This document shows, in pieces, positions 1-64,000 of a DNA stretch of 64,000 nt. The position numbers and the translations under genes were made by a program. Numbering within the stretch: position 1 is the stretch's first letter; each line of letters opens with the position of its first letter. This DNA is from Coralliovum pocilloporae (GTDB taxonomy: Bacteria; Pseudomonadota; Alphaproteobacteria; Rhizobiales; Cohaesibacteraceae), in assembly GCF_030845175.1 (NCBI RefSeq), contig NZ_CP132542.1, forward strand, positions 2,577,501 through 2,641,500. Reading direction: 5' to 3'. The notes beneath the pieces were generated by a model. That model searched no databases and was not told the DNA's origin. It saw only the letters and a list, made by a program, of their open reading frames with translations.

Positions 1-792
1 CTGGGGGTGACCCCTGGTGCTGTCAGTCACCAGATCAAAACGCTTGAGGCCGTGCTGGGTGTTGAGCTGTTTGTGCGGACCAACAACACGATCCGCCTGA
101 CAGAGGCCGGTGAGGGCTTGCTGGCTCAGGCCCTGCCAGGGTTGAAAACAATGGAGGCCGCTTTGGAAAATGTGGTCCGGCAAACTCACGAACTTACCGT
201 GAGGGTATCTGTGACGCTGGCCACGCGATGGCTTATCCCGCGCCTGGGCCTCTTCAACCGGTCTTTCCCCAATGCGCGGGTCCAGCTTGAGACAGTGAAT
301 AGTACAGGGCAGCCTCCGGGCCCTGAACCGGATATCTCGATCCTGTACTATAAGTACTTCGAGATACCGCCACAGGCCGACTGCATCCTGTCAGATGCAA
401 GCCGACCCTATCTCTCACCTATGCTTCTGCAGCGGATTGCTGACCCTGGTGATCTGGAAGCCATTCCGGCAATCGAGTGCACCCGCAACAACTGGGACTG
501 GCACTCCTGGCTGGCTGCCACAGAGCAATCCGGAACAAGACTGTCCTATGCCGGTTCCTTTGATTTCGACGATGCCGCATTGCGGGCGGCGGTCGCCGGG
601 GTCGGAATGGTGCTCTCTCCTGATTTCATGATCAGGGATGATCTTGAAGCCGGTCGCCTCTGCGCTCTACCAGGTGCCGAAGCAGCTGTCCTTGGAAGTT
701 ATGTCATTCGCAGAGGGGTCCGCGAGACTGCTCTGGCAGACAGTTTTGTCCGATGGCTGAAGCAAATGGCGGAGGATGTCCAGGCTCTGTGA
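1..792 (+). CDS. LysR-family transcriptional regulator, 5'-truncated by window edge
   Basis: The frame is open from base 1, so the true start lies upstream. The first residues (LGVTPGAVSHQIKTLE) are the recognition half of a winged helix-turn-helix, followed by the usual wing and linker (RLTEAGEGLL), then a type-2 periplasmic-binding-like effector domain to the TGA at 790-792. The VSHQIKTLE wording is typical of the GcvA-like branch of LysR regulators. About 20-25 N-terminal residues are missing compared with the family. The target gene and effector are unknown; the bromoperoxidase gene downstream is on the same strand but 220 bp away with its own ribosome binding site, so a link is only a possibility. 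Confidence 0.9.
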   Translation: MGVTPGAVSHQIKTLEAVLGVELFVRTNNTIRLTEAGEGLLAQALPGLKTMEAALENVVRQTHELTVRVSVTLATRWLIPRLGLFNRSFPNARVQLETVNSTGQPPGPEPDISILYYKYFEIPPQADCILSDASRPYLSPMLLQRIADPGDLEAIPAIECTRNNWDWHSWLAATEQSGTRLSYAGSFDFDDAALRAAVAGVGMVLSPDFMIRDDLEAGRLCALPGAEAAVLGSYVIRRGVRETALADSFVRWLKQMAEDVQAL

Positions 793-802
793 GAACTGAC
801 TA

Positions 803-823
803 GGGTCAAGACTCGTTGCTGAT
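803..823 (+). repeat. Dispersed 21-bp repeat copy 1
   Basis: GGGTCAAGACTCGTTGCTGAT starts 11 bp after the LysR stop codon. It differs at only a few bases from copies at 38321-38341, 38375-38397 (inverted) and 39923-39943 (inverted). The origin is unknown. Confidence 0.6.
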
Positions 824-1012
824 GAACAGAGTGGACTGGAGCTATTTGTCCGGATCTTTGTTCGGGAGACGGAACCTCAATCTTAAGCCTCAAGTTGCTT
901 GCAAGCGTGGAAAAGTAGCATAACCTGAAGATGTGTAATGATTTGAACTGCAATCAATTGTTTGTAATACTGGTTGTGGGCATGGATAGGTATTTCTACC
1001 CGGGAGGGAACG

Positions 1013-3094
1013 ATGAAGCTGCCATACTCAGAACCGACACCGAAAGGTTCTGCCCGCGCCATGCAGGCAAAGGAAGTACGGGACCTTGCAACGGAGGTAT
1101 CGCGCCTTCAGCCGCAGGCCTTGACAAGAACCAATGGCGAGGAGACCGATCACAGTGACAGATATCCAGCCAACTTCACCAAAGGTCTGAAACACAACAA
1201 ATACGGGGTGCTGAAGGACCCGGAGCATTACCGGTGTTTTGTCGAAGCGATCAATTCGCCAAGCGAGACGCTGTTTGAAAAGCATGTGCCCACAGCGAAG
1301 GATACAGCTTACAACTGCCGGGTGGGGCCGTCATCCGGCGACGAGGATAATCAAACCAAATGGCGTGGTTGGGAAAGTCCACGCGCCGGGCATGTCTATG
1401 ACCTTGAGGGGCCAGACGCCGGTGCTGTCGGGATGGCGCCTGCTCCCAGAGTCGGTTCAAGCGAACTGGCTGCCGAAATGGCTGAAGTCTATGCGCTGGC
1501 TCTTTTGCGCGATGTGTCATTCACAGATATCTGCAATGGAGGAGGAAACCAGCTTTGCCACAAGGGTGGACAGGCCGTTCTGTCCGCCGGGGAGATAGTC
1601 GAGGAGCTGAACAGCATGTCTTTCTTCTGCAGGAAGAAAGGCAAGATGGTTGTAACGTCTTCAACGCCGCATCAGGTGGATGGGACAGGACTGAACGCCT
1701 TCGAGCGAAACCGGCGCTATGGCCGAACCCTGTCTCTGGATGGCAAGCTGACAACGGCGAATGTCTTTCGTGGCTCAACCAAAGGCGCTCATGCCGGGCC
1801 ATATATTTCGCAGTTTATGCTGATTGGCGCGGAATCACTGGCAGGGGCAGGGAGTGGTCCTAATTTTCCTGGACTGGATGCCGGTTTCGGGCCGGAGCAA
1901 GGCTTCATTCCTTATGGATCCCTCGTCATTGATCAGCGGACCCTGAGCCATAAAGCATGCCTCGACTATATGACGGACTGGTGTTCCTGGCTGGATGTAC
2001 AGAATGGTGCGAATTTCAGGGGGGCAGATCAGTTCGAGGCGAAAAGGCGCTTTATCACTACACCGAGAGACCTGGCAACCTATGTCCATTATGACGCATT
2101 GTATGAAGCCTACTTGAATGCGTGTCTGATCCTTTTGGCAATGGGCACAAAGACTTCAAAAGGATTTCCGGAGAAGAGCCCGACGGGGCATCGGGATGCG
2201 TTTGCAACATTCGGTGGGCCACACATTCTATCGCTTGTTTGTGAGGTGGCAACCCGTTGTCTGAAAGCGGTTCGTCGACAGAAATTTAATTATCACCGCC
2301 GGGCAAGACCTGAAGCGCTCGGTGGCCGTCTGACCCTGTCTAAACTGGGGTGCGGGCAGGAACTGGGATGCGCCGCATCCTCATTTCAGAAAACTCTGAA
2401 AGAGATCCCGGACAACCTGCTGAAGGCCGTGATTGAGCACAATCGCAGACAGAATTGTGCTTCTGTGGCTGAAGTGAGGAAAATGACCTGTAAGGGAAAA
2501 GGTTGCTTGCCGCCTGGTGTCAAGACCAGCAAACACTTTGAAGATCGCAATCTGCTTTTGCCGATGGCCTTTCCGGAAGGGTCGCCAATGCATCCGGCTT
2601 ATGGGGCAGGACATGCCACTGTCGCTGGTGGCTGTGTAACCATGCTGAAGGCCTTCTTTGAAATGTTTGAGGATTGCGACAGCTTCAAGGAACGAGAACT
2701 GCCGTTCTGTTTTGTCCCTGAAGAAGATGGAAACAGCCTCCGTAAGGAGACGAAGTGGCAATCAGCCCTGACCATCCAGGGTGAACTGGACAAACTTGCA
2801 GCCAATATTGCCATAGGGCGCAATATGGCCGGGGTACACTACTACTCTGATTACTATGACAGCCTGCGTATGGGCGAGCGGGTCGCTGTTGGTATCCTGC
2901 TTGAGCAGGCGCCTACCTATGGTGAGACCATCGAGATGACTTTTACATCATTCGATGGAGACCACGTCACGATTACCGGTGAGGCCGGGTCCTGCCCGTC
3001 CCTTTCCGTTATGGACAGAAATGGTGCTGTTTTGACGCCAGAAAACTGGTGGTTGCGGCACGTCAGCGGAGCCGAACTGGTGAATGATCTGTAG
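1013..3094 (+). CDS. Vanadium-dependent haloperoxidase, bromoperoxidase-like
   Basis: Predicted 693-residue enzyme of the vanadium haloperoxidase / acid phosphatase fold, which oxidises halide with hydrogen peroxide. The vanadate pocket is readable: Lys424 to Arg432 in K-x7-RPEALGG, the HPAYGAGH motif with His527 and the acid-base His534, and RNMAGVH with Arg603 and the vanadate-ligand His609. The spacing and the extra His527 match algal-type bromoperoxidases; chloroperoxidases carry Phe there. ATG 1013 was chosen because GGGAGGGA sits just upstream; an in-frame GTG at 974 has no such site. No signal peptide is apparent, so it may be cytoplasmic or exported by another route. Transcription probably ends at the perfect hairpin at 3119-3140. 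Substrate specificity is inference from the motif only. Confidence 0.88.
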   Translation: MKLPYSEPTPKGSARAMQAKEVRDLATEVSRLQPQALTRTNGEETDHSDRYPANFTKGLKHNKYGVLKDPEHYRCFVEAINSPSETLFEKHVPTAKDTAYNCRVGPSSGDEDNQTKWRGWESPRAGHVYDLEGPDAGAVGMAPAPRVGSSELAAEMAEVYALALLRDVSFTDICNGGGNQLCHKGGQAVLSAGEIVEELNSMSFFCRKKGKMVVTSSTPHQVDGTGLNAFERNRRYGRTLSLDGKLTTANVFRGSTKGAHAGPYISQFMLIGAESLAGAGSGPNFPGLDAGFGPEQGFIPYGSLVIDQRTLSHKACLDYMTDWCSWLDVQNGANFRGADQFEAKRRFITTPRDLATYVHYDALYEAYLNACLILLAMGTKTSKGFPEKSPTGHRDAFATFGGPHILSLVCEVATRCLKAVRRQKFNYHRRARPEALGGRLTLSKLGCGQELGCAASSFQKTLKEIPDNLLKAVIEHNRRQNCASVAEVRKMTCKGKGCLPPGVKTSKHFEDRNLLLPMAFPEGSPMHPAYGAGHATVAGGCVTMLKAFFEMFEDCDSFKERELPFCFVPEEDGNSLRKETKWQSALTIQGELDKLAANIAIGRNMAGVHYYSDYYDSLRMGERVAVGILLEQAPTYGETIEMTFTSFDGDHVTITGEAGSCPSLSVMDRNGAVLTPENWWLRHVSGAELVNDL

Positions 3095-3118
3095 ACGGTT
3101 GAAGTCTTAGCCCTGTTG

Positions 3119-3150
3119 CAGGTGGACAATTGTCCACCTGTTCTTATTTT
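3119..3150 (+). terminator. Intrinsic terminator after the haloperoxidase gene
   Basis: A 22-bp perfect palindrome at 3119-3140 (9-bp arms CAGGTGGAC / GTCCACCTG around AATT) is followed by a T-rich stretch TTCTTATTTT. Confidence 0.8.
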
Positions 3151-3310
3151 ACCTTTTAGTGTAAAGAGTTAGGTGCCTTCATAATGAAGTCACGAGTCGA
3201 CAGCAACTTTTTCACGTATAATAAATTACCTCAATTTTAGCGTAATTTTACCTATGGTTAAGACGTATACCATTAGCGTTCCCTCAAATATTAATAGATG
3301 GGGGAACACC

Positions 3311-3841
3311 ATGAAAGACAGCTCACTAACTGGTGTTGAACGGTTTTTTGATACCAATGAATTGATTGTCAGCAAGACCAATCTCAAAGGTCATCTCACA
3401 TACTGCAATGATATCTTTCTGAAGATTGCTGGCTACACAGAGCAGGAATGCCTTGGAAAGCCGCACAGCATGATCAGGCACCCGAACATGCCGCGCTGCG
3501 TGTTCCATATGCTCTGGCAGACTATTCAGAATGGCCAGGAGATCTTCGCCTATGTGGTCAACCGCTGCAAGAATGGTGATCACTACTGGGTCCTTGCCCA
3601 TGTTACCCCCAGCCGGAATGCAGCGGGCACCGTAACAGGTTATCACTCAAGCCGCCGGGTACCGGATCGCGCTACTCTCGAAGGCCAGATCATCCCGCTC
3701 TATGACAAGCTTCTGGCTGAAGAGCGGCGTCATGCAAACCGCAAGGATGGCCTGAATGCATCCATGAAAATGCTGACTGAAATGCTGCAGTCTGAAGGAC
3801 GAGCTTACGATGAATTCATCGCCAAGCTCCAGGCAGCCTGA
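3311..3841 (+). CDS. PAS-domain protein, Aer-like sensor half
   Basis: 176-residue soluble protein with one PAS domain (about residues 10-110: start FFDTNELIVSKTNLKG, core IAGYTEQECLGKPHSMIRHP, end GDHYWVLAHVTP). This wording is typical of Aer-type PAS domains, which bind FAD and sense redox or energy state. The remaining 60 residues are helical and charged. ATG 3311 is preferred over an in-frame ATG at 3254 because a GGGGGA-type site precedes it. The next gene, 127 bp downstream on the same strand, is a chemoreceptor signalling module without its own sensor or membrane segment, so the two may act together as a split energy-taxis receptor. Flavin binding cannot be shown from sequence. Confidence 0.85.
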   Translation: MKDSSLTGVERFFDTNELIVSKTNLKGHLTYCNDIFLKIAGYTEQECLGKPHSMIRHPNMPRCVFHMLWQTIQNGQEIFAYVVNRCKNGDHYWVLAHVTPSRNAAGTVTGYHSSRRVPDRATLEGQIIPLYDKLLAEERRHANRKDGLNASMKMLTEMLQSEGRAYDEFIAKLQAA

Positions 3842-3867
3842 CGGGCTGTTTGTCGGAAACGGTTCTG

Positions 3868-3940
3868 CCAAAAGCAGCCCTGATGCTTTTGGATGTTGTT
3901 TTGAGCGAGCTCTTCTCTGAAAAGCCCATCAGCTTTTCAG
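3868..3940 (+). terminator. Two tandem hairpins between PAS and chemoreceptor genes
   Basis: Hairpin 1: CCAAAAGCA (3868-3876) pairs with TGCTTTTGG (3884-3892), followed by a T-rich run. Hairpin 2: CTGAAAAGC (3917-3925) pairs with GCTTTTCAG (3932-3940) without a T-tract. They could attenuate read-through into the chemoreceptor gene. Confidence 0.55.
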
Positions 3941-3968
3941 GAGCGCGCTATAGCGAAGGTCTAGACCC

Positions 3969-5129
3969 ATGAAACTCTCTCTCCCAGGCAGCCAGAAAGC
4001 AGCCATTCGGCGGATAACAGAAGTCTGTGATGCAATTGCGGACGGCGATTTCGATGCGCGGATCACCAATATTCCCTCCAGCGGCGATATGGCCAGGCTG
4101 ATGCATGCGGTCAACCGCATGATTGACCGCTCTGACGCCTATGTCAGGGAAACGCGCGCCTCTCTGGAATACGTAGCGGCAAACAAATATTTCCGGCGTA
4201 TCTCCGAAGTCGGGATGACCGGCGCTTTCAAGGAATCAGCCCACACGATTAATGGTGCAATGGAAGCCATGGAAACGCGTATCGACGGTTTCCGGGATGT
4301 GGTTGGTTCATTTGAAGCAAAGATGAATGAAGAAGTCAGCGCGGTTGCATCAGCTGCCAGCCAGCTGGAAACATCCGCTCGTACCATGGAAGCAGTTACA
4401 CATTCCACAGGCGAGCAGGCGGCGAATGTTGCGGCTTCTGCGGAAGAAGCAACAGCCAATGTGAGCACAGTGGCTGCAGCTACAGAAGAGCTGACGAACT
4501 CCGTTCAGGAAATCAATTCGCAGGTCAATCACTCCACCCAGATCGTTTCAAATGCTGTGGGAGAAGTCGAGCAGACCAGCCGTGATGTGATGGAACTGTC
4601 AAACGCCTCTGAGAAAATCGGTCAGGTTGTTGCACTCATCACCGAGATTGCCGAGCAGACGAACCTCCTTGCTCTCAATGCCACCATTGAGGCAGCGCGT
4701 GCCGGTGAAGCAGGCAAGGGCTTTGCCGTTGTGGCGTCCGAGGTGAAGGAACTCGCTGTTCAGACCTCCAAGGCCACAGGCGAAATCAGCGAGCAGATTT
4801 CTGCCATCCAGAACGCCAGCCAGCAGGCTGTCAGCTCCATCAAACGCATTGGTGAAACCATCGGCACAGTGGATGAGGTTGCGACTGTTATTGCGGCTGC
4901 TGTCGAGGAGCAGGGAACAGCCACCAACGAGATCGCCCGCAATATTGATCAGGCTGCGGTGGGCACATCCGGCGTCAGCACCAATGTAGCTACCATCAGC
5001 CAGGCTGTTGGTGAAAGCGGTGAGGCCGCAGAGCAGGTTCTGAGGGCATCTGAGTCCCTGTCAAAGAGCAGTGATGCGGTCAGCAGAGAACTGGACCAGT
5101 TCCTGACCGAGGTGCGCAAGGTCGTATAA
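3969..5129 (+). CDS. Soluble methyl-accepting chemotaxis protein
   Basis: 386-residue chemoreceptor without transmembrane segments. Residues about 10-60 resemble a HAMP-type helical unit ([19 protein letters not shown]). The rest is a long coiled-coil signalling domain, with the highly conserved hairpin tip around residues 222-258 ([20 protein letters not shown], then [12 protein letters not shown]). This tip contacts CheA and CheW in the family. No ligand-binding domain is present, so the sensory input is probably supplied in trans, the obvious candidate being the PAS protein encoded just upstream. ATG 3969 is the first start after the spacer hairpins. A strong terminator at 5155-5187 ends the unit. 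Confidence 0.92.
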
Positions 5130-5154
5130 GACCTCGGGTTACTAGAGAGCTGCG

Positions 5155-5187
5155 AGGCCGGATGCAGAAGAGCGTCCGGCCTTTTTT
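5155..5187 (+). terminator. Intrinsic terminator after chemoreceptor gene
   Basis: AGGCCGGA (5155-5162) pairs with TCCGGCCT (5175-5182), followed by TTTTTTG. Classic stem with U-tract. Confidence 0.9.
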
Positions 5188-5300
5188 GTTGTTACGTGCA
5201 TCTGAAGGGCGAAAGCCCTCGTATCCTGCCCCCTGGTCTTGTGAAGCGTCTCATACTGGTGTTGACTGGACCCTTCTCTCGCGGAGCAGGGGATGGTCGC

Positions 5301-6317
5301 ATGAGCATGGATGCTGAACGGGATACGAAAAGCCGATTTGCAGCACAGTGGCATTACAGGCCCGATGTGCCGATCCCGACATCACCAGTTTTCTCCTGGC
5401 CGCCTCATCCAAGAGCTATTGCCGTCTGGTTTGCAGCCCGCTGGTTTGTCTTTGGAGAGAATCTGGTGATCGCTGTCCTTGCTCTTGTCACGTGGCATTA
5501 TTTCCAGCCGCCTCTAGAGCGGATGGTGACGTTTGAGATTGGCTGGATCGCCCAGATGCTGCTGCGTAATTTCATCTTGTTGGTGGCTGTTGCCGGGTCT
5601 CTGCATTTTTTCCTTCATGTTCGTAAAACCCAGCAGCAGCGCCTGAAGTTTGACCCTCGCGATCTGATATCCCGTGGACGATTGTTCAGTTTTAACAGTC
5701 AGTTGAAAGACAATATGTTCTGGACCTTGACCAGCGGTCTGGCTTTCTGGACGGCCTTTGAAGTCCTGATGCTATGGGCGATGGCCAATGGATATGCGCC
5801 TGTCCTGGGCTGGGCTGACAATCCGGTGTGGTTTGCTGGCCTGCTTCTTCTGACACCCCTGTGGATCTCATTTCACTTCTACTGGATCCATCGTCTGCTG
5901 CATTGGCCGCCACTCTATAAACTGGCTCATGCACTGCATCATCGGAACACCAATATCGGCCCCTGGTCCGGATTGTCGATGCATCCTGTTGAGCATCTTC
6001 TGTTTTTCAGCTCTGTTCTGATCCACTGGATCGTGGCGGCTCATCCGATCCATATTCTCTTCCATATGCAGCATCAGGCTTTGACGGCTGTGACCTCCCA
6101 TGCCGGTTTTGAAGCCCTGCTTGTGCGGGATAGACAAGTCATCGGCCTTGGTAATTTCCATCACCAGATGCACCATCGTTACTTCGAGTGTAACTACGGC
6201 AATCTCGAAGTGCCATGGGACAAGGCCTTTGGCTCTTTCCATGATGGAACAGAGGAATCGCATAAGCTCTTCCTGGCGCGCCGTCGCAAGATGATGGGGC
6301 TTCAAAACAGCTCTTGA
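5301..6317 (+). CDS. Sterol desaturase / fatty acid hydroxylase family membrane protein
   Basis: 338-residue integral membrane di-iron enzyme of the fatty acid hydroxylase superfamily. Several hydrophobic segments lie in the first two thirds. The histidine clusters that bind the two irons are visible: HFYWIHRLLH, HALHH, HPVEH and FHHQMHHRYFECNYGN. ATG 5301 is chosen because GGAGCAGGGG lies just upstream; an in-frame GTG at 5196 would place the first 35 residues inside and beyond the preceding terminator. Members hydroxylate or desaturate sterols, carotenoids or lipids; the substrate cannot be read here. The next gene is convergent. Confidence 0.88.
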   Translation: MSMDAERDTKSRFAAQWHYRPDVPIPTSPVFSWPPHPRAIAVWFAARWFVFGENLVIAVLALVTWHYFQPPLERMVTFEIGWIAQMLLRNFILLVAVAGSLHFFLHVRKTQQQRLKFDPRDLISRGRLFSFNSQLKDNMFWTLTSGLAFWTAFEVLMLWAMANGYAPVLGWADNPVWFAGLLLLTPLWISFHFYWIHRLLHWPPLYKLAHALHHRNTNIGPWSGLSMHPVEHLLFFSSVLIHWIVAAHPIHILFHMQHQALTAVTSHAGFEALLVRDRQVIGLGNFHHQMHHRYFECNYGNLEVPWDKAFGSFHDGTEESHKLFLARRRKMMGLQNSS

Positions 6318-6324
6318 CCCCCCG

Positions 6325-6377
6325 GAGTTTCAGTGCAAACGCCTTTCTAGAAACTCTCTCAGCTTTTCTTTGAGAGA
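6325..6377. terminator. Inverted repeats between convergent genes
   Basis: GAGTTTC (6325-6331) can pair with GAAACTC (6350-6356), or TCTCTCA (6355-6361) with TGAGAGA (6371-6377). The two stems overlap and compete. Only a possible bidirectional terminator. Confidence 0.3.
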
Positions 6378-6382
6378 CGACT

Positions 6383-8371
6383 TCAATCCGGTGGAATAGC
6401 CGGGTCCCGGATAAGACGCTGGTCACTGGTACGGGCTGCCGGGCGCGGTGTCTGCGTGCCCTCATCACCTTCTGTGAATTCGGATTCGTCACGATCCGCC
6501 GAATTCCAGCCCAGTTCCACCTCTGACTTGTCGAAGCCGACCTTGTCAGAGCTGATGATGTCGATCAGATCCTGGGTCCGCTTGCGTACGGCAACGCCGT
6601 AAGACACGTCATCACCCCAGAGATCTGCCAGCTGGCTGAGGGATTCCTCATCATGTCGACGGAAGATCTTGCCAAGCCGCTCTGCCTGATAGGCACGAAG
6701 GCCAAGATGTTTGAGGGCCGAGACACCCATATCGAGAGAGGACCCGAAGGTTTCGCGGAAAATGCCGTCCACATCCCGTTTCATCAGCTCGTAGACGTGA
6801 CGCCTGTCTGTGGCGCGCGCCAGGATCTTCAGATGCGGGAAATGGGCCTGCGCCGTATCGATGATCTCAAGCACCTTGTCCGGATCCTTGACGGTGATGA
6901 TCAGGACTTCGGCGTCAGTGGCACCGGCAGCCCACAGCATGTCCATCCGTGAAGCATCACCGAAATAGACCTTGTTGCCGAACCGCTTCAGCATCTCGAT
7001 CTGGCTGGGTGAGAAGTCAAGAACGGTTACCTCATAACCTGCTGCCATCATCATACGCCCGGTGATCTGCCCGAAACGGCCGAAACCGGCAATGATGACT
7101 CTGCTCTGTCCATGGATATCGTCCGGGTCGTGGTCGTCCTGTTCTGCCTGTTCCTGCTGCTGGCGACGGGCAAAGATCGGCTCAATTACCTTCTGATACA
7201 GGATCAGCAGAAGCGGTGTGATTGCCATGGAAAGAGCAACGGCCACAATCAGAGGGCTGGCAAAGGTCGCGGTCATCACCGTGTTCTGAACCGCAAAGGC
7301 AATCAGAACAAAGCCGAACTCGCCTCCTTGTGAGAGCAGGAAGCCGAACAGGATTGACTCCGACAGCTTCAGCTTGGCGGCAAGACCAAGGCCAATGAGA
7401 ATGGCCGTCTTGACAGTGATCAGGCCGATAACCAGGGCCACGATGAACCAGATTTCCTTGAGGAACAGGCTGAAGTCGATGCTGGCACCCACGGATAGGA
7501 AGAACAGACCCAGCAGCATGCCCTTAAACGGCTCGATATCGCTCTCCAGCTCCTTGCGGAATTCACTTTCAGCCAGGACCACGCCAGCGATAAAGGTGCC
7601 AAGAGCCGGAGACAGGCCAACACTCTGCATCAGAAGGGCGATGCCCACCACAATCACCAGAGCGAAGGCGACGAAGATTTCCCGCATGCGTGCGTCCGCA
7701 ATGTAGCGGAAGGCCGGGTGCAGAAGGAACCGGCCCGCAGCGATTGTCACCACAACGGCAACAAGAACCGCAAGACCCTGCGACCAGCCCGGCAGTCCGG
7801 CAATCCATTCAAGCCTGTGGTCCGGTGTATCTGGTTCAAGGCCGATACTGTGCCAGAGGGAAAGGAAGGGCAGAATGGCCAGGATCGGGATAATGGCAAT
7901 GTCCTGGAACAACAGAACCGCAAAGCTCTTCTTGCCGACTGGAGAGTGGAAATGGCCTCGTTCCGTCAGGGTCTGGAGGACAATAGCCGTAGATGATGAG
8001 GCAAGCACCAGTCCGGTGGCGATAGACAGTCGCCAGTCAAGGCCGGACAGATATCCGATAAGCGCAATCGCAAAAGCAGTGATGACCATCTGCGCCCCGC
8101 CAATGCCCAGAATGGGCCAGCGCATGCGCCATAGCAGGGTCGGGTGCAGTTCCAGTCCCACCAGAAACAGCATCATGACAACGCCGAATTCGGCAAAATG
8201 CATCACATCAGCAGTATTGCCAGCCAGATGCAGGCCGAAGGGCCCGATCAGGACACCGGCAATCAGATAGCCGAGCACCGAGCCAAGACCCAGCCGCTTT
8301 GCAAGCGGAACCGAGACAACGGCAGCAGCCAGATAGACAAAAGCCTGAAACAGAAGAGAGCCGTGTTCCAT
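6383..8371 (-). CDS. Monovalent cation:proton antiporter-2 family protein, KefB/KefC-like
   Basis: 662-residue CPA2 transporter. Residues 1-385 form about 12 membrane helices with a Na/H-exchanger-type core (start MEHGSLLFQAFVYLAAAVVS). A TrkA-N/RCK Rossmann domain follows (about 405-530) with the nucleotide-binding motif GFGRFGQITG. A charged tail rich in Asp, Glu and Arg ends the protein. In E. coli, KefC is a glutathione-gated K+ efflux system that acidifies the cytoplasm under electrophile stress. The gene 9 bp upstream on the same strand encodes a KefF-like quinone reductase, the known activating partner, so an operon is likely. Whether it is gated by glutathione adducts is inferred from this pairing. 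Confidence 0.93.
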   Translation of the reverse strand: MEHGSLLFQAFVYLAAAVVSVPLAKRLGLGSVLGYLIAGVLIGPFGLHLAGNTADVMHFAEFGVVMMLFLVGLELHPTLLWRMRWPILGIGGAQMVITAFAIALIGYLSGLDWRLSIATGLVLASSSTAIVLQTLTERGHFHSPVGKKSFAVLLFQDIAIIPILAILPFLSLWHSIGLEPDTPDHRLEWIAGLPGWSQGLAVLVAVVVTIAAGRFLLHPAFRYIADARMREIFVAFALVIVVGIALLMQSVGLSPALGTFIAGVVLAESEFRKELESDIEPFKGMLLGLFFLSVGASIDFSLFLKEIWFIVALVIGLITVKTAILIGLGLAAKLKLSESILFGFLLSQGGEFGFVLIAFAVQNTVMTATFASPLIVAVALSMAITPLLLILYQKVIEPIFARRQQQEQAEQDDHDPDDIHGQSRVIIAGFGRFGQITGRMMMAAGYEVTVLDFSPSQIEMLKRFGNKVYFGDASRMDMLWAAGATDAEVLIITVKDPDKVLEIIDTAQAHFPHLKILARATDRRHVYELMKRDVDGIFRETFGSSLDMGVSALKHLGLRAYQAERLGKIFRRHDEESLSQLADLWGDDVSYGVAVRKRTQDLIDIISSDKVGFDKSEVELGWNSADRDESEFTEGDEGTQTPRPAARTSDQRLIRDPAIPPD

Positions 8372-8380
8372 ATCGTCCCC

Positions 8381-8986
8381 CTATGCCCGCAGCCGACTGA
8401 GATCGCGGTTCAGAAGGTCGAGCCCGTCCAGATCATAGCTGTCGAGCGGTTCGTCCCGCAAGGCGATCAGAATGCGGCGATAGTCTTCTGCATGTTTCGA
8501 GACGTCATGATCGTTCAGCTGAGCTGTGTCGAAAATAGCGACCGGTGGCAGCCAGTTCATGTTGCAAAGGCGCACGGTCTGTTCGATGGGGCGCAGCAGT
8601 TCCGGGATCGTGTAGTGGTTATAGCCACCATTGGCATAGGATTGCTCAGGCCCGCCTGTGGTGATGGTACAGAATGCGGCCTTGTCCTGAAGCGCGGTGC
8701 CATTGCGTCCGAAGGCAAAGTCATGTTCGAGCACGAGATCGAACCACTCTTTCATCAGCGCAGGGCCTGAATACCAGAAAAACGGATGCTGGAAGACGAT
8801 GATGTCATGCACCATCAACAGGTCCTGTTCCCGGTGCACATCGATCATAAAATCCGGATAGGCTTCATAGAGGTCGTGAAATGTAACATTGTCCAGATCG
8901 CTTGCTGCCCGGTAGAGAACGCGATTGACCCGCGAACGGTGCAGAGCAGGATGAAAGAAGAGTACCAGTATCGATTGTGCCATTCC
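8381..8986 (-). CDS. NAD(P)H dehydrogenase (quinone), KefF-like flavodoxin-fold protein
   Basis: 201-residue flavodoxin-like reductase (start MAQSILVLFFHPALHRSR). The family motifs FQHPFFWYSGPALMKEWFD and TTGGPEQSYANGG are present; these form the FMN pocket and active site in KefF, MdaB and NQO1-type enzymes. It reduces quinones with NAD(P)H and in E. coli binds KefC as an ancillary activator. The start at 8986 is chosen because family members begin at this position; an in-frame start at 9028 would add 14 unconserved residues. It is followed after 9 bp by the KefC-like gene. The role as a Kef subunit is inferred from family and position. Confidence 0.9.
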   Translation of the reverse strand, partial: GMAQSILVLFFHPALHRSRVNRVLYRAASDLDNVTFHDLYEAYPDFMIDVHREQDLLMVHDIIVFQHPFFWYSGPALMKEWFDLVLEHDFAFGRNGTALQDKAAFCTITTGGPEQSYANGGYNHYTIPELLRPIEQTVRLCNMNWLPPVAIFDTAQLNDHDVSKHAEDYRRILIALRDEPLDSYDLDGLDLLNRDLSRLRA

Positions 8987-9152
8987 CAGCCGAATTTCCG
9001 TTAGAATCAGAAGGTGTTGAAACACCATGATAGCAGGTTGGCCAGATTTTGGCGGCGATCAAGATAATTCCCCTGAAACGGTACAAATCTCTTGATCTCG
9101 GTTCACACTCAGGTCAGAACAGCGTGTATCACTCTTCATTTGCGAGGCCTTT

Positions 9153-9833
9153 ATGCTGATCATCTTTGATGCCGATGGCGTGTTGCTGGATTCCGAAATC
9201 GTTGCTGCCAAGGTGGAGACGGAGGCCTTCAGGCAGCATGGCTTTGATCGTGATCCTCAGGATTTCGTCCGTGAATTTGCCGGTCTGCCAGGCTCTGAGA
9301 TCAAAAGCCGTATTGAGGAAGAGCTGGGCAAGAACCTACCTGATGATCTGCTCGATCAGATTGAGCGCACCATTGATGAACGCCTCGCCAAGGATGTAAA
9401 GGCAATAGAAGGCGTGGAGGACATGCTCGACAGCCTTGATGATCCACGCTGTGTCTGTTCCAACTCACCGACAGAGCGGCTTGAAGCCACGTTCCGGAAA
9501 ACGGCATTGTTCGACCGGTTCAGACCTTACATCTTCTCTGCCATTTCCATTGAAGATGTGGAGCCAAAGCCGGCTCCCGATATCTTTCTGCATGCAGCAC
9601 GAGAGCTCGAGACCGATCCGGGCGACTGTATCGTCATTGAGGACAGTGTCCATGGTGTTGCTGGTGCCATTGCCGCAGGCATGCGTGTCATCGGCTTTGT
9701 GGGCGGATCACACAGCTTCACAGGCCACAGTGAACTTCTGATGGAAGCAGGTGCTGAAACCGTGGCCCGGCGGCTCTCCGAGATTGCCCCGATTATCGAA
9801 GCCATGAAGGTTTGGGACGGACGGGATCTCTGA
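9153..9833 (+). CDS. HAD-superfamily hydrolase, beta-phosphoglucomutase-like
   Basis: 226-residue haloacid dehalogenase, subfamily IA. Motif I is DADGVLLDSE near the N-terminus with the nucleophilic Asp and the acid-base Asp two residues on. A helical cap follows, then motif II (CSNSP), motif III Lys (EPKPAPDIF) and motif IV (VIEDSVHGV). Enzymes of this type dephosphorylate or isomerise small phosphosugars; the substrate is not determinable. The gene is divergent from the Kef genes and converges on the lipoprotein gene with only 8 bp between stop codons. Confidence 0.9.
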   Translation: MLIIFDADGVLLDSEIVAAKVETEAFRQHGFDRDPQDFVREFAGLPGSEIKSRIEEELGKNLPDDLLDQIERTIDERLAKDVKAIEGVEDMLDSLDDPRCVCSNSPTERLEATFRKTALFDRFRPYIFSAISIEDVEPKPAPDIFLHAARELETDPGDCIVIEDSVHGVAGAIAAGMRVIGFVGGSHSFTGHSELLMEAGAETVARRLSEIAPIIEAMKVWDGRDL

Positions 9834-9841
9834 AGGCGGGC

Positions 9842-10429
9842 TTACTGCTTGGCCTGATCGTCAAACCCGATAAGCACTCGAACCCGTTCGCCACGAGTGA
9901 TCGGGAAGGGCGGTGTCTGGACCACTGCTGAAAAGGTCTTGCTGTCTGTCGGAGATGTGAAGGCGACTTCTGTCTTGGACAATTCCGAGAAGACAACGGT
10001 TCCATCAGCGCGGACAACAGCAAACCGAATAGGCAGTGCAACCGTCTCAGCCGATCCTTTGGGGCCCGTCAGCGCCCGGCCTGCCGCACCGATTTTCATG
10101 GTGATGTTAAGACCATCGAGACTGCACTCGCGTGCGACGTCAGCAATCGTTGCCTGATAACGCAGATAGCCCGGATCATCATTATGTCCGCGCTCAAAGA
10201 CCTGGACTACCTTGGTGCCGGACTGAATATCGACGCTCGGGCAGAGAACCGGTGCCTGCGCGGTTACATCGGAATTGTATTCTTCCGTTGTACCGCGAAT
10301 AAATGTGTCGAGCAGCGATGTCTCAGACTGACCGGAACCAGAAGTGCCACCAGAGCTCGAGCATCCGGCCAGAGCCAGTGCGCACAGGGACAAGGTGGTC
10401 AACAGACGGGAAGAGCGGTTCAAAGGCAT
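9842..10429 (-). CDS. Putative lipoprotein of unknown function
   Basis: 195 residues with a clear lipoprotein signal: charged N-terminus, hydrophobic stretch, then LALAGCSSS with the lipidated Cys at about residue 23. A Ser/Gly-rich linker follows, then a beta-rich domain with conserved-looking pieces CPSVDIQSG, LRYQATIADVARECS and MKIGAAGRALTGPKG. No catalytic motif is recognised. Similar lipoproteins occur in alphaproteobacteria without an assigned role. Probably inner- or outer-membrane anchored on the periplasmic side. Confidence 0.75.
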   Translation of the reverse strand: MPLNRSSRLLTTLSLCALALAGCSSSGGTSGSGQSETSLLDTFIRGTTEEYNSDVTAQAPVLCPSVDIQSGTKVVQVFERGHNDDPGYLRYQATIADVARECSLDGLNITMKIGAAGRALTGPKGSAETVALPIRFAVVRADGTVVFSELSKTEVAFTSPTDSKTFSAVVQTPPFPITRGERVRVLIGFDDQAKQ

Positions 10430-10523
10430 TGCGACACAGATCTCTCTCTATTCGAAGGCTTATTTCCTATAGCAAGGGTCGTGCAGCAAGGGAAGACTGT
10501 TGTCAGCGGAAGCAAAGTGCTGG

Positions 10524-10554
10524 AACAGAAAACCCGCCTCACTGTTGAGGCGGG
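10524..10554 (-). terminator. Intrinsic terminator after peroxiredoxin gene
   Basis: CCCGCCTCA (10533-10541) and TGAGGCGGG (10546-10554) form a 9-bp stem with loop CTGT. On the minus strand it is followed by TTTTCTGTT. It ends transcription of the minus-strand gene finishing at 10581. Confidence 0.85.
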
Positions 10555-10580
10555 CTAAACAGGCGAAGACAGGTGAAGGC

Positions 10581-11066
10581 TTACAGTTGGCCAAGAAGGG
10601 CTTCGGCACCTGAGGCTTCGGCCTGTCCCGGGTTTTCTTCAACATTCAGCGCTGTGACAGAGCCATTGTCGACAATCATTGAGTAGCGGAGAGAGCGGAC
10701 ACCCATGCCGAAAGCGGTGGCGTCGAGCTCAAGGCCGATAGCCTTGGTAAACTCCGCGCTGCCGTCTGCCAGGAAGGTAATGGCATCGCCGGCACCTGTG
10801 GATTCAGCCCAGGCACTCATGACAAACGGGTCATTGACGGAAATAACCGCAATCTCATCCACACCTTTCGCCTTGATGGCAGCAGCATGTTCCACGAAGC
10901 CGGGCAGATGGTTCATGTGGCATGTTGGTGTGAATGCACCTGGTACGGCAAACAGAACAACCTTTTTGCCAGCAAACAGCTCCGATGTGCTCGCGTCAGC
11001 CGGTCCATCGGCCGTCACGGCTTTCACGGTGATATCCGGCAGGCGATCCCCCACGGCAATAGTCAT
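10581..11066 (-). CDS. Peroxiredoxin, Prx5 type
   Basis: 161-residue thiol peroxidase of the Prx5 / AhpC-TSA family. The peroxidatic Cys is in PGAFTPTCHMNHLPG and the supporting Arg probably in MGVRSLRYSMIVD. It reduces hydrogen peroxide and alkyl hydroperoxides in the cytoplasm. ATG 11066 is preferred over the GTG two codons upstream because GGGAGAG then sits at normal distance. It lies 69 bp downstream of the DsbD-alpha-like gene on the same strand, suggesting shared transcription and a redox theme, and is followed by a strong terminator. Confidence 0.95.
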   Translation of the reverse strand: MTIAVGDRLPDITVKAVTADGPADASTSELFAGKKVVLFAVPGAFTPTCHMNHLPGFVEHAAAIKAKGVDEIAVISVNDPFVMSAWAESTGAGDAITFLADGSAEFTKAIGLELDATAFGMGVRSLRYSMIVDNGSVTALNVEENPGQAEASGAEALLGQL

Positions 11067-11135
11067 GATCACACTCTCCCTGTTGTGTGTGCTGAATGAT
11101 TGAAAACGAACTTTATGGTCCGATTGATTGCAGGC

Positions 11136-11975
11136 CTAATTAAGGTCAACAATTGCGTCTTTCGAGATGGAATACGATTGTTCAACCGCTTTGGACCCTT
11201 TGACAAGCACAAAAGACAGGGTAACCGGTTCGTCGGGGAAATCTTTAGGGAGCCGCTGTTCAAACTGGACGACCTTTTCCGCGTCTGACGTTTTGAGCTG
11301 CTTGGTCAGAGGCAGGGCCAGGGGCGCAGAACTGTGGGAAAACAGATCTGTCTTGCCTTCACCATCAGGAACGCGGGCTTTGATCTTCAGTTTGCCATCA
11401 ACCCTGGTGATGCCTTCAATGCGGAAGGAGGCAGCCTGATCTGAAACAGGCACCTTCTGCTCGAAGGCACCGATACGGTCGGCCATGGCCGGGTCATCGG
11501 CCGCAAGCGGGTGGACCAGCATGGCAGCATTGCCCACGGCAGGTACACAGATTTCGGAGCAGACGCCATAGCGCATATCAAGCGTCAGTTTGATGGCCTT
11601 GCTCGGGTCTTCAGGGGTGATCCGCAGCGGCAGCACGATATGGTCGTTATAGACGAGAGACGTGGCATAGCCATCGAAATAGCGTTTGGGCGCGGGCCAG
11701 CGCACATCCACTGACTTCACGTTGGTGGAGCGCGAGAAATCAAGCTGCGGCGGAATACCGGCCCCGCCCGGATTGCGCCAATAGGTCTTCCAGTTCTTTT
11801 CAAGCTCAATTTCGATGCCTGCAACCAGATTACCGGTTTCCATGCCACCAGCAATCACCCGCATGCGCGCGCCCATTGTGTCAGACCAGTTCGACTGGGC
11901 TGCTTCGACAGGAGCGGATACCAGCGTTGAAACGCCTAAGGCCAGGGCGAGCAAAGAAAGAGCTTTCACGAACAT
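11136..11975 (-). CDS. DsbD alpha-domain-like periplasmic protein (ScsB N-terminal type)
   Basis: 279 residues with a Sec signal peptide (hydrophobic core LSLLALALGVSTLVS, cleavage probably near VEAAQ). The mature part matches the periplasmic N-terminal domain of protein-disulfide reductases (NWKTYWRNPGGAGIPP, LPLRITPEDPS) and carries a Cys pair in YGVCSEICVP. The membrane electron-conducting and thioredoxin domains of DsbD are absent, so it would depend on a separate reductase. ATG 11975 is chosen over an upstream TTG. Its place beside a peroxiredoxin suggests envelope redox homeostasis; this is inference. Confidence 0.85.
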   Translation of the reverse strand: MFVKALSLLALALGVSTLVSAPVEAAQSNWSDTMGARMRVIAGGMETGNLVAGIEIELEKNWKTYWRNPGGAGIPPQLDFSRSTNVKSVDVRWPAPKRYFDGYATSLVYNDHIVLPLRITPEDPSKAIKLTLDMRYGVCSEICVPAVGNAAMLVHPLAADDPAMADRIGAFEQKVPVSDQAASFRIEGITRVDGKLKIKARVPDGEGKTDLFSHSSAPLALPLTKQLKTSDAEKVVQFEQRLPKDFPDEPVTLSFVLVKGSKAVEQSYSISKDAIVDLN

Positions 11976-12322
11976 ACTCCACAATCACAATTTAAAGCAT
12001 CTGACCTTTAACCTGAATTGGCAGCGGTGCTTTAAAAGTTTGTTTCTGCGCGCGCTTTGATCTGAAAAGTCTGTCAACTTTGCAGAAGCACGCTGTAATA
12101 ACCAGTCAGGCGATCGGGCAGACTCTCTGGCTGAACGCTCTGCTGAACATAATCGACTGATGTTAATTTTGGACCCTTAACTGTGGCTGTTTCGTGCGGA
12201 TTTCCATCATATTGCCGTGATCGCAGACTATGTGTTGCGGTCGACGGAGCACAGATCCGGCTGTCAAAGCCGCGAATGCATGATAGCATGTTGATGATAA
12301 GAACTGATTTGGAAGCGTTTAT
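11976..12322. other. 347-bp divergent intergenic region
   Basis: Separates the DsbD-alpha-like gene (minus) from yqgE (plus), so both promoters should lie here. A GGAAG ribosome binding site precedes the yqgE start. No clear operator, repeat or RNA gene could be recognised. Confidence 0.4.
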
Positions 12323-13036
12323 ATGAACGGCGATGGCGACCACCGGAATGACAGAAGAGACGATCTGACGGACAGCCTGATGGATGACCTGTCGGATAGT
12401 CTATCTGATGACTTGTCCGATGAGCTGCCCGATGAACTGTCTGATGAACTGTCTGGGCAGGATTATCTGGACGGACAGTTTCTGATTGCCATGCCGGGTA
12501 TGACGGATGAGCGTTTTGCCAGATCTCTGGTTTATATCTGCGCCCATTCCGAAGAAGGCGCCATGGGGATTATCGTCAATCGGGAAGCGCCGCAGATCTC
12601 CTTTTCAGAACTGCTGGACCAGCTTGAAATCACAACGCCCGGCGAGCCGATCCTGCTGCCTGATCCCGACGAGCAGATGACGGTCCACAATGGTGGTCCG
12701 GTGGATGGCGGACGTGGCTTTGTGCTGCATTCATCCGATTTCTACATCAAGGAATCCACTCTGCCGATAGATGATGATGTCTGTCTGACCGCAACGCTTG
12801 AGGTGCTGAAGGCAATCGCCCATGGTCGCGGCCCGCGCCATGCCTTGCTGGCTCTCGGTTATGCAGGCTGGGCTCCGGGGCAGCTTGAAACGGAAATTCA
12901 GGCCAATGGCTGGCTGAACTGTCCGGGCGACATGTCCTTGCTGTTTGATGAAGCACTCGACAACAAATACGACAAGGCTCTCGCCAAACTCGGTATCGAC
13001 GAAGCGTTTCTGTCCATGGAACCGGGGCGGGCCTGA
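12323..13036 (+). CDS. yqgE: YqgE/AlgH family protein with acidic tandem-repeat N-terminus
   Basis: 237 residues. From about residue 50 it matches the YqgE/AlgH (DUF179) family: [52 protein letters not shown] and [13 protein letters not shown]. Family members are usually around 190-200 residues and their molecular role is unsettled. Here the domain is preceded by about 48 extra residues, of which 13-44 are eight tandem four-residue units of the form D-[DSE]-L-x, encoded by 12-bp repeats. ATG 12323 has GGAAG upstream; a start inside or after the repeat would give a normal-length protein, but no strong ribosome site was noticed there. It converges on the lipid kinase gene with a 4-bp gap. Confidence 0.92.
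12359..12454 (+). repeat. Eight tandem 12-bp coding repeats in yqgE
   Basis: Eight consecutive 12-bp units of type GATGAACTGTCT encode D-x-L-x. The last two units are identical (12431-12442 and 12443-12454) and earlier ones diverge gradually. The reading frame is kept if units are lost or gained. Confidence 0.85.
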
Positions 13037-13040
13037 GCCT

Positions 13041-13940
13041 CTATCGCACCACCATCATCACCGGTTCATTGTCGGCTTCTAGCAGAACCGGTGTGTAGCC
13101 TGCTGCATCACCATCGGATTGCAGAGGTGCCCCGGAGCTTGAGGTCAGTTCGGCGGCCTCACAGGGCAGAATGGTGACGCCCGGCGTATCTGCCAGCCGG
13201 TTGCGCAGCAGGTTGATGGCGCAGCGGATGAGGAAGAGGGTGCTGTCTTTCTCAAGCAGAACCAGATGCAGGCCGGGCTTCAGAGCACTGGCTTCAGGGC
13301 AGATGACCATGGGTCCGCCGTAGTGGGGTGTGTTGGTGATCACGGCCAGACGTCCTTCATAGGTCAGGCCGTCAACGGTCACTGTGATCACGTCCCGCTT
13401 TCGCCTGAAGGCCTGCCGGATTGCGGTTAATCCATAAGCCAGCTTGCCAAGGCGACGTTTCAGTCCAAGGGGCAGGGCATGCACCACCTGAGCATCAAAC
13501 CCGGATGACACCATGAGAATGAACACGTCGCCATTGCGTCGTCCGGTATAGACAGGCACACGGCGATTGCCTGCGATCATGTCGGCGAAGCTTCTCGCAG
13601 AAAAGCCAAGCCCGAGAGACAGGGCCAGAACATTGGCTGTGCCAAAGGGAATGACTGCCAAAGGCGGGCAGGGATCAGGACGCTGCCTCAGTCCACGGAC
13701 GGCCTGCACCAGCGTGCCATCACCGCCAGCCACTGCAATGGCATCCGGTTGTTCTGAACTGTCGGCGCAATAGGCAACAATGTCATCTGCTGAGCCGGTC
13801 AGACGGACCTGCGTCGCGATGCCCTGTTGGGCGAGGGCGTTTACATATTTCCGCATCCTGCGCGGGGAATATCCGCCAGCCACCGGGTTGGCGAGAATGG
13901 TCAAAGTCCTGATTGCAGGGTGAGAGACCTGTCCATCCAT
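13041..13940 (-). CDS. Diacylglycerol/sphingosine kinase-family lipid kinase
   Basis: 299 residues of the DAGK catalytic family. The N-terminal nucleotide-binding part has ILANPVAGG and the signature AVAGGDGTLVQAV; the next conserved element is PFGTANVLALSLGL. A C-terminal beta-sandwich follows (MVSSGFDAQVV, NTPHYGGPMVICPEA). Enzymes of this type transfer phosphate from ATP to diacylglycerol or related lipids at the inner membrane face. The true lipid substrate is unknown. Convergent with yqgE. Confidence 0.9.
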   Translation of the reverse strand: MDGQVSHPAIRTLTILANPVAGGYSPRRMRKYVNALAQQGIATQVRLTGSADDIVAYCADSSEQPDAIAVAGGDGTLVQAVRGLRQRPDPCPPLAVIPFGTANVLALSLGLGFSARSFADMIAGNRRVPVYTGRRNGDVFILMVSSGFDAQVVHALPLGLKRRLGKLAYGLTAIRQAFRRKRDVITVTVDGLTYEGRLAVITNTPHYGGPMVICPEASALKPGLHLVLLEKDSTLFLIRCAINLLRNRLADTPGVTILPCEAAELTSSSGAPLQSDGDAAGYTPVLLEADNEPVMMVVR

Positions 13941-14000
13941 GATCTGCGCCAGCCCCCTCGCACCCTGTGGTTAAAGGTGTTTCATGTATAAGTCTGTAAC

Positions 14001-14447
14001 TCAGGCGGCCTTGAACGGAGCCATGCCTTCGCGGGCCAGTTCGTCAGCCCGTTCGTTACCTTCAATACCTGCGTGACCCTTTACCCAGTGCCAGGTCAGA
14101 TCATGGCGGGCAATCTGCTCATCAAGCAATTGCCAGAGATCGGCATTCTTCACTGGTTTCTTGGCCGCCGTCTTCCAGCCATTGCGTTTCCAATTATGGA
14201 TCCAGCCGGTAATGCCGCCCTTAACATATTGAGAATCTGTATAAAGATCGACCGGACAGCGCTTCTTGAGAGCCTTGAGGGCTTCAATCGCAGCCATCAG
14301 TTCCATCCGGTTATTGGTGGTCTCCGCCTCGCCGCCAGACAGGGTTTTCTCGTGCTCACCCCAAAGCAGCAAAGCGCCCCAGCCACCGGGCCCCGGATTG
14401 CCCGAACAGGCTCCATCCGTATAGATCACAACACGTTTGTCGCTCAT
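14001..14447 (-). CDS. rnhA: Ribonuclease HI
   Basis: 148 residues, the normal length for bacterial RNase HI, which cleaves RNA in RNA:DNA hybrids. The metal-binding acidic residues are all present: Asp in [17 protein letters not shown], Glu in [11 protein letters not shown], Asp in [11 protein letters not shown] and Asp in [10 protein letters not shown], with the catalytic His in [11 protein letters not shown]. It is the last of three closely spaced minus-strand genes, ispH-thrB-rnhA, an arrangement common in Hyphomicrobiales. Confidence 0.97.
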
Positions 14448-14464
14448 GAGAAACCGTCCTGGAA

Positions 14465-15430
14465 TTACGGATCAAGACCATAGGCGCGGCTGGTCTCCAC
14501 GCTCTGGTGGAAGGTCAGCTTGCGCAGATATTCAAGCGGGTCTTTCGGGGTGACAAGGGCACCCGGAGGCACGCGAAGCCAATCATGCAGGCGTGTCAGC
14601 AGGAACCGTAACGCTGCCCCGCGAGCAAGAAGCGGCAGGGCATCGAATTCGACCGGTTCAAGAGGACGAACCCGACTGTAGCCCACAAGAAGGGCCTTCG
14701 CCTTTGTCACATTGAAAGACAGATCTGGCTCGAAACACCAGGCATTGAGGCAGATGGCCAGATCATAGACCAGGGCATCATTACAGGCGAAGTAGAAGTC
14801 GATCAGTCCGGAGAGGCGATCGCTCAGAAAGAAGACATTGTCCGGGAACAGGTCCGCATGGATAACCCCTTGAGGCAGATCCTGTGGCCAGTTCTGCTCC
14901 AGATAATCCAGCTCGTCGCGCACGATCTGCCGCAGGCCACCAGCGACCGTGTCAGCGTCATCTGCTGATTGCTCAAACAGAGGTCGCCAGCTTTCAACCG
15001 ACAAGGCATTTGGCCGCTCGATGGCGAAATCCTGCCCGGCCACATGCATCTGGGCCATGGCTTCGCCAAGCTGACGACAGTTCAGCGCACTCGGGCGTCG
15101 GACCCACATCCCCTCAAGAAAGGAGATCAGCGCGGCAGGGCGTCCGGCCAGTTCTCCCAGCGTTTCACCAGTCCTGTTCCGGATCGGTGTCGGGCAGGAC
15201 AGGCCGCGTGCTGACAGATGTTCCATCAGGCCGAGAAAGAACGGCAGATCATTGGGGTCCACACGTTTTTCATACAGCGTCAGAATATAAGACAGGCCGG
15301 TGGTGTGGAGCAGATAGTTGGAATTCTCCACCCCTTCTGCAATTCCCTTGAAGGAGGTGAGAGTGCCTGCTTCATACTGAGCCAGAAAATCGGCCAGCAT
15401 GTCATCACTGACGTCGGTGTAAACGGCCAT
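14465..15430 (-). CDS. thrB: Homoserine kinase (ThrB, aminoglycoside-phosphotransferase fold)
   Basis: 321 residues of the APH-type homoserine kinase used by many alphaproteobacteria instead of the GHMP type. The N-terminal lobe has [13 protein letters not shown]. The catalytic loop is [14 protein letters not shown] with the catalytic Asp, and the metal site is [18 protein letters not shown]. It phosphorylates homoserine in threonine synthesis. It lies 9 bp after ispH and 17 bp before rnhA on the same strand, so an operon is very likely. Confidence 0.95.
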
Positions 15431-15439
15431 GGTGAACCC

Positions 15440-16387
15440 TTATGCCCGCAATTCGCGCGGCAGGTTGAAGGCAATGGTTTCTTCTGCTGTGGTGACCGCC
15501 TCGACAGTCACGGAATAACGGGACTGGAAGGCCTCAATCATTTCCTCGACCAGAACCTCGGGAGCCGATGCCCCCGCTGTGATGCCAAGTGCTTCAACCC
15601 CGTCGAACCGGGTCCAGTCGATATCGGACGCCCGCTGCAGCAGGAAAGCCTTGCTGCAGCCTTCCCGTTCAGCAACTTCACGCAGGCGCTTGGAGTTTGA
15701 CGAGTTGGGTGCACCTACGACAATCACAGCATCGACCTTGGGAGAGATGGCCTTTACTGCATCCTGCCGGTTGGTCGTGGCATAGCAGATATCATCCTTG
15801 TGCGGCCCGGTAATGTTGGGGAAGCGCTGTTTCAGCTCGCCGATAATATCGCTGGTATCATCCACAGACAGGGTCGTCTGTGTGATCCAGGCCAGATTGT
15901 CCGGGTTCTTCGGCTGAAGCGCACGGGCATCTTCAATGGTCTCGATCAGTGTCACGGCCCCGTCGGGCAGTTGTCCCATAGTCCCCACCACTTCCGGATG
16001 GCCCTTATGGCCGATCAGCACGATGTCATATCCGCGCTTGTGATGAATCTGTGCTTCTTTGTGGACCTTGGAAACCAGGGGACAGGTGGCGTCCAGGTAG
16101 AACATGTTGCGGCTTTCCGCTGCCTCGGGAACCTTCTTCGGAACCCCATGGGCTGAGAAGATAACCGGCTGTTCCGTGTCAGGAATCTCGTCCAGCTCCT
16201 CAACAAAGACGGCACCTTTGGCTTTCAGGCCTTCCACCACAAACCGGTTATGGACAATCTCATGACGCACATAAACCGGCGGGCCGTATTTTTCGAGCGC
16301 CAGTTCGACAATCTGGATGGCGCGATCCACGCCAGCGCAGAACCCGCGCGGGGCAGCCAGATAGATTTTCAGATCCGGTTTGCTCAT
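15440..16387 (-). CDS. ispH: 4-hydroxy-3-methylbut-2-enyl diphosphate reductase
   Basis: 315 residues. IspH is the last enzyme of the MEP isoprenoid pathway and makes IPP and DMAPP with a 4Fe-4S cluster. The three cluster Cys are visible in [25 protein letters not shown] and the GCSKAF region. [13 protein letters not shown] and the HGVPKKVPE loop are also typical. First gene of the ispH-thrB-rnhA group; the roughly 100-bp gap upstream should hold the promoter. Confidence 0.97.
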
Positions 16388-16485
16388 CTGTGATTACGCT
16401 CTCGTCCGGCAGCCGATGCCTGTTGATCTGTTTATCGTGAGATAGCCCCGAATTCAGGTGTGATCAAGGGGTAATCGGATGCAGT

Positions 16486-17364
16486 TTACCAGACGAGATC
16501 CCGCAGGAAACCGATACTTTTCAGATTGTTTTCCATCAGTGTGGCGGTCACCTTTTCGGCTTCCGGTGTCTCGCTGTCACCAACTTCTGAGGAATGAATG
16601 CCGCCTGTGACAAACAGGGCATCCAGCCCCTGCAGGGTGGCACCCTTGATATCAGTCCGGAGGCCATCGCCAATAGCGAGCACATCTGACAGGGCCGGGC
16701 GATCGCCCAGAAGCCCTTCCAGTACGTCAAAAGCCCGCTCATAGACCGGTGCATAGGGCTTGCCCACCAGAACAACCTCACCGCCAAGGGCGTCATAGGC
16801 TTCTGCCAGAGCACCGGCGCAGAAGATGGTCTTGCCGCCCCGCTCAACCACCAGATCCGGATTGGCGCAGATCATCGGCAGATCGCGCTCAATCATCCGC
16901 TCGAACTGGTGTACATAGTCTTCCGGTGTTTCTGTTGTGTCATCAAACAGGCCTGTATTGATGACAAGGTCCGCGTCATCTTCCTCAACCAGCTCGATAT
17001 CAATCCCGTCAAACAGGGTGCGGTCACGCTCAGGGCCAAGGTGATAGGCGGCTTTGCCTTCCTCAGCTGCAGCCTGCACCAGAGCCAGAGTTACATCACC
17101 AGAAGTGACCACGGCATCAAAGGCTGTCTCAGGAACACCAAGACCCGCCAGCTGGGTCAGAATGGGCTGATGCGGCCGCGGCGCATTGGTGAGCAGGATA
17201 ACCGCACCACCGGTTTCCTCACGATAGCGCTCAAGGGCATGGGTCGATGTCTCAAAGGACTGAACTCCGTTGTGAATGACACCCCAGACATCGCACAGAA
17301 GAGCGCGGTAATGTGGGGCAAGGTCACGGAGGCCATGGCATGGCGGCACAAGCGAGGAGGACAT
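16486..17364 (-). CDS. HAD-superfamily class IIA hydrolase (TIGR01459 type)
   Basis: 292 residues. The nucleophile motif is ALLCDVWGVIHNG near residue 25, followed by LLTNAPRP and a class IIA cap. Motif III/IV is VGKPYAPVYERAFDV and IGDGLRTDIKGA. This subfamily is conserved in alphaproteobacteria and related to the NagD / 4-nitrophenylphosphatase group. The natural substrate is unknown. The gene stands between ispH and the TipF-like gene on the minus strand with gaps of about 70-100 bp. Confidence 0.92.
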   Translation of the reverse strand: MSSSLVPPCHGLRDLAPHYRALLCDVWGVIHNGVQSFETSTHALERYREETGGAVILLTNAPRPHQPILTQLAGLGVPETAFDAVVTSGDVTLALVQAAAEEGKAAYHLGPERDRTLFDGIDIELVEEDDADLVINTGLFDDTTETPEDYVHQFERMIERDLPMICANPDLVVERGGKTIFCAGALAEAYDALGGEVVLVGKPYAPVYERAFDVLEGLLGDRPALSDVLAIGDGLRTDIKGATLQGLDALFVTGGIHSSEVGDSETPEAEKVTATLMENNLKSIGFLRDLVW

Positions 17365-17437
17365 AGATGCGGAGTTCCGTTGAAAATGGGACTAGAGAGA
17401 CAGTGGGTAGCGGCTCTTGCCTATGCGGTCAAGCAGC

Positions 17438-18802
17438 CTATTCCGCAGCTCTGCGGCTTTGCTGCCCGTCTCGCTCAAGCGGGCGCATGGCCTCGGCCCG
17501 GACCGGACGGGGCGGTGCGAACAGATTGCCCTGCCCATACTGGGCGTCACATTCCAGCACATCCACAACGGTTGCTTCGTTTTCGATCACATCAGCGATC
17601 ATCTCAAGGCCATTGCGCGCCAGAAGCCGTGACAGATCGGCTGCATGGATGTCAGATCCGGAATCGGGCCAGCCGGTGATCAGCTTGCTGGCGGGAACCT
17701 TGACGAACTGGAAGCCAAGACGGTTCAGGTCGCGGAAATCAAACCGCAGATCTTCAAGTTGATCCATGGAGAACCGGAAACCAAGATCAGTCAGGGCACT
17801 GAGGGTCTCATATTCCAGCGGCCCCATCTCACGCACAGTGGCATGGCTGAATTCAAAGATCATATTGTCGGCCAGCTCACGATTGGCCTCTATATAATTC
17901 ATGAAATTACCGAAGAATTCGCCATTGATCAGGCTGGCAGCCGAGATGTTGCAGAAAATCGAGACATCCCGCTTGCGCTGGTTCATGCGGCGCAGGATCT
18001 GTACCGACTTCAGCAGCATTGTGTTGTCGATCATCGGCATGACACCGGCACCCTCTGCTGCTGCCGTGTAATCTTCAGGCATCAGGATGGTGTCATTCTC
18101 GTCCCGCACGCGGGTCAGGGCTTCATAAGCGAAAACCTGGCGCTGAGGCAGGGTAACAATCGGCTGCAGATGCAGATCGATGCGGTTTTCCGCAATGGAT
18201 CGTCTCAATGTTGCGGCCAGCGGGTCCGGTCCTGCCGGATTGGATTGCGGCCAGCGCTGGCGGATGCCATCCTGATTGCGGGTCGGTGCATCATGAGGCG
18301 CATCATGACGCTGTTGCCCGCCCAAAGCGGCTTGAGGCTGTTGCGGTGCACGGCGTTGTGGCGGAGCAGATAGTCTCCGTTCCAGCTCGGTCTTCCACTC
18401 ATCAAGCGTGTCGATACGGGCATCCATCTGCGCCATGGTTTCTGCCAGTTGACGGATCAGGGTGCCAAAAACCTCCACCTCAGCTGTGAGAGGGTCGAGA
18501 TTGTGGCGGATATGTTCCGGCAGGGTCTGGTGAAAGATTGCCAGTTCCTTGCGGATATCCTCCAGTGCCCGGTCCTGTTCTGTCTTGACGAGACGGACCT
18601 CATCCAGCTTTTCCTCCAGCCGTTCGCGGTCACGACTGCGCTGGAACTGGCTGTTGAACAGAACCAGAGCCAGGAGCATCAGGGTTGACGCAAGCAGGGC
18701 CTCAATCACGCTAAGGCCATATTGCATATGCAGGACAAGCCCCACAGATGCGGCAATGACCACCATGGACAGGCCAATGATAAATGCGCTGGTGCGGGCC
18801 AT
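17438..18802 (-). CDS. TipF-like membrane protein with degenerate EAL domain
   Basis: 454 residues. Two membrane helices lie at about 5-25 and 30-50, then a charged coiled coil to about 145, a Gln/Pro/Ala-rich linker, and an EAL-type domain from about 200 to the end. The domain keeps YEAL (about 226) and NISAASL but has FEFSHATV and SMDQLEDL where active phosphodiesterases have conserved acidic metal ligands and DDFGTG. It is therefore probably inactive and may bind c-di-GMP. The order of parts and length match Caulobacter TipF, a c-di-GMP receptor for flagellar assembly. No flagellar gene is adjacent, so TipF orthology is likely but not proven. Confidence 0.8.
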   Translation of the reverse strand: MARTSAFIIGLSMVVIAASVGLVLHMQYGLSVIEALLASTLMLLALVLFNSQFQRSRDRERLEEKLDEVRLVKTEQDRALEDIRKELAIFHQTLPEHIRHNLDPLTAEVEVFGTLIRQLAETMAQMDARIDTLDEWKTELERRLSAPPQRRAPQQPQAALGGQQRHDAPHDAPTRNQDGIRQRWPQSNPAGPDPLAATLRRSIAENRIDLHLQPIVTLPQRQVFAYEALTRVRDENDTILMPEDYTAAAEGAGVMPMIDNTMLLKSVQILRRMNQRKRDVSIFCNISAASLINGEFFGNFMNYIEANRELADNMIFEFSHATVREMGPLEYETLSALTDLGFRFSMDQLEDLRFDFRDLNRLGFQFVKVPASKLITGWPDSGSDIHAADLSRLLARNGLEMIADVIENEATVVDVLECDAQYGQGNLFAPPRPVRAEAMRPLERDGQQSRRAAE

Positions 18803-18900
18803 TTCGGCGCAGAAACCCTCTGATTCGTTAAAAGTCTTAATAAATTACCCTGACCTGAATTCGCTATCTGCGTCAACCGGAACCGGGGAAAGCCTTCAAT

Positions 18901-18932
18901 AGTGCTGCCTCAACAGTGCTGCCTCAATAGTG
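18901..18932. repeat. 14-bp tandem repeat downstream of rnhB
   Basis: AGTGCTGCCTCAAC at 18901-18914 and AGTGCTGCCTCAAT at 18915-18928, followed by a partial third AGTG. It lies immediately 3' of the RNase HII stop codon. No function seen. Confidence 0.7.
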
Positions 18933-19658
18933 TTAACCGTCATGCAGCGCCTTTGCCAGCGCTTCTGCACGGGCAACCGGGGCAAAGCTGAGCCGGTGGC
19001 AGGGCGATGGGCCAAGCCGTTCGAGCGCCTCTCGGTGCATTTTCGTGCCATAGCCCATATGCCTGCCCAACCCGTAACCGGGATAGAACTGCTCGAGCTG
19101 TTCCATCATTCTGTCACGGGTAACCTTGGCAATGATGGAGGCGGCGGCAATCGACAGGGACCGACCGTCGCCCTTGATAATGGCTGATCCGGGGCAGGGA
19201 AGGCCAGGCGGGATATCTCGCCCGTCAATCAGTGCCGCTGATGTCGGGAGGGCCAGGGCGGCAACAGACCGGCTCATTGCCTGTAAGGTTGCCGCGCGAA
19301 TATTCAGCCGGTCAATGGTTGCCGGTGCGGCAGAGCAGACGGATATGGCGAGGGCGGCTTCGGTTACCGCATCAAACAGCGCGTCCCGTTTGGTCGCAGA
19401 TAGCTTCTTTGAATCGTCAAGACCATCTGGAATGGCTTTGGGGTCGAGAATAACCGCTGCCGTGACCACAGGGCCGGCCAGAGGGCCGCGCCCGGCCTCA
19501 TCGACCCCTGCGACATGGCCGCCATGTCTGGTAATTGCATCAGCCTCCAACTGATAAGTTGGCTCGTCCGGTTCCGGAAACAGGTCCCCGTGATCAGGAG
19601 GCTGATGAGAGGAACGGCGTGTGTGTTGTCCTGTCTTGCGCGATGACGGCATGGGCAA
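18933..19658 (-). CDS. rnhB: Ribonuclease HII
   Basis: 241 residues. RNase HII removes ribonucleotides misincorporated in DNA. Core motifs: [14 protein letters not shown] with the DE pair, [22 protein letters not shown] and [15 protein letters not shown], then [11 protein letters not shown]. The first 45 residues are a hydrophilic extension rich in Ser, Arg and Pro that is not part of the fold; an internal start cannot be excluded. The gene ends at an unusual 14-bp tandem repeat. Confidence 0.96.
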
Positions 19659-19739
19659 TCCAATGATCAGAAGTCATTGACCTCAAGCCTATAGCGTCCC
19701 CAAAGGTCTTGGGAAAGGGGTGTCTTTCATTCCGGAACC

Positions 19740-20375
19740 TTATGTTCCCAAAGCGACGCTGACGGCGATGACCACAAGCAGAAGGGCAGCGGTCAGGTCA
19801 AAGATAGTGCTGGCCCGACCACTGCTTATGCGTCCCAGGGCGCTGGCGGCAATGGCGTAACCGGCCAGAATGGGCGCTTCAACCAGCAGGGAAACAAGGC
19901 CCAGCAGCACGAATTGCCAGAGGACGGGTTCGGACGGGTCGACGAATTGTGGAATAATGGAGAGGAAGATGACCAGATTCTTCACACTGGATGCCTGAAC
20001 CAGAAAGGCCTTGAAGAAATCGGCCCAGAGTCCGGCCCGACGGGACACAACGGACCTGTCGGAGGTGACATAATGCTCATTCTCGCCCTTGCGGACGACA
20101 TCTCTGACAATCTCGTATGCCATCCACAACAGATAGGCGCATCCGGCAATCTTCAGGCCGGTAAACAAGGCAGAGGAGGAGACCAGCAGCGCCCCGAGGC
20201 CGACGGCTGACAAGATGAAATAGAGCGTGTTGGCCGCCATGATCCCCATCATCGACGCAAAAGCTGCCGAGCCGGACTTGTGCAGGGCCTGGGAGACGAC
20301 CAGAAGCACGGCAGGACCGGGGGAAAGGCTCAGGAAAAATTCGGTAATCGCAAACAGCAGCAGGGACTGGGACAT
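19740..20375 (-). CDS. LysE/RhtB-family amino acid exporter
   Basis: 211 residues with about six membrane helices. The N-terminus MSQSLLLFAITEFFLSLSPG, ending in SPGPAVLL, is the family signature. LysE/RhtB proteins export basic amino acids, homoserine, threonine or related metabolites. Start 20375 was chosen because GGAG lies 8 bp upstream and the family begins here; an in-frame start 54 codons further upstream would add a non-homologous leader. The substrate is unknown. A second LysE-type gene occurs at 26429. Confidence 0.92.
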   Translation of the reverse strand: MSQSLLLFAITEFFLSLSPGPAVLLVVSQALHKSGSAAFASMMGIMAANTLYFILSAVGLGALLVSSSALFTGLKIAGCAYLLWMAYEIVRDVVRKGENEHYVTSDRSVVSRRAGLWADFFKAFLVQASSVKNLVIFLSIIPQFVDPSEPVLWQFVLLGLVSLLVEAPILAGYAIAASALGRISSGRASTIFDLTAALLLVVIAVSVALGT

Positions 20376-20786
20376 GACGAGACTCCGACTGCAGACCTTC
20401 TGCACGAGGAAAACCTGATTTGCAATCTGAGTTTGTCGTGTGCCGGTATGAGATGAATGCTTGACTTTGACCGGCAAGTCATTGATAGGTGGCGGCGCTA
20501 TCGCATGGCTGACGCGTGAGCAGCATTTTTTAAACATCGCGATTGGTATGGAAAGCAGAGGCTTTCCGCTGAAACGCCCGGATCGGTTTTGAAACCATCC
20601 TTGGCGCTCTTCCCGGTTCCCAGATCACGCGGGGTGCTGACGACCGACTGAGAGCCCGATGTCTTTCGGGGGCAGTCTGGGTCGCAACCGCAGCAGTTTA
20701 TGCCCGACTGATGGCCGGACCTGATCTGCATTGTTTTGATACATTTGGAACGGTCACGATGGTGACGGTTTCCGAAAGGACGTGCT
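20376..20786. other. 411-bp divergent intergenic region before helicase gene
   Basis: Contains the promoters of the divergent LysE and helicase genes. RNA helicase genes of this type often have long 5' leaders in cold regulation, which is only a possibility here. An AAAGGA ribosome site ends the region. No confident operator or RNA element was recognised. Confidence 0.4.
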
Positions 20787-22457
20787 TTGTCACATTTCGA
20801 TACGCTGGGCCTCTCGTCCAGCCTGCTCAAGACCGTTGCCGGGCTTGGCTTTGATACCCCGACCCCAATTCAGCGCGAAGCGATCCCGCTTGTTCTTGAG
20901 GGCCATGACATTATGGGCCTCGCCCAGACCGGAACCGGCAAGACAGCCGCCTTCGGCCTGCCGCTTGTGCATAAGCTGGTTGAAGAGCATCAGCGCCCTG
21001 AGCCGAAAACAGCCCGTGCTCTGATCCTGGCACCGACCCGTGAACTGGTGAACCAGATTGGTGCAAACCTGCGCTCTTACGTCAAGCGGACACCGCTGCG
21101 TGTGGAGCAGATCATCGGTGGTGCTTCCATCGCCGGTCAGTGTCGCCGGATGGAGCGTGGTGCTGATATTCTGGTGGCCACACCGGGTCGCCTGCTTGAT
21201 CTGGTGGACCGTCGGGCCATCACTCTGGACAAGACCACCTTTCTGGTGCTCGATGAAGCTGACCAGATGCTGGATCTGGGCTTCATCCACTCTCTCAGAA
21301 AGATTGCCAAACTTCTGGCCAGACCGCGCCAGACCCTTCTGTTTTCCGCAACCATGCCGAAGCAGATGGAAGATCTGTCCCGCAGCTATCTGACCGATCC
21401 GGTCCGGATCGAGGTGAGCCCTCCGGGCAAGGCAGCTGACAAGATCCGTCAGTCGGTGCATTTCGTTCACGCACGCGGCAAACCTGACCTGCTGAAACGG
21501 TGCCTGTCCGAGCGCAAGGATGCCCTGTCTCTGGTGTTCGCCCGCACCAAGCATGGTGCCGAAAAGCTGATGAAACTGCTTGTCGCCAGTGGCTTCAAGG
21601 CCAGCTCTGTTCATGGCAACAAGAGCCAGGGCCAGCGTGAGCGGGCCATTCAGGCCTTCCGTGATGGCAATGTCCGGGTGCTGGTGGCAACCGACGTGGC
21701 AGCCCGTGGGATTGATATTCCCGGCGTGACCCACGTCTATAACTACAATCTGCCGGAAGTGCCGGATATCTATGTGCACCGGATTGGCCGCACAGCGCGC
21801 GCCGGTGCGGATGGCGAGGCAATTGCCTTCTGTGCGCCGGAAGAAAAGAAACTGCTGCGTTCTGTGGAACGGCTGATGAAGATGGGCATTCCCATCGCCA
21901 GCGGTCATCACGTGATCGAGGGCACCGAGAATGCTCAGCAGGCAGATGCCGAAGACGCGTTTGGAGATTTCCGCCCGGAAGGTCGGCTTGAAGGTCGGTC
22001 TGAACGCCGCCAGGAGCGTTCTCCGCGTCGCAAACCTCAAGGTAAGACCCAGGGTAAGGCGCAGGGTAAACCCCGTTCCAAGGACAAGACGCGCAGCAAA
22101 TCCCAGGGTCAGGGTCAGGCTCAGGGCAAACCCAGAGGCAAGGCTCCGAACAGAGACCAGGATCGCTATCAGGACAGCGCCTTTGATACCGCCCAGAACC
22201 GTGCTCCCAGCCGTACTCAGAACCGGTCTGATGACAGGTCTGAAGGCGAGCGCGAGTTCACACGCCGTCCCCGCAAGGCGAAAGTCGCAGGTGGTAAACC
22301 TGATAACCGTCCAAAGAAACGGACAAAGTCAGGAAAAGACGGCTCCGGTCGCCCTGCAGGGAAGTTCACCGGCAAACCGGCAGGAAAACGCCGCGGCCCG
22401 GCCAATGACAACCCCAGAGCCAATGGCGGCAATCGGCCTGAGCGCAAGGCATCCTGA
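20787..22457 (+). CDS. DEAD-box RNA helicase, RhlE-like
   Basis: 556 residues. The helicase core (about 1-375) shows the Q motif (GFDTPTPIQREAI), AQTGTGKT, PTRELVNQI, TPGRLL, the DEAD box (VLDEADQML), SAT, VATDVAARGIDIPG and HRIGRTARAG. The order and wording fit RhlE-type helicases of ribosome assembly and RNA decay. The tail from about 385 is a long low-complexity basic region rich in Gln, Gly, Lys, Arg and Ser, likely an RNA-binding tail. The start is a TTG at 20787 with AAAGGA 6 bp upstream. A strong terminator follows at 22490-22521. Confidence 0.94.
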   Translation: MSHFDTLGLSSSLLKTVAGLGFDTPTPIQREAIPLVLEGHDIMGLAQTGTGKTAAFGLPLVHKLVEEHQRPEPKTARALILAPTRELVNQIGANLRSYVKRTPLRVEQIIGGASIAGQCRRMERGADILVATPGRLLDLVDRRAITLDKTTFLVLDEADQMLDLGFIHSLRKIAKLLARPRQTLLFSATMPKQMEDLSRSYLTDPVRIEVSPPGKAADKIRQSVHFVHARGKPDLLKRCLSERKDALSLVFARTKHGAEKLMKLLVASGFKASSVHGNKSQGQRERAIQAFRDGNVRVLVATDVAARGIDIPGVTHVYNYNLPEVPDIYVHRIGRTARAGADGEAIAFCAPEEKKLLRSVERLMKMGIPIASGHHVIEGTENAQQADAEDAFGDFRPEGRLEGRSERRQERSPRRKPQGKTQGKAQGKPRSKDKTRSKSQGQGQAQGKPRGKAPNRDQDRYQDSAFDTAQNRAPSRTQNRSDDRSEGEREFTRRPRKAKVAGGKPDNRPKKRTKSGKDGSGRPAGKFTGKPAGKRRGPANDNPRANGGNRPERKAS

Positions 22458-22489
22458 CGGATATCTGTCGATGCATGGATGATATCAGA

Positions 22490-22521
22490 GGCCCGGCGGG
22501 ATGCTCCTGTCGGGTCTTTTT
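22490..22521 (+). terminator. Intrinsic terminator after helicase gene
   Basis: GGCCCGGCGGGA (22490-22501) pairs, with some G-U pairs, with TCCTGTCGGGTC (22505-22516) around TGC, followed by TTTTT. Confidence 0.85.
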
Positions 22522-22656
22522 GTGCGCGCATGCCTGTTTGAGGGAGCTCTGACATTAATCTCTGCAGGCGGTGAAGAACGATTTTTTCTGTGTTCTAATG
22601 TCTTTTCCCGTTAGGGTTGTGAAAACGTGTCACGCAGAGTTTCTTAAAGGTGTTTG

Positions 22657-23286
22657 ATGTTACGATTTGATCATATGACAGTGATAGCGCCGACGCTCGG
22701 TGAGGGTATTGATTATGTTGGTGATTGTCTTGGTATCAGCTTGATAAACGGAGCCTCCCATATTGATATGGGCACACACAACAGGCGGGTCAGGTTGGGC
22801 ACAGACTGCTATCTCGAAGTCATCGCCATTGATGCCGATGCCCAATCACCGATGACACCGCGATGGTTCGGTCTTGATCAGGTTGACACGGTTCGATCTG
22901 ACTGGGCTGAAGGGCGTCGCCTGAGAGGCTGGGTTGCGAGAACCCGAGACATGGAGAACCTGCTTTCAGCGCACGGTCAGTATCTCGGTCAGAAACGATG
23001 GCTTGAGAACGATTTCTATTTCGCTGTTCCCGAGGACGGCTCGCTGCCCATGGATGGGGTTTTACCTTCTGTCATTGATATGGGAGACGAACCTCCAACC
23101 GCTGCGGGGCTTGAGGACCAGGGAATTCGGCTTTTGGAATTCGTTCTGGAACACCCCGAGCCATCCAGGGTTTTGGCGCTTTACAGCGCAATGGATGTCA
23201 TCAATCCTCCCAAGGTGAGGCAAGGCGACAGTCCTGCGTATTTTGCACAGTTTGACACGCCCCGAGGCATCAGGACACTACGATAA
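22657..23286 (+). CDS. Glyoxalase-like domain protein (VOC superfamily)
   Basis: 209 residues. It starts MLRFDHMTVIAPTLGEGIDY with the first metal-ligand-type His, followed by HNRRVRLGTDCYLEVIAID, the expected beta-strand with Glu, as in the Glyoxalase_3 family. The second half is a diverged repeat. Such proteins bind a divalent metal and act on small carbonyl or aromatic compounds, but no substrate can be assigned. ATG 22657 follows an AAAGG site by 6 bp; a TTG one codon upstream is less likely. It converges with the radical SAM gene. Confidence 0.82.
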   Translation: MLRFDHMTVIAPTLGEGIDYVGDCLGISLINGASHIDMGTHNRRVRLGTDCYLEVIAIDADAQSPMTPRWFGLDQVDTVRSDWAEGRRLRGWVARTRDMENLLSAHGQYLGQKRWLENDFYFAVPEDGSLPMDGVLPSVIDMGDEPPTAAGLEDQGIRLLEFVLEHPEPSRVLALYSAMDVINPPKVRQGDSPAYFAQFDTPRGIRTLR

Positions 23287-23324
23287 GTGTTCTCTCTTTT
23301 CTCCGCCGGGGGTCGCTTTGTTCT

Positions 23325-24539
23325 TCAAAACAGATCAAGTTGCTCCCCTGCGACTCTTGGCCTTGTGAAACTATCTGAAGACAGGCGTCTTCGCATGCGG
23401 TTGAGGCCGAGGCGTTTCACGGCGAGGGTGAAACGGTTGCGGATGGTTTCGGCATAGGGGCCCTGGCCGCGCATTCGGCGACCAAATGTGGAATCGTAAT
23501 CCTGACCGCCGCGCATGGATTTGAGCAGGGACAGCACGTGCCTGTACTTGTCCGGATAATGGGTCAGCAGCCAGTCCCGGAAAATCTCGCTTACCTCAAG
23601 AGGGAGGCGCAGGAGGATATACCCGGCTTCCTGCGCGCCGGCTTCTCTGGCTGCCTCAAGAATGCTTTCAAGCTCGGCATCATTCAGGGCAGGGACCATG
23701 GGAGCTGCGAGAACAGCGGTTGGAATACCCGCATCAGAGAGGGCCTGCAGGGTTTCCAACCGCCGTTCGGGGGCCGCGGCGCGAGGTTCCATGGCACGGT
23801 GCAGTTTGCGGTCAAGAGTGGTGACGGAGACGGCCACCTTGACCAGATTGCGTTCAGCCATGCGGCTCAGAATGTCGATATCGCGCTGGATCAGTGCTGA
23901 CTTGGTTACAATGCCCACCGGGTGATTGCAGGCGTCCAGCACCTCCAGCACGTCCCGCATGATGCGGTATTGCTTTTCGATGGGCTGATAGGGGTCTGTA
24001 TTGGTGCCAATCGCCAGAGTCTTCGGCTGGTATTTCGGATGGGCCAGTTCCTTTTCCAGAAGCCGGGCCGCATCCGGTTTGGCAAACAGGCGCGTTTCAA
24101 AATCAAGCCCCGGCGACAGGCCCATATAGGCGTGGGTCGGGCGGGCGAAGCAGTAGGAACAGCCATGTTCGCAACCCCGATAGGGATTGATTGACCGGTC
24201 AAAGGGAATGTCTGGCGAGTCATTCCGGGTGATGATCTTTTTTGGCTTTTCAATCTGCACATCGGTGCGGATAGGGAGAGCATCCTCGTCCGGACCCCAG
24301 CCGTCATCAAAGGCAACACGCGTCTCTGATTCATAGCGCCCGGATTGATTGGCAACAGCCCCCCGCCCGCGCCGGAAATCGGCAGAGATCCGTGTGTCTT
24401 CAGGAGCCCTGAACTCAGGCATATCCGGTTCGCGGGTTCCGGAGCCAGATATCTGGGCGTCAGATACCCGCGCACCTGGCGCTCCTGAAGTAGCGACAGA
24501 CGGCTCCCTGTCCGAACTGCGAAATGCAGATTGGCGCAT
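23325..24539 (-). CDS. PA0069-family radical SAM protein, probable SOS gene
   Basis: 404 residues. After a variable N-terminal about 110 residues, the radical SAM core begins with NPYRGCEHGCSYCFARPTH, where the CxxxCxxC cysteines bind a 4Fe-4S cluster. Other family landmarks are GTNTDPYQPIEKQYRIMR and SVTTLDRKLHRAMEPRAAAP. It is related to SplB-type photoproduct lyases at low level, and the family reaction is not established. The promoter region carries two alphaproteobacterial LexA boxes (24547-24561 and 24586-24600), so DNA-damage control and a role in repair are plausible. Function is inference from the regulation and family resemblance. Confidence 0.9.
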   Translation of the reverse strand: MRQSAFRSSDREPSVATSGAPGARVSDAQISGSGTREPDMPEFRAPEDTRISADFRRGRGAVANQSGRYESETRVAFDDGWGPDEDALPIRTDVQIEKPKKIITRNDSPDIPFDRSINPYRGCEHGCSYCFARPTHAYMGLSPGLDFETRLFAKPDAARLLEKELAHPKYQPKTLAIGTNTDPYQPIEKQYRIMRDVLEVLDACNHPVGIVTKSALIQRDIDILSRMAERNLVKVAVSVTTLDRKLHRAMEPRAAAPERRLETLQALSDAGIPTAVLAAPMVPALNDAELESILEAAREAGAQEAGYILLRLPLEVSEIFRDWLLTHYPDKYRHVLSLLKSMRGGQDYDSTFGRRMRGQGPYAETIRNRFTLAVKRLGLNRMRRRLSSDSFTRPRVAGEQLDLF

Positions 24540-24546
24540 GATTTTT

Positions 24547-24600
24547 GTTCCTGTATTGTTCTTATTCAGATTAGTGAGTTAATAAGAACATATCAAGAAC
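24547..24600 (-). promoter_or_regulatory. Promoter with two LexA (SOS) boxes
   Basis: On the plus strand, GTTC-N7-GTTC occurs at 24547-24561 and GAAC-N7-GAAC at 24586-24600; both are exact matches to the LexA box known in alphaproteobacteria. Reading the minus strand, a candidate -35 TTGATA (24596-24591) lies inside the distal box, and 17 bp further is a weaker candidate -10 TAATCT (24573-24568). The proximal box would cover the transcription start. The arrangement points to repression of the radical SAM gene by LexA. Confidence 0.75.
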
Positions 24601-24683
24601 AAATAAGATGCTATCCAATCTGGAATATGTTGCGGTGCAAAAAATCCTATGGTGTGGCTGGGAAAGCATGATAAAACCCGCTC

Positions 24684-25373
24684 ATGCTGTCTGTTGTTAT
24701 ACCTACGCTGAATGCTGGAAAGATCTTGCCACAGACCCTGTCGGCACTTGTGCCGGGGGCAGTTGCCGGGCTCGTGTCCCAGGTGATCATCGCCGATGGC
24801 GGGTCTGGTGATAACACCCATGCGGTGTCTGATGATGCCGGATGTGACTGGCTGAATGCGCCAGAGGGCCGGGGCAGTCAGCTGGCTGCAGCAGCCGAGC
24901 TGGCCCGCGGAGACTGGCTGCTGTTTCTGCATGCGGATACGGTTCTCTCAGAAGGCTGGATTCGGGAGGTCGAGCATTTTATCGAGCGGGCCGAACGAAA
25001 TGACCAAACAGACCGTGCTGCCTATTTCCGCTTTGCCCTTGATGATCTCGGTGGCAAGGCCCGCTTGTTGGAAAAGATTGTTGCTCTCCGCTGTGCGCTG
25101 TTTGCCCTGCCATATGGCGATCAGGGGCTCCTGATCCACAAGCAGACTTATCGGGCGCTTGGCGGTTTCCGCTCCGTGCCGCTGATGGAGGATGTGGACC
25201 TTGTCCGCCGGGTGGGGCGCAGCCGCCTTTACGGGCTGAGGACAGAAGCGATTACCAGCGCAGTGCGCTATCGCAAGAACGGTTTCCTGCCCCGCATGAT
25301 GAGGAATATCGTCTGCCTGTCGCTCTATTATCTCGGCGTTCCACCCCGTCATATCAAAAGGCTCTACGGGTGA
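24684..25373 (+). CDS. TIGR04283-family glycosyltransferase
   Basis: 229 residues with a GT2 fold. N-terminal SVVIPTLNAGKILPQTL, the sugar-nucleotide motif IIADGGSGDNT, the DxD-like element LFLHADTVLSEGW, and GDQGLLIHK with the acceptor motif LMEDVDLVRRV. This subfamily often sits beside the TIGR04282 nucleotidyltransferase-like protein, as here, where the stop codon overlaps the next start by 4 bp (GTGA). The saccharide product is unknown. The gene is divergent from the SOS promoter, at a distance of about 80 bp. Confidence 0.9.
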   Translation: MLSVVIPTLNAGKILPQTLSALVPGAVAGLVSQVIIADGGSGDNTHAVSDDAGCDWLNAPEGRGSQLAAAAELARGDWLLFLHADTVLSEGWIREVEHFIERAERNDQTDRAAYFRFALDDLGGKARLLEKIVALRCALFALPYGDQGLLIHKQTYRALGGFRSVPLMEDVDLVRRVGRSRLYGLRTEAITSAVRYRKNGFLPRMMRNIVCLSLYYLGVPPRHIKRLYG

Positions 25374-25981
25374 TCCGCAATCAGCTCGTCATCATGGTCA
25401 AGGCTCCGCGCATGGGGCTGGTGAAGACCCGCTTGAGCCGTGGCATCGGCGCGAGTGAGGCGCTGCGCTTTTACAGAACGGCAACGGGCAATCTGATCCG
25501 GCGGCTGGGCAGGGATGGGCGTTGGCAGACACATCTGGCAATCGCTCCGGATAGAGACCTGCAAAGCCCGGTCTGGCCGGATCACGTACGGCGAATGAGC
25601 CAGGGGCAGGGGGACCTCGGTGCCCGCATGCAGCATGTGTTTGACAGTCTGCCAGCCGGGCCAGTGGTGATTGTCGGCTCGGATATTCCCGGCATCAGTG
25701 CGGATCACATAGACACCGCATTCCGCGCGCTGGGGCAATCCGATGTGGTGATTGGTCCTGCACTGGATGGTGGTTACTGGCTGATCGGCCAGAAGCGCAG
25801 GCCAACGGTTCTCTCCCTGTTCGATGGGGTGCGCTGGTCGTCTGAAACAACGCTGGATGACACGCTGGCCAATGCGCGCCAGGCATCTGTTGCCCGGCTC
25901 GAGCCTCTGCCGGATGTGGATGAGGCTGAAGATTACAAGGCCTGGCGCGCGCAGAAGCCTGGCTATCTCTGCCGCTTCTGA
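25370..25981 (+). CDS. TIGR04282 / DUF2064 family protein
   Basis: 203 residues, GTG start overlapping the preceding gene. VIMVKAPRMGLVKTRLSRGI matches the nucleotidyltransferase-like loop, and IVGSDIPGISADHIDTAF and GPALDGGYWLIG are typical of this GT-A-like family. It is nearly always paired with the TIGR04283 glycosyltransferase; translational coupling supports joint function. The reaction is not known. A long hairpin about 95 bp downstream may end the transcript. Confidence 0.9.
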   Translation: MIRNQLVIMVKAPRMGLVKTRLSRGIGASEALRFYRTATGNLIRRLGRDGRWQTHLAIAPDRDLQSPVWPDHVRRMSQGQGDLGARMQHVFDSLPAGPVVIVGSDIPGISADHIDTAFRALGQSDVVIGPALDGGYWLIGQKRRPTVLSLFDGVRWSSETTLDDTLANARQASVARLEPLPDVDEAEDYKAWRAQKPGYLCRF

Positions 25982-26026
25982 GTGTGGCACTCTCCGTTTA
26001 ATCTGTTGAAAAGCCTGTGAAAACAC

Positions 26027-26046
26027 AGTGGATAAGCTGTGGATAG
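26027..26046. promoter_or_regulatory. Two adjacent DnaA-box-like 9-mers
   Basis: AGTGGATAA (26027-26035) and TGTGGATAG (26038-26046) each differ by one base from the inverse DnaA box TGTGGATAA and are 2 bp apart. They lie in the non-coding 25982-26428 stretch. The significance is uncertain. Confidence 0.35.
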
Positions 26047-26075
26047 AGGCCGGATTCGCCCATCCATCGCCCGCT

Positions 26076-26119
26076 AAAGAGAGAGTCGGGCAGGGATATG
26101 TGAGCCCGTCTCTCTCTTT
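26076..26119. terminator. Long hairpin downstream of DUF2064 gene
   Basis: A 16-nt arm (26076-26091, AAAGAGAGAGTCGGGC) pairs at 15 of 16 positions with 26104-26119, with a 12-nt loop. There is no T-tract beyond the arm itself, which ends CTCTTT. It could act as a terminator for either strand. The rest of the 447-bp gap (25982-26428) shows no gene. Confidence 0.5.
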
Positions 26120-26428
26120 ATCGCGCGGCTGAGCGCGGGGAGAATAAGAAAAAAGCAGTCCCCGCTCTGAAGAGATGTGGTTCACACATGGACTGTCTCT
26201 GTTCCACCCACAGACTGTCGACCCGGACAAGCATAGTGCAGATCCAGGATCCAGTTTAGAGGGGGGTATATATGCAGGGCGCGACCTGGCGGGCATAAAC
26301 ACAGTGACCGGTGGCAAAGACCATCATAATAAATATGTCAATATTATTGACCTATTATATTTTCTCTGCTTCACTGCCTTTCTGGCCTGATATGGGGCCA
26401 TGTGCACCTGCTGAGAGGGGAGGTGGGT

Positions 26429-27031
26429 ATGTTTGATGCTGTGTTTCTTGCGCCTTTGTTTCTGTTTGCCTTTACGGCCTCTGCCACGCCGGGGCCGAAT
26501 GTGCTGATGCTGGCGGCCTCTGGTGTTAATTTTGGTTTCCGCCGGACCGTTCCTCATATGGCAGGCATTGTTATCGGTTTTCCAGTGATGATCGTGGCCG
26601 TCGGCCTGGGGCTGGGTGAGCTGTTCACGCGCTTTCCGCTTCTGCATCAGGTTCTGAAAGGGCTGGGTGCCGCCTATCTGTTATGGCTGGCATGGAAGAT
26701 AGCCAATGCCTCGTCGGTCAGCGGAGACAAGCAGGCGGCAAAGCCGTTCGGTTTCTTTCAGGCGGCGGGTTTTCAATGGGTCAATCCCAAAGCCTGGATC
26801 ATGGCCATCAGCGCCATTGCCGCCTTTGCCACACTGGAAGCCAGCTTTGCCGGGCAGGTGATGATGATTGCGCTGGTCTTCGGGCTGGTGGGCATCCCCT
26901 CGGTGATCATCTGGGCAGCGTTTGGAACCGGCATCCGCCGCTATCTCAAGTCAGATCGCCACCTGCGGCTTTTCAATCGCACCATGGCCCTTCTTCTGGT
27001 GGCCTCCCTGATACCGGCTTTCTGGCCCTGA
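26429..27031 (+). CDS. LysE-family translocator
   Basis: 200 residues, about six membrane helices. The signature ATPGPNVLMLAASG near the N-terminus and FQWVNPKAWIMAISAIAAF in the middle identify a LysE/RhtB-type exporter. ATG 26429 is preceded by GAGGGGAGG; an in-frame GTG at 26402 lies upstream of that site. Compared with the gene at 19740 it belongs to a different branch. The substrate is unknown. The KAP NTPase gene begins 74 bp downstream on the same strand. Confidence 0.92.
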   Translation: MFDAVFLAPLFLFAFTASATPGPNVLMLAASGVNFGFRRTVPHMAGIVIGFPVMIVAVGLGLGELFTRFPLLHQVLKGLGAAYLLWLAWKIANASSVSGDKQAAKPFGFFQAAGFQWVNPKAWIMAISAIAAFATLEASFAGQVMMIALVFGLVGIPSVIIWAAFGTGIRRYLKSDRHLRLFNRTMALLLVASLIPAFWP

Positions 27032-27105
27032 AGTGTACGTCATGTCGCTTGCAATCTCCCGCCCGGGTGCCCAAGATGGGGGCCGGGTTGGGGGAGTAAG
27101 CATCC

Positions 27106-30100
27106 ATGGATGATGGTTTAGGCCAGGAGTTGGAAAAGCGGCTGAGCGGGCTGGATGAAGACCAGCTCAGGGTGCTGGCAACCCGCATGTCCCTCCGCTG
27201 TATCCCCCTGCTGCATCGTTTGTGGCAAGTGGCGAATGATAAGGATGCGGCCAATCTGGCACTGCTTCACTTCAGATGTGCCCTGCTTGCCTGGGTGAGG
27301 GCAACCTTCCCGCTTCCTGAAATGGCTTTTGAAGAACTGGCGAGAACAGCCTATCAGGACGCCTGGCAGCTTGATCAGGACGTGGGCGTGGAGCTGTCTC
27401 TCGATGCAGATAATCCGGTCCGGTCCACATCAAGAGCGCTCTACATTCTCAGAACACCCCTACGCCTGAATTTCAGGAGTGATAATGAGCCACCTGCAAG
27501 CGGTATCGAGATTATAAAATGGATTTCCGGTGTCATTGCGTCCTATGACAACAGCCTGAATCACTCCACCGAAATTTTCGGGTCCGATCTTGGGCGACTC
27601 GAAAATGCCATGTTGCCCCACGAATTGGCCAAAGAACCTTTGTGGTCGTCACAAGTATTGTTCCCATTGTCAATCGATAGGGAGAAACTGTCAGAATATC
27701 TGTTCTCCAATGGTGGACATTGGAATATTTGGCTAGAATGGTTCAGCCGCCGATTGAGTGGTGTGTTTGTTGATCCATTGGCAGAGGTAAGTCTGGCCTT
27801 CATACCGAACAAATATTGGGATGAGGGGCCAGTAACCACCAATCAGGTTTTGAGAGATTTTTGGCAGAATTCTATAGATACTCCCTTCGACCCCAAAGCC
27901 CTGGAAAGCTACGCCCCGGGTATCAGTGAGATTCTGGGAGAGGTCGCGAACCGTCTTTCTGAGGATGAACCTGAGCGAAAGGCCTCACCGTCGTCTGCGG
28001 GCACCACCACACCGCCACCCTCAGACCCCAACGAAGCAGCGGCGGACACCTCTCCACCCATAACTGATGACGTCCAAACAGAAACAGATCATGTCTGGCT
28101 CTGCAAATATGCGCCAAATGAGGACGGTCTGACCGGCTTCGAGGGCCGTGCTGAGCCCGGACATTTAGAACCCTGGCCGCGCGGCAATTATGGGACGGGC
28201 AGGTTTCAGCCCGGGCAGCGGGTTTTCTTCTGGCGCAATATGGGCAACCGCGATCTGGGCAGTGGCGTCACGGCCACAGGCGAAGTTGTCGGATTTGATG
28301 AAACTGACGATCAGGTCAGGATAAAGGTGGTCGAAGCCTTCCCGGAGGATGCTGTTCAGCGGGATGATGTGCTCGCCGCCATTACCAAAACCGGTTCAAA
28401 CTGGCCCTATCAGGGCACCATGCGGGCCTTGACGCCGCAGGAAGTGTCAGCCATCGACCGGCTTCTCAAAGAACGAAACCCTCAGAAAGAGAAAGACGAG
28501 ACCGAGGCCGATGATACCTCGGTGGTCCAAGAGGACCCGCCCGAGCGGGAAAACCGTTTTGACGCGGATTATGTGCCGGATGCGCCCGAGAAACTGAATG
28601 ATCATCTGGGCCGCGCTCCTCTGGCCCTCACACTGGCCTACAGGCTCAACAGGATCATTGATGAACAGGGCGGGCAAAGGCCTGCCCGGACGCCCGCAAA
28701 CGGTAGAGTTGATGCTGCCTCATGGACAGGGGTTACGGAGGGACCTCGGGATCCGGATCAGGACGAGAACGGTTTTGTCGCCCATATTGATTCCCCCTGG
28801 GGCGGGGGCAAGTCCACCTTTGCCAATCATCTCTGCCGTATTCTGAGCCCCGGTCGCTACGGACTTGATCCATTCGCTGACAAACAAGAGACTGAGAGAG
28901 AAAGGGCAAAGAGACTAGGTTTTCTGGCTGACCTCGACCTTGCGAATGAGGAGCGCTGGCCGGAGAACTATCGTCGTCCGTGGTTCATCGCGCATTACAA
29001 TATCTGGCGACACGAGACGGTCGACCCGCCCTGGTGGAATTTCTATGAAGTTATCCGGAAGCAGGTCTTCACTGCGGTCAGGCACGAAGAGGCACGCGGC
29101 GACCGGGCAGAACGGCTGGGGCGCTGGCTGGACCTCTGGGCAAGGGAATATATCTGGCGTCTGTTCACTCCGCAAACCAGAATACTGGTGCTGGCGGCAC
29201 TCCTGTCCTTCACGCTCTATGCCCTGTTTTTCGGGCTCGGGCTCGATAGCCTTCTCGGCATTGAGGATGCGGCCCTGACTAAGGGAGTGAAAGGCGTGCT
29301 CGGCATTGCCGGTTCCACAGCCGGTCTCCTGGCGCTGACGCGACCCTTGTCCAATGCGTTGATGACAAGCCTGCTGTCATCCCGGGATGCCAAGGTCTTC
29401 GGCATCAAAGATCCGTTTGAGAGCTTCAGGCGCCACTATGCGGATATGATGGCGCGGCTGGGCGCACCGGTTCTGGTGGTGATTGATGATGTGGACCGCT
29501 GTCAAAACAAGAGTGTGACAGACCTGCTGATCGGCCTGATGACCATCTTCAAATCTTCCAATGTGGTCTATCTGCTGCTCGGGGACCGGTCATGGATCGA
29601 AAAGGCCTGCGAAAAACTCCATACCAATATGCGGCGAGATGGCGAGACACATTCCGAATTCGCCCGTCGCTATGCGGAAAAGGCTATTCAGATGTCTATC
29701 CTTTTGCCCGCAATCAGCGAGGATACGCGCAAGAGCTATATTGACCGGCTGCTTGTCTCTGATGCCGCGGTGGGAGACGGTGACAAGGTTGCGCTTCTTA
29801 TCCAGCCCCATGACCTTGACGACGGACCAGCCCCTACAACAGAGACGGCAGACGAACCGCAGCCCGTCGAGAACGCTCCCGCCCAGAAGAAACGTGAACC
29901 GGTTGCCCGGTCTGTTCTGCAGGAAGGGGTGAAAACGGTTCTTGAGCAGGGGGCGGGCAACAGCAAGGAACGATTGCGGCAATATCTTCGCGCCCGGCAG
30001 GTCAGTGAGGCGGATATCTCCGCCAGCAAGGCCCGGATTGCTGAGACAGTGGCCATCGCCTCGGCCACATCTGATGAGGCGGACCGTCAGATCCGGTTTG

Positions 30101-30558
30101 CCCTGTCGGATTTCTCAACCCTGTTGCCGGATAACCCGCGCCGTATCAAGCTCATCATCAATATGATGGCCACCTATCAGAACAGTGCTCTGCAGGCACT
30201 GGATGCGTTCGATCTGGGCGGGGAGCGCTGGCAGCAATTGCTGGCCTTTGTGATCCTGAGCACAGAGCGGGCATGGATCTGGGAACGTCTTTTGAGGGAT
30301 GAAGCCTTGTCAGGTCGCCTTCTGCCCCTGGTTGGCAAGCCGGAGGCAGACTGGCAGAAACTGGCACAATCAGACGAAGAAGGTGGCTCCAGCCTGGATC
30401 GTGATGTCTGTAAAATCCTGTCTGATGATCTCGCGCACGGGCTGCTGTTCACCGGCTGGAAGCAGAAAGAGGGCGGCACTGCCACCCCCATCCGGCTGAC
30501 CCAGGACGCCCTGGCTGATTTCCGTATCCTCATGCCGCTCACGAAACGGCAGGGGTAA
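27106..30558 (+). CDS. Large KAP-family P-loop NTPase with EVE/PUA-like insert; candidate defence protein
   Basis: 1150 residues. Residues 1-290 are an unassigned, mainly helical region with a Trp-rich piece (HWNIWLEWFSRRLSG). A Pro/Ser-rich linker leads to about 328-455, which resembles an EVE/PUA-like domain (DHVWLCKYAPNEDG, RFQPGQRVFFWR, TGEVVGFDE, NWPYQGTMRALT); EVE domains read modified bases. The KAP NTPase follows: Walker A DSPWGGGKST (about 562-571), the NIWRHETVDPPWWNF element (about 630), two membrane helices (about 690-712 and 729-750), and Walker B VLVVIDDVDRC (about 789). A C-terminal regulatory part ends the protein. Membrane helices inserted between Walker A and B are typical of KAP proteins, some of which act in phage exclusion. 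ATG 27106 has GGGAG upstream. The EVE call is by eye; the defence role is inference. Confidence 0.85.
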   Translation: MDDGLGQELEKRLSGLDEDQLRVLATRMSLRCIPLLHRLWQVANDKDAANLALLHFRCALLAWVRATFPLPEMAFEELARTAYQDAWQLDQDVGVELSLDADNPVRSTSRALYILRTPLRLNFRSDNEPPASGIEIIKWISGVIASYDNSLNHSTEIFGSDLGRLENAMLPHELAKEPLWSSQVLFPLSIDREKLSEYLFSNGGHWNIWLEWFSRRLSGVFVDPLAEVSLAFIPNKYWDEGPVTTNQVLRDFWQNSIDTPFDPKALESYAPGISEILGEVANRLSEDEPERKASPSSAGTTTPPPSDPNEAAADTSPPITDDVQTETDHVWLCKYAPNEDGLTGFEGRAEPGHLEPWPRGNYGTGRFQPGQRVFFWRNMGNRDLGSGVTATGEVVGFDETDDQVRIKVVEAFPEDAVQRDDVLAAITKTGSNWPYQGTMRALTPQEVSAIDRLLKERNPQKEKDETEADDTSVVQEDPPERENRFDADYVPDAPEKLNDHLGRAPLALTLAYRLNRIIDEQGGQRPARTPANGRVDAASWTGVTEGPRDPDQDENGFVAHIDSPWGGGKSTFANHLCRILSPGRYGLDPFADKQETERERAKRLGFLADLDLANEERWPENYRRPWFIAHYNIWRHETVDPPWWNFYEVIRKQVFTAVRHEEARGDRAERLGRWLDLWAREYIWRLFTPQTRILVLAALLSFTLYALFFGLGLDSLLGIEDAALTKGVKGVLGIAGSTAGLLALTRPLSNALMTSLLSSRDAKVFGIKDPFESFRRHYADMMARLGAPVLVVIDDVDRCQNKSVTDLLIGLMTIFKSSNVVYLLLGDRSWIEKACEKLHTNMRRDGETHSEFARRYAEKAIQMSILLPAISEDTRKSYIDRLLVSDAAVGDGDKVALLIQPHDLDDGPAPTTETADEPQPVENAPAQKKREPVARSVLQEGVKTVLEQGAGNSKERLRQYLRARQVSEADISASKARIAETVAIASATSDEADRQIRFALSDFSTLLPDNPRRIKLIINMMATYQNSALQALDAFDLGGERWQQLLAFVILSTERAWIWERLLRDEALSGRLLPLVGKPEADWQKLAQSDEEGGSSLDRDVCKILSDDLAHGLLFTGWKQKEGGTATPIRLTQDALADFRILMPLTKRQG

Positions 30559-30570
30559 AGGTCCGGTACT

Positions 30571-30978
30571 TTAGTCGTCTTCGGCTTCGGAGAAATCCAT
30601 AGCCGTGCCATTCATGCAATAGCGCAGGCCGGTGGGTTTGGGGCCGTCGGGGAAGACATGGCCGAGGTGAGCGTCACAGCGGGAGCATTTGACTTCCGTC
30701 CGCTTCATGAACCAGGAGCGATCCACATGCTCGCTCACAGCGCCGGGTTCCACAGGTTCGTAAAAGCTCGGCCAGCCAGTGCCTGAATCGAATTTGGTCT
30801 CGGATTCGAACAGATCCTGTCCGCAACAGACGCAGGAATAGAAACCCTTGCGTTTCTCATCCCAGTAAGGGCCGGTAAAGGCGCGTTCTGTGCCGTTCTG
30901 CCGGGTGACATAATATTGCTCTGGTGAGAGCTGGGTTTTCCATTCCTGATCGCTTTTGACGACTTTTTCACCGCTCAT
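30571..30978 (-). CDS. msrB: Peptide-methionine (R)-S-oxide reductase
   Basis: 135 residues. MsrB repairs oxidised methionine (R-sulfoxide). The four zinc Cys are in CVCCGQDLF and [12 protein letters not shown], the substrate motif is GTGWPSF, and the catalytic Cys is in RYCMNGTAM. Start 30978 ([13 protein letters not shown]) is the usual family start; an in-frame start at 31026 would add 16 residues. The gene converges on the KAP gene with 12 bp between stops. Confidence 0.96.
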
Positions 30979-31286
30979 GGTCTCAGATCCGTCTTTCCTC
31001 GCAGCCTTACCGGCTGTCCCTGCCAAGCACTTGGCTCAATCTCTGAATTAGAGGTGTTTTGCTACCTGATCGTCCTGCAGCACCTCTTTCTGTTCTCATA
31101 TTTGAGGACTTTGTCGGTCTCGCGCAAGCTTACTGGCTTTGGAAATGCTCAAATTCTCGCGAATCTGTTAAACCGGTGTTCACGATAAGTCCGTTTATTG
31201 AGAGGACCTGCAGCCGCCTTCGGGCTCATGCAGGCAAGGCAACGGCTTTGCGATCGCGGTTCGGATGCGATTGGAGAGGAGCATAA
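30979..31286. other. 308-bp divergent intergenic region before mrp operon
   Basis: Should contain promoters for msrB and the mrp operon. GGAGAGGAG at about 31271-31280 is the mrpA ribosome site. No further element could be assigned. Confidence 0.4.
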
Positions 31287-33638
31287 ATGAGCTGGTTGGG
31301 GATTGATGCTTTCTACTGGGCGCTGGCAGCGCCGTTTCTGGCTGCCGCTGCCGCTCCGGTACTCACCGCACTTCTCAAACACCGGGCCGGATGGGTTTTA
31401 GCCCTTGCTCCGGCCTTTATTGTTTATCATCTCGGGTCTTATCTGGGGGTGATTGCGTCTGGCAATGTGGCGCAGATCGGTGTGCCCTGGGTGCCATCCT
31501 TCGGGGTTGACTTCTCCTTCTATATTGATGGTCTCAGCCTGCTGTTCGGCCTGCTGATCTCCGGTATCGGCACGTTTATCATCATCTATGCGGGCGGTTA
31601 TCTGAAGGGGCATCCCAATCAGGGCCGGTTCTTCTCCTTCATCCTCATGTTCATGGGGTCGATGCTGGGTGTGGTTCTTGCCGATAACCTGATGACATTG
31701 TTCATCTATTGGGAACTGACCTCGATCACGTCCTTCCTGTTGATCGGCTTTGACCACAAGCGTGAGGCGTCTCGCCGTGCGGCTATTCAGGCGCTGGTGG
31801 TCACCGGCGGCGGTGGTCTGGTCATGCTGGCAGGCTTCCTGGTGCTGATGTCGGCCACCGGCATGGGCAGCATGTCAGAGGTTATCTCGTCCGGAGACCT
31901 GCTGCGGGATCATCCGCTTTATGTGCCGATCCTCTTCCTAATCCTTGGTGGTGCCTTTACCAAATCAGCGCAGTTCCCGTTCCACTTCTGGCTCCCCAAC
32001 GCCATGGAAGCGCCGACGCCGGTTTCCGCATATCTGCACTCGGCCACCATGGTGAAAGCCGGTGTCTATCTGCTGATGCGCATTCAGCCGGTTTTCGGTG
32101 ACACCATTGTCTGGAGCACGGTTCTGCCGTTGTTCGGTGGCGTGACCCTGTTGCTTGGTGCGGTGCTTGCCGTCCGGCAGAAGGACCTGAAACTGATCCT
32201 GGCCAATACCACCGTTGCGTCACTCGGCCTTCTGGTCATGCTGACCGGCACCAGTGTTGACTATGTCATCAAGGGTGCCGCGCTCTATCTCTTTGCTCAC
32301 TCCCTGTTCAAGGGTGCCCTGTTCATGGTCGCAGGTATTATTGACCACGAAACCGGAACCCGTGACATCACAAGGCTGGGCGGGCAGATGAAGGCGATGC
32401 CCATCACTTTTGCCGCCGCCATTGTCGCGGCCTGGTCCATGGCCGGGCTTCCGGCCAGTATCGGCTTCATGGCGAAGGAAACCATGTATGACGGGCTCTG
32501 GCATGGCAGCAATGAATTTGCCATGGCTTTGCTTGCGGTAGCCATTGTCGGCAATGGTCTGATGTTTGCAGCCGGCTTTGCCGTTGCCATCAAGCCGTTC
32601 TTCGGACAGCCGACCAAGACACCGAAACACGCTCATGAGGCGCCGATCAGCCTGTGGCTTGGCCCTGTTGTTCTGGCAACACTCGGCATAGTCGCTATGT
32701 TCTATGGCGGCTTTACCAGTGCCCACCTGATCTCGCCGACCGCATCATCTATTGCGGGCAAGCCGCTTGATGTGCTGGTCGGCAATGAGATTCACATCAA
32801 TGCGGCCTTTGGCTTCTCCCTGATTACCATCGCGCTTGGCATGCTGGTGTTCTGGAAGCTGAACCGTATCCGCACAACCGGTCTGTTCCTGCCATTTGAG
32901 AGCATGGGATATGGCCCGGATCGCGGCTTTGACATGGTGATCAAGGGGCTTGTGCACTTCTCGACAACCGTGACCCGCATTCTTCAGGGTGGTCGCCTTG
33001 AGGTCTATATGTTCGCCACGTTTGTGCTGACTGCCGTGGTTCTGATCTGGCCAATGATCGCTTTTGATGAATTGCCGCTGATGCCGGAATGGCCGGAACT
33101 GATGTTCTATGAGTGGGCCATCCTGCTGATTGCGGCTCTTGGCATCATAGCGGTCATCGTCGCTCCCAACAGACTGACGGCGATTGTGTCGCTCGGTATT
33201 CAGGGCTTTGCTGTCGCGCTGATCTTCATGCTGTTTGGTGCGCCGGACCTTTCCTTTACCCAGTTCATGGTGGAGACCCTGTCTGTGGTGATCCTGGCTC
33301 TGGTCATGACAAGGCTCAATCTGTCGCCACATGACCACAGGCATTTCAAGGAAAAGCTGGTGGATGGCGGCGTAGCGCTGGCCTGTGGTGGTGCGTTCGC
33401 GCTGCTGCTGCTGAAGGTCTCTCAGGTGCCATTCAATTCAAGCCTGTCCGAGTTCTTTGCAGAAAACAGCCGGGTGATTGCCCATGGCCGCAACATCGTC
33501 AACGTCATCATTGTCGACTTCCGCGGACTGGATACGCTGGGTGAGATTGCGGTGGTGATGATTACCGGGCTTGCCGTACTGGCGCTCATCCGGGTGAAAA
33601 CCAGAAAAGACAAGACGGAAGAGGAGGCCACATCATGA
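31287..33638 (+). CDS. mrpA: Mrp Na+(K+)/H+ antiporter subunit A
   Basis: 783 residues, polytopic membrane protein related to Nuo[19 protein letters not shown]-type helices, [20 protein letters not shown] and [20 protein letters not shown] contain the conserved proton-path Lys and His residues. The C-terminal about 200 residues match the MbhE-like extension of MrpA ([33 protein letters not shown]). Mrp complexes exchange Na+ or K+ for H+ and need all seven subunits. The length fits separate A and B subunits, not the fused AB form known in some relatives. Stop overlaps mrpB start by 4 bp. Which cation is moved is unknown. Confidence 0.96.
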
Positions 33639-34054
33639 GAACGGTGATCTTCCGAACCATTGCCCCCTATCTGACGGCACTGATGGTTCTGTTCTCGATT
33701 TTCGTGACCCTGCGTGGCCATAACGAGCCGGGCGGCGGGTTTATCGGCGGCCTGATTGCGGCATCAGCCATTGCCATCTACGGGGTGGCTGCTGGCGTCT
33801 CCTCTGTCCGGCGGTCCATTTATTATCACCCGATGGCCTTTTCAGGCTTCGGGTTGTTTATGGCGGCGATTGCCGGTCTTCCCTCTCTCTGGGAGCGAGT
33901 GCCGTTTCTGACCGGTCTCTGGGTTTTCCCGGAAATCTTCGGGGTAGAGCTGGCCCTTTCGACGCCGCTTATCTTTGATCTCGGGGTTTATTTCGTGGTG
34001 ATGGGGGCGCTCAGCTCCATTGCCCTGGCGCTTGAGGAAAGGGAGGACAAATAA
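33635..34054 (+). CDS. mrpB: Mrp antiporter subunit B
   Basis: 139 residues with about four membrane helices. [20 protein letters not shown] is the MrpB signature, and [20 protein letters not shown] the final helix. ATG overlaps the mrpA stop (ATGA). Its own stop shares a base with the mrpC start (TAATG), indicating coupled translation along the operon. Confidence 0.95.
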
Positions 34055-34431
34055 TGGAAACCGCTCTTTCTGCGCTCGTGGGCCTGTTCTTTGCGGCCTC
34101 CATCTATCTGATGCTGTCGAGCTACACGATCCGCATTCTGCTGGGTGTGGCTCTGCTGGGCAATGCGGTGAACCTGCTGATTTTCACGGCAGGCCGGATC
34201 ACCCGTGAAGTGCCGCCGATCATTGCACCGGATCAACAGGTGCCGGATGTGGTGACAGCCAATCCGCTGCCACAGGCTCTCATCCTGACAGCCATTGTGA
34301 TTTCGTTCTCCTTCTTTGCCTTCCTGCTGGTCCTGGCTTTCCGGGCCTATCAGGCACTTGAGACGGATAATACCAACCAGATGCGCACAGCCGAGCCGGA
34401 AGGCGAACGCGTGCCGCCAACCAGCTATTGA
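34054..34431 (+). CDS. mrpC: Mrp antiporter subunit C
   Basis: 125 residues, homologue of NuoK, with three membrane helices (LMLSSYTIRILLGVALLGNA, ADPLPQALILTAIV-type third helix reading NPLPQALILTAIVISFSF). A hydrophilic tail of about 25 residues rich in Asn and Glu is longer than in NuoK. Translationally coupled to mrpB; 14 bp before mrpD. Confidence 0.95.
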   Translation: METALSALVGLFFAASIYLMLSSYTIRILLGVALLGNAVNLLIFTAGRITREVPPIIAPDQQVPDVVTANPLPQALILTAIVISFSFFAFLLVLAFRAYQALETDNTNQMRTAEPEGERVPPTSY

Positions 34432-34445
34432 TCGGGGGCAAGTGA

Positions 34446-36032
34446 ATGGCAGGCAAGAGCGATCACGCTGTTGATATTTCCAAGGCAATGGTAGTCGAGC
34501 CGGTCGCGCTCGGTGACATGCTGGTTATCGCGCCGATCTGTATCACCATCATTGCCGGGGCACTGCTTCTGATGTTCCGCAAGAATATCAGTCTTCATCC
34601 CACTCTGGCTTTCCTGGCGCTTGCGGGGCTCGTTGTCTCCAACAGTGCGCTGGTGATGCGGATTATGGATACGGGGCCGATCACCATGACCATGGGGCGC
34701 TGGTTGCCGCCCTTCGGTATTTCCTTTTCGGTGGACCTGCTCGGCGCAACGCTGACCCTGATTGCATCCGTCGTCGCTCTGGCGGTCAGCATCTACGCGG
34801 CAATAGACATTGACAAGGTCGGCAGACGCTACGGCTTCTATCCGTTTCTCATGCTGCTGATGACAGGTGTTTCAGGGGCGTTTCTCACAGGCGATATCTT
34901 CAATCTCTATGTGTGGTTTGAGGTCTTGCTGATCTCCTCTTTCGGTCTGATCGTGCTTGGCTCGGAAAAGGTGCAGCTGGATGGTGCCGTCAAATATGCT
35001 CTGCTGAACCTGATTGCCACGACCCTGTTTCTGGTGGCGACCGGCTATCTCTATGGAACGCTTGGCACCCTGAATATGGCCGATATCACCATCAAGGTCA
35101 GCAAGCTGGATGATACAGCGCCGATCAACACGATTGCCGCACTTTATGCGCTGGCTTTTGCCATGAAGGCTGCGGCATTCCCCGTCAATTTCTGGCTTCC
35201 GGCCTCCTATCATACACCGCGTATTGTGGTCTCTGCGGTCTTCGCCGGGCTTCTGACCAAGGTTGGTGTCTATGCTCTGCTGAGAACACTGGTGATGATC
35301 ATGCCGGCCGCGCGTGACCAGTATGCGGATATCCTGCTTTTTGTGGCGATTTTCACCATGCTGGCAGGTGTTCTTGGGGCTCTTGCGCAGAATGACGTGA
35401 GACGGCTCCTGGGCTATCTGGTGATCTCCGGCATCGGCTCCATGATGGCCGGTGTTGCCCTTGGTGAGCAACTTGGCCTCTCCGGTGCCATTCTCTATGC
35501 GATCCATTCCATCATCGTGATGACCGGGCTCTATCTGGCTCTTGGGGTTGTCATGCGCCTGTCTGGCGGGCGGTACAATCTGGCAGAACTGGGGGGTGCC
35601 TATCAGGCGAGTTCCTATCTGTCGGCCATTTTCATTGTTCTGGCCTTTGCGGTTGCCGGTCTGCCGCCATTCTCAGGCTTCTGGCCCAAGGTGATGCTGG
35701 TCAGTGCGGCGCTTGATGCAGAACAGAACCTGCTGGCCGGTGTCATTCTTCTGGCGGGCCTGCTCACATCAATTGCCATTTTCCGGGTCTGGGCTCATGC
35801 CTTCTGGCGCAGCGGACCGATTGGCACGCCGGACGGCAATGATGGCCCGGCGCTTGAACCTGTTGCCAGATCTGACCGGTGGAGCCTTTACCTGCCAGTG
35901 ACGGTGCTGACAGGCATTGTTATTGCGCTTGGCGTCTGGCCGGAGCCTGTCTTCCAGGTTGCTGGCAGCAGTGCGCTGGGCTTAATCCATCCCGGTGATT
36001 ATCTTTCATCCGTCTTCGGAGGTGCCAGATGA
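34446..36032 (+). CDS. mrpD: Mrp antiporter subunit D
   Basis: 528 residues, NuoM/NuoN-like. Key segments: FNLYVWFEVLLISSFGL (conserved Glu), FAMKAAAFPVNFWLPASYHT (conserved Lys), AIHSIIVMTGLYLALGVVMR and GLPPFSGFWPKVML. It forms a second proton channel of the complex. The first about 30 residues are hydrophilic and unconserved, so an internal start is possible, but ATG 34446 has a GGGGGCAAGTGA leader close to mrpC and keeps the operon tight. Stop overlaps mrpE start by 4 bp. Confidence 0.96.
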   Translation: MAGKSDHAVDISKAMVVEPVALGDMLVIAPICITIIAGALLLMFRKNISLHPTLAFLALAGLVVSNSALVMRIMDTGPITMTMGRWLPPFGISFSVDLLGATLTLIASVVALAVSIYAAIDIDKVGRRYGFYPFLMLLMTGVSGAFLTGDIFNLYVWFEVLLISSFGLIVLGSEKVQLDGAVKYALLNLIATTLFLVATGYLYGTLGTLNMADITIKVSKLDDTAPINTIAALYALAFAMKAAAFPVNFWLPASYHTPRIVVSAVFAGLLTKVGVYALLRTLVMIMPAARDQYADILLFVAIFTMLAGVLGALAQNDVRRLLGYLVISGIGSMMAGVALGEQLGLSGAILYAIHSIIVMTGLYLALGVVMRLSGGRYNLAELGGAYQASSYLSAIFIVLAFAVAGLPPFSGFWPKVMLVSAALDAEQNLLAGVILLAGLLTSIAIFRVWAHAFWRSGPIGTPDGNDGPALEPVARSDRWSLYLPVTVLTGIVIALGVWPEPVFQVAGSSALGLIHPGDYLSSVFGGAR

Positions 36033-36505
36033 CAGGACTGTTTCTTATCAATGTTCTGATGGCGATTGCCTGGGGGGCGGTCACAGGTTCGTTCGACCCG
36101 GTCAATCTGCTGTTCGGCTTTGTGCTCAGCATGCTGGCGCTACTGCTGATCCGGGAGCAGATCGGGACGGTCGGCTATTTCCGCCGGGCGCGCAAGATAA
36201 CGGGTCTGGCCGGACTGTTCCTGTATGAACTGGTCCTGTCGGCAGTGCGGGTTTTCGTGATTGTCATCCGCCCGGATATGAATCTGAAACCGGCTGTTTT
36301 CGCCTATCCTCTGACGGTCGACAGGGATTTCGAGATTACATTGCTTGCTAACCTCATCACGCTGACACCGGGCACACTGTCTGTTGATGTCTCTGAGGAC
36401 AGAAAGACCCTGTTCGTTCATGCTGTCGACGGTGCCGATGTGGACGCGACTATTGCTGACATCCGCAATGGTTTTGAGCGCAAGATTATGGAGGCGTTCC
36501 GCTGA
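36029..36505 (+). CDS. mrpE: Mrp antiporter subunit E
   Basis: 158 residues, two to three N-terminal membrane helices and a cytoplasmic domain. FDPVNLLFGFVLSMLALLLI and LANLITLTPGTLSVDVSEDR are family hallmarks. Starts within the mrpD stop (ATGA) and ends sharing one base with the mrpF start. Confidence 0.95.
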   Translation: MTGLFLINVLMAIAWGAVTGSFDPVNLLFGFVLSMLALLLIREQIGTVGYFRRARKITGLAGLFLYELVLSAVRVFVIVIRPDMNLKPAVFAYPLTVDRDFEITLLANLITLTPGTLSVDVSEDRKTLFVHAVDGADVDATIADIRNGFERKIMEAFR

Positions 36506-36867
36506 TGACCATAGACAGTTTCTTTGACGCCTGTATCACCCTTTCGCTGCTGTTGCTGTGCCTGTCCTTTCTGGCGATTATTGTGCGCATCGTACGTGGC
36601 CCGACATTGCCGGACCGGATACTCGCGCTTGATATGCTGGTGGCTGTTGGTATCGGCTTTATCGCGGTGATCGGTCTTAAGACCGGCTATACGCTCTATC
36701 TGGATATCGCTATTGCGCTTGGACTGGTTGGCTTCCTGGCGACCGTGGCCTTTGCCCGGTTTGTTCTGCATCGTGGTCAGGCATCCGAACAGACGGATCA
36801 GATAGAGAAGAGCCAGCCAGAAAGTGCCCAGCCTGAGAGTGCCCAGAGTGAGGGGAACCCATCATGA
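36505..36867 (+). CDS. mrpF: Mrp antiporter subunit F
   Basis: 120 residues, three membrane helices; [20 protein letters not shown] is the MrpF signature. After about residue 92 comes a hydrophilic tail with a short repeated Q-P-E-S-A-Q pattern. Overlaps mrpG by 4 bp. Confidence 0.95.
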
Positions 36868-37214
36868 TCTTTAGTGTACTGGAAGCCCTGAGCGCAGTTC
36901 TGGTGTTGATTGGAGCTCTTTTTGCTCTGGTTGCCTCAATCGGTATCCTCAGATTTCCCGATCTCTACACCCGGATGCATGCGGCTTCAAAAGCGGGGAC
37001 ACTCGGGTCTGGCCTGATGCTGCTGGCATTGGCCATCCACTCCCTGGAGCCGGATGTGGTGACACGCGCTCTGGCAGGTATAATCTTCTTCCTGCTGACC
37101 GCACCTATTTCGTCTCACCTTCTGGCACGGGCGGCCTATGTGGTCGGTTACAAGCCTTGGGACGGGACTGTTCGCGATGACTACAAGGACTATCTGGACA
37201 AGGGTGGTCAATAA
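36864..37214 (+). CDS. mrpG: Mrp antiporter subunit G
   Basis: 116 residues, three membrane helices; [20 protein letters not shown] and [19 protein letters not shown] are diagnostic. It is the last gene of the operon, ending 29 bp before a strong intrinsic terminator. Confidence 0.95.
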
Positions 37215-37243
37215 TAATTTTTGCTTCGGTTCTGCAAATCATG

Positions 37244-37270
37244 CCTCCGCCACCTGGCGGAGGTTTTTTT
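37244..37270 (+). terminator. Intrinsic terminator of mrp operon
   Basis: CCTCCGCC (37244-37251) pairs with GGCGGAGG (37256-37263), loop ACCT, followed by seven T. Confidence 0.95.
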
Positions 37271-37657
37271 ATGGTCTGAGCCTTCCCTCGTGACCGTTGG
37301 ATGGATGTTGTTGGGGAGGGTTGAAGATACAAGATACGTGTTAATACTTAAGTTTGATTGAGCTGTACGTTCTGTTCATATGGTGTTTTTTGCCAAAAAG
37401 TCGTTGTCATTACTGTTATTGCCATTTGCTAATATTGTTGTCGTGCTATTTACACATTTGTGTTCAATAAATTTCTTGTATGGCCTTGTAATATCTTATC
37501 TTACCAGTATAAACACGACATCGAGATAATTTTCAGATTTCAGAATCGCTAAAATTCAGAATTGGTACCCGCTAATTCCCCGAGCGTAAGAAATCGAAGC
37601 ATTTATGACAGACTTCCGAAGGGTTCAACCTTTTTTAGAAAAGAAGAGAAGAGTTCA
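37271..37657 (+). promoter_or_regulatory. AT-rich upstream region of mucR
   Basis: About 390 bp, markedly richer in A and T than its surroundings, without a convincing gene. It includes the small palindrome ACACATTTGTGT and many T-runs. Ros/MucR proteins bind AT-rich DNA with T-A steps and often repress their own gene, so autoregulatory sites are likely here. AGAAGAGAAG is the ribosome site of mucR. Confidence 0.5.
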
Positions 37658-38077
37658 ATGTCCGAAGAAATAGACACCGATCACCTTATTGAGCTGACCG
37701 CTGATATTGTATCTGCGTATGTGAGTAATAATGCTGTCGCATCAGCTGATCTTCCCGGGCTGATCACAGAAGTTCATGCTGCTCTTGAGCGTACTGTCGG
37801 TGTTGAAGAAGAGCCAGAGCCGGAGCCGCTCCGCCCGGCTGTTTCGATCCGTAAGTCAATCAATCCAGATTACATTATTTGTCTGGAAGACGGCAAAAAG
37901 TTCAAATCCCTGAAGCGTCACCTGCGCACCCATTACAACATGTCTCCGGAAGAATACCGCGAGAAATGGGGTCTGCCGACAGACTATCCAATGGTTGCCC
38001 CGAACTATGCTGCCGCTCGTTCAGAGCTGGCGAAGAAAATGGGCCTCGGCCAGCAGCGCCGCAAGCGCGGACGGTAA
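37658..38077 (+). CDS. mucR: Ros/MucR family zinc-finger transcriptional regulator
   Basis: 139 residues. The zinc-finger region is [18 protein letters not shown] followed by [20 protein letters not shown], near-identical to MucR/Ros proteins; the N-terminus is acidic with a Glu/Pro stretch before the finger and the C-terminus ends in RRKRGR. In Hyphomicrobiales these H-NS-like regulators bind AT-rich DNA and control exopolysaccharide, motility and cell-cycle genes. Start 37658 ([10 protein letters not shown]) has AGAAGAGAAG upstream; an in-frame start at 37562 would add a non-homologous leader. A strong terminator follows at 38118. Confidence 0.96.
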
Positions 38078-38117
38078 GGTTTTCTGACCCGACAGGGTTC
38101 TTATCGAATGATCATGT

Positions 38118-38156
38118 CAGCCGGGCTTCTCTTGATGAGAGCCCGGCTGATTTCGT
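38118..38156 (+). terminator. Intrinsic terminator after mucR
   Basis: CAGCCGGGCT (38118-38127) pairs with AGCCCGGCTG (38140-38149), loop of 12 nt, followed by ATTTCGTTT. Confidence 0.85.
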
Positions 38157-38745
38157 TTGGAGCGTCGGGAATATGAATGGTTCCGGTGCAGGGAACGCAG
38201 ATACAGCCAATCTGCTGTCCAATGGCCATACCTGATCCGTATCCGCTGAGCCCGGATCAGATTCAAAAGAGTTTCAGGCGCTTTATCCGTCAATCATCCG
38301 GTCCATAACAGTCGATCCTGGGATCAAGACTCATTGCCGACGCCCATTCTGTGCATCAGGGAGGTTCAGAATGGACGTCAGCAATGAGTTTCGGCCCTAA
38401 CACGCGATGATGCCACCGTCCTTCCGCCCGTGAATAAGTTTCTGATCTCACCTGGCATCAGGAAGAGATTTTCGTGATGCGGCATTCTACACGAATGAAA
38501 GATACCAAAAGTTGCATTAAATTTAATTTCAATTGAAAAGAGAGGAGGATAGGATTTTTTTCCTAACTATGTGGTCTCCAGATGCGGTCTCCGCCAGCTC
38601 TGAACTTCTGCTGTCGGGCGAAGCTTCCAGAAGCTGCATAGCATTTGATTTATCCCCGTTGCTCGTCGGGGCCTCAAAATAGCGGAAGTCTTTCGGAGCA
38701 ACAGCATCGGGAGACCGTGAAGATGAAGCTAAGGGGTTGGAGTTA
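38157..38745. other. About 590-bp non-coding stretch
   Basis: Holds the palindromic repeat at 38320-38397, then an A/T-rich part at 38500-38570. The promoter of the DnaA-IV/DUF6456 pair should lie in it. Open frames on either strand here look random. Confidence 0.4.
38320..38397. repeat. Inverted pair of the dispersed repeat
   Basis: The left arm reads GGATCAAGACTCATTGCCGA then CGCCCATTCTG; the right arm, on the other strand, reads GGGCCGAAACTCATTGCTGA then CGTCCATTCTG. They are about 30 bp each, facing one another around a spacer of about 15 bp. Together they form a 78-bp element able to fold into a long hairpin. Confidence 0.75.
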
Positions 38746-39135
38746 ATGGGATACATACAGGTGTCCACTGGTCTCAGCGGAAGCCGCAGTAACGGAACCG
38801 TGGAAAGTAAATGGGTAACGGCAGCCTGCCTGCAAACAATGTTCGTAGTGGCCGCAGCGTTTCGGTTGTCGCTGGATGATCTGCGGGGAACAAGCAGGGG
38901 ATCAGCTGAGGTTGCGTTTGGCAGGCAGGTTGCGATGTACCTGTCCCACGTCAGCCTTGGTTTGAGTCTCACGGATGTGGGACGGGAGTTTACCCGTGAC
39001 CGCACCACAGTGGCGCATGCGTGCCGGACAGTAGAAGATCAGAGGGATGATCCTCGGACAGAGGCGGTTCTGTCCTGTCTCGAAGCCACACTGAAATTCT
39101 GGTTCATCACAATTGGCAAGGATATGCAGTCATGA
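38746..39135 (+). CDS. Stand-alone DnaA domain IV-like DNA-binding protein
   Basis: 129 residues. The second half matches the DNA-binding domain IV of DnaA: AFGRQVAMYLSHVSLGLSL, TDVGREFTRDRTTVAHACR, with the signature helix D-R-T-T-V-x-H-A that contacts DnaA boxes. The ATPase and oligomerisation domains of DnaA are absent. The N-terminal 60 residues are only loosely conserved. ATG 38746 is chosen with AAGGGG 9 bp upstream. The stop overlaps the next start by 4 bp. It may bind DnaA boxes without initiating replication or regulate transcription; this is inference. Confidence 0.85.
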   Translation: MGYIQVSTGLSGSRSNGTVESKWVTAACLQTMFVVAAAFRLSLDDLRGTSRGSAEVAFGRQVAMYLSHVSLGLSLTDVGREFTRDRTTVAHACRTVEDQRDDPRTEAVLSCLEATLKFWFITIGKDMQS

Positions 39136-39923
39136 CCCGATCTCTGACCCGGGACGGCGTCTCCCAGCTCAAACGTCTCCTCAAAAGCAAACAGGCGAGC
39201 CCGTCCAAAGACGGTTTCAGCGTCAAGGGAAGCCGTGACGGCCTCTGTCAGGAGCAGGCTCGTATGCTGATTGAAGCCGGTGCTGCCGTAATCAGTCGTG
39301 ATGGCCTGCTTGTGCCCACCAAGGACGCACGAAAGATTCTGTTGCAGGCTTTAGGTGACATTGAGACGGAGAATCTCTCTGCACCATCACCTGTGGATGT
39401 CAAACAGGGCGCAGTTCGACAAGCCAGACCCTCCTCCATGCATCGCAATCGGGACGAAAGCCCCTTGGGGTGGCTTTACAGTCGAAAAGCTGCAGACGGA
39501 CGCCCCATGATCCTGTCCCACCAGTTTGAGGCAGGAGAGCGCCTGAGGCGGGATTTTGAACGCGGTGCCATGGCGAAATCCATAACCATGGACTGGACGG
39601 CGGTCAGCTGTGGTCGGATCAGGGGAGGTCGAGGCGGCGAGGACCTGTCTGACATGGCCCATAGGGCTCGGGAACGTGTCAGAAGAGCGCTGGAAGCCGC
39701 TGGCCCCGATTTCGCCGGGCTGCTTCTGGATGTCTGCTGCTTTCTGAAAGGCCTCGCCGAAGTGGAGCGGGAGCGGCGATGGCCGCCCAGGTCAGCCAAA
39801 CTGGTTCTGAAACTGGCTCTCAACAGTCTGGCTCGCCATTACGGGCTTTCAGAAGAGGGATTGGGACCTGATCGGGCGAAACTTTCGACCTGGCTTGGCA
39901 AAGGCGCGAAACCGAGCCTTTAG
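39132..39923 (+). CDS. DUF6456 domain-containing protein
   Basis: 263 residues. The C-terminal about 150 residues match DUF6456: SPLGWLYSRKAADGRPMILS, HQFEAGERLRRDFERG, RERVRRALEAAGPDF and LVLKLALNSLARHYGLS, which looks like a helical DNA-binding fold. The N-terminal part has a small segment of winged-helix character (MLIEAGAAVISRDGLLVPT). It is translationally coupled to the DnaA-IV-like gene, suggesting a joint role. Function is unknown. The stop codon lies inside the dispersed repeat. Confidence 0.82.
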   Translation: MTRSLTRDGVSQLKRLLKSKQASPSKDGFSVKGSRDGLCQEQARMLIEAGAAVISRDGLLVPTKDARKILLQALGDIETENLSAPSPVDVKQGAVRQARPSSMHRNRDESPLGWLYSRKAADGRPMILSHQFEAGERLRRDFERGAMAKSITMDWTAVSCGRIRGGRGGEDLSDMAHRARERVRRALEAAGPDFAGLLLDVCCFLKGLAEVERERRWPPRSAKLVLKLALNSLARHYGLSEEGLGPDRAKLSTWLGKGAKPSL

Positions 39924-39943
39924 GGTCAGCAATGAGTCTTGAC
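39923..39943 (-). repeat. Dispersed 21-bp repeat copy at end of DUF6456 gene
   Basis: On the minus strand the element reads AGGGTCAAGACTCATTGCTG and abuts the TAG stop codon at 39921-39923. AGGGTCA and TGACCCT at its ends can pair, so it can also form a short hairpin between the convergent DUF6456 and SufE genes. Confidence 0.65.
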
Positions 39944-39951
39944 CCTGGAAA

Positions 39952-40371
39952 TCAGGCAGCAAGGCTCATGGCGTCAGAACGGATTCGCTGCAGCATGGAG
40001 GAGAGGCCGTTGGAACGCTGCGGTGTCAGATGATCGCGCAGGCCGATCCGGTCAAACACATTGTTCGGATTGACATCGACAATGGCGTCCACCGTCTTGC
40101 CTGAATAGAGAGCGATGACGATGGCAATCAGTCCACGGACGATCATCGCATCGCTGTCACCCCGGAACGTCAGGCGGGGCTGGTCGCCGGACTGGTCGGT
40201 TTCCGTAATCAGCCAGACCTGACTGACGCAACCCTGTACCTTGGTCTGGTCCGTCCGCTCGGTATCATCGATTGGTTTCAGGTCACGGCCGAGCTCGATC
40301 AGGTACTTGTAGCGGTCTTCCCAATCATCGAGGAACTCGAAATTATCGACAATGTCGTCAATTGTGGTCAT
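39952..40371 (-). CDS. sufE: SufE family Fe-S cluster assembly protein
   Basis: 139 residues. SufE accepts sulfur from the cysteine desulfurase SufS. The acceptor Cys is in KVQGCVSQVWLITE; DDWEDRYKYLIELGRDL and FRGDSDAMIVRGLIAIVIAL are also family features. Start 40371 (MTTIDDIVDNFEFL) is the usual family start; the open frame continues 31 codons upstream without homology. No suf operon is nearby in the window. Convergent with the DUF6456 gene. Confidence 0.94.
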   Translation of the reverse strand: MTTIDDIVDNFEFLDDWEDRYKYLIELGRDLKPIDDTERTDQTKVQGCVSQVWLITETDQSGDQPRLTFRGDSDAMIVRGLIAIVIALYSGKTVDAIVDVNPNNVFDRIGLRDHLTPQRSNGLSSMLQRIRSDAMSLAA

Positions 40372-40548
40372 GTGACTGCAACCCGTTGCTGATGTGACAC
40401 GGCTGATATAGCGGTTTGCCTGATGCCTGCAAAGTGTTTCCGGCTCTGAAAAAGAAAAGGCCACGCCGCAGGGGATGCAGCGTGGCAGTTTAACCAGCGG
40501 AACGCAGGTAGTCAGATGTCAGGAAACGCTGGCGTTTAAGGGGTGATC

Positions 40549-40890
40549 TCAGGAAAGGGCCTGAGTGGAAGTCTCAAGTCCTTCAGGCCCCTGCGGTGCG
40601 CTGGGTGAGGGCGCGGACGCAGGGGGCTCTGAAGGCTCGTCAATGAAGTCATAGACCAGTTTGACACCATATTTTGCCTTGGCCGCGAAGGTATTCATAA
40701 AGCTGCGACCGGTTTCACATGGCCCGGGATTGCGCTCACAGAAGCCGCTGAAGTCATCAACGGTCGCCTGGGCGGCAGACAGGGCCTGCAACGTGGAAAC
40801 GCGATTCTGTTCTCCACCGTCATCTGACGGGTATGCGGGTAGAAACAGAATCACAAGGCTGAGCCAAAAGGCTGTCTTGAGAAGAAACAT
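40549..40890 (-). CDS. DUF5330 domain-containing protein
   Basis: 113 residues, starting MFLLKTAFWLSLVILFLPAY, a membrane anchor or signal. A periplasmic part contains two Cys in GFCERNPGPCETGRSF, as in DUF5330 of Hyphomicrobiales, then a Pro/Ser-rich tail. Start 40890 is chosen because the hydrophobic segment begins there. The function is unknown; it is often found near the DivJ-like kinase gene, as here, on the opposite strand. Confidence 0.82.
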   Translation of the reverse strand: MFLLKTAFWLSLVILFLPAYPSDDGGEQNRVSTLQALSAAQATVDDFSGFCERNPGPCETGRSFMNTFAAKAKYGVKLVYDFIDEPSEPPASAPSPSAPQGPEGLETSTQALS

Positions 40891-41172
40891 GGATCTGACC
40901 TTTGCGTTCTTTGCCGGGTTTTCCCGGTTCTGCCTCTGTTTTAGCAAAGACCTCTGAAAGTGCCGTTTCGATAGACAGCAGCATTAGAGACAAATTCGCT
41001 TCAACATTGTCTCAAATTTTATCGACCGCTGAAATCTGCCGTTTAAAGCCGGATATGACGGTAAAATGGGATGAAATAAAACTTCGAGTGAAGTCTTTTA
41101 GGTTCTTTTAAGTCCCATGCGAGAGAATGCCTTTGACACGTAATAGTATCGAGTCGTGATCAGAGTATTCCA

Positions 41173-42969
41173 TTGGCAAACCAGTTGTTCGTCACATCGT
41201 TGAAAGCTTGGCTGCACGGGCAGGTTCATCCCTCCGTTGTGCAGGACCAGAGCTCCGCTTATCGGCATATGTCCTTCATTGCCTCTCATACGCTTGGGGC
41301 AGGGGTGGCCTTTGCGCTGATGCCGCTGGGGCTCGTCTGGAGCGCTATGCCCGGCCTTCTTGGAGCAGGTTTGCTCAGTGCCATTGCAGCTCTGTTCCTG
41401 TGTGGCCTTTTCGTTTCAAGAACCGGCAGACTTCAACAGGGTATTTTGGCGTCAAGTGCCGTTTTGCTGGGGCTGGCTCTCTGGGGTGGAGCGTTGCTTG
41501 GGCCACTGAGCTTGCTGCTGCTTCTGATGACACCACTTGAAGCAATGCTGACCGGAACACGCAGGACGGTCGCCCTGACATTCCTGATGACAGCACTCAC
41601 GGTTCTCGTGAGTGCATCAGGTGTTGCTGGCGGCAATGGTGTGCTCTCAGTTGATCTCTCTGGCCAGGCCGGAGCTGTCTTTATTCTGGCGCTGCTTGGT
41701 TATCTGGGCAGCATCTATCTGCGCCTGGAACTGGCGCGGCAGGCCCCTGCCGAAGACCGTGATGAAGACGGTGAGACCCTTGCCTTGCTGAAGACCCATA
41801 TGACGGATCTTATCACCCGTCATGACCAGCGTGGTGATGTGGTCTTTGCTACAGATGTTTCTGACAAGCTGCTCGGACTTGTACCGTCCAGTCTGTTCGG
41901 CAACGGCTTTTTCAATGCGGTCCACGTGGCAGATCGTCCGGCCTACCTGAAGGCTGTCTCTGATGCGATGACGGCAGGTGAGGCTGTTCTTGTTGAATGC
42001 CGGATGCTGAAACATCACGGTGATCAGGTTCGCCCGACCTATATCTGGACCGAAATGCGCTGCATGTCAGAGCAGGGGCAGGATGCTCCCTCAGTTATCG
42101 TCGCAACGCGTGATATCTCTGTCCGCAAGGCCCACGAGGACGCTCTGGTGGGCGCCAAGGAAGCGGCCAATGCTGCCAGCGTATCCAATATGCAGTTCCT
42201 GGCCAATATGAGCCATGAGCTGAGAACGCCACTGAATGCGGTGATCGGCTTCGCTGATATCCTGAAGCAGGAACTGTTCGGACCGCTGACGCCGCCGCGC
42301 TACAAGGATTATGCAACGCTGATCCATGAATCCGGCGAGCATCTGCTGGAACTGGTCAATGCGCTGCTGGATGTGTCCCGTATTGAGGCCGGCAAGTTTC
42401 CGATTGTGCCGGAGCCTTTTGATGCCACAACGCTGGTGGAAGGATCCTGCAAACTGATGGCACCGGCTGCTGATGACAAGCAGATCAATCTGGTGATGCA
42501 GATGGAAGCCGGGCTGCCGGAAATGGTTGCTGATCCGAGGGCCTGTAAGCAGATGGTTCTCAATCTGCTGTCCAATGCGGTGAAATTCTCACCAGATGGC
42601 GCAGAAATCCGTGTTCAGACCAAGCAGATCGGTCGCTTTATCGAAATCAGTGTCAAGGATCACGGACCGGGAATAGCTGCGGAAGATCTGCCGAAACTCG
42701 GTCAGCCATTCTTCCAGTGTGACGATTCATATGAGCGTCGTCAGGATGGCTCGGGTCTTGGCCTGTCTGTGGTGCGTGGCCTGGCTGAGCTTCACAAGGG
42801 ACAGCTTGAAATCGCCAGCACTGTCGGCATTGGAACCACGGCCACCCTGCGTCTGCCGGTTGATTGTTCTGACGCGGAGGCGGTGATTGAAGAGCTGCAG
42901 CAGAAAGCCGTGTCGCTCGACAGGCATATCGTGAGTTCTCCAAGAAGACGTGCAGGCGGACAGGGGTAA
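41173..42969 (+). CDS. Membrane sensor histidine kinase, DivJ/PleC-like
   Basis: 598 residues. About five to six membrane helices occupy residues 35-190, followed by a PAS domain (about 205-310), the HisKA domain with phospho-acceptor His in FLANMSHELRTPLNAVIG (about 345), and the HATPase domain with N box NLLSNAVKFSP, G1 DHGPGI and G2 GSGLGLSVV. The order resembles DivJ, which phosphorylates DivK in cell-cycle control of Caulobacter and rhizobia. The start is a TTG at 41173 without a strong ribosome site; an internal ATG at 41272 would cut conserved leader. The stop overlaps the next ATG (TAATG). DivJ identity is inferred from architecture. Confidence 0.88.
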   Translation: MANQLFVTSLKAWLHGQVHPSVVQDQSSAYRHMSFIASHTLGAGVAFALMPLGLVWSAMPGLLGAGLLSAIAALFLCGLFVSRTGRLQQGILASSAVLLGLALWGGALLGPLSLLLLLMTPLEAMLTGTRRTVALTFLMTALTVLVSASGVAGGNGVLSVDLSGQAGAVFILALLGYLGSIYLRLELARQAPAEDRDEDGETLALLKTHMTDLITRHDQRGDVVFATDVSDKLLGLVPSSLFGNGFFNAVHVADRPAYLKAVSDAMTAGEAVLVECRMLKHHGDQVRPTYIWTEMRCMSEQGQDAPSVIVATRDISVRKAHEDALVGAKEAANAASVSNMQFLANMSHELRTPLNAVIGFADILKQELFGPLTPPRYKDYATLIHESGEHLLELVNALLDVSRIEAGKFPIVPEPFDATTLVEGSCKLMAPAADDKQINLVMQMEAGLPEMVADPRACKQMVLNLLSNAVKFSPDGAEIRVQTKQIGRFIEISVKDHGPGIAAEDLPKLGQPFFQCDDSYERRQDGSGLGLSVVRGLAELHKGQLEIASTVGIGTTATLRLPVDCSDAEAVIEELQQKAVSLDRHIVSSPRRRAGGQG

Positions 42970-43718
42970 TGGCAATGCAGGCTTTTTCTCGCCTGGGAGA
43001 TCAGGCGCTGGATAATCCGGTCGGGTTCGGTGGGGCCTGTGTGATGGCCCTGACAGCCGGGTTGATCATCTGGAATGCGGCCTTTGCCCAGACCGGTAAA
43101 CATCCCGCACCTCTGTTTGGCTGGAATGCTCAGCTGGAAACAGGTCCGGCCAAGGTCGCACCGCAGCCCAACAGAACCGTTGTGCCCAAACCAACGCCAA
43201 AGCCGCTTTCCGGCGAGCTTTTGTCTGAGGGTGGTAACAGTCAGGTCGCAAGCCTGATTGCAAGAACGGATGGCCCGCCGGACAGCGCACCAGTGGTGCC
43301 TGCCGAGCCTGCAGCGTCGTCGATTGTCAGTCAGCTGCAAAATGCTCTCAAGGTGCACGGCCATTATGATGGTCCGATTGATGGTGTCTTTGGTGGCCAG
43401 ACCCAGTCTGCCATTCTGGCCTATGAGCGCCAGAACGGCCTTAAACAGACCGGAGAGCCCAGCGAAGCGCTTCTGGCCCATGCTCTGCGTGGTGCACAGC
43501 CTGTGGGGCAGGAAACCGAAGAACAGCGCCGCTTCCGCAAGGTGCAGGAAGCGCTCACCAAGCTGGGTTACGGCCCGGTGACAGCTGATGGTCTTATAGG
43601 CCCGGAAACGCGTCAGGCTGTTCAGCGTTTCCAGCTTGATCGCAATCTGCCCATGACCGGCGAGATCAACGATCTGGTGGTCAAGGAACTGCTGATTATC
43701 GGCGGCCTGGATCTGTAA
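42969..43718 (+). CDS. Membrane-anchored peptidoglycan-binding protein
   Basis: 249 residues. One N-terminal membrane helix (about 22-40), then a Pro-rich spacer, then two PG_binding_1 repeats (about 110-170 and 190-249) with LQNALKVHGHYDGPIDGVFG and LTKLGYGPVTADGLIGPETR. The domains would bind peptidoglycan in the periplasm; no catalytic domain is present. Translationally coupled to the kinase gene, a pairing seen in other Hyphomicrobiales, so it may feed envelope information to the kinase (inference). Confidence 0.9.
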   Translation: MAMQAFSRLGDQALDNPVGFGGACVMALTAGLIIWNAAFAQTGKHPAPLFGWNAQLETGPAKVAPQPNRTVVPKPTPKPLSGELLSEGGNSQVASLIARTDGPPDSAPVVPAEPAASSIVSQLQNALKVHGHYDGPIDGVFGGQTQSAILAYERQNGLKQTGEPSEALLAHALRGAQPVGQETEEQRRFRKVQEALTKLGYGPVTADGLIGPETRQAVQRFQLDRNLPMTGEINDLVVKELLIIGGLDL

Positions 43719-43733
43719 CAGCCCAAAGCGTTG

Positions 43734-43768
43734 AAACTCCTGAAACACCGATGTTGTTTCAGGAGTTT
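43734..43768. terminator. Bidirectional hairpin between convergent genes
   Basis: A perfect 14-bp stem, AAACTCCTGAAACA (43734-43747) with TGTTTCAGGAGTTT (43755-43768), loop CCGATGT. It overlaps the stop codon of the minus-strand fusion gene. It ends TTT on both strands. Confidence 0.8.
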
Positions 43769-46700
43769 GTGTGCCCGCTCACTTCTCCAAGAATCCCATC
43801 AAGAACCGTGATGATCATGTCCACATCATCAGAGGTGATCGTCAGGGGCGGGCGGATTTTCAGAATATTGTCTCTGGGACCTTCGCTTCCAATCAGGATC
43901 CGATGATCGCGCATCCGGTTCTTCACATATGAACAGATATCTGTGGCCTCAGATCCATCCGGATTGATGAGCTCAACCCCAAGAAAAAGCCCCATGCCGC
44001 GCACATCGCCGACACTGTCGTAACGCTCTTCCAATGCCTTCAGACCGGCCATCAGCCGCTTGCCCATGGCTTGCGCATTGGCCTGCAGCCCTTCCTCATC
44101 AACAATATCCAGAACAGCCTTGCCAATCCGACAGGAGAGCGTGGAGCCGCCGAAGGTGGAAAAGAACTCGATGCCGTTGTCAAAGCTCTCGGCAATGGCT
44201 TTTGTGGTGACCAGCACGCCAAGCGGATGACCATTGCCAATCGGTTTGCCCAGGACCACGATGTCAGGCAGGATGTCCTGATGCTCAAAGCCGAAATAAA
44301 TCTCCCCGAGGCGTCCAAGACCTGTCTGAACCTCATCGGCAATGCAGACACCGCCAGCGGCCCGGATTTTCTCGTAGACTGCGGCGAGGTAGCCCTTGGG
44401 CGGAATAATCTGACCGCCAACGGACGGGAAGATTTCGGCGATAAATCCGGCAACACCCTGACCCCGGTGCTGCAGACGGTCTATGGCCCCGTCAACCAGC
44501 CCTGCGAATTTCTCGGCCCGGTGTGGGTCATCGCGACGGAAAGACCCGCGATAATCATCGGCAACATCAACCAGCTCAACCCAGTCCGCCTGACCGATGC
44601 CATTAGGTTTGTTGAACTTATAGGCGGAGATAGCAACAGCGCCGGTGGTGTTGCCATGATAACCGTGGTCCGGTGTAATGATGCCCTTGGCGCCGGTATG
44701 AGCACGTGCCAGCCGCAGAGCCAGCTCGTTGGCCTCACTGCCTGAATTGACGAAGAAACAGACCTCGAACACATCGGGCAACTTCGACAGAACCGTGTCT
44801 GCAAAGGCGGTCTGTGCAGGGTGTAGATAACGCGTATTGGTGTTGACCCGTTTCAACTGATCTGCGGCAATGGCCTGAATGCGTGGGTGCGCATGGCCCA
44901 CATGCGGCACATTGTTGTAAGCATCCAGATAGGGCCGCCCCCATTCATCAAACAGATGATGCTGCCAGCCACGAACCAGCATGACCGGGCTGGTATAGGT
45001 CAGGCTGAGATTGCCGCCGAAATGGGCCGCACGTTCGGCCCTGATGCCGTCTCTGTCGGTCGGGTGGTATCGAACCTTGTCATCCGACAGGTTGAGAAGG
45101 GCAGCGGGGTTCGGGCAAATGGCGCGCCACAGATACATCTCGTCCGGATCACCCACGCCAGGCCAGTCGGTTTCAATGCCGTCCGTGGTCAATGCAAGCT
45201 GGAAATGCACATGAGGCGACCAGCCGCCATTCATGCCGGGGTCTCCGAGGCAGCAGAATTGCGCGCCTTTCTCAACGATATCTCCGGGCTTGAGCCGGTT
45301 GAGAAATTCCGGGTCCAGATGTCCGTAGAGGGTATAGAATGGATCACCCTCCGGTATCTCATGACGGAGGATGATGACCCCGCCATAATCCAGGTGCCCG
45401 TCACGATATTCAGCGACGAAGACCTCACCCTTGAGCGGCGCGAAGAGGGGGGCACCTGCCGGGGCAAAGGCATCAACGGCCAGATGCACCGTGCGCCTGT
45501 CACTGGCTTTCCATGGCCCTTTGCGAAACACATCATCAGTATAGATCAGCCGGGGCTCGTGATAATACCCAAGCCAGATGCGGCCATTGTCTTCGAATTC
45601 CTCGCCAACCCTTGCCGCTTCCTCAGCCGGCAGGTGAAACGGATTCTGCGGCCAGGTTGATTCTTCAACTGACAGAGACCCCATAGGAGCATGGGTGAGG
45701 TCTTCTCCCATCACCGGCGCAAATGTGCCGCGTTGCCGGTCCAGCCAGGCCAGGACCCGCTCAGCACCATCGACCACGGGCAAGCCGCAGGCCGCACGTA
45801 GGCGGGCAGCCATCAGCCCGTCATGCAGGTTATTGCCTTCCAGAAAACGCCAGGCCGGAGTTTGAGAGATGGTCACATAAGGATCGTCCGGGTTTTCTGC
45901 GGCCATCAGGGTGGAATTGACCACGCTGACGGCCAGCCGGGCCCTGAGAAGAGGCAGTATCATATCCGTCTCAGCACCGGTCAGCGGGTTGGCCGCGTGA
46001 TATCCGGCCACCAGAGCGGCGATGGCGGCATCGGGTTTGGGATGGTCCAGCGCAATGTAAGCCGCTGCAATGGCCAGATCGCAGACCCGTGGTGCCGCAC
46101 ACATGTCGCCCAGATCAATCAGACCGGATACATGGCAAGGCCGGGTCAGCCCGCCATGAACCATGATGTTGTAGTCATTGGCATCATTATGGACGGCCTG
46201 CCGGGGCAGGGCCGCCAGTTGGGGCTCCAGAGCAGTGAAGTCGACACAGATCCGCTCAAGAAGCGCATGCCGGACAGGGTCATCAATTGCTGCCAGCCTG
46301 TCCCTGATCCAGCCTGCCTGCATCAGGTCCCACTTGAAACTGCGGTTCAGTCCCGAATGCTGGAAATCAGCCAGTGCCCGTGCCGTGCCACCAAGAACTG
46401 TGCCTATCTCATGAATAAGGGCGTCACTCTTCGGCTCGACCCGCGCATAGCAACGGCCCGGCAACTGGTTGAGCAGCCAGACAAGACGGGGCTCTCCGTC
46501 TTCATCAGGCAGCGTCAGGAGCGAGGGACCCTTCACGGGTGGCACTACACGCGGGCAGGGCAGGTCCGGCATACGATCGGCCATATGTTCAAATGCCTTG
46601 ACCTGCATGTCGACCAGCCAGGTTTCGCACTGGCGGCGCATCACTTTCAGAATATAGCCTGTGCCATCCCTGGTCTTTGCCAGCAGATTGAGATCATATT

Positions 46701-46812
46701 CTCCATCGAGACGGCTCAATGCGACCTCAAGGCCCCAGAAGTCCCTGAGAGCGGTCGCCCAGTGCGAAAAGAGCTGTGTGGTGCTGGAACTCGTCGTGTC
46801 CTGATGGGTCAT
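43759..46812 (-). CDS. Kinase - M23 peptidase-like - class III aminotransferase fusion
   Basis: 1017 residues with three parts. About 30-330: aminoglycoside-phosphotransferase-like kinase (HNDANDYNIMVHGG catalytic loop, GLIDLGDMCAAPRVCDLA), similar to hydroxylysine kinases. About 425-560: M23 peptidase-like barrel keeping the zinc motifs HLAVD and HVHFQL. About 595-1010: class III PLP enzyme (FFVNSGSEANELALRLARAH, IADEVQTGLGRLG, PLP Lys in VVLGKPIGNGHPLG), closest in style to ethanolamine-phosphate and phosphohydroxylysine phospho-lyases. A kinase plus lyase in one chain suggests phosphorylation of an amino alcohol followed by elimination. No signal peptide, so the M23 part is probably not a wall hydrolase. 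The substrate is inference. Confidence 0.88.
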   Translation of the reverse strand: MTHQDTTSSSTTQLFSHWATALRDFWGLEVALSRLDGEYDLNLLAKTRDGTGYILKVMRRQCETWLVDMQVKAFEHMADRMPDLPCPRVVPPVKGPSLLTLPDEDGEPRLVWLLNQLPGRCYARVEPKSDALIHEIGTVLGGTARALADFQHSGLNRSFKWDLMQAGWIRDRLAAIDDPVRHALLERICVDFTALEPQLAALPRQAVHNDANDYNIMVHGGLTRPCHVSGLIDLGDMCAAPRVCDLAIAAAYIALDHPKPDAAIAALVAGYHAANPLTGAETDMILPLLRARLAVSVVNSTLMAAENPDDPYVTISQTPAWRFLEGNNLHDGLMAARLRAACGLPVVDGAERVLAWLDRQRGTFAPVMGEDLTHAPMGSLSVEESTWPQNPFHLPAEEAARVGEEFEDNGRIWLGYYHEPRLIYTDDVFRKGPWKASDRRTVHLAVDAFAPAGAPLFAPLKGEVFVAEYRDGHLDYGGVIILRHEIPEGDPFYTLYGHLDPEFLNRLKPGDIVEKGAQFCCLGDPGMNGGWSPHVHFQLALTTDGIETDWPGVGDPDEMYLWRAICPNPAALLNLSDDKVRYHPTDRDGIRAERAAHFGGNLSLTYTSPVMLVRGWQHHLFDEWGRPYLDAYNNVPHVGHAHPRIQAIAADQLKRVNTNTRYLHPAQTAFADTVLSKLPDVFEVCFFVNSGSEANELALRLARAHTGAKGIITPDHGYHGNTTGAVAISAYKFNKPNGIGQADWVELVDVADDYRGSFRRDDPHRAEKFAGLVDGAIDRLQHRGQGVAGFIAEIFPSVGGQIIPPKGYLAAVYEKIRAAGGVCIADEVQTGLGRLGEIYFGFEHQDILPDIVVLGKPIGNGHPLGVLVTTKAIAESFDNGIEFFSTFGGSTLSCRIGKAVLDIVDEEGLQANAQAMGKRLMAGLKALEERYDSVGDVRGMGLFLGVELINPDGSEATDICSYVKNRMRDHRILIGSEGPRDNILKIRPPLTITSDDVDMIITVLDGILGEVSGHTNS

Positions 46813-46982
46813 GGTGGCCCTGCATGCGTTGGTCGGCTCTATACTATCGGGGTAAGCGTTGTTTTTCGAAGGGCCTGAGTCAACACGGATTGTGGCTTTG
46901 AGCAGGATGGCCGGTTGAACTGGGGAAAACCGCCCGCTGTCTGTGCTTGCCTGCCTGCAGGTCTTTCCGCTAAGTCTTTGAC

Positions 46983-47357
46983 ATGCGAGTCACATCCGAA
47001 TTCTGGGTTTCAGCCTATATCCGCCGCCACATGGCAGAAGGCCGCTTTGCCGCTGTGGGCCGACGGGGCGCCAGCGAAGCAGGTGCCATTGCTGTGAAGA
47101 TTGCCCATCTGGACGGTACAGCCAGCCTCTATATGCCAGCCCCGCAAATGGTCTTTGATGATGCCAAACCCCAGGACAGACAGTTTATCTGCACCCTTGC
47201 CCGGCAGGCTGAGGCAGACATAGACACCAGACTGTCAAAAGAGGTCACCTTCGACAGCGACCTTTGGATTATCGAGGTCGAGCAACCCGGCGACGACCCG
47301 CTGCTGGACATCGCCCGGCTGGACGAGGATGAACGGGGCAAGGGGCTCTGGGGGTGA
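46983..47357 (+). CDS. DUF1491 family protein
   Basis: 124 residues. MRVTSEFWVSAYIRRHMAEG and the region GAIAVKIAHLDGTASLYMPAP match DUF1491, a small alphaproteobacterial family of unknown function. Length is normal. Intergenic spacing of about 170 bp from the divergent fusion gene leaves room for both promoters. Confidence 0.85.
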   Translation: MRVTSEFWVSAYIRRHMAEGRFAAVGRRGASEAGAIAVKIAHLDGTASLYMPAPQMVFDDAKPQDRQFICTLARQAEADIDTRLSKEVTFDSDLWIIEVEQPGDDPLLDIARLDEDERGKGLWG

Positions 47358-47495
47358 AGGGCGAAAGCAGACTTCTGTACTGATCCCGATATATGCCGAA
47401 TACGGGATTCTTTTGCCTGTCTAATTCTGAGATTCTCGGACTTTTTGGAGTGGGCGTTCACGAAATATGATGGCCTAACTCTGTGAATTTGTACT

Positions 47496-48551
47496 CTAGA
47501 ACTCTATGTTCTTGCGTGCTTTGTTCAACTGCTCGATCCGGTCTTTTTCAGCTAGTGAATTTCCATATTTCTTATAGGCTTGAACGCGTGTTGAATTGAC
47601 TAGGAACAGCCACAACCGTGGTCCGTCTTTTAGCGTAAATCCGTGTAGCACGATCCCGCAATCACCTTTGAGTTCATATGAACTCAAATGGACAATCGGA
47701 ACGTCTTGTCGGGTTCTGAGGGCCGCCGGATGGTTCGTTAGTCGGCTTTCCATAGCGCGTGGGAGGTATAGAAAACAGTTTTTGTTTTGCCGTATAAAAC
47801 CTTCGGTCAACTTGCCGGAGTGCGCAGCCCAATACAAGCCTTCTCCATAATTGGGTTGATAGTACGGGTCACCAGATGGACCATATCGTCTCTCTAGCAA
47901 CTCTCGTATGTCTTCCATTCTCAGCTTGTCAAAAGATGTATACCGGGCGATTGCGAAGACCTTTGAATCGCTCTCGTAGATATCCGGGTATATGTAGAAG
48001 TGATCGTACTCATGCTGGCTTCTGAAGCACTCCACAACGCGGGGTTTCTGGAAGACATGGTCTAGTTTGTAAATGGCTGGCACTTGTTTGGTTCTTAATG
48101 CAGGATCAATGACTTCTATCTCCGAGCAGCCTTCATCTCTTGAAAGTAGGATCTGGATAGCAACATCAATAGGTGTTCCCAGGACGATGTCCGCAATTGA
48201 AAGTGACGTTTTACTCTCTACACTTCCCTTCTGCTCAGGTAGTGGTTCAATTTCCGGTATGCTTATTTCTGGAAGGAGCGGGGTTTGTTTTTGGTCCTTA
48301 ACAGCCACTTCTTGACTCTGTTGCGGCGAGCGGAAGAAGTCAGCTATCTGAGTGTAAACTGAAAAGAATGAAATACCTGCGAAAACAAAAATAACCACGG
48401 CTATAGGCCAATAAAAACCGGGGCGATTTCTAATATAGGTTGGAAGTCTGTCAGGTGACGTCAATACGATTGCGCCGAAAACTCCCGCAATAATTGAGAC
48501 GATTTTTATAACTGTTTCCAGAAAATCGAGCGCTAGTATAAAACTGGTCAT
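47496..48551 (-). CDS. Orphan membrane protein, AT-rich
   Basis: 351 residues, not recognised. Two membrane helices (about 10-35 and 48-70), an acidic/Pro-rich spacer, then a soluble domain of about 240 residues with a Cys in RDEGCSEIEVIDP and many Tyr (HEYDHFYIYPDIYESDSK, RYGPSGDPYYQPNYGEG). Start 48551 (MTSFILALDFLETV) follows AAGAGAGA. The gene is visibly richer in A and T and uses more AT-ending codons than its neighbours, suggesting recent transfer. Topology suggests the C-terminal domain on one side of the inner membrane. No function can be given. Confidence 0.72.
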   Translation of the reverse strand: MTSFILALDFLETVIKIVSIIAGVFGAIVLTSPDRLPTYIRNRPGFYWPIAVVIFVFAGISFFSVYTQIADFFRSPQQSQEVAVKDQKQTPLLPEISIPEIEPLPEQKGSVESKTSLSIADIVLGTPIDVAIQILLSRDEGCSEIEVIDPALRTKQVPAIYKLDHVFQKPRVVECFRSQHEYDHFYIYPDIYESDSKVFAIARYTSFDKLRMEDIRELLERRYGPSGDPYYQPNYGEGLYWAAHSGKLTEGFIRQNKNCFLYLPRAMESRLTNHPAALRTRQDVPIVHLSSYELKGDCGIVLHGFTLKDGPRLWLFLVNSTRVQAYKKYGNSLAEKDRIEQLNKARKNIEF

Positions 48552-48636
48552 TCTCTCTTTTATCAGAAATGGCAAAGTTTGAAGAAGCAAATTTTGTTTG
48601 GGTGCCTGTATCGCAGACTTCCCTCAAAGCGCCCCC

Positions 48637-49542
48637 TCATCCCCCGCAAATCCAATCGAAGATCTCGGCCTCCAGTCCTGCCGTATGGCCTTTACGTTCA
48701 ATCACATAGGGGCGGGGGCTGGTTGTGGTGAAGGGGGTGGCCTGGGTGAGGGTGCCGTTGTCGAGATAGGGGGTGATGAACTCGACCGGTGAGAGAAACA
48801 GACCATGCCCGGCAAGAGCGGCCTCGCAGCCGAGGATGAAGTTGCTCACTGTGACACTGGTCATCAGCTCCTGTGGCGCCCCGCTCATATCCTGATACCA
48901 CTGATTCCAGTCGATACCCTGTGGACCTGTGCTCATCTCAAGGGTGATATGCGGAGCGCGGCGGAGGATGTCGGTGCTGTCAAACGGGCCGTATGTCTGA
49001 AAGAAAGCCGGGCTGCAGACGGCAGCTACTGTTTCGGTGAACAGGATGCGACGCTTGTCTGACGGGGCAGTGACTTCGCAGAACTCCACCATCAGATCCC
49101 AGTTCGACCGGTCAATGGTCGAAGGCTCATAGGCCGTGGTAATCTGCAGATCCAGATGGGGAAAGGCCCCTTGAAGATGGGCGAGCCGGGGCAGTAACCA
49201 GTATTTCGAGAAGGCGAAGTCGGTGGCAAGACGGACCCGGTTCTTGTTGGCTGGTGTCAGAACGGCCTGAAATTCCCTGCTGATCTCCTGGAAATGCGGT
49301 GCGCAGGCCTTGAACAGTTTCTGTCCGGTATCCGTCAGCACCACGCCCCTGTGTTGCCGATGAAAGAGGGGCTGGCCCAGAAGCTTCTCCAGCATGGCAA
49401 TCTTCTGGCTGATGGTTGGCTGGGTCATCTGGAGTTCGCGGGCAGCACTGGTGAAGCTGCCAAGGCGGGCCGCTGTCACAAAACTGTGCAGCTCCTCAAG
49501 ATGCGCATGAAATCTGGCATAGGAAAATCCGCTAGCAACCAT
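48637..49542 (-). CDS. LysR-family regulator divergent from choline sulfatase
   Basis: 301 residues. The winged HTH (SFVTAARLGSFTSAARELQM, TQPTISQKIAMLEKLLGQPL) occupies residues about 16-75, the effector domain the rest. It is divergently encoded from the sulfatase gene with about 75 bp between starts, the normal layout for a LysR regulator of choline-sulfate use. A palindrome directly upstream of the start (49545-49558) is a likely operator. The assignment to choline sulfate is inferred from position. Confidence 0.9.
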   Translation of the reverse strand: MVASGFSYARFHAHLEELHSFVTAARLGSFTSAARELQMTQPTISQKIAMLEKLLGQPLFHRQHRGVVLTDTGQKLFKACAPHFQEISREFQAVLTPANKNRVRLATDFAFSKYWLLPRLAHLQGAFPHLDLQITTAYEPSTIDRSNWDLMVEFCEVTAPSDKRRILFTETVAAVCSPAFFQTYGPFDSTDILRRAPHITLEMSTGPQGIDWNQWYQDMSGAPQELMTSVTVSNFILGCEAALAGHGLFLSPVEFITPYLDNGTLTQATPFTTTSPRPYVIERKGHTAGLEAEIFDWICGG

Positions 49543-49544
49543 TG

Positions 49545-49558
49545 AATATGCCCATATT
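49545..49558. promoter_or_regulatory. Putative LysR operator
   Basis: AATATG-CC-CATATT, a perfect inverted repeat with a 2-bp centre, 2 bp from the LysR start codon and within the shared divergent promoter. Confidence 0.5.
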
Positions 49559-49618
49559 TACGTGGCTTTTTGTCCGGGTATTATAGAAAATAACACCAGC
49601 AGACAAAGGATTGTTTCA

Positions 49619-51154
49619 ATGGCCGGAAAAGCTCCCAACATTGTCCTGATCATGGCCGACCAGCTCGCGCCGCATTTCACCGCCGCCTATGGCCACCCGA
49701 TGGTGAAAACGCCGCATATGGATGCGCTGGCTGCACGCGGGACCTTGTTCGAGTCTGCCTATTGCAATTCGCCACTCTGCGCGCCCTCACGCTTCAGTTT
49801 CATGTCCGGGCAATTGGTGACGCGTATCGCCGCCTATGACAATGCCAGCGAGTTTCACGCGTCCGTGCCGACCTTCGCGCACTATCTTCGTGCTATGGGT
49901 TATCGCACCTGCCTGGCGGGCAAGATGCACTTTGTCGGGCCCGACCAGCTGCATGGATTTGAAGACCGGCCGGTCACCGATATCTATCCGGCTGATTTCG
50001 CCTGGACCCCGGACTGGGAGCTGCCGGACGAGCGGATTGACGCCTGGTACGCCAACATGGATGTGGTGCGGGAGGCGGGTATTGCCGCCACCACCTATCA
50101 GCATGACTATGACGATGAAGTGGGTTTCTATGCCCGCCGGCAGATTTTTGACTATGTGCGGGACGGGGATGCGCCATTCTGCATGGTGGCAAGTTTTATT
50201 CATCCGCATGACCCTTACGTGGCGCGGCAGGAATTCTGGGACCTCTATGATCATGACAAGGTGGATCTGCCGCTGAACCCGATGACCCGCGAGGAGCAGG
50301 ACCCGTTCTCCCAGCGGATTATGGACGGCATTGAAGCCAGTGTTGTGGAAGTGACTGATGAGGAGCTGCGCAACACCCGCCATGCCTATTATTCCAATGT
50401 CTCCTATTTCGACAGCAAGGTGGGGGAGCTGGTCAAAACCCTGGAAGAGGCGGGTGTCATGGATGATACGATCATCATTGTCACCGCTGATCATGGCGAG
50501 ATGCTGGGCGAACGCAGTCTCTGGACCAAGATGAACTGGTTTGAGCGCTCCGCCCGTATCCCTTTGATTATTGCCGGCCCTGGCATCCAGCATGGTACGG
50601 TCGCAAACAATTGTTCGCTGGTGGATATCCTGCCGACCATGCTGGATATTGCCTGCAGCAACGGGGCGGAAGAGCCTGTTCTGGGGCAGCCGATTGATGG
50701 CCGCTCCCTGCTGCCTGCAGCCCAGGGCAAGCCTGATGAGGTTGACGAAGCCATTGGAGAGTATTGCGCTGAGCTGACATCACATCCGGTGTTCATGATC
50801 CGTCGTGGCCGGTTCAAGTTCATCTATTGCGAGATTGATCCGCCAATCCTCTATGATATCCCGGCAGACCCGGAAGAAACCAATAATCTGGCGACCGACC
50901 CGGCCTATGCTGATGTTCTGGCAGCGTTCATGGCGGAAGCGCAGGAGCGTTGGGACAGTGAAGCCATTCGTCAGGACGTGATCAAGACACAGAAGCAGCG
51001 CCGGGCTGTTTATGAGGCCATGAACAATGGCAGCCTGACATCCTGGGACTTCAACCCGCCGCGTGATGCCAGCCAGGAATATGTTCGCAATCACAAGCTC
51101 TGGACAGATGTGGCCGAGAAGACCCGTCTGCCGAGATGGTCAGAAACCAAGTGA
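49619..51154 (+). CDS. betC: Choline sulfatase
   Basis: 511 residues of the type I sulfatase family. The formylglycine motif is CAPSR in YCNSPLCAPSRFSFMSG, preceded by the metal site IVLIMADQLAPH; the second metal site is TADHGEMLGERSLWTK. Choline sulfatase-specific wording includes LAGKMHFVGPDQLHGFEDR and the C-terminal LWTDVAEKTRLPRWS. It releases choline from choline-O-sulfate as osmoprotectant and sulfur or carbon source. Start 49619 (MAGKAPNIVLIM) has AAAGGA upstream; an in-frame start at 49562 lies inside the regulatory spacer. No betA, betB or betaine transporter is nearby in the window. Confidence 0.93.
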   Translation: MAGKAPNIVLIMADQLAPHFTAAYGHPMVKTPHMDALAARGTLFESAYCNSPLCAPSRFSFMSGQLVTRIAAYDNASEFHASVPTFAHYLRAMGYRTCLAGKMHFVGPDQLHGFEDRPVTDIYPADFAWTPDWELPDERIDAWYANMDVVREAGIAATTYQHDYDDEVGFYARRQIFDYVRDGDAPFCMVASFIHPHDPYVARQEFWDLYDHDKVDLPLNPMTREEQDPFSQRIMDGIEASVVEVTDEELRNTRHAYYSNVSYFDSKVGELVKTLEEAGVMDDTIIIVTADHGEMLGERSLWTKMNWFERSARIPLIIAGPGIQHGTVANNCSLVDILPTMLDIACSNGAEEPVLGQPIDGRSLLPAAQGKPDEVDEAIGEYCAELTSHPVFMIRRGRFKFIYCEIDPPILYDIPADPEETNNLATDPAYADVLAAFMAEAQERWDSEAIRQDVIKTQKQRRAVYEAMNNGSLTSWDFNPPRDASQEYVRNHKLWTDVAEKTRLPRWSETK

Positions 51155-51182
51155 TTGATCTTTGATGACAGGGGGAGAGGGG

Positions 51183-52310
51183 CTATGTGCCCCTTTTCTC
51201 GGCACCGTCGATCTTTTCCTGTGTGGCAGGCTTTGAAAGCCGGATCTTGCCTTTCAGGGCGTCACGCAGATTGCCTTGCAGAACAGGGACATGGCGAGGG
51301 CGTTTGGGTTTCGTCGTATCCTGCTGCAGGGCCTTGAACAGGGCCTCTGTCGCTGCATCCGTAAGGCTTGAATAGACCTCGGAGAGATGGCGCAATGTAT
51401 CCAGTGACTGGGTGTCAGCAGGCAATGCGGTCAGCAGGAATGTGTGAACGGTCTCAATGGGTATACGATGCTTGTGCAGGATCAGAAGCAACCCTTCGCG
51501 GCCCGGATCCCGTGCGAGTGCCCGCCCCAGATCAATCGGCAGTTTCGCCCGTTCGGCAAAGAGCTGTCCGAGGCCGTCCAGATCATCTGAGCTGATAAGG
51601 TCAGCGGCCTCTTCAAGAAGATCTTCGGTATAGGCTCCGGGAACCGCCCGTCCGACCAGCGAGGAAGGCGATACAGGCTCATTGGCCAGAGCGCGGATAA
51701 CGGCCAGCTTGCCCGGAGCATCCAGCATCAGGAAAAGCGGTGCCAGCTGTTTGTGGGACATGTCCTCCCGCAGGGTCAGGCTCGTGGCCAGCTCCGCATC
51801 ACGCCCGGCATGGGAAATCATAAAGGTCATCACATCCAGCGGCAGGGTAATGGCTGCGTTGGACGCCAGGCGGCGCACGGCATGTCTGTCTTCAGACAGA
51901 ATGATGGCCCGCGCTGCTGCGTCGCCGAGGTCTGGCCGTTCTGCCACAAGAGCCCGGTGCTCGGATGAACAGCGCTGGATGACGTTGAGATAATCCTGTG
52001 CCGTCAGGGTTTTTGCGCGTTTCAGCACCGGCCGGGCCACCATGATATCGTCAAGGGCCATCAGAACCATCAGATCACGCGGAGCGTCTGGCCTGCTTGC
52101 AAGATTGCGGGCGGCAAAAGCGCGGTCGCGGATTTCTGCCCGGTCATAGAGGCTGCAGCCGAGCTCTGTAAACATCCGCATTTGCACTGCGTTGTGCTGT
52201 TCCGAGCTCTGGTAAAGGTCGACCAGAGAGCGGAGAACGGCTCCGGGTCTCTTTTCCTTTGAGGCATGAGCCAGGTCGGCGGCAAGGGTGGATGACCGGT
52301 TGTTACGCAT
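51183..52310 (-). CDS. DUF2336 domain-containing protein
   Basis: 375 residues, almost all helical with repeated segments such as LASNAAITLPLDVMTFMI, AAADLISSDDLDGLGQLFAE-type turns and ALARDPGREGLLLILHKHRI, matching the alphaproteobacterial DUF2336 family. The repeats look HEAT-like and suggest a scaffold or binding protein; function unknown. ATG 52310 is preferred over a TTG three codons upstream. A full CtrA motif lies about 86 bp upstream, so cell-cycle control is plausible. Confidence 0.85.
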   Translation of the reverse strand: MRNNRSSTLAADLAHASKEKRPGAVLRSLVDLYQSSEQHNAVQMRMFTELGCSLYDRAEIRDRAFAARNLASRPDAPRDLMVLMALDDIMVARPVLKRAKTLTAQDYLNVIQRCSSEHRALVAERPDLGDAAARAIILSEDRHAVRRLASNAAITLPLDVMTFMISHAGRDAELATSLTLREDMSHKQLAPLFLMLDAPGKLAVIRALANEPVSPSSLVGRAVPGAYTEDLLEEAADLISSDDLDGLGQLFAERAKLPIDLGRALARDPGREGLLLILHKHRIPIETVHTFLLTALPADTQSLDTLRHLSEVYSSLTDAATEALFKALQQDTTKPKRPRHVPVLQGNLRDALKGKIRLSKPATQEKIDGAEKRGT

Positions 52311-52395
52311 AGGTGTCAAAATGCCCTGTAATAAGCGGCGGATCGCGCACGATGACAGTGTACAGACAGAATAGATGCAAATTGCATTGAATTTA

Positions 52396-52410
52396 TTAAC
52401 GCCTCGTTAA
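52396..52410. promoter_or_regulatory. Putative CtrA binding site
   Basis: TTAA-CGCCTCG-TTAA exactly matches the TTAA-N7-TTAA CtrA consensus. A second pair TTAA-N6-TTAA follows at 52424-52437. It sits in the 52311-52639 gap between the divergent DUF2336 gene and the small plus-strand gene. Confidence 0.55.
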
Positions 52411-52639
52411 CTAACCGAGTCTCTTAATGGTTCTTAACATTAATCCGGTTTCCGGGATGAGTCGTCCCTCAGAGGCAGGATTAGATCCGAGTGGCGTACA
52501 GGCCGTTTGAATGTGGAGTAGACTATCAGGCTGACTGGGATTCAATTCTGACAAACAGAGGTTCGACTGTTTCTGAAGCTGATGAGTGTGTCTGCCGCGC
52601 TGGCATTCCGCTGGTCCGGCTGGTCGAAAGGAGCCTGTT

Positions 52640-52840
52640 ATGGGAATTGTTGTTCAACTGTCTGATCATGTCAGCAAGGCCGCTTCCCGGTCTGTTGCGT
52701 ATTCAGGATCAGAGGACGCAGAGGTCGTGCTTTTTCCCGGTGTGCGGATTGAACGCGAAGAGGTTGACCTGTCTGTCCGGCTCAAGAAAAGACGTCGCAG
52801 AACCGCTGCAAAGCGCCCCTCTGCAATCAAGGATAACTAG
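52640..52840 (+). CDS. Small basic hypothetical protein
   Basis: 66 residues, starting MGIVVQLSDHVSKAASRSVA and ending in a strongly basic stretch (RLKKRRRRTAAKRPS). A good AAAGGAG site precedes ATG 52640; the frame stays open upstream but without such a site. The middle reads EVVLFPGVRIEREEVDLS. No motif beyond the basic tail. It is followed after 33 bp by a lipoprotein gene on the same strand and may share its promoter. Confidence 0.7.
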   Translation: MGIVVQLSDHVSKAASRSVAYSGSEDAEVVLFPGVRIEREEVDLSVRLKKRRRRTAAKRPSAIKDN

Positions 52841-52873
52841 CCCCGGTCTCAGCTGTGGCTTCAGGAGTGCAGA

Positions 52874-53698
52874 ATGCCAAAGGCCAACAGTGCTGCCGTC
52901 ACCCGGAGCACGGCATTAATCCTGCTGTTAGCCTTTACGCTGGCAGGCTGCGGTCGTCCGACCGGTGATCTTGGACGGGCCAGGGCATCTGTCTGGCATG
53001 ATGAGGTTCTGCCGGAAGCCGGTCGTCTGGTCTCGGCCTATGGCCGTGAGGAACTGACGTCCGATTTCAATCTTACCAATGATGAACAGGAACTCCGGGA
53101 TCTGAGCTGGAGCATTATCCGGCCTCCCCATGCCGCTGACTGGATTTCGGCCAGCGTGGTTGAGGCGCAGCGCACCCGCATTACACCGGAACTGGATCAC
53201 AAGCTTGATCCGCGCTCCTATTACCATTTCCTCCGATCTGAGAAATTCCGCTCAAGTGATGCCCGCTATGACAGGCTGATTGAGGATGTAACCGCAGATC
53301 AGCACTCTGTTGTTGCATTCTTTCCCAAAGCCAACACGGTCTACAATGCCGATCAGGAACGGCTTCGGGCAACGCTCAAGACCCACGACATCACCATGGA
53401 CGAGCTGAAATCCTCCTATGGGCGGATTGATGAGAATGCCAAGCTGGTGGAATGGGTGCGTCGGGCACTGGATTATCGCCTTCGTGCCTATAATCATGCC
53501 ATCCGACGCCTGAAGATCGAAACACCTTCAGAAAACCGAACCATTCGTGCGGAACAGGCTTTGCGCTATCTGGCCTGGCAGATCAACAAATCGGACGGCC
53601 CGGCTTATGCGGAGCTTAAACGGCAGCATGATCTCTACAAAAAGCCGATCCCGTCCCGCTATACCCGTCAGAAAGACGACAGCAATCTGGTGAAATAG
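52874..53698 (+). CDS. Hypothetical lipoprotein
   Basis: 274 residues with a lipobox LLLAFTLAGCGRPTG (lipidated Cys about residue 26). The mature domain is helical and charged, with ELRDLSWSIIRPPHAADWI, LDPRSYYHFLRSEKFRSSDA and TVYNADQERLRATLKTHDIT. Homologues appear to be restricted to alphaproteobacteria as far as can be judged; no catalytic motif is recognised. ATG 52874 is the first start after the small basic gene. Likely anchored in the inner or outer membrane. Confidence 0.8.
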   Translation: MPKANSAAVTRSTALILLLAFTLAGCGRPTGDLGRARASVWHDEVLPEAGRLVSAYGREELTSDFNLTNDEQELRDLSWSIIRPPHAADWISASVVEAQRTRITPELDHKLDPRSYYHFLRSEKFRSSDARYDRLIEDVTADQHSVVAFFPKANTVYNADQERLRATLKTHDITMDELKSSYGRIDENAKLVEWVRRALDYRLRAYNHAIRRLKIETPSENRTIRAEQALRYLAWQINKSDGPAYAELKRQHDLYKKPIPSRYTRQKDDSNLVK

Positions 53699-53725
53699 AG
53701 CGTGGCCCGCTGGGCTTGACTATGG

Positions 53726-54301
53726 TCAGCGAATGCGGCCGTCATCAATCAGTTCTGGCTGATAGGCCGTGCAGCTTGCCTCACCCAGTTCCTTCGTCAG
53801 GCGCTCCGCCTCGCGCGTGGAGGAGGCGAAAGCTCTGAGGACAACAAACAGATCCTGTTCGGATGTCTCAACCATCAGGGCATCGCTGAAATCCGCATCC
53901 TGATTTTCCTGAATTCCGGCCAGTTGCAGCGGGGTGATCACCATCAGCCGTAATTCACTCTGGTCTGATGCGCTGTCATTGGCGCTGAACACGGCAATGC
54001 CCAGCGGAGTGAACAGGCCCACGGACCAGAAGGGAGCCGAAATGGATGCCTTGATTTCACGGGCTGCGTTGGCAAGAGAGAACCGGCAGACCGCCTGAAT
54101 GAGGAACGGGTCCTGTTCAGCAAGCCCGGCGGCCCCGGCTATCGATTGGGGAACCGGATGAAACGCATCGGTGGGCCCCAGTTTACCCACCTGCGACCAG
54201 GCGTCCCGGCTGGCATGGTGCGGGATCAGCAGAATGATGATGATATGCAGGATACCACCTAGAACAAGGCCGGACAGGACCGCTTTGGTGAACCGGTTCA
54301 C
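53726..54301 (-). CDS. DUF1254-like membrane-anchored protein
   Basis: 191 residues: an N-terminal membrane helix (KAVLSGLVLGGILHIIIILL) and a periplasmic domain with DAFHPVPQSIAG, DPFLIQAVCRFSLANAAR and PFWSVGLFTPLGIAVFSAND. It overlaps the DUF1214 gene by 4 bp and is the usual partner of that family in Hyphomicrobiales, where the pair is annotated as DUF1254/DUF1214. Function unknown; co-expression with the envelope gene upstream (class A PBP) is possible. Confidence 0.8.
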   Translation of the reverse strand: MNRFTKAVLSGLVLGGILHIIIILLIPHHASRDAWSQVGKLGPTDAFHPVPQSIAGAAGLAEQDPFLIQAVCRFSLANAAREIKASISAPFWSVGLFTPLGIAVFSANDSASDQSELRLMVITPLQLAGIQENQDADFSDALMVETSEQDLFVVLRAFASSTREAERLTKELGEASCTAYQPELIDDGRIR

Positions 54302-54867
54302 AGGCAGCCCTCCCTGATGATCTGCGGTGCCACTGTGGTCGACAGGGTCAGGCCGGTAATCGGCGTATCATAAAGCCTCAGAACCAGGCGAATGCGTTCG
54401 CCACCGCTGGGCAGCCAGTTGCCGGGCTTGGCTGTGGGGCTGACAACAACATCGATCTTGCCGCCAGCACTGCGCAGAATGTTCCTGGCGTGAAAGCCGT
54501 GACGATTGGCCTTGCTGTTGAGCAGCCGTCCGTCCGCATCATAGACAGACAGGGTCCAGAGACGGGCAGACGGAACTTCACCCCTGATCCTGTAGGTGCA
54601 GGTGCCGAGAAAGGGCTGACCGTCACGACCGGTGTCAGCGTGTAGTTCCATGCCTTCACCTGGAGCGAGTGGAAGGCGTCCGGTTCTTGAAAAATGGGCT
54701 CGCGAATAGGGATCAGCCTGAGGCCCGGCAGCATCAGGCCATGCTGTCCAGTCGCCGGTCTTAACGGCACCGAAGACGCTGCCTCGCTCGAGCAGCAGAT
54801 AGGCGGAACCAATCCCTGTTGAGAAAGCCAGAGCCAGGGCCAGGGCGAGCAGGGCAATCAGGCGCAT
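54298..54867 (-). CDS. DUF1214 domain-containing protein
   Basis: 189 residues with a signal/anchor (LIALLALALALAFSTGIGSA) and a beta-rich DUF1214 domain: KTGDWTAWPDAAGPQADPYS, FLGTCTYRIRGEVPSARLWT, LSVYDADGRLL and LPSGGERIRLVLRLYDTP. It is probably periplasmic. The gene lies 6 bp downstream of the PBP gene and overlaps the DUF1254-like gene, so all three are probably one transcript. Role unknown. Confidence 0.88.
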   Translation of the reverse strand: MRLIALLALALALAFSTGIGSAYLLLERGSVFGAVKTGDWTAWPDAAGPQADPYSRAHFSRTGRLPLAPGEGMELHADTGRDGQPFLGTCTYRIRGEVPSARLWTLSVYDADGRLLNSKANRHGFHARNILRSAGGKIDVVVSPTAKPGNWLPSGGERIRLVLRLYDTPITGLTLSTTVAPQIIREGCL

Positions 54868-54873
54868 TGATAA

Positions 54874-57147
54874 TCAGTTCCTGCGAATATCTGCATCTTG
54901 CAGGCCAGCACCACCGCTGAGGGACAGATCGGTCAGTGCATTGCTGTTCTGCTCGGCTGGGGTGAGGGTACCCGCAGTCTGGTTCGGTGAGACGGTCTCA
55001 AGGGCTGCTCGCTGTTCCATCAGGCTGGTCAGGTCTTCAAGCACGGAACTGGCTTCAGGAGACAGAGTGGATGGGCTGCCATCAACCAGCAGGGGATCCC
55101 GAACAGGCTTCTTGCCGGTTTCTGCCCGGGCAACAAGCTTTGGCACAAACTGGCTGCCTTCCGTATAGGGAATGGGTTTCACCTCAATATTCTCATGGGC
55201 CTTGGCCATGACGGCCTGCCAGGTCATCGCCGGAAGGCGGCCGCCGGTCAGGCGTGCTGTGGGGCGGTTGTTGTCATTGCCATACCAGACAGCAGCAACA
55301 TAATTGCCCGTATAGCCAACGAACCAGGCATCCACATAAGCGTTGGTGGTCCCGGTCTTGCCTGCGGTTGGCACATTGGGGATCGCTGCCCGGCGCGCCG
55401 TGCCCCATTGCGGGATCTGCACCAGAATGGAATTCATCTTCTGAACGGTTTCTTCAGCTAACACGCGTTCGGTCAGTTCAGTATCTTCCGGGCGCTCAAA
55501 AATCACCTCGCCCCGGCTGTTGCGTATGGTGCGGACGGCAAAGGATGGTGCCTTGTAACCACCATTGGCAAAGGCCGCATAGGCCTGGGCCATGTCATGG
55601 ACCGTGACCTCGGCTGCACCAAGGGGCAGGGAGCGGGTAATCTTCAGCGGTGAGGTGATGCCCATCCGATAGGCGGTATCAACAATCTTGTCGCGGCCAA
55701 CAGCCTGCGCCAGCCGGACCGGCACGGTGTTGACTGACTTCACCAGAGCGCGTGTGAGCGGGATATTGCCCGAATAACTGCGGGTATAGTTGCGCGGTGA
55801 CCAGCCACCAATGGAGATCGGAGCGTCCGCCACAATGGACTTCGGTGAATAGCCATGCGCCATGGCCGTGGCATAGACAAAGGGCTTGAACGAGGAGCCA
55901 GGCTGCCGCAAGGCTTGTGTGGCGCGATTGAACTGGCTCTCACCATAATCACTGCCCCCCACCATGGCCCGAACGGCTCCTTCCGGCTCGCGAAGCACCA
56001 TTGCGGCTTCAGACGCCTTGTAGGATGCGCCGAACTGGCGAAGGAAAGACTGCGTGGTTGCTTCAGCGTGCTGTTGGAGGCGGGTGTCGATTGTTGTCCG
56101 CACAGTCAGCACCCGGTCTGTTGATCCTGCCGCGAGTTGCTTGACCTCATCGAAGGCATAATCGAGGAAATAGTCGGGGGCATCCACCTGACTGCTGTCA
56201 ATAGGCGTGGCCGGGTTGCGGCGGGCAGCCACCACCTGGCCTTCTGTCATGAACCCGGCCTGAACCATGTTGGTCAGCACTTCATCAGCTCGTGCACGGG
56301 CTGCAGGCAGGTTGATATGAGGCGCATATTTTGTCGGCGCCTTGAACAGGCCAGCCAGCATGGCTGATTCCGCCAAGGTCAGCTCTTTCACCGATTTGCC
56401 GAAATAGACTTCTGCAGCAGCCACAACACCAAAGGCACCGTTGCCCATATAGGCCCGGTCCAGATACAGCTTCAGAATCTCGCGCTTGGTGAGATTGAAT
56501 TCAAGCCATATAGACAGGTAGGCTTCCTTGATCTTGCGCTCAAGGGTCCGCTCATTGGTCAGAAACAGGTTCTTGGCCAGCTGCTGGGTGATGGATGATC
56601 CACCCTGAACCACACCACCGGCACGGACGTTCTCCACCAGCGCGCGCAGGGTTCCGAAAACATCAATGCCGAAATGGGTGTAGAAGCGCCGGTCCTCTGT
56701 GGCCAAAGCCGCCTTCACCATATGGTCGGGAATCTCGTCAAGCGGTATGGAATCGTTCAGCAGAATGCCGCGCTTGCCGATTTCATTGCCATAGCGGTCA
56801 AGAAAGGTGACGGAGAACTCGTCCTGTGTGCGCCAGTCGGTTTCTGTTTCATCAAAAGCAGGCAGGGCCAGCAGGACCGCCAGAACTGCGCCCACAAAGC
56901 CAAACGTCAGACTGTCAGACAAAAGCTCAATGCCGATGCGCCTGTAGCCACGGACCCGAAAGCGGTTCATGAAGCTGCGCAGGCCCTCAAAGCTGCCCGA
57001 CATGCTGTTCATCAACCGATAGAAACCGTCATCAATAAAAGAATCGATCTCCAGAAGACCAATGCGCCTGCGTCGCCTTGCCGGTGGCGTCTGAGGCTTG
57101 CTGGTCTCGGCCTCTTCCGTATCGGTCATCTTGTCTTGGTCGGTCAC
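54874..57147 (-). CDS. Class A penicillin-binding protein (PBP1-type)
   Basis: 757 residues. Cytoplasmic N-terminus rich in Arg, one membrane helix at about 75-95, glycosyltransferase GT51 domain (about 125-300: ATEDRRFYTHFGID with the catalytic Glu, GGSSITQQLAKNLFL, KREILKLYLDRAYMGNGAFG) and transpeptidase domain (about 390-690: SxxK in QPGSSFKPFVYA, SVN, KTGTTNAY). It polymerises and cross-links peptidoglycan. The N-terminus (GTG 57147 or ATG six codons in) has no clear ribosome site, so the start is uncertain. The Asp/Leu-rich tail after the catalytic core is low in conservation. Confidence 0.95.
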   Translation of the reverse strand: MTDQDKMTDTEEAETSKPQTPPARRRRRIGLLEIDSFIDDGFYRLMNSMSGSFEGLRSFMNRFRVRGYRRIGIELLSDSLTFGFVGAVLAVLLALPAFDETETDWRTQDEFSVTFLDRYGNEIGKRGILLNDSIPLDEIPDHMVKAALATEDRRFYTHFGIDVFGTLRALVENVRAGGVVQGGSSITQQLAKNLFLTNERTLERKIKEAYLSIWLEFNLTKREILKLYLDRAYMGNGAFGVVAAAEVYFGKSVKELTLAESAMLAGLFKAPTKYAPHINLPAARARADEVLTNMVQAGFMTEGQVVAARRNPATPIDSSQVDAPDYFLDYAFDEVKQLAAGSTDRVLTVRTTIDTRLQQHAEATTQSFLRQFGASYKASEAAMVLREPEGAVRAMVGGSDYGESQFNRATQALRQPGSSFKPFVYATAMAHGYSPKSIVADAPISIGGWSPRNYTRSYSGNIPLTRALVKSVNTVPVRLAQAVGRDKIVDTAYRMGITSPLKITRSLPLGAAEVTVHDMAQAYAAFANGGYKAPSFAVRTIRNSRGEVIFERPEDTELTERVLAEETVQKMNSILVQIPQWGTARRAAIPNVPTAGKTGTTNAYVDAWFVGYTGNYVAAVWYGNDNNRPTARLTGGRLPAMTWQAVMAKAHENIEVKPIPYTEGSQFVPKLVARAETGKKPVRDPLLVDGSPSTLSPEASSVLEDLTSLMEQRAALETVSPNQTAGTLTPAEQNSNALTDLSLSGGAGLQDADIRRN

Positions 57148-57305
57148 AGGTTCGGTTCACTCTGAAAACAATCTGGCAGCAATAGCACACGCGCCGAAAG
57201 TCAGTTATGTAACAGCAAATGGCACGTCAGGCAAAGCATCAACGCACTGCACAGGCATATATAATCACTGCGGGCACGCCCGGCTTATGAACAAGGATCA
57301 CGGTT

Positions 57306-57776
57306 TTGGCACCTGAACCGTTCTGGAAAACAAAATCTCTGGACGATCTCACCCCGGTCGAATGGGAATCGCTCTGCGATGGCTGCGGTCGCTGCTGTCT
57401 CAACAAGCTTGAGGATTATGATACCGGGGAGATTGAATGGACCAATGTGGCCTGTACCCTGTTTAACGCGGAAACCTGCCGGTGCAATCAATATGAGGTG
57501 CGTCAGGAGACGGTTCCGGACTGCATTCCTCTGACGCCTGAAACCGTGCGTGAAATCACCTGGTTGCCACCAACCTGTGCCTATCGTCTGGTGCGAGATG
57601 GACAGGATCTCTACTGGTGGCACCATCTTCTGTCCGGCAGTCGCGATACCGTTCACGAGGCTGGAATCTCCGCTCGTGGCCGTGTGGTCAGCGAAAATGA
57701 TATCCCCGTAGAGGATTTCGAGGATTATCTTGTCACCTGGCCAGATGAAGACCCGAGCGCAGAACCACACCAATGA
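57306..57776 (+). CDS. YcgN-family cysteine cluster protein
   Basis: 156 residues, UPF0260. [20 protein letters not shown] then [13 protein letters not shown] gives the CxxCxxxCC-like metal cluster; further Cys in [17 protein letters not shown], and [19 protein letters not shown] is the family core. It probably binds a metal or Fe-S cluster; function unknown. The start is a TTG at 57306 with AAGGA 8 bp upstream. It converges on nothing and is followed by the GTA leader region. Confidence 0.9.
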
Positions 57777-57865
57777 CCCGCATGTCTCAGGTGATTTAAC
57801 TTGGTAGCGTCCACGGTCTTAATCCTATATAAAATAGAAAATAACAATTTATACGATTATTTCTA

Positions 57866-57892
57866 TTGACAGTGGTGCGATGATTGTATAGT
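57866..57892 (+). promoter_or_regulatory. Candidate promoter of the GTA cluster
   Basis: TTGACA (57866-57871) and TATAGT (57887-57892) with a 15-bp spacer, in an AT-rich stretch about 105 bp before the first GTA gene. A shorter than usual spacer makes it weak or regulator-dependent. A CTGCGC-CTC-GCGCAG hairpin follows at 57914-57928. Confidence 0.4.
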
Positions 57893-57952
57893 GTTTTGGC
57901 ATAGTCACAGTTCTGCGCCTCGCGCAGTCCGGTCACTCCCAAGAATTCCTTG

Positions 57953-57981
57953 CCGGGTCAGCCATGCTGGTCCGGTTTTTT
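57953..57981 (+). terminator. Intrinsic terminator in the leader of the GTA cluster
   Basis: A 10-bp stem (CCGGGTCAGC about 57953-57962 with GCTGGTCCGG 57966-57975, two G-U pairs, loop CAT) followed by six T. It lies 17 bp before the ATG of the first GTA gene, downstream of the candidate promoter, suggesting attenuation. Confidence 0.75.
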
Positions 57982-57997
57982 GTTGGACTGATCACCT

Positions 57998-58459
57998 ATG
58001 GCAAACAAGGCGGATACGCCATGGTCGCGTATCAAGGCCCTGTATGAGGGGCAAAGGATGAGCGTTGCAGCGCTCAGCCGTCAATTTGGCGTGTCTCAAT
58101 CCGCCATCCACAGACGCAAGAAACAGGAGCACTGGACATGGCAGCAGCCTTCCGAGGGAAAAGAGCAGGGCGTTCTTGCTGAAAGCGGTGCTGAACTGCC
58201 CGGTCGGACAGCCCTCGTGGCCCGGTTGCGACGGGTGTTCGACAAGCAGGTCTCGGAAGTTGAGGCCCGTCTTGGCAGGCTGGGCCAGACCTCTCTGGAT
58301 GAAAAGGACGCCCGTACCCTGTCAACGCTGGTGCGAACCGCAGAAAAACTGATGGACCTGGAAGAGCAGGATTCAGGCGACATGGACAAAGATGAGGAGG
58401 TAAGCCTTGAAACGCTCCGCGAGGACCTTGCGCGACGCCTTGGTTGCTTTGTCCGATGA
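57998..58459 (+). CDS. GTA small terminase-like protein (gene 1 position)
   Basis: 153 residues. An N-terminal helix-turn-helix (MSVAALSRQFGVSQSAIHRR) is followed by a helical, acidic C-terminal part (VSEVEARLGRLGQTSLDEKD, RTAEKLMDLEEQDSGDMDKD). The position directly before the large terminase and the HTH-plus-coil layout fit a small terminase subunit, which recognises DNA and recruits the motor; gene 1 of the Rhodobacter GTA has this role. ATG 57998 follows the leader terminator. Its 3' end overlaps the large terminase gene by 53 bp. Confidence 0.75.
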   Translation: MANKADTPWSRIKALYEGQRMSVAALSRQFGVSQSAIHRRKKQEHWTWQQPSEGKEQGVLAESGAELPGRTALVARLRRVFDKQVSEVEARLGRLGQTSLDEKDARTLSTLVRTAEKLMDLEEQDSGDMDKDEEVSLETLREDLARRLGCFVR

Positions 58460-59741
58460 GGCCTCAGCCGTTTCTTTTCTGGCATCGTGTTCGGCTGCAG
58501 AAATCCGGGCGCTGGCCTTTGACTGGGAAGTCTGGGCCAGGGAAGACCAGTTACCGCCTACAGGAAATTGGACCACCTGGATGATACTGGGCGGGCGCGG
58601 TGCCGGAAAAACCCGCGCTGGTGCTGAATGGGTGCGCGGCATGGCCCTGGGCAAACCGCCCTTCGCGTCCGAGCCTGCCAGTCGTATCGCGCTGATTGGT
58701 GAAACCATTGCTGATGTGCGTGAGGTGATGATTGAGGGGGTCTCGGGGCTTTTATCAATCCATCCTCGGTCTGAACGGCCGGACTGGCTGCCATCACGCA
58801 GGCGGCTGACCTGGCCCAATGGCAGTATTGCGCAAGTCTTCTCAGCGGAAGACCCCGAAGGGTTGCGCGGGCCGCAATTCCATGCCGCTTGGGCGGATGA
58901 GCTGGCCAAGTGGCGCTATGCGGAGGAAACATGGGACATGCTTCAGTTCGGTCTGCGGCTTGGGCGTCAGCCCCGGCAGATTGTCACCACAACGCCGCGA
59001 CCCATCCCGCTTCTGAAGCGGCTTATGGACGAGCCAGGCACCGTGCTGAGCAGAGCGGCCACCCGCGCCAATGCGGCCAATCTGGCACCGGGTTTTCTCG
59101 ACCGGATTGTCGGACGATATGCCGATACCCGGCTGGGGCGGCAGGAGCTGGATGGCGAACTGATTGAGGACAGGCAGGATGCACTCTGGCACCGGCAGCA
59201 AATGGATGTGTTGCGGGTATCGTCTGCACCCGAGCTCACACGGATTGTCGTGGCTGTCGACCCGCCAGCCTCAAGCACAAAGAGGGCTGATGCATGCGGT
59301 ATCATCGTAGCCGGTATCTGTGCCAATGGCGTGGCGTATGTCCTGAAGGACAGCACGCTGCGCGAGGTGCGGCCGACCGAATGGGCCAGTAAGGCCGCCG
59401 GGCTGATGCGCCGGTACGAGGCCGATGCGCTTGTGGTCGAGGTCAACCAGGGCGGAGAGATGGTCGAGACCGTTATCCGCGAGGTTGACCCGTTGATACC
59501 GGTCAAGCCGGTTCGGGCCACGCGGGGCAAGTGGGTGCGGGCAGAGCCGGTTGCAGCGCTCTATGAGCAGGGGCGGGTCCGTCATGTGGGTGGGTTTGCA
59601 GACCTTGAGGATGAAATGTGTGATTTCGGCCTCAATGGCCTGTCGTCCGGCAAAAGCCCTGACCGGATGGATGCTCTGGTTTGGGCACTGACTGCCTTGA
59701 TGCTTGGCCCACAGGCCACCCCGCAAGTGCGGTCGCTTTGA
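58407..59741 (+). CDS. GTA/phage large terminase subunit
   Basis: 444 residues. ATPase domain with Walker A WMILGGRGAGKTRAGAEW (about residues 58-75), Walker B and coupling region FHAAWADELAKWRYAEETWD, and TTTPRPIPLLKRLM. The nuclease domain has VAVDPPAS and the later acidic residues in ALVVEVNQGGEM and KSPDRMDALVWAL. The start is a TTG at 58407, supported by GAGGAGG 6 bp upstream; this gives a 53-bp overlap with the preceding gene. The motor packages DNA into heads; in GTAs it packages random host DNA. Confidence 0.93.
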   Translation: MKRSARTLRDALVALSDEASAVSFLASCSAAEIRALAFDWEVWAREDQLPPTGNWTTWMILGGRGAGKTRAGAEWVRGMALGKPPFASEPASRIALIGETIADVREVMIEGVSGLLSIHPRSERPDWLPSRRRLTWPNGSIAQVFSAEDPEGLRGPQFHAAWADELAKWRYAEETWDMLQFGLRLGRQPRQIVTTTPRPIPLLKRLMDEPGTVLSRAATRANAANLAPGFLDRIVGRYADTRLGRQELDGELIEDRQDALWHRQQMDVLRVSSAPELTRIVVAVDPPASSTKRADACGIIVAGICANGVAYVLKDSTLREVRPTEWASKAAGLMRRYEADALVVEVNQGGEMVETVIREVDPLIPVKPVRATRGKWVRAEPVAALYEQGRVRHVGGFADLEDEMCDFGLNGLSSGKSPDRMDALVWALTALMLGPQATPQVRSL

Positions 59742-59787
59742 TGCGTGGCATCTGAATAACCTTTGAACAGAACAGAATGAGGACACT

Positions 59788-61014
59788 ATGTTTGGCTGGC
59801 TCCGCAGGGAACCGGTACGGTCCGCCGTGCCTGTAGAACGGGAAGAAAAGGCGAGCCGAACCGGCGGCCTGATTGCATTTCAGCATCAGGGGCAGCCGGT
59901 CTGGACGCCAAGGGATTATGGTGCACTGGCGCGCGAGGGTTACACGAAAAACCCCATCGTTTACCGCTGTGTCCGGATGATTGCCGAAGCTGCCGCTTCC
60001 GTGCCCTGGATACTCTATCAGGGGCGGGACGAGTTGGACGAGCACCCGATTCTGACCCTGCTTGACGGGCCGAATGAGCGGCAGGGCGGTGCAGAGTTTC
60101 TCGAGGAACTCTACGGCCACGTACTGGTGGCTGGTAATGCCTATGCAGAGGCGCTTGCGGTGACCGATGGCATCGGTGAATTGCATGTTCTGAGGCCGGA
60201 CAGGATGAAAGTGGTTCCGGGGCGCGACGGCTGGCCTGACGCCTATGATTATACGGTGTCTGGCCGAACGGTCCGGTTCCGCGCGGAGGAAGGCGGGTTG
60301 GTCCGACCAATCCTGCATCTGACCCTCTTTCATCCGCTCAACGACCATTACGGTTTTGCCCCGCTTGAAGCCGCTCAAACCAGCCTTGATGTGCACAATG
60401 CAGCCGGTGTCTGGAACAAGGCCCTGCTGGATAACTCGGCCAGACCATCCGGCGCGCTGGTCTATGCGGCCCGCGAAGGCGGGAATTTGACAGACGAGCA
60501 GTTCGAGCGCCTGAAAGCCGAGTTGGAAGACGGCTTCTCAGGTTCCGGAAATGCCGGGCGGCCTTTACTGCTCGAGGGTGGGCTTGACTGGAAAGCCATG
60601 GCGCTAAGCCCGCGCGACATGGATTTTCTTGAAGCCAAGAATGGAGCCGCCCGGGATATCGCGCTTGCCTTCGGTGTCCCGCCCATGCTGCTGGGCATTC
60701 CCGGAGACAACACTTTCGCCAACTATCAGGAGGCCAACCGGGCATTCTGGCGACAGACTATTCTGCCCCTTGTGGGGCGGACGGCCAAGGCTCTCACGAC
60801 CTGGCTGGCGCCTGCCTACGGCGGGCGTCTCAGGCTCTGGTATGACGCCGACCAGATTGACGCGCTGTCGTCCGAACGGGAGGCCTTATGGCAACGGGTC
60901 AATGATGCGAGCTTCCTGTCTGACAGCGAAAAGCGGGAGGCGGTTGGTTACAGCCCGGAGCGGTCGGACGACCCGGTTTCCGGCTCGGGCTTTACCCCGA
61001 TGGACTCCATGTGA
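59788..61014 (+). CDS. HK97-family portal protein (GTA gene 3 position)
   Basis: 408 residues. KNPIVYRCVRMIAEAAASVP, LHVLRPDRMKVVPGRDGWPD, NDHYGFAPLEAAQTSLDVHN and FGVPPMLLGIPGDNTFANYQ are typical of HK97-type portals. It forms the dodecameric ring through which DNA enters the head. ATG 59788 has GAGGAC just upstream. The stop overlaps the next gene by 4 bp. Confidence 0.94.
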   Translation: MFGWLRREPVRSAVPVEREEKASRTGGLIAFQHQGQPVWTPRDYGALAREGYTKNPIVYRCVRMIAEAAASVPWILYQGRDELDEHPILTLLDGPNERQGGAEFLEELYGHVLVAGNAYAEALAVTDGIGELHVLRPDRMKVVPGRDGWPDAYDYTVSGRTVRFRAEEGGLVRPILHLTLFHPLNDHYGFAPLEAAQTSLDVHNAAGVWNKALLDNSARPSGALVYAAREGGNLTDEQFERLKAELEDGFSGSGNAGRPLLLEGGLDWKAMALSPRDMDFLEAKNGAARDIALAFGVPPMLLGIPGDNTFANYQEANRAFWRQTILPLVGRTAKALTTWLAPAYGGRLRLWYDADQIDALSSEREALWQRVNDASFLSDSEKREAVGYSPERSDDPVSGSGFTPMDSM

Positions 61015-61199
61015 CCGAGCTTGCAACTCCCTTTGCCGAACGTGGAGACCTAGCGCATCTGGCGCTGTTTCTCTGGGCCTCGGGTGCCAGCACTCTGCTT
61101 GTCTGGTCCTTGCGTGAACTGGTGGCGTTGAATCGACGTTTTAACGACTTCGTCAATGAGATTGCCCGCCTGAATCAACAGTTTAACATTCGGAACTGA
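61011..61199 (+). CDS. Small GTA membrane-type protein (gene 3.5 position)
   Basis: 62 residues, GTG start overlapping the portal stop (GTGA). A hydrophobic stretch LALFLWASGASTLLVWSL is followed by a short charged helix (NRRFNDFVNEIARLNQQFN). Small open frames at this point are found in other GTA clusters, with no known function. The tight coupling supports that it is translated. Confidence 0.65.
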   Translation: MTELATPFAERGDLAHLALFLWASGASTLLVWSLRELVALNRRFNDFVNEIARLNQQFNIRN

Positions 61200-61201
61200 A
61201 G

Positions 61202-61366
61202 ATGAAGACCTTCAATCAACTGATTCAAATGACTCATGTTTTCGCGACTTTTAAAGCGCCACTTCCACCCCATTCCGAAGTGTTTCATGAATTCGCTGAA
61301 GGGCTGTCTCGTGTTCTGCATCAACGGAATGCAGAGCTGCGCATCCGTACTGTGACGGGAGGATAA
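61202..61366 (+). CDS. 54-residue hypothetical protein in GTA cluster
   Basis: ATG 61202, two bases after the preceding stop codon, ends 3 bp before the protease gene. It begins MKTFNQLIQMTHVFATFKAP and contains EVFHEFAEGLSRVLHQRN. Codon use is richer in A and T than the neighbours. There is no homology that could be recognised. It might be only a spacer; the exact tiling between two genes argues for a real gene. Confidence 0.5.
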   Translation: MKTFNQLIQMTHVFATFKAPLPPHSEVFHEFAEGLSRVLHQRNAELRIRTVTGG

Positions 61367-61369
61367 GCC

Positions 61370-62080
61370 ATGGCTGATATCAGTGGTGCACCCGCAATTG
61401 AATGGCACGCAGCCCTTGACCGGGAGGTCAAGTTCTCTGTTGCCGACCTGACCTCGGTCGAGGCTGACGGGTGTTTTTCAGGCTATGCCAGCCTGTTCGG
61501 CAAAACGGACCTCGGGCGCGACATGGTGATGCCCGGAGCCTTTGCCAACTCGCTGGCCCGGCGCGGGACCAGGGGCGTCAAGATGCTCTACCAGCACGAC
61601 CCGTCAGAGCCCATTGGCCAATGGCTTGAGCTGAAGGAAAACAGTCGCGGGCTGTTCGTCCGGGGCCGGTTGATGCCGGATGTTGCCCGCTCACGGGATG
61701 TGCTCAGCCTGATGCGGGAAGGGGTGCTCGACGGCCTCTCAATCGGTTTCAGAACAGTGCGCGGCAAGACCGATGCAAAGAGCCGTATCAGACGGCTCTA
61801 TGAGGTCGACCTCTGGGAGATTTCAGTGGTCACCTTTCCGATGTTGCCGGATGCCCGCATCAGCGCGGTCAAGTCCGGCGGGGCACCAGGGCAAAGGCCG
61901 ACACTCAGAGAATTCGAACGCTGGCTCACGCGGGATGCAGGGTTCAGCCGTTCCGATGCCCGGACGATTATCCGCTCCGGGTTCACCAGCCTCAAGGGCA
62001 TGCAGGACGCTGCCGGGGACAAGGGGCTTGCCCGACGCATGCGGCAGGCCGCCCACCATTTTCGTACAGCAAGGACCTGA
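61370..62080 (+). CDS. HK97-family prohead protease (GTA gene 4 position)
   Basis: 236 residues. It starts MADISGAPAIEWHAALDREV and the protease core reads FSGYASLFGKTDLGRDMVMP, with the catalytic His in MLYQHDPSEPIGQW and Ser in VLDGLSIGFRTV; the LYEVDLWEISVVTFPM motif carries the third catalytic residue. It cleaves capsid N-terminal scaffold segments during head maturation. A C-terminal stretch of about 60 residues (RPTLREFERWLTRDAGFSRS) is typical of GTA versions. ATG 61370 has GGGAGGA upstream. Confidence 0.93.
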   Translation: MADISGAPAIEWHAALDREVKFSVADLTSVEADGCFSGYASLFGKTDLGRDMVMPGAFANSLARRGTRGVKMLYQHDPSEPIGQWLELKENSRGLFVRGRLMPDVARSRDVLSLMREGVLDGLSIGFRTVRGKTDAKSRIRRLYEVDLWEISVVTFPMLPDARISAVKSGGAPGQRPTLREFERWLTRDAGFSRSDARTIIRSGFTSLKGMQDAAGDKGLARRMRQAAHHFRTART

Positions 62081-62081
62081 C

Positions 62082-63362
62082 ATGACAGACCAGACCTATC
62101 CGACCCGGCTTGAGACGCCGGTCCCGCTTGAAACAAAGAGCGGCCATTCGGCATCAGACCTCACCGATGCCTTCGATGAGTTCATGACCTCGTTTGAAGC
62201 GTTCAAGGATGCCAATGACGAACGGCTTCAGGCGCTTGAAACCCGGATGACATCCGACCCGCTCACTGATGAGAAAGTCAATCGCATCAATACCGCGCTT
62301 GATGAGCAGAAGCGCGCCATGGACCATCTGATTCTGAAAGCCGGACGTCCGGCCAGGGCAGGCGGTGACCGTCCATGGTCTCCGGCTCTGGCCGAACACA
62401 AAACCGCCTTTGAGCGCTATGTGCGTTCCGGTTCCGAACAGGGGCTTCATCAGCTTGAGGAAAAAGCCCTCTCGGCCGGCTCAGACCCTGATGGCGGATA
62501 TCTTGTCCCTGATGAGGTGGAGACGGAAATCGGCCGCAGGTTGACGACCCTGTCGCCCATTCGTGCGATTTCATCTGTCCGTCAGGTGTCGTCGTCGGTT
62601 TACAAGAAACCCTTCGCCACCACAGGTCCGGCAACCGGATGGGTCGCCGAGACGGCGGTCCGCCCGCAAACAGCGACACCAACCCTGGCTGAGCTGCAGT
62701 TTCCGGTCATGGAGCTTTATGCCATGCCGGCGGCCACCTCCACATTGCTGGATGACAGCGCGGTCAATATCGACCAGTGGATTGCCGATGAAGTGCAGAT
62801 TGCCTTTGCGGAACAGGAAGGCGAGGCCTTTGTCAAAGGCGATGGTGTCAACAAGCCGCGCGGTTTCCTCGACTATACGACGGTGGATGAATCCGGCTGG
62901 AGTTGGGGGAATATCGGCACCATCGCCACGGGCGCGGATGGTGATTTCGCCTCATCCAGCCCGTCAGATGTGCTGATTGATACAATCTACGCCCTCAAGG
63001 CGGGATACAGGCAGAATGGCAACTGGGTGATGAATCGCTCGACCCAGGCTGCTGTCCGCAAGCTCAAGGATGCTGACGGCAATTATCTCTGGCAGCCACC
63101 GGCGCAGGCGGGTGGTCAGGCCAGCCTGATGAATTTCCCGCTTGTCGAGGCTGAAGACATGCCGGATATCGCATCAGACGCAACAGCCATTGCCTTTGGT
63201 GATTTCCGTCGCGGCTATCTCATCATCGACCGCCTGGGTGTCCGCATTCTGCGCGATCCCTATTCCAGCAAGCCCTACGTGCTGTTCTACACCACCAAGC
63301 GTGTGGGCGGCGGTGTGCAGGACTTCGATGCCATCAAGCTGGTGAAATTCGGAACATCCTGA
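62082..63362 (+). CDS. HK97-family major capsid protein (GTA gene 5 position)
   Basis: 426 residues. A helical scaffold-like N-terminal region (about 20-110: SDLTDAFDEFMTSFEAFKDA, LTDEKVNRINTALDEQKRAM) is likely removed by the protease. The capsid fold starts around SAGSDPDGGYLVPDEVE, with FAEQEGEAFVKGDGVNKPRG and GDFRRGYLIIDRLGVRILRD. Length fits GTA capsids. ATG 62082 is used, 1 bp after the protease stop; the frame is open back to 61773 but that part overlaps the protease gene in another frame. A strong terminator follows. Confidence 0.94.
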   Translation: MTDQTYPTRLETPVPLETKSGHSASDLTDAFDEFMTSFEAFKDANDERLQALETRMTSDPLTDEKVNRINTALDEQKRAMDHLILKAGRPARAGGDRPWSPALAEHKTAFERYVRSGSEQGLHQLEEKALSAGSDPDGGYLVPDEVETEIGRRLTTLSPIRAISSVRQVSSSVYKKPFATTGPATGWVAETAVRPQTATPTLAELQFPVMELYAMPAATSTLLDDSAVNIDQWIADEVQIAFAEQEGEAFVKGDGVNKPRGFLDYTTVDESGWSWGNIGTIATGADGDFASSSPSDVLIDTIYALKAGYRQNGNWVMNRSTQAAVRKLKDADGNYLWQPPAQAGGQASLMNFPLVEAEDMPDIASDATAIAFGDFRRGYLIIDRLGVRILRDPYSSKPYVLFYTTKRVGGGVQDFDAIKLVKFGTS

Positions 63363-63398
63363 CCCGCGCTTTTCTCCATCCTCCCTGAAGCCCAACTT

Positions 63399-63430
63399 GA
63401 CGGCCTCGCTTTTGCGGGGCCGTCTTTTTT
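63399..63430 (+). terminator. Intrinsic terminator between capsid and connector genes
   Basis: GACGGCCTCGC (63399-63409) pairs with GCGGGGCCGTC (63414-63424) around TTTT, one G-U pair, followed by six T. It sits inside the GTA cluster directly before the ribosome site of the next gene. Confidence 0.9.
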
Positions 63431-63439
63431 GGAGGACAT

Positions 63440-64000
63440 ATGACCCGCCTTCTTGTAACTCCCCCGGCTCTTGAGCCGGTGTCTCTGGCTGATCTCAAGG
63501 CACATGCCAGGGTGGAAACCGATGCGGATGACACTCTCATCGGAACCTATGTCATCGCCAGCCGCATGCATGTGGAAGCGTCAAGCCAGCTCGCCATGGT
63601 CAATCAGACATGGCGGTTCTATCGGGATGCCTGGCCGGAAGAGGGGCCCCTTGAACTTGCCATCAGGCCGGTTCAGTCGGTCCTGTCCATCACGGTCTAT
63701 GATGAAGCAGGCAACCCCACTCTTCTGGATGCTGATGACTATCGGGTCGATCTGGTGTCGAACCCGATCCGGATCTATCCGGTCAATGCCAGAGCCCGCG
63801 CTATCGGACAGCAGATGAACGGCCTAGAAATAGAAGTGGTGGCCGGATATGGGCCCACATCCATTGATGTGCCCAAGGTCCTGCGCCTGGCGATCCTGCA
63901 GCTCGCGGCCTTCTGGTACGACAATCGGGCATCGCTGGTTGGCGATTCCATCAGCCTGCCAATCCCCGACATGATTGAGCCGCTTGTGGCCCCGTTTCGT
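63440..64000 (+). CDS. Head-tail connector protein, 3'-truncated by window end (GTA gene 6 position)
   Basis: The first 187 residues; the gene continues beyond the window. It starts MTRLLVTPPALEPVSLADLK and has VETDADDTLIGTYVIASR, LAIRPVQSVLSITVYDEAGN and LRLAILQLAAFWYDNRASL, the pattern of phage gp6-type connector proteins used by GTAs. GGAGGACAT precedes the ATG, just after the terminator stem, so read-through is needed to express it unless it has its own promoter. Confidence 0.9.
   Translation, partial: MTRLLVTPPALEPVSLADLKAHARVETDADDTLIGTYVIASRMHVEASSQLAMVNQTWRFYRDAWPEEGPLELAIRPVQSVLSITVYDEAGNPTLLDADDYRVDLVSNPIRIYPVNARARAIGQQMNGLEIEVVAGYGPTSIDVPKVLRLAILQLAAFWYDNRASLVGDSISLPIPDMIEPLVAPFR

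What the first reader, a model, noticed from the sequence alone, without database searches (positions are those of the whole stretch)
27106..30558. EVE/PUA-like domain fused to a membrane KAP NTPase
The 1150-residue protein combines an unassigned Trp-rich N-terminal region, a segment at about 328-455 that looks like an EVE/PUA-type reader of modified bases, and a KAP P-loop NTPase with membrane helices between its Walker motifs. KAP proteins are known in phage exclusion and in the Qat system, and EVE domains guide modification-dependent restriction. A single chain that could sense modified or foreign nucleic acid and switch a membrane-bound ATPase would be a compact, apparently undescribed defence design. 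It sits alone between LysE and msrB.
Basis: partly seen in the sequence, partly recalled or inferred. Interest (0 to 1): 0.75.

Follow-up and report, generated by a model that had tools for sequence, protein, structure and literature searches.

The report
EVE reader fused to KAP ATPase
A single bacterial protein joins a domain of the kind that reads chemically modified bases in DNA or RNA to a membrane-associated ATPase of a family used in antiviral defence; the same pairing recurs in other bacteria with swapped front ends, which fits a sensor-and-switch for foreign nucleic acid that nobody has yet tested.

Summary
The 1150-aa ORF at 27106-30558 is real, and both domain calls hold. Residues ~328-455 are an EVE domain. 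The window's own sequence is sub-threshold, but 9 of 16 homologous domains hit Pfam EVE (two over cut-off as excised domains). The AlphaFold model (pLDDT 86) has EVE-family structures as its first ten neighbours (Z 10.5-12.2), THYN1 among them. Residues ~554-1060 are a KAP NTPase with one clear and one weak hydrophobic segment between the Walker motifs. The N-terminal 290 aa are an unnamed, mainly alphaproteobacterial helical module. Its only close structural neighbours are DUF416, which sequence tests do not support; it is also fused to TIR and to other KAP proteins. The EVE-KAP pair recurs behind interchangeable N-termini: this module, TIR-like, PG_binding_1, macro-like, or none. The KAP tree needs several gains or losses of EVE. 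The gene is sporadic, absent from all 19 sampled family relatives, and sits at the edge of a conserved msrB-mrp block. It lies in no defence island, and most homologues do not either. Most likely it is a one-gene sensor-switch against modified or foreign nucleic acid. Architecture is well supported; ligand, membrane topology and defence function are inferred. New variant of a known kind.

The parts
27090..27096 (+). SD-like GGGGGAG upstream of the ATG
   Evidence: sequence printed
27106..30558 (+). three-part protein, 1150 aa (Nt module - EVE - KAP NTPase)
   Evidence: homologues with the same order
27106..27990 (+). N-terminal helical module (residues ~1-295), DUF416-like fold, alphaproteobacterial mobile module also fused to TIR and other KAP proteins
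   Evidence: alignment of 34 homologues; AF2 pLDDT 80.8; structural neighbours 2q9r Z 12.7 and 3f7c Z 11.0; fusions
28087..28470 (+). EVE domain (residues ~328-455), Trp357 = conserved EVE pocket Trp
   Evidence: Pfam EVE in 9 of 16 homologues; over cut-off in L037 and L050; AF2 pLDDT 85.7; EVE structures are the top neighbours; alignment
28765..30285 (+). KAP P-loop NTPase (residues ~554-1060)
   Evidence: PF07693 E=1.2e-16 (residues 554-887); homologous region to ~1060
28792..28818 (+). Walker A SPWGGGKST (563-571)
   Evidence: PWGGGK invariant in the 6-sequence alignment
29182..29238 (+). clear hydrophobic segment, residues 693-711, possible TM helix 1
   Evidence: Kyte-Doolittle 2.42
29284..29340 (+). 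weak hydrophobic segment, residues 727-745, possible TM helix 2
   Evidence: Kyte-Doolittle 1.34
29476..29502 (+). Walker B VVIDDVDRC (791-799)

Best explanation
This is a single-gene sensor-switch against invading nucleic acid. The EVE domain binds a modified or otherwise unusual base in DNA or RNA (inferred from the family). Binding changes the nucleotide state or oligomerisation of the adjacent KAP NTPase, which is probably anchored at the inner membrane through the hydrophobic insert between Walker A and B (inferred). The active KAP assembly then stops the infection, by acting at the membrane or by regrouping the N-terminal helical modules (inferred). The N-terminal slot is interchangeable among relatives (this module, TIR-like, PG_binding_1, macro-like; caspase-like in a relative without EVE), so the EVE-KAP pair looks like the sensing and switching core and the N-terminus like an exchangeable effector or adaptor. 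Shown: the domains, their order, their recurrence, the exchange of modules and the sporadic distribution. Not shown: ligand, topology, ATPase activity, defence.
For: EVE identity by sequence in homologues and by structure, including the EVE-HNH modification-dependent nuclease VcaM4I at Z 9.7. KAP identity, with partial PADLOC matches to QatA and PifA. EVE and KAP_NTPase both pass Pfam cut-offs in one chain in L153, and in L156, which also carries PG_binding_1 and lies outside the order and class of the window. Exchangeable N-termini: TIR-like in L036 (E 6e-4, below cut-off), caspase-like in L054 (NF047832 E 5e-8, below its cut-off), macro-like in L058/L049 (related to each other; Pfam Macro only E 0.18). 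The same Nt module is fused to TIR_2 (E 1e-29). Nt and EVE labels change several times on the KAP tree: Nt+EVE 5 changes, EVE-only 5. Sporadic presence: full-length only in the own genome; a long EVE-KAP match in one of 60 other relatives. Published KAP precedents: QatA binds DNA and oligomerises (PMC13279940); Tmn is a KAP defence NTPase whose phage escape mutations fall in the DNA-modification gene nmad5 (PMC11846954).
Against: No defence island around the gene, and few defence genes near homologues. Five neighbour ORFs are prfC/RF3, mostly in Roseibium, so in that lineage the gene looks stably inherited. The GC content equals that of the window (0.566 vs 0.563), so there is no mark of recent transfer. 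Only Trp357 of the two classical EVE pocket aromatics aligns, and the VRN motif is missing. Only one hydrophobic segment is convincing. Deleting nmad5 did not free phage from Tmn (PMC11846954), so the Tmn parallel is loose. No phage data.
Confidence: 0.56

Rival explanations
1. Defence protein in which the EVE domain is not a modified-base reader but a general nucleic-acid or protein docking domain; the KAP part or the N-terminal module senses the phage, for instance a phage protein.
For: Second pocket aromatic and VRN motif not conserved; many close KAP relatives work without EVE; KAP systems Qat and Tmn have no EVE in their descriptions.
Against: Trp357 is invariant in 16 homologues; EVE is retained in the same position behind very different N-termini; the fold is clearly EVE.
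Confidence: 0.25
2. A cellular regulator, not defence: EVE senses modified RNA or a small modified nucleobase and the KAP ATPase adjusts a membrane process or stress response.
For: Classical alphaproteobacterial EVE proteins are linked to heme and cytochrome c genes (PMC7641849), and this genome has a classical EVE protein as well; no defence island; stable prfC-adjacent place in Roseibium.
Against: Very sporadic presence; N-terminal exchange with TIR, caspase-like and PG_binding domains is typical of conflict systems; plasmid-borne relatives in Rhizobium.
Confidence: 0.15
3. Decayed or chance fusion without function.
For: Window EVE and KAP score lower than those of homologues; long end branch in the KAP tree.
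Against: Intact 1150-aa frame, Walker A and B intact, same order in nine other fetched loci.
Confidence: 0.02

Closest known systems
QatA of the Qat (qatABCD) system
   Same: KAP NTPase; best named match (NCBIfam E 3e-14, residues 767-952); QatA binds DNA and oligomerises (PMC13279940)
   Different: 52.6 bits against an equivalog cut-off of 600; no QatB, QatC or QatD genes recognised beside it; extra Nt and EVE domains
TmnA / Tmn defence system
   Same: single KAP NTPase with two unusual transmembrane segments; escape mutations in phage DNA-modification gene nmad5 (PMC11846954)
   Different: no Tmn model among the PADLOC matches; no EVE described in Tmn in that paper
EVE-HNH modification-dependent endonucleases (VcaM4I)
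   Same: EVE reader coupled to another domain in one chain; EVE fold match Z 9.7
   Different: partner is KAP NTPase, not HNH nuclease; VcaM4I pocket P24/W82/Y130 (PMC7897488) not shown to be conserved here
McrB-type fusions of YTH/DCD readers to NTPases (type IV restriction)
   Same: modified-base reader of the PUA superfamily fused to a P-loop NTPase (PMC7641849)
   Different: KAP clade with hydrophobic insert instead of McrB GTPase; no McrC nuclease seen next to it
Modular conflict NTPases with exchangeable adaptors/effectors, in which KAP can replace STAND (PMC8195603)
   Same: interchangeable N-terminal TIR, caspase-like, PG_binding or adaptor-like domains on a KAP NTPase
   Different: EVE as central domain; no multi-copy adaptor network in this genome (one Nt copy)
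DUF416 (PF04222, YjaG)
   Same: only close structural neighbours of the N-terminal module, Z 12.7 and 11.0
   Different: profile comparison and hmmsearch no better than shuffled sequences; about 100 extra C-terminal residues

Membership tests
EVE domain (PF01878) | match to the Pfam model over the gathering score | tested here: inconclusive
   window sequence itself no hit; homologous domains of the same position: L050 24.3 and L037 23.4 bits vs 23 as excised domains, 9 of 16 with a match; L153 29.2 and L156 23.6 bits in EVE-KAP proteins
EVE domain (PF01878) | EVE/PUA fold | tested here: met
   model pLDDT 85.7; the first ten VIA-align rows are EVE-family/DUF55 structures, Z 10.5-12.2 (2ar1, 1wmm, 2eve, 2g2x, THYN1 and others), ASCH and YTH lower
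EVE domain (PF01878) | aromatic pocket for a modified base | tested here: inconclusive
   Trp357 aligns with the Trp of WDGVRN (taken as 2eve W26 of PMC7897488, by own numbering); second aromatic and VRN not conserved
KAP NTPase (PF07693) | P-loop with Walker A and B and family profile | tested here: met
   61.2 bits vs cut-off 20, E 1.2e-16; motifs at 563-571 and 791-799
KAP NTPase (PF07693) | transmembrane segments inserted between Walker A and B | tested here: inconclusive
   one clear (693-711) and one weak (727-745) hydrophobic segment by Kyte-Doolittle
Qat system | QatA equivalog score | tested here: not met
   52.6 bits vs 600
Qat system | qatB, qatC, qatD in the operon | tested here: inconclusive
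   neighbours are LysE-type and msrB-mrp genes by inspection, BLAST and tblastn to relatives; no dedicated QatBCD profile scan was run
Modification-dependent restriction enzyme | nuclease domain in the chain | tested here: not met
   no nuclease family in the Pfam scan of the chain; an unrecognised nuclease fold is not excluded
DUF416 (N-terminal module) | sequence-profile similarity | tested here: inconclusive
   fold neighbours 2q9r Z 12.7, 3f7c Z 11.0, next 4.8, but hhalign and hmmsearch find nothing
Anti-phage defence system | protection against phage | not testable with these tools
   needs plaque assays
Anti-phage defence system | location in defence islands | tested here: not met
   window neighbourhood looks like housekeeping genes; 120 neighbour ORFs of homologues show mainly single PADLOC hits (GajB, DRT, CARF, MTase); no matched background was run

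The most novel reading that the evidence does not exclude
EVE-KAP proteins are a new class of single-chain innate immune receptors in bacteria: a modified-base reader directly gates a membrane-anchored KAP ATPase, with a plug-in N-terminal effector slot (TIR-like, PG_binding, macro-like, and the unnamed helical module described here), making KAP a prokaryotic counterpart to STAND receptors that senses nucleic-acid modification.
Probability: 0.3. Interest if true: 0.82.

Novelty: new variant of a known kind. Interest (0 to 1): 0.58.

Why it matters
Many phages hide behind modified bases. A one-gene receptor that reads such bases and switches a membrane ATPase would be a compact answer to that, and would give the poorly understood KAP defence proteins (Qat, Tmn) a testable trigger. 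The exchangeable N-terminal slot also exposes an unnamed module shared with TIR proteins, which offers a handle on a wider set of alphaproteobacterial conflict proteins.

Tried and rejected
Single-sequence search of genome contigs gave 5 pattern matches but no relatives; the alignment-based search worked. Viral contigs gave none; among phages there was only one weak KAP-part match, in a Vibrio phage. PDB profile search for the EVE part gave only short chance GroES matches and for the N-terminus nothing credible; the structural comparison was needed. hhalign against six classical EVE proteins was weak (probability 11%, E 0.0028, full-length collinear), probably because that set is shallow. DUF416 homology of the N-terminus was considered because an ungapped match of helices 1-2 looked attractive by eye; not accepted as proof because hhalign and hmmsearch found nothing above shuffles. 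Filing under Qat was rejected (score far below the equivalog cut-off, partners not recognised). Recent horizontal transfer judged from GC: no signal. A homotypic adaptor network (as with EADs) was considered for Nt but the genome has a single copy. Defence-island enrichment was looked for among 120 neighbour ORFs and is not convincing.

Full report
What is there. The ORF at 27106-30558 (+) encodes 1150 aa without interruption, with an SD-like GGGGGAG nine bases before the ATG. Its GC (0.566) matches the window (0.563). It lies between a LysE-type gene (a BLAST match of that stretch falls on an annotated 'LysE family translocator') and msrB, followed by the mrp antiporter operon (gene names by inspection).

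KAP part. Pfam KAP_NTPase matches residues 554-887 at E=1.2e-16, well above its cut-off. The best named relative is QatA (NCBIfam E=3e-14, but 52.6 bits against an equivalog cut-off of 600); PADLOC also gives PifA. Walker A is 563-571 and Walker B 791-799. Between them one hydrophobic segment is clear (693-711) and a second is weak (727-745). Membrane attachment is therefore likely but not shown.

EVE part. Alone, residues 318-465 have no Pfam EVE hit. Homologous segments do: of 16 aligned domains (alignment A2), nine match Pfam EVE, best E 2.4e-5, and L050 and L037 exceed the curated cut-off as excised domains. AlphaFold2 on the 15-row alignment gives pLDDT 85.7 and strands and helices in the order expected of the PUA/EVE fold. 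In the VIA-align second look the first ten rows are EVE or DUF55 proteins: 2ar1 Z 12.2 (rmsd 3.1, 126 aligned), 1wmm, 2eve, 2g2x, 2gbs, 2hd9, 2p5d, human THYN1 5j3e and 3eop, 1zce (family assignment of those entries partly from established knowledge). The EVE-HNH nuclease VcaM4I follows at Z 9.7, with ASCH and YTH domains at similar or lower Z. The invariant Trp357 aligns with the Trp of the classical WDGVRN motif, but the VRN residues and the second pocket aromatic are not conserved. The domain family is settled; the ligand is not.

N-terminal part. Residues 1-295 have no Pfam family. A profile of 34 homologues finds the module in 44 of 397 genomes of the order but only 10 of 299 across the phylum, 8 of those 10 in the same class. 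The model (pLDDT 80.8, all helical) has two close structural neighbours, both DUF416 proteins (2q9r Z 12.7, rmsd 3.5, 166 aligned; 3f7c Z 11.0, rmsd 3.4, 146 aligned); the third row drops to Z 4.8. For helical proteins Z near 13 can be a common arrangement, and hhalign and hmmsearch against DUF416 sequences found nothing better than shuffles. DUF416-like is therefore a structural resemblance only. The same module precedes KAP without EVE, a TIR domain (L018, TIR_2 E 1.1e-29), and several unassigned C-termini.

Recurrence and exchange. An alignment-based scan returned 28 loci, all named as members of the Alphaproteobacteria. The full three-part order is found in L037, L039, L040, L042, L044, L045, L046, L047 and L050 (Roseibium/Labrenzia, Roseovarius, Aestuariivirgaceae), and broken in L062. 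EVE-KAP without the module occurs on a Rhizobium leguminosarum plasmid and in several MAGs. In other relatives the N-terminal slot holds a TIR-like domain (L036, E 6e-4, below cut-off), a macro-like domain (L058; L049 without EVE; E 1e-13 to each other in a two-sequence comparison; Pfam Macro only E 0.18) or, without EVE, a caspase-like domain (L054, NF047832 E 5e-8, below its cut-off of 140 bits). L153 carries EVE and KAP both over Pfam cut-offs; L156, from outside the window's class, carries PG_binding_1, EVE (23.6 vs 23) and KAP. On a tree of 31 KAP domains the labels change repeatedly; one supported clade of three holds an EVE-only, an Nt-only and an Nt+EVE protein. The window protein has a long end branch, so its exact place is unsure.

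Distribution and setting. The full-length protein occurs in none of the 60 other genomes of the relatives sample (a long EVE-KAP match in one) and the EVE subfamily in 4 of 308 genomes of the class, the own one included. msrB-mrp linkage is kept in all 18 family relatives in which a locus around msrB was fetched, without the KAP gene; in four relatives read over 14 kb the window's genes upstream of the KAP gene are also missing from that place, so the gene lies at a synteny breakpoint. This is against a conserved housekeeping role. But neighbours of homologues are mostly ordinary: PADLOC matches among 120 ORFs are mainly single ones (GajB, DRT, CARF, methyltransferase), and five ORFs are RF3/prfC, mostly in Roseibium. 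A defence-island argument cannot be made.

Mechanism. I propose that EVE reads a modified or foreign nucleic acid, that this is passed to the directly following KAP NTPase, and that the KAP assembly, probably at the membrane, triggers an effect through its own action or through the N-terminal slot. Precedents from the literature: QatA binds DNA and forms heptamers or octamers (PMC13279940); Tmn is a KAP defence NTPase whose phage escape mutations hit the modification gene nmad5, although deletion of nmad5 did not free the phage (PMC11846954); VcaM4I shows EVE flipping 5mC/5hmC into a pocket (PMC7897488); KAP can replace STAND NTPases in conflict systems (PMC8195603). All functional steps here are inference.

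Known or new. The EVE census paper does not mention KAP (PMC7641849) and a full-text search for EVE with KAP and antiphage found no description of this pairing; most subscription papers and most preprints are not in that library. I rate it as a new variant of a known kind: known domains in an apparently undescribed recurring combination, with an unnamed N-terminal module.

Noticed in passing
window 57998-63815: ORFs at the right end look like phage DNA-packaging genes (small-terminase-like, terminase-like with P-loop, portal-like), possibly a prophage or gene transfer agent; judged by eye from the start of the translations only.
   Followed up: no
L018, L019, L034, L093: The same N-terminal helical module precedes a TIR or related C-terminus in proteins of other genomes; the module has no Pfam family and deserves its own census.
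   Followed up: partly
L031, L089, L090, L094, L096, L097, L099, L100: Largest non-KAP cluster (8 proteins) of C-termini behind the N-terminal module; no Pfam family apart from a faint AbiEi_4 match in two scanned members.
   Followed up: partly
L008:2015-4580 versus L007:7836-10409: Near-identical EVE-KAP gene on two Rhizobium leguminosarum plasmids: intact in strain Vaf-108, split into two ORFs in Vaf10, each near a RelA/SpoT-domain gene.
   Followed up: no
L062:7596-9500: Breoghania copy is broken within the EVE region into separate frames.
   Followed up: no
L153:1-1269: Gene directly upstream of an EVE-KAP protein looks like a patatin-type phospholipase (read by eye), a common defence effector.
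   Followed up: no
L152:1363-3414: Another EVE-KAP protein with a long acidic linker, preceded by a pentapeptide-repeat-like protein.
   Followed up: no
G000:C1:1380516-1380914 (L114): The genome also has a classical stand-alone EVE protein, present in nearly all sampled relatives.
   Followed up: partly
L039, L040, L046, L050 and related Roseibium loci: The three-part gene lies near prfC (RF3) in several Roseibium/Labrenzia genomes, either stable inheritance or an integration hotspot (assignment to single loci by ORF length only).
   Followed up: partly
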